Below, one piece after another: positions 1 to 32,417 of a DNA stretch of 32,417 nt. Under the pieces are notes generated by a model that searched no databases, was not told the origin of the DNA, and was given only the letters and a program-made list of their open reading frames with translations. Positions within the stretch are counted from its first letter, which is position 1. Every line of letters starts with the position of its first letter. The position numbers were made by a program, and so were the translations under genes. Source of the stretch: a virus. The stretch lies in IMG/VR virus record IMGVR_UViG_3300044825_000195, positions 1 to 32,417 of that record. One strand, 5' to 3'.

Positions 1-91
1 GTATCTAGGGTCGGACTTGCTAAGAAAATAACCCGTCCCCGGTAAAGGCGTATGGGGGTATACGGGCTAGGAGGGGCGTAGAAGGGTTGGG

Positions 92-424
92 CTAGCGGTC
101 TAGGGGTTTATTGCTTCTACGTCTATTACAGCTTCTATGAGCTGGGAGAAGGATTGCTTGACTTCCAGCTTCGGCGGGAACTACGTGGTCTGCTTCAAAA
201 GGGTCATTTTCTTTCTTTCCTTCTCCGCACAAGTGGCAGAGAATCGCGGACTCACGGACTGCCCTAGCTCTACGGGCGTAGTCGCCTCCGTATTGCCCGG
301 TCTGGGCTTTCCTTATTCTTCTTCGCTCTTCGTGAATTACTTTTGCTTGCTCGGCGTGAGGCGGGCAGAGCGGGTCAGGGGAGAGAGTCCCGCATACCCG
401 GCAGGGCTTGGGAAACTTTCTCAA
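92..424 (-). CDS. HNH endonuclease at genome end
   Basis: A 110-residue HNH nuclease. It has an N-terminal CRVC zinc pair, then CHLC near residue 63, and the core DHVVP followed by HRSCNRRRSNK, which is the His-Asn-His / Cys arrangement of phage HNH proteins. Small HNH proteins of this type sit beside cos and assist terminase in HK97-like phages (established knowledge). Here the gene lies at one end of the window while terminase lies near the other, which fits a circularly joined map. Start is TTG, overlapping the stop of the upstream gene as TTGA, so translation is probably coupled. Role in packaging is inferred. Confidence 0.85.
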   Translation of the reverse strand: MRKFPKPCRVCGTLSPDPLCPPHAEQAKVIHEERRRIRKAQTGQYGGDYARRARAVRESAILCHLCGEGKKENDPFEADHVVPAEAGSQAILLPAHRSCNRRRSNKPLDR

Positions 425-681
425 TCTTCTTCTTCGTCGTAATCGTCTATCTCTTGGAGTAGCTCGGCGTAGCTCTGGTAGCTCATCTGGCTACCGACTA
501 AACCTATTGTGTGTCCTAGTAGCTTATGGTCAAGAACGTGTTCCTTTAGTTGGTCTTTGTTGTCAAAGTATCTGTTGGCGTAATCTCTAGGGCATTGGGA
601 GCAGACATAACTTGTACTTTCCCCGCAACCCGTCGGATAAATGTAGAGTTCGCTTCCGTGTCCGCGTCTTATAAATGCCAT
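421..681 (-). CDS. small C2H2-like zinc finger protein
   Basis: An 86-residue protein of unknown function. Residues 27-52 have a C-x2-C-x17-H-x3-H spacing (CSQC, then HVLDH) like a classical zinc finger. The C-terminus is very acidic (DDYDEEED). The ATG touches the stop of the FmdB-like gene upstream and the stop overlaps the HNH start, so it belongs to the leftward early operon. Zinc binding is inferred from spacing only. Confidence 0.65.
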   Translation of the reverse strand: MAFIRRGHGSELYIYPTGCGESTSYVCSQCPRDYANRYFDNKDQLKEHVLDHKLLGHTIGLVGSQMSYQSYAELLQEIDDYDEEED

Positions 682-851
682 TAGTCTTTTCCCCAGCCTT
701 TGCCTTCGAACCGGATAGGCGGGGCGTTGAATACTCGAACCATTACCTTTCCGCAGTTAGCGCAACCGGGCTTATGCTCCTCGGCGTCTACGCTTCTAGC
801 GATTGTAATTGTCATAGGACAATCGGGGCATTTGTATTCGTAAGTTGGCAC
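681..851 (-). CDS. FmdB-type zinc ribbon protein
   Basis: A 56-residue zinc ribbon. The N-terminus VPTYEYKCPDC, a second knuckle CANCG and the tail RVFNAPPIRFEGKGWGKD are the signature of the FmdB putative regulatory family. I chose the GTG at 851 because it gives the canonical family N-terminus, has AAAGGA about nine bases upstream and overlaps the preceding stop by one base (TAGTG). An in-frame start at 881 would add ten residues the family lacks. Members bind zinc; regulation is assumed but rarely shown. Confidence 0.8.
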   Translation of the reverse strand: MPTYEYKCPDCPMTITIARSVDAEEHKPGCANCGKVMVRVFNAPPIRFEGKGWGKD

Positions 852-1207
852 TATGCGGATTCCTTTAGAAAGTCTTCCCATTTTGTTTTATGGCTTGTTC
901 GGTAGCTTATGTCTAATCGCTCCAGCTCTAGTTCGCTAATCGGACTAACGACGTGCGAACGGTTTACGCAGTCCTTGTGTCCGCAGGTTCTTCTTCCGGG
1001 TAGGTAGAGTCTAAGCTTTTCGTCTATCGGATTGAAGTCTTCGTCTACTCTTCCGCGCCACGGTTGGCAGATGTCGCCGTCATACTTGATTTGGTATTGA
1101 GGCTTAGTGATTCGGCAGTCTGCGCATAGTCCGTTATAAGTTCCCCGCGCGATTCTTCTTTCGACCGCTTGTTCGCTAATCTCGATTCCGCAGCGATTAC
1201 ACATCAT
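851..1207 (-). CDS. double zinc-knuckle protein, degenerate HNH_3-like
   Basis: 118 residues with CNRCG at the N-terminus, CADC near residue 29, then CQPWRG and PGRRTCGHKDCVNRSHV. The last block resembles the C-terminal half of HNH_3 homing endonucleases (C..n..CvNP.HL), but the usual catalytic His before the Cys is replaced by Arg. The protein at 6797-7066 has the same order of blocks, so the two are paralogues. Two ATGs stand in tandem; the first overlaps the upstream stop (ATGA) and the second has better spacing to GAAGAGG. A DNA-binding or crippled-nuclease role is inferred. Confidence 0.7.
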   Translation of the reverse strand: MMCNRCGIEISEQAVERRIARGTYNGLCADCRITKPQYQIKYDGDICQPWRGRVDEDFNPIDEKLRLYLPGRRTCGHKDCVNRSHVVSPISELELERLDISYRTSHKTKWEDFLKESA

Positions 1208-1437
1208 ACCTCTTCAACTCTTTCTTTGATTAGGTCTATGATTAGTCCGAGGCTAAGACCTTCGTATCCTTCTTCTAGAAGGTCCATAAAGATATTAACT
1301 AGGTCTGAAGTGTCGTAGCAGGTTTGTAGTTCTTGTAGCGTATAGACGGTTTGGTTTACCTTGTAGAAGTTCTCCGTCTTTCCGTTCTTGATTTCTTCTA
1401 TTTCTGCTTCAGTTAGAAGCCTTGAGTTGTTGTTCAA
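1204..1437 (-). CDS. hypothetical acidic helical protein
   Basis: 77 residues, acidic, rich in predicted helix, no recognised motif. Start is TTG, supported by GAAGGGA seven bases upstream that lies in the end of the previous small gene. The stop overlaps the next start as ATGA. It is one of the short early genes. Confidence 0.6.
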   Translation of the reverse strand: MNNNSRLLTEAEIEEIKNGKTENFYKVNQTVYTLQELQTCYDTSDLVNIFMDLLEEGYEGLSLGLIIDLIKERVEEV

Positions 1438-1438
1438 T

Positions 1439-1546
1439 TTAGTTCCCTTCCGGGTCGTGAAGAAGGCAAAAGCTTAGTCCGTCCCAGATAAAGCCTCCTT
1501 CAACTTCCCAATCTATTTCTATTTGGCAGTCTTGGCATTTACTCAT
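1439..1546 (-). CDS. 35-aa CxxC protein
   Basis: A very short gene beginning MSKCQDCQIEIDW and ending CLLHDPEGN, with a CxxC knuckle and a later C-x3-H pair that could complete a zinc site. It has a strong ribosome binding site (AAGAAAGGGAAAA) before its ATG and fills the only gap between its neighbours, so it is probably real. Function unknown. Confidence 0.6.
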   Translation of the reverse strand: MSKCQDCQIEIDWEVEGGFIWDGLSFCLLHDPEGN

Positions 1547-1565
1547 TTTTCCCTTTCTTGTTTCT

Positions 1566-2729
1566 TTATAGTTTGTAGACGGTTCCCGTAAAGTCTATTT
1601 CTTTTTCTAAGAAGAAGGTCACAAGTCCCGGCTGACTATCTTCTCCGGCTTGCTTCTTCCACCAGCCGGAGCCGTTGTCCATTGTTGCTGCTTGAACCCA
1701 AAAGCGAGAAGTTCCCCGCGGGGTTGAACCTAGCTCGACGATTCGTAAGTGGTGGAAGTGTCCGCTTACCCCGATAGTTGCTGCGGCGACTGGTTGGTTT
1801 CCGAACGCTTGCTGTCGCCACCAAGTCGGAACTTGGTCGGGACGCGGGCTTTGATGTCCGTGCCAAAGTCCTAGAACGTGGAAACCGTCTTCGAAGATAT
1901 CTAGTGCTAGCGATTCGTCGTGCGGTTGTGGCTCTACGAACTTGATTGGCAGACCGACTTCGGAAGCTAACCGGGCTAAGGTTCGTCCTATATGAATTCC
2001 CCAATCGTCGGTTCCCTTGCCTATGCGTTGCTTATTTACTCTCATTTGACAATGGTTCGAAGCAACCGAAAGATAAACGATTTCGGGAACGTAGTCGCTA
2101 AGAGAGCGAAGGGTATTCCAAGCGAGAGTTGTCGCGAGGTCTACTTGCTCCATAATCGACAGGTCGTTTGTATAAAGCTGGTTAGCGTCGTTAGCGTTTA
2201 TAAAGTTTTCAATTGTATCTCCAACGTCGCAGAAGATAACCTTCGAAGGCTTTTCTTTCTTGACTTGTTGAATAAGCTTCGCCGTCGTTAGTTCAACGCG
2301 TTCGATTAGTTGCGCGGTTCCCCCACGGTGGTCTACCTTTCCAACCTGTAAGTCTGACCAGAGAATAACTAGGGCTTTATCGGTTGTTTGAACCTGTAAA
2401 GATTTCTTCTTATTTTTTATAGATTTCTTAGCTTCGGCATAGAGAAGTGGGAGGTCAATCCCGCTAATTCGTTTTCTAAACGTAAAGCGGAAAGAGGTTA
2501 GGAATTCTCCGCCTTCTTTCTGTTGCCACTTAGATACACGGGGAGTTCCGACTACTTCAAATTCTTCCGGGTTCATTCCGGCAGCTTCTAAGAATTCTTC
2601 GAAGGTCGCGGGGCTAGACGAATACGGAGTAGTTGCTTCGCCTTCGTTGCCGTCAAAGATTACTCCCGGACGACCGAACGGAGTTGGTTCGACTTTAGTA
2701 GCTGGCTTTAGGTTCTCTAACAAGAGCAT
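1566..2729 (-). CDS. calcineurin-like metallophosphoesterase
   Basis: A 387-residue metallophosphoesterase. The metal-binding motifs are in order: SDLQ at 125-128 (phage form with Gln for the usual His), GDTIEN at 170-175, SNH near 224-226, WHGH at 289-292 and GHFHH at 323-327. The first 110 residues are a separate domain of unknown role. The family hydrolyses phosphodiesters; whether the substrate is DNA, RNA or a nucleotide cannot be told. The gene overlaps the small HTH gene upstream by 13 bases, an arrangement I associate with phage HTH/phosphoesterase pairs. The ATG at 2729 sits very close to AGAAGGA; TTG two codons later has better spacing. Confidence 0.85.
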   Translation of the reverse strand: MLLLENLKPATKVEPTPFGRPGVIFDGNEGEATTPYSSSPATFEEFLEAAGMNPEEFEVVGTPRVSKWQQKEGGEFLTSFRFTFRKRISGIDLPLLYAEAKKSIKNKKKSLQVQTTDKALVILWSDLQVGKVDHRGGTAQLIERVELTTAKLIQQVKKEKPSKVIFCDVGDTIENFINANDANQLYTNDLSIMEQVDLATTLAWNTLRSLSDYVPEIVYLSVASNHCQMRVNKQRIGKGTDDWGIHIGRTLARLASEVGLPIKFVEPQPHDESLALDIFEDGFHVLGLWHGHQSPRPDQVPTWWRQQAFGNQPVAAATIGVSGHFHHLRIVELGSTPRGTSRFWVQAATMDNGSGWWKKQAGEDSQPGLVTFFLEKEIDFTGTVYKL

Positions 2730-2932
2730 TCCTTCTTTCGGTGGCGGAGGATTGAAACGTCGCTGATTCTTAGTCCCCTTGAGCTTAGTTCACGCGCAAG
2801 CCCTCCGGAAGTAAATTCTGGATTGCCTAGAGCTGCGTCAAGAATTGTTTGGTCTTTCTTCTCTAGCTTGTCCCGTAAGGTTCGAACCGCGCACGTTGCT
2901 ATTCGCTTCGAGGGTTTTAGGTCTTCTAGCAT
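2717..2932 (-). CDS. small helix-turn-helix protein
   Basis: 71 residues, basic. The stretch from TILDAALGNPEF through GLARELSSRGLRIS to VSILRHRKK reads as helix-turn-helix, with a basic C-terminus ending ECSC. Phage proteins with this core are often found directly before a metallophosphoesterase, as here. ATG with an excellent AGAAAGGGAAAT leader. DNA binding is inferred. Confidence 0.7.
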   Translation of the reverse strand: MLEDLKPSKRIATCAVRTLRDKLEKKDQTILDAALGNPEFTSGGLARELSSRGLRISDVSILRHRKKECSC

Positions 2933-2990
2933 TATTTCCCTTTCTAGGTTTGTTTCTAGCGTATTCGATACGTCCGACTTTTGCTGGGAT

Positions 2991-3089
2991 TTACTTCTTC
3001 TTTTTGCTAGCTAGCCAGTAGCGAAACCAGCGGAGTTCCCGCTTTAGGTTTAGAGGTTTACGCTCGGCACGGTGTCTACCCTTCGACAA
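2991..3089 (-). CDS. candidate 32-aa very basic peptide
   Basis: An open frame from a TTG that overlaps the end of the upstream gene. It gives a strongly basic 32-residue peptide starting SKGRHRAERK after the initiator and ending SKKKK. It fills an otherwise empty 140-base gap, but has no clear ribosome binding site. Low confidence. Confidence 0.3.
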   Translation of the reverse strand: MSKGRHRAERKPLNLKRELRWFRYWLASKKKK

Positions 3090-3216
3090 TTTCAATCACC
3101 CGCTCCAAAAGCTCGACGTCTAGATTCGTAATTATTACTCCGTCTTTGAGTAGCTCGCTAATGATTCGTTCCCTTTCGTCTCGGACGCCTTGAATGTATC
3201 CCTTGCCGAAAATCAT
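3076..3216 (-). CDS. small G-x3-ERxRI family protein
   Basis: 46 residues containing YIQGVRDERERIISELL, the clearest copy of a motif shared by several neighbours. I chose ATG 3216 because AAGAAG lies just before it and because the sequence upstream is taken by another gene in a different frame. A longer frame from 3267 would overlap that gene out of frame. Function unknown; probably a helical hairpin. Confidence 0.6.
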   Translation of the reverse strand: MIFGKGYIQGVRDERERIISELLKDGVIITNLDVELLERVIEIVEG

Positions 3217-3226
3217 TGTTCTTCTT

Positions 3227-3361
3227 CTACTCTTCTTCTCTTGCCAATTCGGTCTGAAGCCACTCATTGAATTTCACCATTTCCCTTTCTAGTTCGTTTA
3301 TCATTTCTTCGTAGGTTTGTAGCTCGATTAGCAGTAAATCTAGTTTCGTTTCTAAGTCCAT
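3227..3361 (-). CDS. 44-aa coiled-coil protein
   Basis: A short acidic, heptad-like protein starting MDLETKLDLLLIELQ and ending ELAREEE. It has a clear AAAGGA six bases before its ATG and overlaps the upstream gene by ten bases. Likely a single long helix. Function unknown. Confidence 0.6.
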   Translation of the reverse strand: MDLETKLDLLLIELQTYEEMINELEREMVKFNEWLQTELAREEE

Positions 3362-3564
3362 TTCAATTCCTTTACGTGTAGGTGTGCGCGCTTTAGTCCT
3401 AGATAGACTCCGGTAGCTTCGAAGCTGTCTAGCTCTCCGGGCTTCTCTTCGAACTCTTTGATTTCGTTTTCTAGCATTGTTAGGATTCTGCGACGTTCGT
3501 GTTGGATACCCGAGTTGAACGCGCGAACTGCGCTGCTTGCGATTATGTCTTGTAGGTCGCTCAT
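3352..3564 (-). CDS. small G-x3-ERxRI family protein
   Basis: 70 residues; carries FNSGIQHERRRILTMLE near the N-terminus, matching the shared motif of this gene cluster, followed by an acidic helix. AAAGGAGA precedes the ATG by six bases and the start overlaps the upstream stop (ATGA). Function unknown. Confidence 0.65.
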   Translation of the reverse strand: MSDLQDIIASSAVRAFNSGIQHERRRILTMLENEIKEFEEKPGELDSFEATGVYLGLKRAHLHVKELKWT

Positions 3565-3758
3565 TTCTGCTCTCCTTTGATTAGTGCTATTAGGTCAGAC
3601 TTAAACTCGCCAACCATTTCGTGTCCGTCTTCGTCAACGTAGGCAAGTTCCTCTAGCAACTCGATAATGCGTTCCCTTTCTTTCTTCCGTCCGTCTTCAA
3701 AAGCGTCTTGGCTAATATTCCAAATGATTTCGGAAACGCGGTCTACTACGCCACCCAT
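3561..3758 (-). CDS. small G-x3-ERxRI family protein
   Basis: 65 residues with FEDGRKKERERIIELLE in the middle, the best consensus member of the cluster family. Its ATG overlaps the preceding stop as TAATG and its own stop overlaps the next start. Function unknown. Confidence 0.65.
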   Translation of the reverse strand: MGGVVDRVSEIIWNISQDAFEDGRKKERERIIELLEELAYVDEDGHEMVGEFKSDLIALIKGEQK

Positions 3759-3868
3759 TAGTGAAAGTCCTCATCTGATTTACCGCAACCGTAGTCGTAG
3801 CAGTCTTGGCAGTAAAGGCGCGAATAAAGCTCCGTCTTGATACAAGAGCGACAAGCGCATTCGTTCAT
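3758..3868 (-). CDS. 36-aa cysteine-rich protein
   Basis: A tiny protein starting MNECACRSC and continuing with YCQDCYDYGCGK: seven Cys in 36 residues, arranged in CxC, CxxC and CxxC-like pairs, so probably a zinc-stabilised mini-domain. Start overlaps the upstream stop (ATGA) and the stop overlaps the next start (TAATG), so it is locked into the operon. Function unknown. Confidence 0.65.
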   Translation of the reverse strand: MNECACRSCIKTELYSRLYCQDCYDYGCGKSDEDFH

Positions 3869-4068
3869 AGTTTGCTTTCCCCTATTCTCTTTTCTTGTTC
3901 TTTCTTGTAGCGGTTTTCAATCTCGTTCTTTATGTCTTGGATATTGATTGGAAAGCCTTCGTGGTCTTCTATAAAGGTAAGGATATACTCGCGCTCTTCG
4001 CGTTGTCCGTTCTTCTTTCCCTGCTCAAGTCCTTCGTAGAATCCGCGAACATATTCTTCTTCGTTCAT
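3865..4068 (-). CDS. small G-x-ERxxI family protein
   Basis: 67 residues, highly charged. Contains YVRGFYEGLEQGKKNGQREE leading into REYILTFIE, a longer version of the motif shared with its neighbours. ATG and stop both overlap adjacent genes by four bases. Function unknown. Confidence 0.65.
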   Translation of the reverse strand: MNEEEYVRGFYEGLEQGKKNGQREEREYILTFIEDHEGFPINIQDIKNEIENRYKKEQEKRIGESKL

Positions 4069-4256
4069 TCTTCTTCCCTTCTTGGTCTGCGGTCTATCTT
4101 GTTGAATTCCTCGATTAGTAGATTCAGCGTCCCCGGGTCAAGTAATCCCTGAAGTGTTAGGAATTCGAGAGTGTTCTCTAACGCTTGCTGTTCTTCCCGA
4201 CGTCCTCGGTTATAAATTGCTAGTTCGTTATCGGATAGAGTCGCCAGCGTAAACAT
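4065..4256 (-). CDS. small paralogue, divergent motif
   Basis: 63 residues; IYNRGRREEQQALENTLEFL is a divergent form of the cluster motif, and the C-terminus is charged (RRPRREEE). GAGGAG lies ten bases before the ATG. It overlaps the upstream gene by 29 bases. Function unknown. Confidence 0.6.
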   Translation of the reverse strand: MFTLATLSDNELAIYNRGRREEQQALENTLEFLTLQGLLDPGTLNLLIEEFNKIDRRPRREEE

Positions 4257-4464
4257 CGGGATTCAACTCCTCTACTAACTCGATTATCTTTGCTACTGCC
4301 TTAGTTGGAATTGGATTGGTCGCTTTGATTAGGCGAAGGATTTCGTCGCGCATAAGCAACCGTCCCATATGAATTCCGTCTTGTCTAGCGGTCTGAAATG
4401 TGTATTGGTTCGGGTTGTAGTCGTCAGTTCCAAACTCGATATTCGGGTCAGTCTTGCTTGTCAT
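4228..4464 (-). CDS. small paralogue, divergent motif
   Basis: 78 residues. After an acidic N-terminus it has ARQDGIHMGRLLMRDEILRL, a weaker copy of the G...R..I motif, and a second helix KAVAKIIELVEEL like the end of the 46-aa neighbour. AGAAAGGAA precedes the ATG. Function unknown. Confidence 0.6.
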   Translation of the reverse strand: MTSKTDPNIEFGTDDYNPNQYTFQTARQDGIHMGRLLMRDEILRLIKATNPIPTKAVAKIIELVEELNPDVYAGDSIR

Positions 4465-4633
4465 TTTTGTTCCTTTCTAAGAACTGTCTTTCTAAGTGGT
4501 TTAGAAGTTGTATCTGTGCGGTATAACGATAGAGGGCTAGAGCCGGATTGTCGTTGCGAATCTCGTTTTGCTCTTTTGCGTATTCGTGTCCAACCTTTAG
4601 AATCCGGCGAAGGACAAATTCAACTTCGTTCAT
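4448..4633 (-). CDS. small helical protein
   Basis: 61 residues from MNEVEFVLRRILKVG. The ATG at 4633 has GAGG eight bases upstream and overlaps the stop of the membrane-protein gene as ATGA; an earlier in-frame start at 4666 would run back through that gene and lacks a site. Possible distant member of the cluster family (ILKVGHEYAKEQNEI). Function unknown. Confidence 0.6.
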   Translation of the reverse strand: MNEVEFVLRRILKVGHEYAKEQNEIRNDNPALALYRYTAQIQLLNHLERQFLERNKNDKQD

Positions 4634-4788
4634 AGGTATTTCCTCGCTAAGTAATCTACGAACCAAATTCCCGTTCCGATAAAGGCGAAGACTCCAAGAG
4701 TGTATCCAAGAAGAACGTCCGTCTTTTGAAGTTCCAAGCTACCTAGCAAGATAGCTGCGAACAAAATAAAGAATCCAAATATCTTCAT
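4630..4788 (-). CDS. 52-aa two-helix membrane protein
   Basis: Starts MKIFGFFILFAAILLG, then a short charged loop (LELQKTD), then a second hydrophobic helix GYTLGVFAFIGTGIWFV and a basic tail ARKYL. Its ATG overlaps the upstream stop (TAATG) and its TGA overlaps the next ATG, so it is a real member of the operon. Possibly acts at the host membrane early in infection; function unknown. Confidence 0.65.
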   Translation of the reverse strand: MKIFGFFILFAAILLGSLELQKTDVLLGYTLGVFAFIGTGIWFVDYLARKYL

Positions 4789-5015
4789 TACGCCATTACC
4801 TTTCTTTCAATTTCTTCTCTTAGTGTCTTGTAGGTTTCCCGGGCTAGTCGTTCGTTTAGTTCTCCGTCTAGCGTTGTAAACCATTCGTCCCAATGCGCTC
4901 CGCCGTTTTTGATTTCAACCCGGTAAACGCGTCCTGTTTCTGCGTTGTTATGTGTTAGCTCGACGAAACTACCTTCTTCGGTTTCAAGTCGATTTATTAC
5001 GGTTATCTTTTTCAT
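4788..5015 (-). CDS. hypothetical early protein
   Basis: 75 residues. The first half looks like a small beta-sheet (ITVINRLETEEGSFVELT, then RVYRVEIKNGGAHW), the second half is helical and charged. AGGAAAAGA precedes its ATG. No family recognised. Confidence 0.6.
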   Translation of the reverse strand: MKKITVINRLETEEGSFVELTHNNAETGRVYRVEIKNGGAHWDEWFTTLDGELNERLARETYKTLREEIERKVMA

Positions 5016-5221
5016 TCTTTTCCTAAGTCGTGAGCTTCTTTACCGGATTCGTCTTGAATCCAAAAGCGGTCGTAATCAATCGCCCAAGTGCCGTCCATTT
5101 CTAGGTAATCCCCGTTCTGAAACTTTACGTCGGCTTGCTCTAGTGCGTCGTCTTGGTCTACTGCCGATTCAATTTGTGTTTCTACCCAAATAATTACCGG
5201 ACGTTGAACTGTGTATTTCAT
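5012..5221 (-). CDS. hypothetical early protein
   Basis: 69 residues, acidic; starts MKYTVQRPVIIWVETQIE and contains DDALEQADVKF then GTWAIDYDRFW. The beta-alpha-beta look recalls small phage proteins of unknown role. Strong AGAAAGGGAAAAGAA leader before the ATG. Confidence 0.6.
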   Translation of the reverse strand: MKYTVQRPVIIWVETQIESAVDQDDALEQADVKFQNGDYLEMDGTWAIDYDRFWIQDESGKEAHDLGKE

Positions 5222-5235
5222 TTCTTTTCCCTTTC

Positions 5236-5478
5236 TTACTTTGCTACTAGCGGAAAGATTCCGTAGCTTGCGTAGATATCTAGCTTGTCTGCTTTTCTAT
5301 TGAAGGCGTTGCCAAATCTTTTCGCTGCCTTTAGGTCGTCAAAGAAACGGACGACGTGTTCAATTTCGGAAGTTGCTTCAACCATAAATTCAACTCCGTC
5401 CGGAGCCTCGATAGTTGAACGAACGGTCTTGGGAACTCCCATTAGTCTTTGAACTGATTCGTAAGTGTAAGTTGTCAT
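5236..5478 (-). CDS. hypothetical early protein
   Basis: 80 residues, no recognised motif. Mixed alpha/beta, with DDLKAAKRFGNAFNRKADK as a likely helix. AAGGAAAGGGAAAACAA precedes the ATG, a strong ribosome binding site. Second gene of the early operon. Confidence 0.6.
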   Translation of the reverse strand: MTTYTYESVQRLMGVPKTVRSTIEAPDGVEFMVEATSEIEHVVRFFDDLKAAKRFGNAFNRKADKLDIYASYGIFPLVAK

Positions 5479-5506
5479 TTGTTTTCCCTTTCCTTGCGGG
5501 GGAGGC

Positions 5507-5704
5507 TTACGCCTCTACCCTTCTGCCTTTTAGAATCTGTATTGCTACGGTGCTAATGTGAAATTCGCTTAGTGAATCGAAGATTTGACCTAGAGCCATT
5601 GAACCGACTCCGTTTTCTTCTACTGGTGCGATACTTGCGCCATCTGCGTCGTCGTATACGTAGAATTTTTGACCTTCGAATTCAACTTCGTACTTGTCTG
5701 ACAT
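5507..5704 (-). CDS. first gene of early operon, hypothetical
   Basis: 65 acidic residues starting MSDKYEVEFEGQKFYVYDD. I chose ATG 5704 because AAGAAAGGGAAAC lies directly upstream. An in-frame start at 5785 would extend the protein back through the promoter. No family recognised. It is the first gene after the promoter at 5746-5776 and so probably the earliest and strongest expressed of the set. Confidence 0.65.
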   Translation of the reverse strand: MSDKYEVEFEGQKFYVYDDADGASIAPVEENGVGSMALGQIFDSLSEFHISTVAIQILKGRRVEA

Positions 5705-5745
5705 TTTGTTTCCCTTTCTTAGCCCCGGCTTTTCCGGATAGTTCC

Positions 5746-5776
5746 AGTATACGGGAAATTTAGGAATTTCCAGCAA
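5746..5776 (-). promoter_or_regulatory. leftward early promoter
   Basis: On the minus strand a -10 element TATACT (5751-5746) is preceded by TTGCTG (5776-5771) with a 19-base spacer, 42 bases before the first gene of the small-gene operon. The region upstream is very A/T-rich with phased AAATTTC repeats. The -10 is good and the spacer long, so the promoter may need an activator. Confidence 0.55.
5754..5771. promoter_or_regulatory. inverted repeat in promoter spacer, candidate operator
   Basis: A perfect 7-base inverted repeat GGAAATT-TAGG-AATTTCC fills the spacer between the -10 and -35 of the leftward promoter. Two further direct copies of AAATTTCT follow at 5784 and 5794, ten bases apart. 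The position suggests a regulator binding site; the regulator is not identified. Confidence 0.45.
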
Positions 5777-5871
5777 TTTTGACAAATTTCTCTAAATTTC
5801 TAAGGATTTTACCAAATCGTTATAATTTGGGCGCGCTCGAATGCTTGTTCGATAGATTTGGAGCCGTAGAA

Positions 5872-5890
5872 CGCCCGTAGGCGGGTTTTT
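5872..5890 (+). terminator. possible plus-strand terminator
   Basis: Plus strand CGCCCGTAGGCGGG can fold as a short GC stem and is followed directly by TTTTT. There is no plus-strand protein gene here. It lies just beyond the end of the rusA-like gene, so it could also work weakly for the minus strand, where no T-tract follows. Confidence 0.35.
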
Positions 5891-6299
5891 AGGGCTTGTC
5901 TAAGGTATTTACCCTAATCAAAGCCCCAGCCCCTCTATGGTCAGCGTAGACCTTTGTAGCGGTGAGTCTTACAATCCGGGAATCGTCGGAGTAGATTCCG
6001 GCGTCGGTCAGGGAATCGGCTACCGCGCGAACGAGTTTGTCGAGGTCTGGCATTACGGCGGGAAAGTCGCGCCCGGGAGCCGACTTCGGGCGGGGAAGAT
6101 AAAAGATTACGGAGAGTTCAACCGGAGCGTCTATTGGCTTCCAATCCTCGGGGAGCAAGTCAAGGGCTGCGAAGACTACTGCGTTGCGCCAGCGTTTATG
6201 CTTAGTTGAATTTACTTGAACGATTCGCCCGTTTATTACGGAGTGCGAACCTTGAGAAGCCGGGTCGCCAAATACTTCGATAAGCAATTCAAGCGGCAT
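5889..6299 (-). CDS. rusA: RusA-like Holliday junction resolvase
   Basis: 136 residues. The core PDLDKLVRAVADSL followed by GIYSDDSRIV is the RusA active-site region: Asp85 and Asp87 match the first acidic pair, Asp106 the last, and Arg91 stands where the E. coli enzyme has an essential Lys. The family cuts four-way DNA junctions as a dimer and in phages resolves recombination or replication intermediates before packaging. It overlaps the 51-aa membrane-protein gene by 11 bases and ends the replication operon. Confidence 0.9.
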   Translation of the reverse strand: MPLELLIEVFGDPASQGSHSVINGRIVQVNSTKHKRWRNAVVFAALDLLPEDWKPIDAPVELSVIFYLPRPKSAPGRDFPAVMPDLDKLVRAVADSLTDAGIYSDDSRIVRLTATKVYADHRGAGALIRVNTLDKP

Positions 6300-6444
6300 A
6301 CTGTCGCCAAGCTTCCGAGATTCCCGCCCAGACGTAGAAAAGACCGAAGACTAGCCCTGCTCCGTGTAGGAAACCAGAAGACTCCGAAGCGAATTCGATT
6401 AGAAGAATTCCGGTCGAAGCAGGGACTAGCCAACGGATAAACAT
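6289..6444 (-). CDS. 51-aa membrane protein
   Basis: Begins MFIRWLVPASTGILLIEFA and has a second hydrophobic stretch AGLVFGLFYVWAGI, so two membrane segments are likely. Its ATG follows the SSB stop with no gap and its end overlaps the RusA start, which supports it although no good ribosome binding site is visible. Function unknown. Confidence 0.55.
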   Translation of the reverse strand: MFIRWLVPASTGILLIEFASESSGFLHGAGLVFGLFYVWAGISEAWRQYAA

Positions 6445-6750
6445 TTAGAAGGGTAGCTCGTCTGCGGGAGCTTGTCCGTCTACTTTGATAGTTGCGAAGT
6501 TAATTGAAAGATTTACAACCGTTTTTTCTTCGCCTTCTTTGTTTGTATAGTTTCCGATTGCTGCGGAAAGAAGACCGCGCGCGGATACCTTCTGCCCAAC
6601 CTGTAGGGTCGAAGTAGGAGCGTCTAACCAAGCTGTGTATCTTGCGTCCCGCTTCTCGCCGTCCTTTGATTTGAAGGTTTCTAGAATCTGAACGCCTTTG
6701 TTGCCGAAGACTAATCCAACGATTTCGCCTTTTACTTCTACTGTTGCCAT
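6445..6750 (-). CDS. ssb: single-stranded DNA-binding protein
   Basis: 101 residues, an OB-fold beta barrel by pattern (VEVKGEIVGLVFGNKGVQI, later VGQKVSARGLLSAA and VVNLSINFATIKV) ending ADELPF, which matches the acidic-plus-Phe tip by which SSB recruits partners. It covers ssDNA in replication and recombination. AAAGGTGG precedes the ATG. Encoded between a zinc protein and RusA. Short relative to bacterial SSB because it lacks the long disordered linker. Confidence 0.8.
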   Translation of the reverse strand: MATVEVKGEIVGLVFGNKGVQILETFKSKDGEKRDARYTAWLDAPTSTLQVGQKVSARGLLSAAIGNYTNKEGEEKTVVNLSINFATIKVDGQAPADELPF

Positions 6751-6796
6751 AGTGTTTCCACCTTTCTTGTTTGTTGTTTCTTACTTTACTAGCAAG

Positions 6797-7066
6797 CTAA
6801 GACTTTTTGATGTGTTCCGGATTGACGCAGTCAAGGTGTCCGCAATTTCGAACGCCGGGAAGAACGGGCTTTCCTTCATAGATTGGAGTAGTAAGAGTTT
6901 CGGAATCGAAGTCGCCTTGCCACGGTAAGCATTTAGTATTTCCGTATTTGACAATAAGCGACTTTCCCATTTGACAGTCTTGGCAACGGACGCCCGTCTT
7001 GGGTTGGTCTGCCTTGACGCGCCAAATATGCCCGCACCGATTACAGATTGCTTCATTCTCTTCCAC
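6797..7066 (-). CDS. double zinc-knuckle protein, paralogue of 851-1207
   Basis: 89 residues: CNRCG, then CQDC, then CLPWQG and PGVRNCGHLDCVNPEHI. The order and spacing copy the protein at 851-1207, so they are paralogues placed in two different operons. The end block looks like the CvNPeHL helix of HNH_3 nucleases without the catalytic His. Start is GTG; the only plausible site, AAAAGG, is distant, so expression may depend on coupling to the gene upstream. DNA binding is inferred. Confidence 0.7.
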   Translation of the reverse strand: MEENEAICNRCGHIWRVKADQPKTGVRCQDCQMGKSLIVKYGNTKCLPWQGDFDSETLTTPIYEGKPVLPGVRNCGHLDCVNPEHIKKS

Positions 7067-7078
7067 CGCATTATGGTA

Positions 7079-7447
7079 TCAGCCTTTTATAAGCCCGGCT
7101 TGAATTGCGGCATTTCGACAACAAGGGTCGCAGGTCAAAAGTCGCTTTCCGTGAGCGCAGATAGGGTGAGGGTCGCCAACTCTTTCAGGTTCAAAACTTG
7201 ACGCCCGGGTTCGAGCTTCTTCGTTCTTTCTCTTTTCCTTGATTCTTAGAGCGTAGGCGATTACGTGCTTTGCTTCGACGTATCCGATTGACTGGTCGCG
7301 TTGGGCTTCGATAACCGCTGCCTTTGCGTCGTTGAAGTCAAGGTAGCCGATTAGGTCAAACCAGACCTGTAGCTTCTCCGGAGTTAGCTGTCGGTTGTCG
7401 ATTGCGCTTAGGTATTCCATAAGCTCTTTAAGTTCCGTCTTAGTCAT
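7079..7447 (-). CDS. helicase-loader-like replication protein
   Basis: 122 residues. The N-terminal 60 residues (ELMEYLSAIDNRQLTPEKL, VWFDLIGYLDFNDAKAAV) resemble the all-helical domain of phage helicase loaders of the G39P type. A small zinc motif CAHGKRLLTCDPCC lies near the C-terminus. I start at ATG 7447 because GGAGGA lies eight bases upstream; an in-frame start ten codons earlier lacks a site. It overlaps the HTH initiator by eight bases, the usual neighbour of a loader. The assignment rests on pattern and context, not on a clear signature. Confidence 0.5.
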   Translation of the reverse strand: MTKTELKELMEYLSAIDNRQLTPEKLQVWFDLIGYLDFNDAKAAVIEAQRDQSIGYVEAKHVIAYALRIKEKRKNEEARTRASSFEPERVGDPHPICAHGKRLLTCDPCCRNAAIQAGLIKG

Positions 7448-8060
7448 TAGCCCAATCCTCCAACGCTTTCTTGTCATTCTTTCTTGCCCACGGTTTTTTG
7501 TTAGTGCTGTTTCGAATCCAATTTCGCCAAGCAGCGTCCCAATCGTTCTTTACGCCTTTAGAGCTAGATAGAAAATAATCTACGAACTTTTCGGTTTCAA
7601 GCTTGACGTCCGCTCCCGGGAAGTTCTTTTGTTGCCACTCAAGAGCCTTTTCGGAGGGCTTGTAATCCTCTGAAATTCTTGTCGGTATTCTCTTTGGTTC
7701 TTTATGGTTATTATTTATGGTTTGCGTGCCAGTACGTGTCACCCCTGACGCACCCGGTTTGTCACCCCTGCTTACCCAATCTGTCACCCCTGATTCGATT
7801 GTTATCCAATAGAGGTTTGTCTTGTATTGACCGTTCATTGGTGCGGCTTGAAGTTGAACAGATAGTTCCCCTAGAGCAACCAAGTCCTGAATATCGCGCT
7901 TGACAGACCGTTCTGAGGAGTTCGCATAGCGCGCTAAGGTCGCGATTGACGGCCACGCGCCTTCGTCCCCTAGATGATTAGCTATTCCGATAAGGACGAG
8001 TTTCGCCCGACCAGTAGCTTTTGATTTATTGAGAACTAAAGAAACTGCCTCTATGCTCAT
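7440..8060 (-). CDS. HTH replication initiator-like protein
   Basis: 206 residues. Residues 1-75 form a winged helix typical of phage replication proteins: KLVLIGIANHLGDEGAWPS, TLARYANSSERSVKRDIQDL, then a wing. The C-terminus has WQQKNFPGAD and KNDWDAAWRNWIRN, the conserved end found in DnaD-like / phage initiator proteins. Likely binds the phage origin and recruits the loader encoded next. AAGAAAGGGAAACA precedes the ATG. No A/T-rich iterons are obvious inside the gene. Confidence 0.75.
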   Translation of the reverse strand: MSIEAVSLVLNKSKATGRAKLVLIGIANHLGDEGAWPSIATLARYANSSERSVKRDIQDLVALGELSVQLQAAPMNGQYKTNLYWITIESGVTDWVSRGDKPGASGVTRTGTQTINNNHKEPKRIPTRISEDYKPSEKALEWQQKNFPGADVKLETEKFVDYFLSSSKGVKNDWDAAWRNWIRNSTNKKPWARKNDKKALEDWAND

Positions 8061-8479
8061 TGTTTCCCTTTCTTAGCAAGTCCCATACTAGCGAGTAAAT
8101 TCGCTAAAGGTATTAGCCTTCCGATACTAGCCTTAGTTTCCTTCGAGCTAATCGGTTGCCTAGTTTCCCGAGGGTTCGTATTCCGTATGAATTCCTTTAG
8201 GACGCTGGCTTTGACCATAACAAAGCCGTCGCCCGTAGGACTAGCCCAACACCAGTATTCGGCTTCAGAAACGTTTATACCGGATTGCTTCTTGTCCGAA
8301 GCGTCGGGTTGCGAGTATTGCCAAGTTTCGACATAGACGTTCCCCGTTTCGTTTATCCTATAATCGGTTTTGACTTCGACTTTCTTGCCGACCAAATCCG
8401 CGAGAAAAGTTTCTACTAACTCTTCACCGATTCGTCCCCTTGTAAAGTCCACGTCAAAGCGCGGTTCGTATCCGCCCAT
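8057..8479 (-). CDS. putative PD-(D/E)XK nuclease
   Basis: 140 residues. GRIGEELVETFLADL gives the first acidic residue, KKVEVKTDYR supplies the E-x-K core and GNVYVETWQY the following strand, in the order seen in PD-(D/E)XK folds. SGINVSEAEYWCWA and the helical end complete a small nuclease-size domain. Likely a DNA end-processing or resolvase-like enzyme, given its place among recombination genes. The assignment is from motif order only. AAAGGAAAAACAA precedes the ATG. Confidence 0.5.
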   Translation of the reverse strand: MGGYEPRFDVDFTRGRIGEELVETFLADLVGKKVEVKTDYRINETGNVYVETWQYSQPDASDKKQSGINVSEAEYWCWASPTGDGFVMVKASVLKEFIRNTNPRETRQPISSKETKASIGRLIPLANLLASMGLAKKGKQ

Positions 8480-8491
8480 TTGTTTTTCCTT

Positions 8492-8827
8492 TCATTCTTG
8501 TTCCGGTTCAGCCGTGCGAGCCTTTCCGAAATTGTCGTCTAAGAGATACCAGCCGTCAGTTAGCTTGACCGGAGTTTTAGACGGGTCTTGATGTGCGTAA
8601 AGCTTCCAACCGTAGGAGCGAGCAAGAGAAGCGAAACCCGAAGAAGATTCCATAAGCCCGTTGCCAAGAGAGCAGAAGGCGATAATGTTTGACGGACGAT
8701 TACGCTCCTTGCTTCCACCCATACCGCGATTCAATCTATGCTGGGGAACAAGTTCGTCTCCGGTCGTTCCACAATGCGGGCAAGATTTATCCCGGTCGCG
8801 ATACTTTTGAAACTCTTTCTTATTCAT
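8492..8827 (-). CDS. HNH-type nuclease domain protein
   Basis: 111 residues. CPHCGTTGDELVPQHRLNRG and RPSNIIAFCSLGNG resemble the HNH proteins of actinophages in which the second knuckle is C-x-x-C-N/H-G; here the second Cys is replaced (CSLGNG), so the zinc site may be incomplete. Position inside the recombination genes suggests DNA processing. It overlaps the upstream zinc protein by eight bases. Confidence 0.55.
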   Translation of the reverse strand: MNKKEFQKYRDRDKSCPHCGTTGDELVPQHRLNRGMGGSKERNRPSNIIAFCSLGNGLMESSSGFASLARSYGWKLYAHQDPSKTPVKLTDGWYLLDDNFGKARTAEPEQE

Positions 8828-9044
8828 CTTCCCACGGGTCTGTCTTTCGAGCGGGTAGGTCTAAGCCAGTTCCGGAGTAATCCGCGCTGAATCCAATCGT
8901 TGAAGACGTTTCGATATCTCGAGTAAGTTCCGGAGTAGGCTCCGGGCAGGAGTGGCGACGAATCCAATTTTTGTAAAGCTGGGTAGCTTCGTCCCCCGTA
9001 GCTTGAAACGAAGCCCCGCAAGAACACTTTTCCCGAATTTTCAT
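8820..9044 (-). CDS. small zinc-finger protein
   Basis: 74 residues: MKIREKCSCGASFQA, then WIRRHSC, a CxC...H-x-C arrangement common in small actinophage proteins. The second half is low-complexity and ends DLPARKTDPWEDE. The reading frame is chosen over an overlapping one because it keeps the Cys/His pattern. Function unknown. Confidence 0.6.
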   Translation of the reverse strand: MKIREKCSCGASFQATGDEATQLYKNWIRRHSCPEPTPELTRDIETSSTIGFSADYSGTGLDLPARKTDPWEDE

Positions 9045-9070
9045 AAGTTGCCAATCTCCCGCCCATTAGT

Positions 9071-9400
9071 CTAGCTCCGCCATTGAAGTTCTACATTCCG
9101 ACTAATAACGGCGGTCATTGTAGCCGTATCGCTTAGGAGCTTCATCTTGGTTTTGACTCGATTGAACTCCGCCCGGGCAAGGTCTGCCTTTAGCTTTTCG
9201 TCTACCGCTTGGAGCTTGGCGACCGCTTGACGGTCTGCTACCGTCCCCGAGCTGTTTAGAAAAGATAGAGAAATTGCCTTGTCATAAGCAGCTTCCGCGT
9301 CAGCTAGTTTTACTTCGGCGTCGTAAAGAGCGTTAGCTCCTTTCTCCATTTCTTTAGCTATCCGTTGAAGCTCTTCGACAATCTGTGCCGGGGATTCCAT
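9071..9400 (-). CDS. coiled-coil recombination-locus protein
   Basis: 109 residues, almost all helix, starting MESPAQIVEELQRIAKEME and with heptad-like ALYDAEVKLADAEAAYDKA. ATG 9400 overlaps the stop of the annealing-protein gene (TAATG) and has GGAAAG nine bases upstream; an in-frame start at 9433 would sit inside the previous gene. Proteins of this kind accompany phage ssDNA annealing systems but have no set function. Confidence 0.55.
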   Translation of the reverse strand: MESPAQIVEELQRIAKEMEKGANALYDAEVKLADAEAAYDKAISLSFLNSSGTVADRQAVAKLQAVDEKLKADLARAEFNRVKTKMKLLSDTATMTAVISRNVELQWRS

Positions 9401-9891
9401 TACTTCATACTTTCCGCGGTCATCTTTACCCAATCAAGGACTTCGGCAGAAGCCTTAGCGGTCTTTGCTTCCGAGTAGAGCAAGCGTAGTCCGTCAAGGT
9501 CTTTAGCCTTCGCTAGTTCTCCGGCTTCAGCTAAGAAGTCGCGCTTCGGAACTCCGCGAGCTACCTTCTCCATTTCTTCGCGTGAAGGTCTTTTACCTTT
9601 AGGGCTAAACTCTCCGCCTAGTGCGCTAATCGCGCGCCCTAGCGCAGACGTTGAACAGTTCTCGACGTGGCTAATTTTGTTTACCGGAGAAGTTCCGATT
9701 CGTTCTTCGGCGAAGTCTACGGTCGTTGGAAACTCCTCTGCCTTGTCGGTCCAGACCTTCGCTTGGATAATTACCTGCGCTTCGGTAAGGCTAACAATTT
9801 GGAGGTCAAACCTTCCCGCGGGATACTTCTCCCAAAAGAGGTCGATTCTTTCTTGAACGGTTTGATACTGATTGAGGTCGAAGTGAGCCAT
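9400..9891 (-). CDS. Rad52/ERF-like ssDNA annealing protein
   Basis: 163 residues. The segment SHVENCSTSALGRAISALGG matches the hallmark ENCETSAiGRALa.lG of a phage single-strand annealing family; the upstream ERIDLFWEKYPAGRFDLQIV and QVIIQAKVW fit the beta-sheet core. It pairs with the YqaJ exonuclease next door, like Red-beta with Red-alpha: the exonuclease makes single strands that this protein anneals. The last 50 residues are a helical tail. Confidence 0.7.
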   Translation of the reverse strand: MAHFDLNQYQTVQERIDLFWEKYPAGRFDLQIVSLTEAQVIIQAKVWTDKAEEFPTTVDFAEERIGTSPVNKISHVENCSTSALGRAISALGGEFSPKGKRPSREEMEKVARGVPKRDFLAEAGELAKAKDLDGLRLLYSEAKTAKASAEVLDWVKMTAESMK

Positions 9892-9893
9892 TA

Positions 9894-10781
9894 TTACTTT
9901 CCTTTCTTTTCGTGGTGTAGGTAAGGGTTTCCCATTCCTCTAGCGCGCAAGCTAATCGCGTGTTCGCCGTAAACGATTCCCCGTTTCTTTCCGCCCATAG
10001 CCGATAGGACTCGACTCTTGAGTTTGGTAAGTTTCTTTTCTGCTTTCTCGAAGCTTTCTAACGCTTCGAAGTAATGTAGTCCTAGTTCGTCTAGGTGTTC
10101 TTCCCCGTCTTCGATTTTAGGATTCATCTGTCGAATAGTTTCAAACGTTGAATTGCTTCCGTCCCAATCCGGCATTTGATTATTTAGGACAGACTCTCTA
10201 AAGCGGTAAGCCGCAGCAACCAATGAAGCTGCTTCGAACGAATCCCACTCGACGTCGAATTCTTGATAGGTCGAACCCGCAAGAGCTACTAGCGTCGCTT
10301 CTTGAATTCCAAATACATTCATATACCAAAGAACCTGCGCGCGGTAATGTTGTGGCACTTCGCTCCAGTAGTCGCGCGAGAACTTGACTTCAATAATTCC
10401 CCAAGTTCCGTCGGGCTTTTTGTAGAGCGCGTCAGGGTTAGCGCGTTGCCAATCGAACTGCTTGTGTCCCCAAGTTCCCGTTGTATAGATTTCATAGTCC
10501 GGGTGTTCCTCCGAAAAGATTTGAAGGATTGGAGCTTCTAGGATTGTGCCTAGTCGCATAGACATAGAAGGTTCGATGTTATCCGGAATCTGCTTTGTCT
10601 TCTTAGCCCATTTAGTTATTGCGCTCTCCCACGGACTTAGCCCGGCGATTGCTCCAATGTCCGAGCCTCCAACTACGCCCGGTTCGTTTCTAAGGTTGTG
10701 CCAATCTTCGGAACCGTTTTCAAAGTTGCCGAGAAGAACCGCGTCCCCTAGTTCTTTTAGTTCCAATTCCCCTTTTATCAT
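9894..10781 (-). CDS. YqaJ-type recombination exonuclease
   Basis: 295 residues. Signature blocks: WHNLRN, GGSDIGAIAGLSPW (39-51), Glu82 in GTILEAPI, NPDA (Asp117) and EVK (Glu131, Lys133), the catalytic set of the lambda-exonuclease/YqaJ PD-(D/E)XK family. It degrades one strand of linear duplex DNA 5' to 3'. The C-terminal 80 residues are helical. It starts the recombination operon, with AGAAAGGAAAAA before the ATG, and is divergent from WhiB with only 50 bases between the two starts. Confidence 0.9.
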   Translation of the reverse strand: MIKGELELKELGDAVLLGNFENGSEDWHNLRNEPGVVGGSDIGAIAGLSPWESAITKWAKKTKQIPDNIEPSMSMRLGTILEAPILQIFSEEHPDYEIYTTGTWGHKQFDWQRANPDALYKKPDGTWGIIEVKFSRDYWSEVPQHYRAQVLWYMNVFGIQEATLVALAGSTYQEFDVEWDSFEAASLVAAAYRFRESVLNNQMPDWDGSNSTFETIRQMNPKIEDGEEHLDELGLHYFEALESFEKAEKKLTKLKSRVLSAMGGKKRGIVYGEHAISLRARGMGNPYLHHEKKGK

Positions 10782-10831
10782 TTTTTCCTTTCTTGCTGTT
10801 TTCGGTCTATTCCTTTAGTAAGGTCTAGGTT

Positions 10832-11107
10832 ATGACTACCTTACGACATTTATTGGGGATTGAACGGAAATACCTAGAATTACACGAATCGATTCGGGAG
10901 CTAGGAGGCGTTGAATGCGAGGAAATACCTGAATTCTTTTTCCCGGAAGAGCCGGAACGGGCTACCCGTCTAGCAATAGAAAAGATAGCGAAAGATGTGT
11001 GCCAACGCTGCCCAATTAGGGTACAATGCCTAGATTACGCGAAGTCTACTCGGGTAGTAGGTATTTGGGGAGGTACTACTTACGAGGAGCGTTATCCCCG
11101 GGATTAG
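10832..11107 (+). CDS. whiB-like: WhiB-family iron-sulphur regulator
   Basis: 91 residues with the four [4Fe-4S] cysteines Cys29, Cys57, Cys60 and Cys66 (CQRCPIRVQC) and the turn GIWGGTT that follows them in WhiB/Wbl proteins. Wbl proteins are confined to actinobacteria and their phages and bind the housekeeping sigma factor to alter transcription. It is the only convincing plus-strand gene: divergent from the exonuclease gene and overlapping the end of the holin-like gene tail to tail by four bases. AAGG lies eight bases before the ATG. Likely controls phage or host transcription. Confidence 0.95.
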   Translation: MTTLRHLLGIERKYLELHESIRELGGVECEEIPEFFFPEEPERATRLAIEKIAKDVCQRCPIRVQCLDYAKSTRVVGIWGGTTYEERYPRD

Positions 11108-11289
11108 TCTTCTTCGGGTACGTGCGTAATCGCTAGGGCAGAGCCACCGACGGCTAAGACTGCTGCGGCTACATTTAGAATCTGTGCGCCTAGTTCGTTT
11201 GTAATACTTCCGAGGGTAATTAGTAGTGGGACGGTAGCAGCAATAATTCCGTAAATCCATTTTCTAACGTGAGGCTTGAGGTCTAGCAT
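11104..11289 (-). CDS. holin-like membrane protein
   Basis: 61 residues, two membrane helices (IYGIIAATVPLLITLGSIT and ILNVAAAVLAVGGSALAI) with a basic N-terminus and acidic C-terminus (VPEED), the shape of small actinophage holins. It ends the lysis cassette, after the endopeptidase. ATG overlaps the upstream stop (TAATG). Holin function inferred from topology and context. Confidence 0.6.
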   Translation of the reverse strand: MLDLKPHVRKWIYGIIAATVPLLITLGSITNELGAQILNVAAAVLAVGGSALAITHVPEED

Positions 11290-11561
11290 TATTCTTCTTC
11301 TTTCTGATAAAGGTTTACATCTTCAAAGGTAGCAGACGCTGTGTATGCGGTAAGAATAATAGAGATTAGAGCAACTCCGCCGATTACCATTTGAACGCTA
11401 ACTTCTCTATCCCAAGCAAAGGTAATCATTCCGAAGGCTATCATTACTACGCCGATTCGGTAGCTTCCGAAGATTAGCTTTCTGCGAAAGTGCCAGCTTG
11501 GTCCAGAACCCTTTTCCTTCTTTTCGTCCTTGAGTAAGAAGATGTAATCAAGCCACTTCAA
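11289..11561 (-). CDS. lysis-cassette membrane protein
   Basis: 90 residues with two hydrophobic helices (GVVMIAFGMITFAW, MVIGGVALISIILTAYTA) flanked by charged ends. Encoded between the endopeptidase and the holin-like gene, so it may be a second holin or an antiholin. Start is TTG, overlapping the upstream stop as TTGA, with GGAGA seven bases before it. Confidence 0.55.
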   Translation of the reverse strand: MKWLDYIFLLKDEKKEKGSGPSWHFRRKLIFGSYRIGVVMIAFGMITFAWDREVSVQMVIGGVALISIILTAYTASATFEDVNLYQKEEE

Positions 11562-12049
11562 GAAAGTTTCTCCACAGCAATTTGGGTCTTGATATAGCTA
11601 GTTGGTTCTGTATAGCGCGTTCCGTTATTTGTGTAAATGTAAATTTTTCCGCGCTGAATTTCAAAATGTAGATGTGGTCCAGTCGATTCGCCCGTGTTGC
11701 CAGACTCGCCTATCTTCTGACCTTCAACGACTTTATCCCCGACCTTGATTCCGGCTTCTTTTATGCTGCCTTTCTTTAGGTGCATATAAGAAGAAGTAAT
11801 CCATTCCCCGTTTATCTTGTGCCGAAGTCGAACAATATATCCGCCACCTGCGGGTTCCCCGTCCGGGAACTTTAGTCGAGAAGCTCCGGCATAAACAACC
11901 GTTCCCCGAGCAATAGCGTAGACAGGAGTTCCAATAGCAGAACCGTAATCGACGCCGTTATGGTGGCGACGAACCTTGTCTATTGGGTGAATCCTCCAGC
12001 CGTAAGGCGAGGTAATCTTCGGCATTGGTTTATTGAATGGATAGCGCAT
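11558..12049 (-). CDS. M23 peptidase endolysin
   Basis: 163 residues, a LytM/M23 zinc metallopeptidase: HHNGVDYG (His30, Asp34), YMHL (His90) and GPHLHFEI (His126, His128), all catalytic or zinc ligands present. The family cuts peptide cross-bridges in peptidoglycan. There is no signal peptide, so it should need a holin for release; several candidates are encoded on both sides. No separate wall-binding domain: the protein is just the catalytic domain plus a short tail. Confidence 0.9.
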   Translation of the reverse strand: MRYPFNKPMPKITSPYGWRIHPIDKVRRHHNGVDYGSAIGTPVYAIARGTVVYAGASRLKFPDGEPAGGGYIVRLRHKINGEWITSSYMHLKKGSIKEAGIKVGDKVVEGQKIGESGNTGESTGPHLHFEIQRGKIYIYTNNGTRYTEPTSYIKTQIAVEKLS

Positions 12050-12053
12050 AATC

Positions 12054-12299
12054 TTACTTTACAAGAAGGCTAAGAATCGCGCCGATAATCCCGGCAATAG
12101 CGGCACCAAGAGCGGAGTAAGAAACTTTCTCAATCCAAGCTAACCGGGCTAGGGTAAGTTCAACTTCGCGCAGACGGTTTGGAACGTCGTCTAGGTGGTC
12201 GAGCTTCTCAAGAATCTTGACAAGGGTTTCCCCGTGCTCAAGTTGCTTGGCGTAAATTGCTTGCTGGGTGATGCGTACCCCAGTTGTTTCTTCAGCCAT
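12054..12299 (-). CDS. XhlA-like membrane protein
   Basis: 81 residues: an amphipathic, coiled-coil-like N-terminal 55 residues, then one C-terminal membrane helix (SALGAAIAGIIGAILSLLV). This is the layout of haemolysin XhlA-type proteins that help holins in lysis. Encoded just before the endolysin. Family assignment from topology only. Confidence 0.5.
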   Translation of the reverse strand: MAEETTGVRITQQAIYAKQLEHGETLVKILEKLDHLDDVPNRLREVELTLARLAWIEKVSYSALGAAIAGIIGAILSLLVK

Positions 12300-12532
12300 T
12301 ATGCGGTGATAGCAGCGATTTCGTCAGCCGTTAGACCTAGAGCAGCGAGCTTGGCGTTGGCAGAGGCTTTTGCTGCTTCTTTTGCTTCCTCGGCAGCTAG
12401 GCGTTCTGCTTCTCTAGCTTCAAATGCTAGGCGGTCAGTTTCTCGCTGTGCTAGTTCTTCTGCTGTTAGGGGAACTTCAGTCGCCTCACCAGTCGAACAA
12501 TCTACGACCAGCTTCGTGATTACTTCTGTCAT
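12299..12532 (-). CDS. Ala/Glu-rich helical tail-associated protein
   Basis: 77 residues, with a long run of A, E and R (REAERLAAEEAKEAAKASA) that must be a single charged helix, and an end LAALGLTADEIAAITA. Such proteins follow phage tail fibre genes and may be a small fibre or chaperone component. ATG with AAGAAAAGAAA upstream. Function not established. Confidence 0.55.
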   Translation of the reverse strand: MTEVITKLVVDCSTGEATEVPLTAEELAQRETDRLAFEAREAERLAAEEAKEAAKASANAKLAALGLTADEIAAITA

Positions 12533-12559
12533 TTTCTTTTCTTTCTTGTTAGTTAGGAA

Positions 12560-13084
12560 CTAGGGGGAAGTGGTGACTATTCCGTCAGAGCCTTTAAGTA
12601 CGCCGTAAAGAGAAACCATTGAACCAGTATCCAAGTTTGTTCCAGTCGAATCTCTTACAAGCAAACTTGTAATTGGCGCAGTATTCGACCAAAGACCAGC
12701 GACTAAAGTTTGACCGCTAGCAGTTGCGTTGTTTTCAACGACAGCATCTACGGAATAAGACTTGTTTGTGCTTGCTGTGTAGTTAGGGATGTAAATCTGA
12801 TTGCTTGAGAATGTATTTGATGTTGAGGTTGAGCCGTTTAGGTTTCCAACATAGCCAGTTGTCGTAGTGCCAGATGAAACCCCCGAGCCATCTCCAAATA
12901 GCCATCGTGTAGAAAGATTTGCGCTTGACCCGTTGAATTGAATTACTAGGTTTGCGTTTACAGCAACGCTGGTCGTACCTCTAATTGAGCAGACAACAAC
13001 CAAATCCGTAAAGGTCCCAGGAATAGAAGTAAACTCAATCGAAGCTTGTGCTGTGCCTAGAGTTTTAGATTCAATCAAACGCAT
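12560..13084 (-). CDS. tail appendage protein, paralogue 3
   Basis: 174 residues, beta-rich, Ser/Thr/Asn-rich. It shares a plan with the next two upstream genes: a start like MRLIESKTLGTAQASIEF, a middle with FTDLVVVCSIRG and LVIQFNGSS, and an end ITSLLVRDSTGTN then SMVSLYGV. The set probably forms surface-exposed tail or receptor-binding parts. AGGAAAATAAA precedes the ATG. Its codon use, with fewer CG dinucleotides, looks different from the rest of the genome. Confidence 0.6.
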   Translation of the reverse strand: MRLIESKTLGTAQASIEFTSIPGTFTDLVVVCSIRGTTSVAVNANLVIQFNGSSANLSTRWLFGDGSGVSSGTTTTGYVGNLNGSTSTSNTFSSNQIYIPNYTASTNKSYSVDAVVENNATASGQTLVAGLWSNTAPITSLLVRDSTGTNLDTGSMVSLYGVLKGSDGIVTTSP

Positions 13085-13103
13085 TTTATTTTCCTCTTGT
13101 TCC

Positions 13104-13595
13104 CTAAGCCGAGATTCCGTAGAGATTGAATGTTGTCGCAGACTGGAAGCTTGTGCTTTCCGCCTTTATTGCCACCGAAGTGACAGCCAAAGTATTTGCC
13201 CAGCGTGTTGCCTGCGCCTGTGTTCCAATAGAAGCATTATTTCCTCTCATTAGAACTGTCTTGTGCTTGTCAGTTGCCGAGTAGTCCATAAATTGAAGAA
13301 TGAGGTTTGCTGCGGATGTATTTGTTGGGTAAGCGTTGTATCCGATAATCAAACTGTTGCCTGAAAACGAGTTGGTGCTGCTTCCGCTTCCACTCATAGT
13401 CACGATTGAGTAATTGCTAGATGATGTATCGCCATTTAGATTTAGGTGGATGTTCTCTCCGCCTGAGTTCACTCTTACATTGTCGCAAACCAAAATCAAA
13501 TCCCTGTAAGTAGCAGGAATGTTGCTAAAGGTGACTGATGAAGCTGATGAGGCTAGGGTCACAGTAGCTAGAGGTGTGTAAGTTGCTGTTGGCAT
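13104..13595 (-). CDS. tail appendage protein, paralogue 2
   Basis: 163 residues from MPTATYTPLATVTLA. The start is fixed by AAAGG six bases before ATG 13595; a longer frame to 13694 runs into the previous gene. It shares SSVTFSNIPATYRDLILVCD with the paralogues (a strand, P-x-x-Y/F, then a hydrophobic strand), then LNLNGDTSSSNY and a final FNLYGISA. Likely a beta-sandwich module of the tail tip. Confidence 0.6.
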   Translation of the reverse strand: MPTATYTPLATVTLASSASSVTFSNIPATYRDLILVCDNVRVNSGGENIHLNLNGDTSSSNYSIVTMSGSGSSTNSFSGNSLIIGYNAYPTNTSAANLILQFMDYSATDKHKTVLMRGNNASIGTQAQATRWANTLAVTSVAIKAESTSFQSATTFNLYGISA

Positions 13596-13597
13596 TT

Positions 13598-14158
13598 CTA
13601 ACCTTTCACGCCGTATAACGAAACACGAGAACCTGTTAGGAAGGTTGATGGGGAAAACACATTGATACTTGTTATCGAGTTTGTGTTTCTCCATACTGCC
13701 GAGTTAAGACCAATTCGGTTGGCTTGTGTTGAACCAGCAAAGGTTCTAATTGTTTTATTTTTTGTTGTAGAAAAGCTGTCTAGGATGTCAATAACTGCCA
13801 CGCCAAAGTTGCCTGTTGATTGTGATGACCCAGTGACACCATAAAAAAGATGTTGAGTTTCATTAGCAGCTCCAGCGGAACCTACTCCAGTTCCACTACC
13901 AGCCAAGTCGTGATAGGTGTAGTTTGCCCCAGTATCACCATTGAGTCTTACTTGACCAGCATTTGAAGCAGTAGTGTTTCTTAGAACTGCCCTAATCTGA
14001 AGGTGCTTATAGGTAGATGAGAAATTTCCTAAGTTGCTGAAAACAATAGAAGCCTGATTGGAACTTAGAATAAAGGACTCAATCAGCTCGTAGTCCGAAG
14101 CGGCAGCTCCCCCACCAGCCCCAGCAGCACTCAAAATACCTAACGGAAAGAGTGCCAT
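13598..14158 (-). CDS. tail appendage protein, paralogue 1
   Basis: 186 residues. After a Gly/Ala-rich start it has YELIESFILSSNQASIVFSN, TYKHLQIRAVLRN, VRLNGDTGANYTYHDL, then TKNKTIRTF and a final SRVSLYGV. These blocks match in order the two genes downstream, so a tandem triplication is likely. Phage proteins with this plan are usually annotated as minor tail or receptor-binding proteins. No catalytic motif seen. Confidence 0.65.
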   Translation of the reverse strand: MALFPLGILSAAGAGGGAAASDYELIESFILSSNQASIVFSNLGNFSSTYKHLQIRAVLRNTTASNAGQVRLNGDTGANYTYHDLAGSGTGVGSAGAANETQHLFYGVTGSSQSTGNFGVAVIDILDSFSTTKNKTIRTFAGSTQANRIGLNSAVWRNTNSITSINVFSPSTFLTGSRVSLYGVKG

Positions 14159-14160
14159 AA

Positions 14161-14550
14161 CTAAACCGCCGTTGCGTTACCAATAATGCGGTAAGAGTTT
14201 GTCCCTACGCATACAACGGAAACAGCGTCATAACGCTGACCAATGCGGTAAGCGGTTCCAGCGGTTCCTCGACCTGCAAGAGTAGTCGCAGTACCGTCGC
14301 GGGTAATCGTCACGGTTCCGGCTCCGTCTTGAAGAATGTCGATTCTCTCTCCGGCGATAAACGCAGTAGCCGTTCCAATCGTGACGGTCACGGCGGAAGA
14401 AGAAGTAAAGACTAGGGTTTCGTAGCGGTCGCCCGGTAGAACCGTATAGGCGTTAGCGGTAGAGCTTGCGAAAACTGCCTCGTTGGAGAGGTATAAATTG
14501 ACGTCTGCGGCAGCTAGGACTTCACCCGCTGTAAAGGTTTTTCTTGGCAT
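14161..14550 (-). CDS. tail tip / minor tail protein
   Basis: 129 residues starting MPRKTFTAGEVLAAADVN, a start common to many phage tail proteins that sit before fibre genes. The remainder is beta-rich (AVTVTIGTATAFIAG, AGTVTITRDGT). Preceded by ATAAGGAAAATA. Probably the collar that links the minor tail protein to the appendage proteins. Role inferred. Confidence 0.6.
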   Translation of the reverse strand: MPRKTFTAGEVLAAADVNLYLSNEAVFASSTANAYTVLPGDRYETLVFTSSSAVTVTIGTATAFIAGERIDILQDGAGTVTITRDGTATTLAGRGTAGTAYRIGQRYDAVSVVCVGTNSYRIIGNATAV

Positions 14551-14576
14551 TATTTTCCTTATGTCTTTCTTCTATT

Positions 14577-15824
14577 TTACTCGTAGGCTAGGCGGTCGTC
14601 GTCTAGGACACCCAGAACCGCGTCATTGAGGATAAAGATTGCGAAGTCTAGACGCTCGAGGCTAAAGGTTATGTTCTTGCTTGAGTTGTCCCAGCTATTG
14701 TTTATTCCGATAACTCGGCAGTATTGCTCAATAGCTGGCGGGATTTGAGAAGGTAAGTATTTGACTTGAACAATGTCGCCGATTTCAAGGTCAAGAACTA
14801 AGTCTTGCTTATCTGTCGGAATATTGTCTAGCGATACCGTGACAGTTTCAAAGCGGTATTGCGGTTCCGAGAATCGGGCAAGAAGGTAGTCGGATAGGAA
14901 TTGTAGGTCAGTAGGGTTTTGAACTAGAAGCCCGGACTTGTCGTACACACGAACGCCGTACAGGGCTTGACTATCTAGGTCTTCGGAGAACCCTGTATCT
15001 GGGATAGCTTCGTCGTTTTCTAGCAAGATACGGTTGTAAAGGTTTTCCGAACCGTAAACAATATTTACGTCAATAAACGGAACCGGGGTTAGAAGCGGGT
15101 CTACGGTTGTATTAGAGAAGACTACGTCGATAACGTTTGGAACGGAGTTTCTTTCTCTAAAGACTACATTTCCTTCCCGCGAAATAAAGAGAGTTCCGAA
15201 TTCGCTAGTTTCTACAAGCTGAAGATAACCAAGTGTCCCGGTTCCCTCGGCAACTACCGAATCAAGCATTAGGGTATTTCCCGCGTCGATTTCTCTTCTA
15301 TCGGACGGCCAGCTAACTTCAGGTAGGTCTAGAACACGATTGATTCTTGCTCCCGACAATTCGCTTGGTGGAACTAGTTCTTCTAAAGCCGAGTTTGTCA
15401 AAACGGAGAAGGCGTCAGATACCGAGATTTGAACAACGGATTTCTTGCCCGGTTCATATTGAATATCGAAGTCGTCGATAAAGCCGTTGAATACGGGGTA
15501 GCCTTTAGAGCTAATAACTACTTCACGACGTGGAATAAGCTGTCCAAAATACAAGCCGTTTTCGTAGAGCGGGTCAAATAGACGGTCGGAGTTATCTACG
15601 GTAATCGTTGCTATACCGGCGTCTATGCGGTCTAGGGCTTGGGATTTTCCTCTACGAACTGCGACGGAAACAAGACGGGAAGAAATGTCAAAAAGCTTTT
15701 CTCCGCCAAGTGTGTAATCGGTATTATCAAGAACACCTTTGATTGCGTCGTTTAGTCGAAAGGCGAACGGGTCATTCCCGCCTAAGTCAAGACCTAGTTC
15801 GACCTTCATAGCTGGAGCTGTCAT
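14577..15824 (-). CDS. minor tail protein (tail hub region)
   Basis: 415 residues, no enzymatic motif. Contains LVSVAVRRGKSQALDRIDAG and ATITVDNSDRLFDPLYENG, typical of actinophage minor tail proteins that follow the tape measure, then YPVFNGFIDDFDIQYEPGKK, a hub-like beta domain, and a C-terminal DIVQVKYLPSQ region. ATG 15824 overlaps the tape measure stop (TAATG). Likely a baseplate or tail-tip hub component. Confidence 0.75.
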   Translation of the reverse strand: MTAPAMKVELGLDLGGNDPFAFRLNDAIKGVLDNTDYTLGGEKLFDISSRLVSVAVRRGKSQALDRIDAGIATITVDNSDRLFDPLYENGLYFGQLIPRREVVISSKGYPVFNGFIDDFDIQYEPGKKSVVQISVSDAFSVLTNSALEELVPPSELSGARINRVLDLPEVSWPSDRREIDAGNTLMLDSVVAEGTGTLGYLQLVETSEFGTLFISREGNVVFRERNSVPNVIDVVFSNTTVDPLLTPVPFIDVNIVYGSENLYNRILLENDEAIPDTGFSEDLDSQALYGVRVYDKSGLLVQNPTDLQFLSDYLLARFSEPQYRFETVTVSLDNIPTDKQDLVLDLEIGDIVQVKYLPSQIPPAIEQYCRVIGINNSWDNSSKNITFSLERLDFAIFILNDAVLGVLDDDRLAYE

Positions 15825-18076
15825 TATGCTCCCTGCCAGACCGCGCCTGAAGTTCTTTCGTAAGCCTTGATTGCGTCTACGATTGCTTTACCGATAGTCG
15901 CTCCGGAACCAACTCCGCCTTCTACGTTTATGTTATATATGTTCTGCTGGGTTGGGTTGTTGAATCTAGACTGCGTTCCGGTCATACCTAGTTCGGAACC
16001 GAGAGTCTGAATTTCTCCGAAGCCCGTGTTGATTCTTGCTAACGCGTCTGCTCCGCCAGCGACTAGCCCCGCTGCTAGGCGTGCGCCCGCTACTGGACCA
16101 GCTTGAATAACTTGCTGAAGAAGCGCAGGGTCTAGTCCCATTGTTGAAAGCTTTGTAATGTTTGCGGAGAAAGCTCGAACCCGGGTTAGTAGCTTATCCA
16201 TATTACGGATAATTGAATCGGTCGAACCACCTAATTCCGGAAGGCTAAATGCTCCGACAATCGCGTCCTTGATTCGCGCGAATGTGCTAGTCACGGAATC
16301 AGCGAATGACTTATAGATTCTTTCACGTTCGTCAGCTGCTGCTTTTTCTGCGTCGATAACGGCTTGGCGTTGTCTATCTGCTTCGTCCTGCTCCGCTTTT
16401 ATTTGAGCATTACGCGCTTGGGTTGCTGCTTCTATCTGGGCAATCTCCGCTTTACCTGCGGCAGTTCTGTTGAAACGGGTTTGAACAGCAGCAGCTTTTC
16501 CGGGCTTACTTAGATTAGTAAATAGCTTTTGGAATTGCTTTTTGTTTTGAACACTTGATAGAGCTAGTTGTGCTGCGCCTTCGGAAAGGTTCAATCCGAT
16601 AAGTTTGTTCTGTCTTATTTGCTCAAGTTCGTTGCGTCTTAGAGTTTGTTCGAAAGTCGCAGCCCTTGTTGGAGAGCTACCGCCACCAGTATTTTGAGTA
16701 TTGCCAAGAAGGGAAGCAGCGTATCTTTCCATCCCGCTTTGTCTAAATTGAACGTCGAGTCTATTTCTACGCTCTCCGGCGTCCATATAACCGGATATGT
16801 CTGGCTTCTTCGTTTCGCCGTTGAAGTCCCTTTGAGCAGCAACTGCTCCAAGAATTGCCTTTGTAATGTTTTGCCATAGGGTAGCAACCGGGCTTAGTTT
16901 TGCTGTTGCTCCGCTAATAGCAATAACTTCGGTATCAAATTTAGAAAGTTCGACATTACTATTTTTGATTATGTCTTTTAGTCTGCGATACTCGTCAATA
17001 ACCGAACCGACTGCGACAGTCACGCCACCCAAGAAAAGCGCGTTTCTTAGAAGTCCGACTGCTCTAGTCGTTGTTGTAGCAACGGTTCCGGTTTGCTGAA
17101 GAAGCGTGTTAGTAAATGCTGCTACCGCATTGTAAAGTCCTTGCGCTACTTTGAGAGTATTGTAAGCGGTATTTAGAGCGAATAGCGCAACAGATACCCT
17201 AATAATTGTTTCAGCGTTGCGAAGAAAGAACCCAGCTAAATCAATAAGAGTTTTGGCTAGTGCTTTCCAATCGACGGAGTTTACTGCGTCGCGTAGATTT
17301 GAACCAATCTCCGGAGCCATTTCGCGCAAGCCGTCCATAAGACTTCTTAGGGCTGGCATAACGATTATGCCAATTTCTTCGCTTAGGTTCTCTAGCTCGA
17401 TTCCTAGAAGTTCAACTTGTCCGGCGAAGGTTTGCGCGTATGCTTGGGCAGAGCCTCCGAATTGCGATTGAAGCTCCGCAAGAATAATCTTCTGTGCGCC
17501 AAGAAGGTCGCCGGATTCGGTAAGAGCCTTTATCTGCTCACGCTGTTGCGCGGTAAATTGAATACCAACTCGGCTTAGGGCAGAAAGTCCTTTTACCGGG
17601 TCGTTCAACGCCTTACCTAGACGAATAGCTTCGGTGCTTGCGTCGGTTCCCATAGCACGGGCAACGTCTAGAGTTGCTGCTAAGGTCTGGTCGAATACGT
17701 CGTTATTTTTGCCAGCTTGGTTCTGAATGTTCTTGAAGGTAAGAAGAAGGTTCGCGCCTGATTGAATTGCTTCATCGTCTACTGCGGTCTGGCGACTAAG
17801 TTTCTCGGAAAGATTGGCGATTTGTTGCGCAGTTCCGTTAGCCGTAGTCCCGGTAGACCTAAGAACAGCTTCGGTCTGGGACATAATTCTTTGAGCTTCG
17901 GCTGCGGCTTGAACGCTCTTACTTAGACCAAGAGCAACCGCTCCAATACCAACTCCGGCGATTGCCGCATTACGACCTAGATTTTGGAAGTTTCCGCGAA
18001 TCTTATTTAGTTGGTATTGTGCTGCCTTTAGACCTTTCGAGTCAAAGACGGTAATAATCGGTATTCTGACTGCCAT
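15824..18076 (-). CDS. tail tape measure protein
   Basis: 750 residues, the longest protein in the window. Its N-terminal half has the phage tape-measure core (NLGRNAAIAGVGIGAVALGL, QTAVDDEAIQSGANLLLTF, LGKALNDPVKGLSALSRVG), then hydrophobic segments near residues 290-350 and a long Ala/Glu helix region. The end NINVEGGVGSGATIGKAIVD is a typical closing block. By length the tail would be roughly 110 nm if the usual 1.5 Angstrom per residue applies. Encoded after the tail chaperones as expected. Confidence 0.9.
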   Translation of the reverse strand: MAVRIPIITVFDSKGLKAAQYQLNKIRGNFQNLGRNAAIAGVGIGAVALGLSKSVQAAAEAQRIMSQTEAVLRSTGTTANGTAQQIANLSEKLSRQTAVDDEAIQSGANLLLTFKNIQNQAGKNNDVFDQTLAATLDVARAMGTDASTEAIRLGKALNDPVKGLSALSRVGIQFTAQQREQIKALTESGDLLGAQKIILAELQSQFGGSAQAYAQTFAGQVELLGIELENLSEEIGIIVMPALRSLMDGLREMAPEIGSNLRDAVNSVDWKALAKTLIDLAGFFLRNAETIIRVSVALFALNTAYNTLKVAQGLYNAVAAFTNTLLQQTGTVATTTTRAVGLLRNALFLGGVTVAVGSVIDEYRRLKDIIKNSNVELSKFDTEVIAISGATAKLSPVATLWQNITKAILGAVAAQRDFNGETKKPDISGYMDAGERRNRLDVQFRQSGMERYAASLLGNTQNTGGGSSPTRAATFEQTLRRNELEQIRQNKLIGLNLSEGAAQLALSSVQNKKQFQKLFTNLSKPGKAAAVQTRFNRTAAGKAEIAQIEAATQARNAQIKAEQDEADRQRQAVIDAEKAAADERERIYKSFADSVTSTFARIKDAIVGAFSLPELGGSTDSIIRNMDKLLTRVRAFSANITKLSTMGLDPALLQQVIQAGPVAGARLAAGLVAGGADALARINTGFGEIQTLGSELGMTGTQSRFNNPTQQNIYNINVEGGVGSGATIGKAIVDAIKAYERTSGAVWQGA

Positions 18077-18588
18077 TACATTACCCTTAGTTTCACGTTA
18101 GCTTTTTCTGCGTACTTATCAAGAATTCTTTTTACGCCGTCTTCTACGTTTTGTTCTTTCTTTTCAAAGCCCTTGTAGACATAGCGCGACGGACTTACAG
18201 CAAGCTTAGAAATCATAGAGCGACCACGTGCGCTTCTCCCGCCCTGACCACGACCTGCCATATCGACAATCTCAAAACCAATTCCGTCTTTTGGCGGAGT
18301 TGTCACGATTGTAATTAGAGAAGCTTCGTTGCTTCTTAGGCTTCTACGAGGAGGCTTGAAAACTGGAACAACTTTAGGAATCCGATAGCTAGTGCGTCCG
18401 TTATGACTCATAAATCCGGAGAGCGGAGCAACTGCGGGGATTTGTGAGCGGATAGAAGAAGTAGCGGCATTTAGCCCCGGGTCATTCTTGATATCGGAAC
18501 GAAGCTCTTTTATTGCTTCAGGCTCGATTCGGCGAAGAATGTTTATCGTATCTTGAACGCCCTCGACGTCAATTCTTACGCTTGCCAT
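18076..18588 (-). CDS. tail completion-like protein (HK97 gp10 type?)
   Basis: 170 basic residues: VRIDVEGVQDTINILRRIEP at the start and PSRYVYKGFEKKEQNVED, then VKRILDKYAEK at the end, resembling HK97 gp10 / minor capsid proteins. Such genes usually lie between connector and tail terminator; here it lies between the chaperones and the tape measure. It has its own upstream region with a terminator and a conserved motif. The assignment is weak. Confidence 0.45.
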   Translation of the reverse strand: MASVRIDVEGVQDTINILRRIEPEAIKELRSDIKNDPGLNAATSSIRSQIPAVAPLSGFMSHNGRTSYRIPKVVPVFKPPRRSLRSNEASLITIVTTPPKDGIGFEIVDMAGRGQGGRSARGRSMISKLAVSPSRYVYKGFEKKEQNVEDGVKRILDKYAEKANVKLRVM

Positions 18589-18602
18589 TACTCACCTCTT
18601 AT

Positions 18603-18612
18603 CTATTCTACT
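18603..18612 (-). promoter_or_regulatory. AGTAGAATAG motif, copy 1
   Basis: Minus-strand AGTAGAATAG, which contains TAGAAT, a near-consensus -10. It lies 15 bases before the gene starting at 18588 and just after a terminator hairpin. The same ten bases recur at 24121 and 28121, each upstream of a structural gene. No clear -35. Candidate late promoter. Confidence 0.4.
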
Positions 18613-18619
18613 GAAACCA

Positions 18620-18647
18620 AATAAAGAAGCCCCTGCCGAAGCAGGGG
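18620..18647 (-). terminator. terminator after tail chaperones
   Basis: Perfect 7-base stem CCCCTGC / GCAGGGG with a TTCG loop, followed on the minus strand by CTTCTTTATTT. It lies right after the stop of the frameshifted chaperone frame and before the 18588 gene. Confidence 0.75.
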
Positions 18648-18653
18648 ACTTCC

Positions 18654-19057
18654 TTATCGCGGTGGAAGGTTCTTAGCGATTAGCCACCTGTTCATTGTCC
18701 AAAGCATTCGGTCGGATTGCTCGAGTAAGACACTCGGAGGAATTCCCGACTCGACCGCTAGGGAAGCTATGAACCAATGAGCGGAGCTATCGCCTAGTCC
18801 CGTTATTCCTGAACTTTTGGGTCGTCAGAAGTTCCAATCGAATCGACTAGCTCTAGCCACGCTTCATATTCTTTGTCTGTTTGCTTCCTGCGCTTTTCTG
18901 AATGCCAAGCGAGAAATAACAACCAGCCGATTCTTGGGTCGTCTAGTTTTGCGATTGAAACGTTGAACTTGTCTTCGAAAGCCACCATATCGGCTGCCGA
19001 TACAAGAACGTCCTTGTGTGTTCCGTCTGCGAATTCAATGCGTAGGGTAAGTTTCAT
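18654..19057 (-). CDS. tail assembly chaperone, -1 frameshift product (gpGT-like)
   Basis: A 134-residue fusion made when ribosomes slip back one base on CCCAAAA (18821-18815). The first 81 residues equal the short chaperone; 53 more follow in the -1 frame, containing SSAHWFIASLAVESGI and SDRMLWTMNRWLIAKN, a block typical of the second tail-chaperone frame in actinophages. The -1 frame has no good start codon of its own, which supports expression by slippage. The product coats the tape measure during tail assembly and is absent from virions. The stop is followed at once by a terminator. Confidence 0.8.
18803..19057 (-). CDS. tail assembly chaperone, short form (gpG-like)
   Basis: 84 residues, MKLTLRIEFADGTHKDVLVS then FEDKFNVSIAKLDDPR and LLFLAWHSEKRRK, a pattern of actinophage tail chaperones. 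Encoded between the tail tube gene and the tape measure region, the invariant place for G/GT genes. AAGGA lies six bases before the ATG. The zero frame stops with TAA four codons after the slippery site. Confidence 0.8.
   Translation of the reverse strand: MKLTLRIEFADGTHKDVLVSAADMVAFEDKFNVSIAKLDDPRIGWLLFLAWHSEKRRKQTDKEYEAWLELVDSIGTSDDPKVQE
18815..18821 (-). other. slippery heptamer CCCAAAA
   Basis: Minus strand C-CCA-AAA in the chaperone frame fits the X-XXY-YYZ rule for -1 slippage: both tRNAs can re-pair as CCC-AAA. It lies four codons before the zero-frame stop, and the -1 frame stays open for 53 codons. Confidence 0.8.
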
Positions 19058-19066
19058 TCTTTATCC

Positions 19067-19477
19067 TTATGCGGTTGCGAAGGTGACGGAACCAGAAGTT
19101 GGGTAAGAAACCGAGAAAGTCGCAAGGTCGCCAACTGCTCCGGCTACTGGAGATACACTGTTTACAAGAACAGTCGCAGTCCAAGCTGGGTTAGTTGCGG
19201 AAGTTGCGGTTCCGTTTGGGTTGATTACTACGGTAGCAAGAGTTCCAACAAGTGGGTTTAGAACTGTGTTGATTTCACCAGCTGCGTATCCAGAGTGGAA
19301 GTCTAGTGATACTGTTCCAGACTTTAGCCCACCAATGATTTCGGTCCAGCCGTTGCTTCCGAAGCTTGTCACGTCTACGTCGGTAGAAGTTAGCTCTAGA
19401 GTTGCGGCAGCAACAGAAGTCGAAACGTTAGTTCCGTTGATTGTGACCTTTGGGTTTGTGACTACATATTTTGGCAT
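19067..19477 (-). CDS. major tail (tube) protein
   Basis: 136 residues, almost all beta strand, with VTINGTNVSTSVAAATLEL, VDVTSFGSNGWTEIIGGLKS and SVSLDF-like repeats such as GTVSLDFHSGYAAGE. DVTSFG followed by a Gly-rich hairpin and alternating strands is typical of phage tube proteins. It lies directly before the chaperone gene. Start ATG with AGGAG eleven bases upstream. A small tube protein without an extra Ig-like domain. Confidence 0.8.
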   Translation of the reverse strand: MPKYVVTNPKVTINGTNVSTSVAAATLELTSTDVDVTSFGSNGWTEIIGGLKSGTVSLDFHSGYAAGEINTVLNPLVGTLATVVINPNGTATSATNPAWTATVLVNSVSPVAGAVGDLATFSVSYPTSGSVTFATA

Positions 19478-19508
19478 TTGTTTTTGTTCTCCTATTTTCC
19501 TAGCGGTT

Positions 19509-19916
19509 TTATTGTGCGTATACTACGACGTTGAATTCGGCAGCTAGGTAGGTAATCTCGCCAATAACAATAGAGCCGTAATTGCGCATATCGGTCACCC
19601 GGAGGGAATCACATCTCCCACCAAGCGTCCTGTCTAATTCTATCGCAAGCTTTACCGATGAAGTCCCGGCAGGCGTCACGTAAGAATCAAGTAGTCTTTG
19701 TGCGTTTCTTTCCCCGACTCTACCAACGACACAAGTAATTACGAAGTTGTATTCGTCTAGACCGCGCGAACCCGCTTTGTCATAATTGACGTTAGCAACA
19801 TTGATAATTGCTACTGGGGGAGAGATTGTGTCCGGGGTTTCGGTAGTAGTCCTAAGCCCGGAGATAGTAGCTAGAGAGTTAGCAAGCCCAGTCCGTAGGT
19901 CTGTAATCGAAGCCAT
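19509..19916 (-). CDS. tail terminator-like protein
   Basis: 135 residues: SITDLRTGLANSLATISGLR as the first helix, then strands PVAIINVANVNYDKAG, EYNFVITCVVGRVGERNAQR and a closing YLAAEFNVVVYAQ. This alpha-beta pattern, and the place between connector and tube genes, fit the lambda gpU / HK97 gp10-gp11-like tail terminator. ATG overlaps the upstream stop (TAATG). Confidence 0.65.
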   Translation of the reverse strand: MASITDLRTGLANSLATISGLRTTTETPDTISPPVAIINVANVNYDKAGSRGLDEYNFVITCVVGRVGERNAQRLLDSYVTPAGTSSVKLAIELDRTLGGRCDSLRVTDMRNYGSIVIGEITYLAAEFNVVVYAQ

Positions 19917-20512
19917 TAGGCGAATCTAACTTTTCTATAAGGTTCGATTAGTTGCTTTACGTCCGGGTCAAGCTGGGTTCCAACACGAACCGCGCCCATT
20001 TCTCCGAAGCCAGCGATTCCAAGCGGGGAGTCGTTTCTCTTGAAAATTCTTGAAGCTTGAATAACGGTTGCTTGCTTTACCGCCGTAGGAACCGCAGACC
20101 AGCCCCAGACGCCCGTAATTCTTACGGTTGCCTCTCCGTCTAAGTAGTTGAATAAAAAGTCGTCTATCGCCCGTATACGGGTTGCTGGGTACCCTGTAAG
20201 ACCGTCTACTACTCCGTTTAGTGGCTCTAGCTGGTAATCCTTAGAAGCCCAAGTAGTTCCGAAGTTGTCGCCGTCCGATGTCTGAAGGATAGTAATTGAA
20301 ACTAGGTCGTCAATTTCGGTAATGTAAGAATCCTGCGGAGTAAATAAACGGGTCGCAGTTCCGGCGTTATAGAAATAACGCTGTGTATAACTATCGACCA
20401 AGCGCGACGCGGATTCAACCGCAAGTTCCAACATAGCGTCGTCTACGTTGTCAGTAATTCGTGCGGAAGCTTTTACGTCTGCTAAAGAGCAATATCCATT
20501 AGTGATAGCCAA
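19916..20512 (-). CDS. head-tail connector protein
   Basis: 198 residues. The N-terminal helices LADVKASARITDNVDDAMLE and VESASRLVDSYTQRYFY resemble the HK97 gp6 / phage connector start, then beta strands and a C-terminal LDPDVKQLIEPYRKVRFA. It should form the ring that closes the portal. Start is TTG with AAAGGA seven bases upstream. First gene after the inserted sugar genes, so the head-to-tail order is broken only by that cassette. Confidence 0.75.
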   Translation of the reverse strand: MAITNGYCSLADVKASARITDNVDDAMLELAVESASRLVDSYTQRYFYNAGTATRLFTPQDSYITEIDDLVSITILQTSDGDNFGTTWASKDYQLEPLNGVVDGLTGYPATRIRAIDDFLFNYLDGEATVRITGVWGWSAVPTAVKQATVIQASRIFKRNDSPLGIAGFGEMGAVRVGTQLDPDVKQLIEPYRKVRFA

Positions 20513-20533
20513 GTTAGATTCCTTTGTTCCCTT

Positions 20534-20953
20534 CTATCTTACCAGCCGGGCTTTTATAGCAGTCGAGCTAATCCCCCGAGTATAGGGAATGTAGCATAAT
20601 CCAATTCCCCTTTCATCTAGCCAGTCTTGGGTAAATCCCATTTGAGCGTGGTAATCGCGTCTAGCCCAATCTGAACCGACAACTATTAGGTCGGGCATAA
20701 TCATCTCAATAGCAGGAGTAGAGTCTTCTCCACCGAAGTTTGGGATTACGTCGGATACCCAACGACAACTTCTAAGGACAGCTTCTCTATCGGTATAGCT
20801 AATAATCGGCGGTTTGCCTTTATAGGCGTGTATAAATTCGTCAGTATTTAGGCTAACGATTACTTCTCCAAGCTCCGCGCAACGAGCTAGGAAATTTGCG
20901 TGTCCGGAATGAAAGAGGTCAAACGTGCCTCCGGTATAAACGGTCAATCCCAA
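20534..20953 (-). CDS. cytidylyltransferase-like nucleotidyltransferase
   Basis: 139 residues: GGTFDLFHSGHANFL has the HxGH nucleotidyltransferase motif (His15, His18), VSLNTDEF follows as in glycerol-phosphate or RfaE-type enzymes, and RGISSTAIKARL is the closing ISST motif. The family activates a sugar or polyol phosphate with CTP or ATP. Encoded directly after two glycosyltransferases and overlapping the GT-A gene, it may make an activated donor for them. Start is TTG at 20953 with AGAAGGG seven bases before it. Confidence 0.85.
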   Translation of the reverse strand: MGLTVYTGGTFDLFHSGHANFLARCAELGEVIVSLNTDEFIHAYKGKPPIISYTDREAVLRSCRWVSDVIPNFGGEDSTPAIEMIMPDLIVVGSDWARRDYHAQMGFTQDWLDERGIGLCYIPYTRGISSTAIKARLVR

Positions 20954-21588
20954 CGGTTAGCCCTTCTTATCGTCAAGTCCCAGTAGCCAGCAGAAAAGTC
21001 GTCCTCGATTACTTTCTTATCTAGTAGCTTTCGGTTCGCTTCATAGGTTCGATTGTTTTCTTTTGTCTTGTTGCTTAGGCTTGACGAATTTTCGTGATGA
21101 ACCTTAGCTTCTAGTCTTTGAATCCTTACGCCAGCTTTTTCCATTCTGCGGTGAAGGTCGTTATCGTCAAAGTAGAGAGGATAAAAGCGTTCGTCATAAA
21201 GCCCTGCTTTAGCTATCGCGCCTTCTCCAAATACTACGCACGACCAATCGGGAACTATGTCTACGAAATTGAGAGCGTCAGGGTCGGACTCGGTAGCAAT
21301 TATTTCTAAGGCTCCTGATTCAAACCAAGCGTCGTCATTTACCAAAACCCAATAAGGAGCGTAAGGCGTCGATTTGATTATGAGGTTCCAAGCACCGACT
21401 AGACCTAATCCGAACGGAATACGGATAAGCCAAATATTCTTTACTTGCTCCGGCTTCTTAGGTTCCCAAGAACTAGTTCCAGAATTATCTACAATTACTA
21501 GGTGTTCAACCGGATAATCGATTGAGTTCAAAAGTCGGTTAGCTTTATCGAACTGACTATAAACCGCGAACCCAAGAACGGGAATCAT
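20944..21588 (-). CDS. GT-A glycosyltransferase (family 2 type)
   Basis: 214 residues: VLGFAVYSQFDKANRLLNSI, HLVIVDNSGTSS, then VLVNDDAWFE, which gives the Asp-rich metal motif, and YFDDNDLHRRMEKAG for the catalytic acidic region. This matches family 2-like transferases that add a sugar from a nucleotide donor. ATG overlaps the stop of the GT-B gene. Substrate unknown; capsid or tail protein or the host surface are possible targets. Confidence 0.85.
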   Translation of the reverse strand: MIPVLGFAVYSQFDKANRLLNSIDYPVEHLVIVDNSGTSSWEPKKPEQVKNIWLIRIPFGLGLVGAWNLIIKSTPYAPYWVLVNDDAWFESGALEIIATESDPDALNFVDIVPDWSCVVFGEGAIAKAGLYDERFYPLYFDDNDLHRRMEKAGVRIQRLEAKVHHENSSSLSNKTKENNRTYEANRKLLDKKVIEDDFSAGYWDLTIRRANRWD

Positions 21589-22772
21589 TACGCGAACTTT
21601 TCCTTGAGGATAGGTCTCCAGTATTTATCCCAAACTTTATCTACGTCGAAGTCAGAAGCGAAGTCGATTGATTTTTGACTTCTTCCCTTTCCTAGCTTGT
21701 AGGCTTCTTCAAGCGCAGCAACGATTGAAGGCACATTTGGAATCTGCCACCAAGCGTCTTGCCCGCTATCCCATTGGGGCTGTCCGTCTACTAGGAAAGA
21801 ATCCTCGGAGAGAAGGTCAGGAGTAGCTGCCCAAGACGAACCAATAACCCGGGTTCCGCAAGCCTGAGCTTCAACCGACGGCACGCCGAAGCCTTCACCG
21901 TAAGAAGTCGCTAGTAGGACGTCCATTCCCGTATAGTATCCGGCTAGGGTTTCTTGGGAAATTCCGTAGCGATAACTTAGCGGGTTGGGGAACGCTACGT
22001 CTTCTTTATCTACTTCTAGGCTTTGTAAAAGCGAAACTAGATTCCAACCGATACCCTTCGAAATTGGGTCAGTATGTAAGTAGAGCAACGCTTCTGGGTG
22101 CTTCTTTTGGAAGATAGAGAAGGCGAGTAGGTTTTCGGAAAATGCTTTGCGGTGAACTAGCCCGGAAGATTTATTAGCAGCAACCATACCGACAACAAAG
22201 CGGTCTTTAGTTCCCATATGTTCATCTACGGGCTGACCGTTTATTTCGAAGGTTGGCTTTAGTGTTTTAGTATCTATCCCGTGCGGTGCGTACTTACACT
22301 CAATCCCCTTAGCTTCCATTTGTCTAACTCCGTGCGGAGCCATAGCAACGGGCGTCACCCTTTCCTTCTTTAGAAATTCTTCGACTCTAGGCGGAAGCGT
22401 AATGTGGTCGAGGGGAACCCAACTAAGAATATCTATATCGTTGAACGCCGGATTAGTAAGAACCCAAACGTCATAAAGGGTAAGCATAGCGTTTGGTTGT
22501 CCGGGCTTAGAGGCTGCGAATGTCTTATGGTCTACCGGAGCCGAATCATTTGAATACATATCGAACCCGCGGGCGTAGTGCGGAATCTTTCCATAAGGGG
22601 TTTCTAGTTCGCGCTTGATTCCCTCGAGTCCGTAATTTGAAAGAGCAGCAACGTCGAAGCCGTCGCGCTTTAGTCGGTCTACAAGATAGCGCGCTTGCTG
22701 TCCGTAGCCCGTTGGCTGGTCTGGTGAATTTGAATAGAGGGTTATTGTCCCCTTGAATTTATTGGTAGGCAT
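21588..22772 (-). CDS. GT-B glycosyltransferase (family 4 type)
   Basis: 394 residues. N-terminal SNSPDQPTGYGQQARYLVDR and C-terminal TSYGEGFGVPSVEAQACGTR, with the E-x7-E donor-binding motif, are characteristic of family 4 glycosyltransferases. It starts the inserted sugar cassette right after the capsid gene terminator. No ribosome binding site is visible: the ATG is preceded by CGCTTTTTTT, unlike nearly all other genes here. Confidence 0.88.
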   Translation of the reverse strand: MPTNKFKGTITLYSNSPDQPTGYGQQARYLVDRLKRDGFDVAALSNYGLEGIKRELETPYGKIPHYARGFDMYSNDSAPVDHKTFAASKPGQPNAMLTLYDVWVLTNPAFNDIDILSWVPLDHITLPPRVEEFLKKERVTPVAMAPHGVRQMEAKGIECKYAPHGIDTKTLKPTFEINGQPVDEHMGTKDRFVVGMVAANKSSGLVHRKAFSENLLAFSIFQKKHPEALLYLHTDPISKGIGWNLVSLLQSLEVDKEDVAFPNPLSYRYGISQETLAGYYTGMDVLLATSYGEGFGVPSVEAQACGTRVIGSSWAATPDLLSEDSFLVDGQPQWDSGQDAWWQIPNVPSIVAALEEAYKLGKGRSQKSIDFASDFDVDKVWDKYWRPILKEKFA

Positions 22773-22807
22773 AAAAAAAGCGTAGCAGAAAAATTAGACA
22801 AAAGGAA

Positions 22808-22838
22808 AGGTCGCAGGAACCCTACCGTCCTGCGACCT
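22808..22838 (-). terminator. terminator after major capsid gene
   Basis: A perfect 11-base stem AGGTCGCAGGA / TCCTGCGACCT with a nine-base loop, followed on the minus strand by TTCCTTTTGTC. It lies 22 bases after the capsid stop and before the sugar genes, so it should limit their read-through. Confidence 0.8.
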
Positions 22839-22860
22839 CTCCAGTCTGTTTAGCTAGGGT

Positions 22861-24033
22861 TTAGCTAGCTCCACCCTTGAACTTGACGAAGTGAGCAGCG
22901 TGGCTCAAGTTTCCGTCAACTCTGGCGGTGACGCGGAATGTGGTCACGTCCTGGTTGAAAGCATAGTCAGCTGACTGTGCCACCTGAATACCACCAGCAA
23001 GGCGAGCCTTGTAGGAAGGTAGGTGTCCGAATCCGATTGAGAATGCGCCAGTAGCAACTGCTGGAGCTGCTGGGTTCTCGAATACTGGGTAGCCGAGGAT
23101 TGTGTCTGGCTGACCAACTACTGCGTTTCCTGACCAGATGTAGTTTCCTGCGCCGTCCTTTAGCTTGCGAACTGCGGCAAGACCAGACTTCGACATTAGG
23201 AATCCAACGCCCGGAAGAATTCTTGCCTGACCGTCTAGTGCGTAAACAAGGTCTACAAGGTTCTCATAGGTTGGTGCGCCAGAAACTCCGGTGCCACCAG
23301 TCACGGCAGAAGCTCCAGCGGTAAAGATACCAGTTGGCTCTACTGTTCCGGTTCCAACGGTTAGTCCGGTGTTGATTCCGAAACCGATTGCGTTTCCAGC
23401 CTGCTCTGCGATTAGAGCAGAAATGTCGAAACCAGCATCATTCAAAAGTTCATTCGCCACAGGCACTAGGAATGAATACTTGTATGCGCCTAGAGTGATG
23501 TTTGAGAATGTTGGTTCGCTGTCGGAGATTGCTGAACCAGCACCCTTGATTGTCGCGGTTGAATACGCGGTCAAGGTTGGAATGGTTAGGCTCTCACCTG
23601 AAGCGGTGTTGATGACCTGAGCAACGTTTAGCATTGGTCCAGCAAGTCTGGCAAGGCTAAACACCTGGTCGAAGAACGACTTAGGAACAGTCGAGTCTGA
23701 AGGAACTAGAGTTCTTGACTCGGTTCCGAATACGTGTGAACGTAGTTCGCCGTTAGCAATTGCGCGTAGCACATCTGCGTCGTTGCGAACTTCGCTGGTT
23801 GGAACAGATGATTCGCGAGCAGCGTCTACAGCGCGCTCTTCGCGCTCTGCTAGCTTCTTCGCGGTTTCGATAGCTGCGTCACGCTGGCTAATCTCTGATT
23901 CAATGCGGTCGATTTTCTGCTGGTCTTCAGCAGTTAGCCCACGCTTCTCCGCTTCGGCAGACTCAATTACGGAACGAGCCTGTTCGATTAGGTTGTTGCG
24001 AGCTTCAACCTGCGACTTTAGAAAGTCTGACAT
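22861..24033 (-). CDS. major capsid protein, HK97 fold
   Basis: 390 residues. Residues 1-95 are a charged coiled coil (delta/scaffold domain), removed by the protease in this family. The rest has the HK97 pattern: VFSLARLAGPMLNVAQVI, GESLTIPTLTAYSTATI, KYSFLVPVANELLND, then LDGQARILPGVGFLMSK, ILGYPVFENPAAPAV and the P-loop to the end. AAGGAG eight bases before the ATG is the strongest ribosome binding site of the late genes. Flanked by hairpin terminators at both ends, which fits a separately abundant transcript. Confidence 0.93.
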   Translation of the reverse strand: MSDFLKSQVEARNNLIEQARSVIESAEAEKRGLTAEDQQKIDRIESEISQRDAAIETAKKLAEREERAVDAARESSVPTSEVRNDADVLRAIANGELRSHVFGTESRTLVPSDSTVPKSFFDQVFSLARLAGPMLNVAQVINTASGESLTIPTLTAYSTATIKGAGSAISDSEPTFSNITLGAYKYSFLVPVANELLNDAGFDISALIAEQAGNAIGFGINTGLTVGTGTVEPTGIFTAGASAVTGGTGVSGAPTYENLVDLVYALDGQARILPGVGFLMSKSGLAAVRKLKDGAGNYIWSGNAVVGQPDTILGYPVFENPAAPAVATGAFSIGFGHLPSYKARLAGGIQVAQSADYAFNQDVTTFRVTARVDGNLSHAAHFVKFKGGAS

Positions 24034-24120
24034 AGTTGTTTCTCCTTAGATTATTAGGTTTATTTTCTGCCGAGCTAACTCTGAACAGTAGCAACGGGGA
24101 GCTGACTCGACCCATTACTT

Positions 24121-24130
24121 CTATTCTACT
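24121..24130 (-). promoter_or_regulatory. AGTAGAATAG motif, copy 2
   Basis: Second exact copy of AGTAGAATAG, 88 bases before the capsid gene and just after a strong hairpin. A promoter here would give the capsid gene its own transcript. No convincing -35. Confidence 0.45.
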
Positions 24131-24144
24131 AATCCGGAAAAGAG

Positions 24145-24180
24145 GCAACGCCCACCGGAAAGGAATACGGTGGGCGTTGC
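24145..24180 (-). terminator. hairpin upstream of capsid gene
   Basis: A perfect 13-base stem GCAACGCCCACCG / CGGTGGGCGTTGC with a ten-base loop, followed on the minus strand by CTCTTTTCC. It separates the protease-region genes from the capsid gene and may act as a terminator or as an mRNA-stabilising 5' or 3' end. Confidence 0.7.
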
Positions 24181-24214
24181 GAGTCGAGAGAAAGGGGAAA
24201 ACCTCGACTGACCC

Positions 24215-24382
24215 TTAGCGGGTTTCTTTAGCGTCTAGAACGCGAACTTCTTTAGGCTTGACTTCGTTGTCAAGTTCCCAAATAGCTTGCGCCCAAGTGT
24301 CTACATTATCACAGACAATACCATATTCGGGATTGCCGGAAGCTTTTAGAATCGCTTCTTTGATTTGTTCTTTAGTAGCCAT
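24215..24382 (-). CDS. 55-aa conserved-type head-region protein
   Basis: 55 residues: MATKEQIKEAILKASGNPEY, then TWAQAIWELDNEV and the ending LDAKETR. Small proteins ending in a KETR-like block often sit between protease and capsid genes of actinophages. The ATG directly follows the protease stop. Function unknown; it may be a scaffold partner. Confidence 0.6.
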   Translation of the reverse strand: MATKEQIKEAILKASGNPEYGIVCDNVDTWAQAIWELDNEVKPKEVRVLDAKETR

Positions 24383-26338
24383 TTATAGCCTCTTCATTAG
24401 TAGCTCTAGCTTCTTTTTCTTTAGCTCTAGAGCGTTTAGGTCGTCGCTAGTTGAATCTTCTCCCTGCGGGGTAAGTCTTTGAATTACCTTAGTTAGAAGT
24501 TCTGACTGCTCTAGCGATAGGTCTTTGCCGTCCTCGATAGCAAGCATAGCGTCTGCTAGCTGGTCTGCGTCTACTTCTGCGCGCTTTGCTACTCCGTCAA
24601 AAGAGCGAACAGAAGCGGTTCCCGCGGTCTGGCTATATGCCGGATAAGCAACTATCGAAACTTCGTGAATCCTTACCGACCTTAGAGTTCTTTCTGTTCC
24701 GTCAGTATTCCAAGAATCACCGTTAGCTGGAACTGAAAATCCGAAGCTCATAGCATTGACATCGCCACGTTGAACAAGAACCTTGACGTCATTTCCGAGC
24801 GAGGTCTGTGGCAACGTAGCGGTCACGCGAAGACCGTAGTTGTCTTCTTCTAGCTTTAGGGTTCCTGCCCGGGTAGAGCCAAGAACTGCTCCGGTGTCGT
24901 GGTTCCATAGAAGCTTGATGTCGTTGCGAGCCTTTAGCGAACGCTTGAAAGCTCCCGGCGCGATTCTCTCGATAAACGGAAGTGGTTCGCTAGGGGAATT
25001 GAATACTGCGGCGTATCCGGTAAAGGTCATTCCGTCGCCGTTTTCTACCGCTCTTAGTTCGAACTTTACTTCGTTAGTTCGCTTTTCAATCTTTGCCATT
25101 TGTTCGCTTTCCTGACTTATGCTTGCGCGATTTTCTTCCTCTAGTCTAGCAACGACGCCTTCAGCATACTTTAGAGCGCGACGCGCGGAAGCTTTGCTTG
25201 GTCCACTTCCCCAAAGAAGATGTGCTACTACTCCGGCGGAAGGATAGTTTTCCGAAGTTGGATTTGCGTCCGGAGCGTCTAGGTCTACTAAGTGCCGGGC
25301 TATCCAAGCGCGAATTCGAACCCACTTATCCGCCGTGACATTTCCTTCTGCCATAGCGCGAGCTTCGCGGATAGTTCTTTCAACTAATCCGTCCCCGCCT
25401 TTTCCTTCTCGGTAATACTCAAGACCGCGACGGGCAGCAGCTCTCATATAAGCCGGAGGTGTTAGGTTTACTTGACGTTCTTCATCTAGTTCTTGAATTT
25501 TAGTTAGTGTGCTAAATTTATGTCCGACTAGAACATCAGTAGCTTCTAGTCCGTCTGCGCCTTCGCGATAGACACGAATCAAAGCAGCTGGGTCGTCTTC
25601 GGTTCCGGTTATTGTAAAGTCGCTATTCGGAACGTTTATTCTTCCGTTGCGTTCAATTCTTTCGATAACTCCGCGTGCTCTACCGCCAGAAGAACTCCAC
25701 GAAACCGAATCGCCAACTTCTAGCGCGTCGGGTGCTGCTCTTTCTTCGTCTGCTTCCCAAGCATTACAGTAGTTATCGCCTTCGACAAAAGCTCCCCACT
25801 TCTGGCACCAAGCTTCGTCGCCTTCTTCGTTTAGTCGAGTTTCGTCGAAGAATAGGCAGTTTCCGCAAGCGCGTCCTTCTGGAACATCTGGCGAAAGAGA
25901 GGGTCGATAGTTGTCCGGAAGATTACCTTCGGTTTCTTCTTCTAAGTTCTGTTCTTCGTCTTCAATTTTTTCGGAAATCATTTCGGGTCTTGGAACTCGA
26001 ACTAGCTTGAAAACATTGATAAGCATAATTCGGTCGGTCGAGTGGTAAACGCTGTCTTCTAATTCGTAGACTTCGACTGCCGCTAATTGACCTTCTACCA
26101 TTACTACCTCGGCAAGAATCTTAGGGTTGTTTATGTCCCAAGAAACATAGTCGCCGACCATAAGCTGTCCGACTGCTGCGCGCTCTCCAACGAACTCGGT
26201 ATCTTCCGCAAGGCTTATCGCGATAGCTTGGTCAATAGCGGATTCTTTAGAATCGTGGCAAGCAATTAGTTCGCCGTCTTCTTTTACTACTGCCCAACTA
26301 GGGCAATTAGCGGATTTATCGGTTATATAATATGGCAA
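24383..26338 (-). CDS. multi-domain prohead protease (S78-like) fusion
   Basis: 651 residues, about three times a normal prohead protease. Order: 1-45 small domain (YYITDKSANCPSWAVV); 60-115 SH3-like (VGDYVSW); 158-191 a Cys cluster C-x2-C-x16-C-x12-C (CGNC, WCQKW, YCNAW) like HiPIP iron-sulphur proteins; 208-270 second SH3-like domain; 293-402 helical domain with RIRAWIARHL; 414-575 HK97-type protease with FTGYAAVFN, WNHD (His480) and AMSFGF (Ser531). The C-terminal coiled tail may be self-cleaved. Start is TTG one base after the upstream stop. A second in-frame ATG at 25099 with AGGA upstream would give a 238-residue protease alone. Confidence 0.85.
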   Translation of the reverse strand: MPYYITDKSANCPSWAVVKEDGELIACHDSKESAIDQAIAISLAEDTEFVGERAAVGQLMVGDYVSWDINNPKILAEVVMVEGQLAAVEVYELEDSVYHSTDRIMLINVFKLVRVPRPEMISEKIEDEEQNLEEETEGNLPDNYRPSLSPDVPEGRACGNCLFFDETRLNEEGDEAWCQKWGAFVEGDNYCNAWEADEERAAPDALEVGDSVSWSSSGGRARGVIERIERNGRINVPNSDFTITGTEDDPAALIRVYREGADGLEATDVLVGHKFSTLTKIQELDEERQVNLTPPAYMRAAARRGLEYYREGKGGDGLVERTIREARAMAEGNVTADKWVRIRAWIARHLVDLDAPDANPTSENYPSAGVVAHLLWGSGPSKASARRALKYAEGVVARLEEENRASISQESEQMAKIEKRTNEVKFELRAVENGDGMTFTGYAAVFNSPSEPLPFIERIAPGAFKRSLKARNDIKLLWNHDTGAVLGSTRAGTLKLEEDNYGLRVTATLPQTSLGNDVKVLVQRGDVNAMSFGFSVPANGDSWNTDGTERTLRSVRIHEVSIVAYPAYSQTAGTASVRSFDGVAKRAEVDADQLADAMLAIEDGKDLSLEQSELLTKVIQRLTPQGEDSTSDDLNALELKKKKLELLMKRL

Positions 26339-26339
26339 C

Positions 26340-26600
26340 TTATACCTGCTTCAAATAACTAATCGTATGCCCGGCTTTTGCGGATACTGCGTATACGCTT
26401 TCAAGCGGATTCATTTCAAGTTGAATAGTTTGTTCTTTATTTACAAGAAGTCCCGTAGTCGTCGTCACGTTCGAACCGCCCAAGTAAACTGCGTCTGTGT
26501 TGTCGTTGTTATGAATAATTAGGCGAAAGTTTGAATTGAAAGTTCCGTCGATAATTGAAGGAACGGTTCCAACGGTCATAACTCCGGAACTAATCGCCAT
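26340..26600 (-). CDS. small beta-rich head protein
   Basis: 86 residues: VGTVPSIIDGTFNSNFRLII, NTDAVYLGGSNVTTTTG and LEMNPLESVYAVSAKAGHTI, all short strands, as in small head or decoration proteins found after the portal gene. ATG overlaps the portal stop (TAATG). Role inferred from place only. Confidence 0.55.
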   Translation of the reverse strand: MAISSGVMTVGTVPSIIDGTFNSNFRLIIHNNDNTDAVYLGGSNVTTTTGLLVNKEQTIQLEMNPLESVYAVSAKAGHTISYLKQV

Positions 26601-27952
26601 TACTCTACCTCGTAGACGCTTTGCGGGTCGTTTACGTCTATTTGCGCGATTGCCTGAAGTTGCGTGCTTGGAACTCCGGTGTGTGGAATTTCTGGAAGCC
26701 CTAGAGCTTCGAGAACTGCCTTCGGGTCGTATCCGGCAAGAACTAGCTTCTGTGCCATAGCAACCTTCTTATCGTCGGTAGCAATTCGAGAATCTGCGAT
26801 AGCTACGTTAGCAAGAGGGACACGAACTTCGTCTGCTACTTGGTCTGTCATTGGGATTAGGTCTTCTAGTCTTCTAATGTCGTTTACTGTGTAGTATCCC
26901 GCCTGAAGACCGATTGAATAGGCGTTAGCCCTAGCCTGTGAATCTCCGCGAAGAAGTCCGTCTAGGTTGAATCTTAGAAAAGCGGTTTCTCCTCCCGGAA
27001 CTTCCCTTAGAAGCGGGCTAAATGCTGTTTCTAGTTTTTGAACAATTGGGCGAAGGGTGTGTTGAACGAAGAAAATCGAATCCTGTTCAACCGAAGCGTA
27101 AGCAGTTGAACCTTGAACGCCTAGCATATGGTTCGGAATATTGAAAGCTCTCGCTACGTCTTCAACTGCTAGACGACGAGACATTTCTAGTTGTGAACTC
27201 TCCGGGTCTACTCCGGTCGCCTTCCATTCGGCTCCACCGGATAGAACTCCGGTCTTGTGCGCACGCTTTAGCCCGCGGTGAGCTGCGTCAAATCCTCGAC
27301 GAAGGTTTTCGGCTTGCTCTTGGTTTAGGTTTCCCGGGAACTGAATTATGCCTTGCGGAGTTGCGGAGTTAGAGAAGAAGCGAGCAGCGTAAGACTCGAG
27401 AGCGATTGAAAGACCGAAGTTGTCCTTGAGAGCTTCGACTCTTGCCATACCGCGAATATCTCCCGGACGAACTAGGTCAGCAATAAAGATAACTTCGTCG
27501 GAGCTAAGAAGTCTTTTCTCTCCTTGAACTTCAAACATAACCCGACCGATTCCGTTGCGCTTTATTTGAACCTTGTGCGGGTTTAGGGGAACTAGGTTTA
27601 CTACTTGTCCTTCGGAGCGGTATACGCGAATAAAAGCGTTGCCGTCAATTAGAAGCGAAACAATAATGGACTGCCAAAATGCCGAAGGCTGTTGGTCTAC
27701 GTCCGGTTGGGTCACCCAAGTTGGGCGTGGTCGGAAAGGATAACGCGCGCCATCACGACGGATAAATGCGTCTAGGGGTAGGGTCGAGATAGTGTCCGAG
27801 ATAAGAGATACCGCAGAATACAACGCTGTAATCTTGAAAGCGGTTTCTGAATTGACAAGTGTTCCCGATTGATTCAGGTCTGCTAGGTCGTCGCCAGCTC
27901 CCCATAGTGTTTGAAAGTTTATAGCTCTCTTTTCGAAGAGATTATTTAGCAT
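26600..27952 (-). CDS. portal protein, HK97 family
   Basis: 450 residues. The HK97 portal pattern is clear: KITALYSAVSLISDTISTLP, WQSIIVSLLIDGNAFIRV, VNLVPLNPHKVQIKRNG, RVEALKDNFGLSIALESYAA, and AFNIPNHMLGV followed by VEQDSIFFVQHTLRP. Twelve copies form the ring through which DNA is packaged. It starts by overlapping the stop of a 43-residue membrane protein gene (TAATG). Confidence 0.92.
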   Translation of the reverse strand: MLNNLFEKRAINFQTLWGAGDDLADLNQSGTLVNSETAFKITALYSAVSLISDTISTLPLDAFIRRDGARYPFRPRPTWVTQPDVDQQPSAFWQSIIVSLLIDGNAFIRVYRSEGQVVNLVPLNPHKVQIKRNGIGRVMFEVQGEKRLLSSDEVIFIADLVRPGDIRGMARVEALKDNFGLSIALESYAARFFSNSATPQGIIQFPGNLNQEQAENLRRGFDAAHRGLKRAHKTGVLSGGAEWKATGVDPESSQLEMSRRLAVEDVARAFNIPNHMLGVQGSTAYASVEQDSIFFVQHTLRPIVQKLETAFSPLLREVPGGETAFLRFNLDGLLRGDSQARANAYSIGLQAGYYTVNDIRRLEDLIPMTDQVADEVRVPLANVAIADSRIATDDKKVAMAQKLVLAGYDPKAVLEALGLPEIPHTGVPSTQLQAIAQIDVNDPQSVYEVE

Positions 27953-28083
27953 TACTTACGCTCCAATGCGATACCGAAGATTACTGTCGCTACGCCCGCG
28001 ACTATTAGCGAAGCGGGGAAAGAGAATAGCCCAATACCCGCGACGACTAGCACCGCTCCTGTTATCTGAATTATTGTCGCCAT
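27952..28083 (-). CDS. 43-aa membrane protein between terminase and portal
   Basis: Almost wholly hydrophobic: MATIIQITGAVLVVAGIGLF, then ASLIVAGVATVIFGIALERK, so two short membrane helices. AAGGG lies five bases before the ATG and the stop overlaps the portal start. Function unknown; the place between terminase and portal is consistent across related phages as far as I recall. Confidence 0.65.
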   Translation of the reverse strand: MATIIQITGAVLVVAGIGLFSFPASLIVAGVATVIFGIALERK

Positions 28084-28091
28084 TCTCACCC

Positions 28092-29615
28092 TTAGAAAAA
28101 GAAGTCGGGAACCATTTCTTCTATTCTACTGCTAACTGCTCTATCGAAGGCAATAACTGCCGCAACCGCAGCGTCAATCTTGCGCGGAGAATGACGGTTC
28201 TCTTTCACTATTCGAATCCCTAAGTTGTCTATCTTCGTGACGGCGTTATCGAGGTGCCTTGCTAGGACTGGGCTTCCGTCGTGTTCGACTTGCCCGCCCG
28301 TCACGGCGTCATAGAACTTAGCGCAAGCTTGAACCATTCTCTTAGGCGAAGTAGACGGCCACTCTACAATCGGAACGCCTTTATCCGCTAGGACTTCCAT
28401 AGAGCGTTGCCAGCGGAAAGGGTCGCAGGCTACTTCCCGGGTTCGCGGATACTTTTGAATAAAGTTTAGAATCGTTTCTTCGACTTCTTGAATATCTACC
28501 CGCCATAGGTCGTCGTGGATAGTTAGGTCTTTTTCCCATTCCTTGACTAGCCAGATAAAGGGTTTTTCATCTTCGCTCTTTGGAATAGTTGAAGCAACAA
28601 GAACGGTACAGTCGCCGGAGAACGAACCGTCAAAGCCTAAGATTATTTCGTCGTCCGGGCTAACTTCTCTTTCAGTCTTTAGTTCGTCCCAAGTTCCCGC
28701 AGGTAGCCAAGCGGTCTGCGAAGATACCCATTGGTTTAGTCGCTTGGTTCGGAACTCCGCTTCTGGGGTTCGCTTTACTGCGCTCTCGAAGTCTGCTTTA
28801 TCTACTAGGTCGTCAAAGCCCGGGTTAGCTTTAGCCCAAACCTCGGGGTCGCGGTGGTCTGCTTCGTCCGGTGCTGCCCACCAAGCCATAAAGAAAGAAG
28901 GGTCGATAACTTCTCCGCGAGAAACTTTCTGACCGTATTGGAAAAGGCTATAGGCGATAGAGTCGCCACCTGTCATATCCTTCTTTACTCCGGCAGTCGT
29001 CACGGCGATAAGCTGTGCCATACTTCCGCGGTTTCCCATAGCCAAGCTCATTACGTCGAATAGAGAGCGGTCTTTATGCGCGTGAAGCTCATCAGCTATT
29101 ACACGGTGCGGGTTGTACCCCTCTTTTGAATAAGCCTCGGCAGATAGAACTCGATAAACGGAATTAGTTTCGGGAACAAATAAAGCGTCGCGGTATACCT
29201 TTACCATTTCGCTTAGTTCGGTAGATTCAACAATTCTCTTGGCTTCACCAAATACAATTCGCGCCTGTTCTTTTTCCGCTGCGATTGAATACACTTCTCC
29301 ACCTTCTACGCCTTCAGCGAGTAAGGAATAAAGAGCGAAGCTAACTGAAGAGAGCGCGCTTTTTCCATTCTTTCTCGGTTGCCCTATAAGTGCGGTTCTC
29401 GCAATTAGCCCACCGTCTTCGTCCCGGGCGTAGACGTGTCGGATTAGCTCTTTCTGCCAGTCGCGTAGCTTTAGCGCGTCGCCTACTCTTCCCGCAATTC
29501 CGTCTTTGCCGATTGTGCCGAAGGTTTCGGAAAACTCGATTGCGATTTCGCCGTCCCCGCGTTCGATTGCTTTCTTATCTACCGGGGTTAGCCATAACGG
29601 GGGCCAGCTACTCAC
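28092..29615 (-). CDS. terL: terminase large subunit
   Basis: 507 residues. ATPase: Walker A variant GQPRKNGKS (78-86) and Walker B VIADE (172-176). Nuclease: LGFDGSFSGD with Asp329, then VACDPFRW and a C-terminal AFDRA. This is the Terminase_1 type used by HK97-like phages; it cuts and pumps DNA into the prohead. Start is GTG with AGAAGG upstream, overlapping the small-subunit gene by eight bases. Confidence 0.95.
   Translation of the reverse strand: MSSWPPLWLTPVDKKAIERGDGEIAIEFSETFGTIGKDGIAGRVGDALKLRDWQKELIRHVYARDEDGGLIARTALIGQPRKNGKSALSSVSFALYSLLAEGVEGGEVYSIAAEKEQARIVFGEAKRIVESTELSEMVKVYRDALFVPETNSVYRVLSAEAYSKEGYNPHRVIADELHAHKDRSLFDVMSLAMGNRGSMAQLIAVTTAGVKKDMTGGDSIAYSLFQYGQKVSRGEVIDPSFFMAWWAAPDEADHRDPEVWAKANPGFDDLVDKADFESAVKRTPEAEFRTKRLNQWVSSQTAWLPAGTWDELKTEREVSPDDEIILGFDGSFSGDCTVLVASTIPKSEDEKPFIWLVKEWEKDLTIHDDLWRVDIQEVEETILNFIQKYPRTREVACDPFRWQRSMEVLADKGVPIVEWPSTSPKRMVQACAKFYDAVTGGQVEHDGSPVLARHLDNAVTKIDNLGIRIVKENRHSPRKIDAAVAAVIAFDRAVSSRIEEMVPDFFF
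28121..28130 (-). promoter_or_regulatory. AGTAGAATAG motif, copy 3
   Basis: Third exact copy of AGTAGAATAG, inside the last codons of the terminase gene and 38 bases before the small membrane-protein gene that leads the portal. In this copy the motif is also coding, so its conservation is less certain evidence of a promoter. Confidence 0.35.
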
Positions 29616-30057
29616 GCGAAGCCTTCTTTGCCATTAGCTCTTCTAGCTTGCTCATTTTCTTTACCTCGGCTACGCCTAGACGGGAGCGGTCGGACGGGGT
29701 GAATCCTAGAAGCCCTAAGTTAGAAACAATTTGGCGGTCAAGCTCTCGAAGTCCCCGACGGTCTTTCGGGTTGTTGTCGGTCATTACTCGAACGCGTAGG
29801 TTCCAGCGTTCGTCGATTAGCTCGCAAGTCATAAGAAGAATTTCTAGGTCGGTATTTGGGCTAATCCAATTTATGCCGGATTCCCAAACCCTGTCCCAAA
29901 GTTCCTGCCCGTATTTGAGGAGTGGTCTAGCGGGTTCAGGTGCTTTCGTTGCTTGTGGAATTAGCATTATTGCCGATTGCTCGGGCAGGGCGCGCTTGCC
30001 GGGATTGCCAGTCAGTCGCTTTATCTCTGCTGGTTTAGTTGGTCTACCTGCGGTCAT
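29608..30057 (-). CDS. terS: terminase small subunit, P27 family
   Basis: 149 residues starting MTAGRPTKPAEIKRLTGNPG then KRALPEQS, the N-terminal block of the P27 family of small terminases, followed by helices ELWDRVWESGINWISPNTD and LLMTCELIDERWNLR. It recognises the packaging site and hands DNA to the large subunit. AAGAGAAG precedes its ATG. Confidence 0.88.
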   Translation of the reverse strand: MTAGRPTKPAEIKRLTGNPGKRALPEQSAIMLIPQATKAPEPARPLLKYGQELWDRVWESGINWISPNTDLEILLMTCELIDERWNLRVRVMTDNNPKDRRGLRELDRQIVSNLGLLGFTPSDRSRLGVAEVKKMSKLEELMAKKASRE

Positions 30058-30098
30058 TAGCTTCTCTTAAAAATTTTTTTTGATTTTCTCCCAATCCC

Positions 30099-31178
30099 CT
30101 AACGGGTCTTGGAAAGTATTTCTCTAGCTATTGTTTCACCTATGGCTTTAGCCATAAGCGGGGGAACGCTCCTGCCGATACGCTCGGCACGTTGCGCGTA
30201 GGTTCCCGTAAGAACAAAGTCTGCCGGGAAACTAGATAGAAGCCTTAGCTCTTCAAGCGTAAACTTCCGTTTCTCTAGAGGGTGAACAACCGAAGCTGCG
30301 CTCATAGCTCCGATAGTTGCGGTAATAGTTCCAACGGGCTTAGAGGGGTCAGGCTTTACTAACTGGAAATACTTTTCCGAGGCTTTCCCAACCGGAGTCT
30401 TATCCCACTCGGAGCCAATAGCGTATCTATCTAGGCTGATATCAAAGCCAGTATCCGGGTCTAAGTAATCCGCTAGGGTAGCAACGTCTTCTAGGGCTTC
30501 GGCTAGAGAATACTGGTATTCAAACGGAGAGGGGAACGCCGGAGCAACTTTATATTTCTCTACTAGGTCGTTCCGGACTCCGACAAAGATAATCCGCTTT
30601 CTAGCTTGGGGAACTCCTAGCCAAGACGCGTCTAGAAGTTTAGCTTCTACGGTATACCCGTTAGCTCGAAGGTCGCGTAGGATTTCGCGGAAGTAGCCTA
30701 GAGCGGTTCCCCTAACTAGCCCGGAAACGTTTTCCGCGATAAAGGTTTTAGGTTGAATCTCTTTTATTAGACGGGAGTATTCAAAGAAAAGGTCGTCCGC
30801 TCTTTGCTCGGAATCCGAATAGGACTTTACTTTCCCCCAAGCCTTTTCCCTTGAGCCAGCCATAGAAAAGGAGGAGCAAGGAGGAGAGCCTTCAAATAAA
30901 TCTAGTTCGCCAACAGAAAGACCAATCGCTTCGAGAATATCGGAGCCTTTTACTTTTCTTACATCTCGGTCATCTAGGATTACTCCGTCGTGATTGGCTC
31001 GATAGGTTTCCCTAGCTTCGGGAATAAACTCGTTTGCCCAACGTAAATCGAAGCCCGCCATTTCAAATCCAAGACAAGAGCCACCGCAACCGGAGAAAGT
31101 CGAAACCATAGTAAAGCCGTTAGAGCCTTTAGCCTTCTTTACGTCGTCCATAGTCGGGACGGAATACTTGGGCTTCAT
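30099..31178 (-). CDS. C5-cytosine DNA methyltransferase, motif X Asn-to-Arg
   Basis: 359 residues with the C5-methyltransferase motifs: I FSGCGG (28-33), IV GSPPCSSFS with catalytic Cys101, VI ENV (149-151), VIII QARKR (191-195) and X. Motif X reads IGRSVPP, with Arg336 where the family has Asn (GNSVPP). It is translated after the CmoA-like gene through an ATGA overlap, so I use ATG 31178 rather than a longer frame to 31271. The family moves a methyl group from SAM to C5 of cytosine; because of Arg336 and its neighbour, carboxy-SAM may be the donor. Target sequence unknown. Confidence 0.93.
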   Translation of the reverse strand: MKPKYSVPTMDDVKKAKGSNGFTMVSTFSGCGGSCLGFEMAGFDLRWANEFIPEARETYRANHDGVILDDRDVRKVKGSDILEAIGLSVGELDLFEGSPPCSSFSMAGSREKAWGKVKSYSDSEQRADDLFFEYSRLIKEIQPKTFIAENVSGLVRGTALGYFREILRDLRANGYTVEAKLLDASWLGVPQARKRIIFVGVRNDLVEKYKVAPAFPSPFEYQYSLAEALEDVATLADYLDPDTGFDISLDRYAIGSEWDKTPVGKASEKYFQLVKPDPSKPVGTITATIGAMSAASVVHPLEKRKFTLEELRLLSSFPADFVLTGTYAQRAERIGRSVPPLMAKAIGETIAREILSKTR

Positions 31179-31867
31179 TCTTTTACCGCTACCCAACCAG
31201 CGAAGTTTAGATGACGCCAATAACAATCGACGTGTTTGAATCCCGCTTCTCTTAGTAGCTCGACGTTCCAATCCGCCGTCACGGGAACTAGGACGCCTTC
31301 TAAACTTTCTTTCTTTCTTTCGATTTGTTCTTTAGAGTAGCCGTGCGATTCTTTCGTCTTTAGGAAAGTATCTATAAGAAGCTTGTTCGCGTAGGCGTCG
31401 GAACCAAGAACCTTTTCAACGAATAGGAAAACTCCGCCGGGGTTCGTATTGTCGTAGACGTTTTGAATAATCTCTTGGCGGTATTCGATAGGGATAAATT
31501 GAAGCGTTAGGACGGATAGGGTCACGGACGCTCTTGTGCGCGGGTAGGTCTTTCGTAAATCAAGGTCTAAGATTTCGGCGAACGGAACTTCTTCTTTCGC
31601 TGCCTTACGCATAGGCTTAGAAACTTCAATACCCAAATACTTTACGGATTCTTTTAGTTCTTGATAAATAGGCTTTAGTGCCGCTCCGCGAGAGCAACCT
31701 AAATCGACAATATCGGTTCCGGGTTTAGCGAATCGAAGCGCAAGGTTTGTCGTTAGCTCTCGCATTCCCTCGTAGTCCGGAATTGAACGGGCTAACATAT
31801 CGTCAAAAACTTTCGTCACGGCTTCGTCAAATTCCCATTTGCCTTTCGGCATTACGGAGTCTTTCAC
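31175..31867 (-). CDS. cmoA-like: CmoA-like carboxy-SAM synthase
   Basis: 230 residues aligning block by block with E. coli CmoA: FDEAVTKVFDDMLARSIPDY ([20 protein letters not shown]), VDLGCSRGAALK (VYDLGCSLGAAT), LTLQFIPIEYRQ (FTLQFLEPSERQ), NPGGVFLFVEK, and GYSKEQIERKK leading to LNFAGWVAVK. Arg199 of CmoA, which binds the carboxylate, aligns with Lys186. CmoA makes carboxy-SAM from SAM and prephenate for tRNA uridine modification; no CmoB-like partner is visible here, but a DNA C5-methyltransferase follows at once. Start is GTG overlapping the ParB-like stop; ATG 31852 is an alternative. Confidence 0.85.
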   Translation of the reverse strand: MKDSVMPKGKWEFDEAVTKVFDDMLARSIPDYEGMRELTTNLALRFAKPGTDIVDLGCSRGAALKPIYQELKESVKYLGIEVSKPMRKAAKEEVPFAEILDLDLRKTYPRTRASVTLSVLTLQFIPIEYRQEIIQNVYDNTNPGGVFLFVEKVLGSDAYANKLLIDTFLKTKESHGYSKEQIERKKESLEGVLVPVTADWNVELLREAGFKHVDCYWRHLNFAGWVAVKE

Positions 31868-32349
31868 TTAGACTTGCCGTTCCATTCGTATTGACACTTA
31901 GGGCAACGGTGCGAAGTTTCTTCCGTATCATCAAAGCTAGGGAAGTCTTCGGGTCGCGTAGATTCAGAAGGTTCTTCTTTTGCGAATCCAAATTCTTCAA
32001 TTACGAAGTTAGCTTCTTCAAGCTCGAGTAGTTGCTCCGCTAGAGTAATCGAATCCCAAGACGCTAGTTCGGCAGTTCGGTTGTCAGCAAGCGCGAACGC
32101 CTTTATCTGTTCCGGTGTCCAATCGCCCGGGACGCGAACCGCGTCAATCTTTAGCCAGCCTAATCGCTTCGCTGCTTCGACCGTTCCGTTGCCCGCAACG
32201 ATTACGCCATCTTCGGTTATGACGATTGGCTTACGTTGCCCGAATTCCTTGAGAGAACCCTGAATAGATTTGAGGTTCTTTTCGTCGTGTCGCCTAGCGT
32301 TTGAAGGGTCAGGCGTTAGGTCTTTGATTTGTAGGGTTTCGATTTTCAT
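31864..32349 (-). CDS. ParB-like nuclease-domain protein with zinc ribbon
   Basis: 161 residues. N-terminal ParB/sulfiredoxin-like domain: NARRHDEKNLKSI, EFGQRKPIVITEDG, IVAGNGTVEAAKRLGW, then ALADNRTAELASWD. A C-terminal CPKCQYEW ribbon end is added after an acidic linker; only one Cys pair is seen. In phages this domain often stands beside, or fused to, DNA methyltransferases, and it begins the operon with the modification genes. AGAAAGGCAGCT precedes the ATG. It lacks a DNA-binding HTH, so it is not a partition ParB. Confidence 0.8.
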   Translation of the reverse strand: MKIETLQIKDLTPDPSNARRHDEKNLKSIQGSLKEFGQRKPIVITEDGVIVAGNGTVEAAKRLGWLKIDAVRVPGDWTPEQIKAFALADNRTAELASWDSITLAEQLLELEEANFVIEEFGFAKEEPSESTRPEDFPSFDDTEETSHRCPKCQYEWNGKSK

Positions 32350-32380
32350 AGCTGCCTTTCTAGTCCTCTAATGATACATC

Positions 32381-32402
32381 AAAAAACCGCATAATTTCGC
32401 GG
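32381..32402 (-). terminator. weak terminator at window end
   Basis: Minus strand CCGC-GAAATTAT-GCGG followed by TTTTTTG, a short four-base GC stem with a good T-tract. If the molecule is joined end to end, it would lie about 110 bases after the HNH gene and end the early leftward operon before the packaging genes. Confidence 0.35.
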
Positions 32403-32417
32403 GTATTCACAAACGAT

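Follow-up and report, generated by a model that had tools for sequence, protein, structure and literature searches.

A conserved GT4-type glycosyltransferase gene with exchangeable sugar-enzyme companions between the capsid and connector genes of an actinophage lineage, a candidate locus for virion glycosylation

Organization of the capsid-connector slot

The stretch of DNA analyzed here (the window) is the whole virus record IMGVR_UViG_3300044825_000195, positions 1 to 32,417, with a length of 32,417 bases. Its late genes lie on the – strand in the order small terminase, large terminase, portal, head protease, HK97 capsid, a three-gene cassette, gp6-like connector, tail genes, and tape measure. 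The features that concern us are the following.

10922-11092, + strand: gene of the WhiB family, encoded opposite to the late genes; an actinophage marker
19916-20512, – strand: gp6-like head-tail connector gene (PF05135, E=4.5e-6; phrog_442, E=1.5e-19), the downstream boundary of the slot
20534-20953, – strand: cytidylyltransferase-like nucleotidyltransferase gene, 139 aa, TTG start (PF01467, E=5e-18)
20944-21588, – strand: GT-A fold, GT2-like glycosyltransferase gene, 214 aa (phrog_29879 'galactosyl transferase', E=9e-29; Pfam matches sub-threshold only)
21588-22772, – strand: GT-B fold, GT4-type glycosyltransferase gene, 394 aa (PF13692, E=1.2e-7; PF00534, E=5e-7; phrog_2170, E=7e-34)
22804-22842, – strand: intrinsic terminator between the capsid gene and the cassette, a 15-bp stem with a T-rich tract (-33.9 kcal/mol, z -4.6)
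22861-24033, – strand: HK97-type major capsid gene (PF05065, E=7.5e-57), the upstream neighbor of the cassette; the protein ends ...FKGGAS

The WhiB-family gene, the identity of the closest named phage (Pontimonas phage phiPsal1) and the presence of a related contig (L203) in a Microbacteriaceae assembly indicate that the virus is an actinophage, with Microbacteriaceae as its probable host group. Upstream of the small terminase gene, at 30099-32349 on the – strand, genes for a DNA methyltransferase, a tRNA-methyltransferase-like protein and a ParB-like protein stand in a row.

A previous interpretation made from the DNA letters (the sequence-only reading) had described a GT-B transferase, a GT-A transferase and a nucleotidyltransferase that overlap each other directly after the capsid gene. 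This was confirmed by the gene calls, by the Pfam and PHROG matches and, for both glycosyltransferases, by AlphaFold2 folds. The two glycosyltransferases are encoded in one run, with an overlap of 1 bp, and the GT-A and nucleotidyltransferase genes overlap by 10 bp. The GT-B model (pLDDT 89.7) has a GT-B fold, with 3oy2 as its best PDB match (TM 0.74) and a chlorella-virus glycosyltransferase as the nearest solved structure. This fold, a Glycos_transf_1 domain and an E-x7-E motif (residues 293-301, kept across relatives) are the features by which we assign the enzyme to GT4, and its catalytic residues are conserved in relatives down to ~45% identity. The GT-A model (pLDDT 91.6) gave GT-A-fold matches at E ~1e-8, among them many GT2 enzymes including polypeptide GalNAc-transferases (TM ~0.6), and the acidic residues D86 and D142 together with H165 are invariant across relatives. 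The closest solved structures fix neither donor nor acceptor for either enzyme. In the nucleotidyltransferase the motifs HxGH and TxGISxTxIK are conserved across relatives. The protein scored 72.7 bits with the TagD model TIGR01518, below the equivalog cut-off of 165.4, and it also fell below that of RfaE, these being the two closest named activities, so that the NCBIfam models do not assign its substrate. None of the three enzymes has a clear transmembrane segment. The G+C content of the GT-A gene is 0.44, relative to 0.48-0.52, which is too small a shift to argue for recent transfer.

The terminator was analyzed in the window and by a scan of the relatives described below, which located a terminator downstream of the capsid gene in 63 of the 88, compared with 2 of 440 shuffled controls. 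The hairpin that the sequence-only reading had called a strong terminator of the cassette's upstream side is thus real (z = -4.6), but it is part of the capsid module and its transcript and does not belong to the cassette, since a relative that lacks the cassette retains it. The start codon of the cassette is directly behind the hairpin, and the space downstream of the hairpin leaves no room for a separate promoter. Low-level read-through of the terminator would therefore be the simplest route to expression of the cassette.

A fixed glycosyltransferase and variable companions among relatives

Relatives were retrieved with the capsid protein alone, so that the sample carries no bias toward phages with glycosyltransferases, and it comprises 88 distinct complete capsid-to-connector junctions. 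In this survey for the same insertion point, which the sequence-only reading had proposed, the same GT-B gene was the first gene in 87 of the 88 slots. The junction of contig L193 (1995-2154) is an empty 160 bp with the terminator retained, and provides a cassette-free control from within the family; this contig is just 5.5 kb, and a glycosyltransferase elsewhere in that phage is possible. Control phages whose capsids are distantly related have their next gene within 10-70 bp of the capsid gene, and it is never a glycosyltransferase. Together with the empty slot of L193, this upholds the claim that the cassette interrupts the usual order of head genes.

Behind the GT-B gene the contents vary. 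The commonest arrangement is that of the window, GT-A plus nucleotidyltransferase; in 11 slots the GT-B gene is alone, and elsewhere it is followed by a GT4-like and GT2 pair, by GT-A with an SDR epimerase, by a UDP-glucose-dehydrogenase-like gene, by a GT17 gene, by methyltransferases, by MptE-like proteins or occasionally by HNH genes. Where a replacement gene is annotated, it mostly encodes a sugar enzyme (GT2, GT17, the GDP-mannose-dehydratase/epimerase type, the RmlD type, UDP-glucose dehydrogenase and methyltransferases). The nucleotidyltransferase had been proposed to supply an activated donor, which is possible, but 30 of the 88 relatives do without it and its scores fall below both NCBIfam cut-offs. 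On the capsid tree the GT-B gene requires a single change, compared to at least 13 for the GT-A gene, at least 17 for the nucleotidyltransferase gene and at least 26 for the whole arrangement. Even among pairs with at least 80% capsid identity, 37% had at least one member without GT-A and 51% at least one without the nucleotidyltransferase, whereas no pair had a member without GT-B. Judged by gene content, the cassette is the normal state of this lineage, in which GT-B is fixed and its companions are gained, lost and swapped. The sequence-only reading had the insertion point right; the word 'inserted', taken as a one-off event, does not describe what the relatives contain. These presence patterns suggest that GT-B may act as a primer and the other enzymes as variable extenders.

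A variable, terminator-bounded gap might also be a neutral 'moron' cargo island, in which GT-B survives as a matter of history and acts on small molecules or on nothing specific. HNH endonuclease genes and unrelated open reading frames, one of which resembles a purine nucleoside phosphorylase, do enter the gap, and the slot genes differ little in G+C content from the remaining genome, as this explanation would have it. Retention of GT-B in 87 of 88 slots with catalytic residues conserved to ~45% identity, however, needs selection, and the cargo is mostly sugar-related instead of random, and we therefore regard neutral cargo as very unlikely.

The association extends beyond the sampled junctions: of the other GT-B loci, 39 have upstream sequence, and the related capsid gene was adjacent in 37 of these and a capsid gene of a different family in 2. 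Rank correlations of pairwise identity (Spearman) do not single out coevolution of GT-B with the capsid beyond that of other neighbors, the values being 0.48 for GT-B with the capsid and 0.46 for the connector with the capsid. Since GT-B divergence tracks the capsid no better than connector divergence does, the adjacency to the capsid gene may lack functional meaning; gene order in tightly packed genomes can persist without a functional tie to the neighbor.

Homologous and comparable loci in other phages

The closest named phage, Pontimonas phage phiPsal1 (MG835450), resembles the window in having, in the same order, a capsid gene, GT-B (50% identical), GT-A (35%) and a neck gene, with both glycosyltransferases already annotated in GenBank. 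It differs in that its cassette includes a reversed methyltransferase and lacks a nucleotidyltransferase. No study was made of this phage, which has been lost (PMC6106888). More distantly, GT-B homologs with 34-41% identity are carried by Microcystis phage Mae-JY09 and by two phage-like contigs whose source assemblies are labeled Saccharibacteria and Chloroflexi, possibly through misbinning. In these three, GT-B adjoins the capsid gene or lies one small gene beyond it, and an epimerase, sometimes with a GT-A, is next; in Mae-JY09 itself, GT-B and epimerase sit between capsid and adaptor. The capsids of Mae-JY09 and of the Saccharibacteria-labeled contig come from another PHROG family, and IMG/VR relatives of these loci show the same capsid-adjacent GT-B pattern. 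The order capsid-(epimerase/GT)-connector thus recurs in distant phages. Synechococcus phage S-CBS4 shares the phrog_2170 and phrog_29879 glycosyltransferase families with the window, also in the head region, where its two glycosyltransferases and a methyltransferase sit between portal and protease. Unlike the window, S-CBS4 and Mae-JY09 have other capsid families, gene orders and companions, and no nucleotidyltransferase is annotated in the stretches of their head regions that we examined.

Other homologs lie away from head genes. Distant GT-B relatives in S-EIVl and Tetrasphaera phage TJE1 stand in non-head contexts, and in Streptomyces phages Karp and Jay2Jay (L283:7729-9450; L284:7723-9435) two glycosyltransferases overlap a nucleotidyltransferase that is ~52-54% identical to that of the window and is set among DNA-metabolism genes. 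The latter context bears on the idea that the window enzymes glycosylate phage DNA against host nucleases. DNA modification is the usual suggestion for actinophage glycosyltransferases (PMC10202952), and the window encodes a DNA methyltransferase. Comparison of the glycosyltransferases beside the Streptomyces-phage nucleotidyltransferase with the window GT-A was negative, however; the cassette is located in the head operon, apart from replication genes, and profile searches that were positive in controls detected neither thymidylate synthase (PF00303) nor ThyX (PF02511), the candidate base-hydroxymethylating enzymes, in this possibly incomplete record. DNA glycosylation is accordingly the least probable of the explanations considered here.

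Glycosylation of the virion itself has a precedent in mycobacteriophages, having been reported for Che8, Corndog and Myrna (Freeman et al., 2023, as relayed in PMC12363180, PMC11256854, and PMC12619734). Corndog gp38 and Che8 gp110 are reported to be essential for capsid glycosylation (PMC12363180), and the glycans to be covalently attached to capsid and tail-tube subunits, at their C-termini (PMC12619734). Che8-type systems, like the window cassette, comprise a run of phage-encoded glycosyltransferases. The Che8 genes, however, belong to phrog_8858, phrog_1721 and phrog_854, as opposed to phrog_2170 and phrog_29879, and lie at the right end of the genome away from the capsid gene instead of beside it. 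No homology of the window enzymes to Che8 gp108-gp110 was found, with hhalign probabilities of 0.3, 5.5 and 0.1% and different PHROGs. Because the enzyme families differ, we would say that the cassette may work like the Che8/Corndog system and not that it is a member of it. A location of glycosyltransferases in the head cluster nevertheless has a precedent of its own, since homologs of the proven enzymes sit there in Corndogvirus Familton: its portal and protease genes flank two glycosyltransferases, one of which shares 47% identity with Che8 gp110. In 86 of 88 relatives the last residue of the capsid protein is Ser, as it is in the capsid and tail proteins of Che8 and Familton; the tail tube of the window ends in Ala. 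As a specific acceptor mark this Ser is weak, for it is also found in L193, which has no cassette, and in 2 of 6 control phages.

Virion glycosylation and modification of the host surface

We favor the reading that the locus glycosylates the virion, with GT-B adding a common sugar and the variable set building lineage-specific glycans, and put its probability at about 0.6. The sequence-only reading had likewise placed the target on the virion, and this is the best-supported interpretation on account of the near-universal linkage of GT-B and capsid genes, the modular sugar companions, and the homologs of capsid glycosyltransferases in the head operon of Familton. The HK97-type capsid protein is the probable acceptor. 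In our model, where expression by read-through, the acceptor, the identity of the sugar, the sequence of enzyme action and the benefit are all inferred, a WhiB-carrying actinophage would express the cassette late, as a fraction of transcripts runs past the terminator downstream of the capsid gene, yielding few enzyme molecules for many capsid subunits. In the infected cell, the fixed GT-B would place the first sugar on the capsid protein, at an exposed residue, and possibly on a tail protein as well. Extension or decoration of this sugar would then fall to the variable enzymes in second and third place, which in the window are GT-A and the nucleotidyltransferase, so that swapped companions could give close relatives different sugar coats; the benefit may be altered adsorption, shielding, stability or decoy. 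Besides the persistence of gene order noted above, the following counts against virion glycosylation: the validated enzymes, Che8 gp108-110, have no detectable homology to those of the window, and the GT-B relatives of S-EIVl and TJE1 and the 52%-identical Streptomyces nucleotidyltransferase lie outside head contexts.

Alternatively, the enzymes could modify cell-wall or surface polymers of the host late in infection and so keep progeny from adsorbing to debris or other phages from superinfecting, the slot being no more than a convenient late position. Phage glycosyltransferases can alter host surface glycans, as has been proposed for those of freshwater actinophages (PMC10202952), and the nucleotidyltransferase is similar to TagD, which makes CDP-glycerol for wall teichoic acid. 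The Pontimonas cell wall is probably polyrhamnose, with a wealth of glycosyltransferases (PMC6106888), an RmlD-like reductase occurs in the slot of one relative, and swapping of companions is compatible with diverse host surfaces. Conversely, the TagD-like enzyme is under its cut-off and missing in a third of relatives, and the cassette has no clear membrane segment. The GtrA flippase and temperate life cycle of gtrABC-type seroconversion have no counterpart in the profile searches either, as neither PF04138 (GtrA) nor PF00589 (integrase) was found in the record, which may be incomplete. Moreover, host-surface modification does not predict the fixed linkage of GT-B and capsid genes, which is seen even with another capsid family. 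We consider host-surface modification unlikely but possible.

Taking virion glycosylation as the working interpretation, we tentatively suggest, with rather less confidence, that the capsid-connector gap could be a dedicated glycan-type locus of aquatic phages, in which the first sugar on the particle would come from an invariant capsid-linked GT4 enzyme, and a coat peculiar to each lineage would be built by sugar enzymes exchanged horizontally. Such a locus might be likened, as a similarly tentative analogy, to bacterial O-antigen loci, in that the surface would change among close relatives while the capsid protein stays constant. Virion glycosyltransferases are already known, and as far as the searched records show, what is new is the combination of a GT4 enzyme tied to the capsid gene with sugar genes that can be exchanged; no description of a capsid-tied GT-B with swapped sugar genes was found in the searchable literature, which omits most subscription journals. 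Phage virion glycosylation has so far been demonstrated in a few mycobacteriophages only. If our reading is true, an abundant group of aquatic actinophages would as a rule have glycosylated particles, made by unrelated enzymes, and a fixed GT-B adjacent to the capsid gene would serve as a sequence marker for glycosylated phages in metagenomes. The swapped companions would also constitute a natural experiment, with near-identical capsids in different coats and one relative with none, which would probe the role of particle sugars where an animal immune system plays no part.

HNH endonuclease genes lie antisense between the capsid and GT-B genes in six relatives (L060, L067, L075, L172, L186, and L191), and one lies within the cassette itself (L054:4043-4555). 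It is possible that these are homing elements or agents of cassette swapping.
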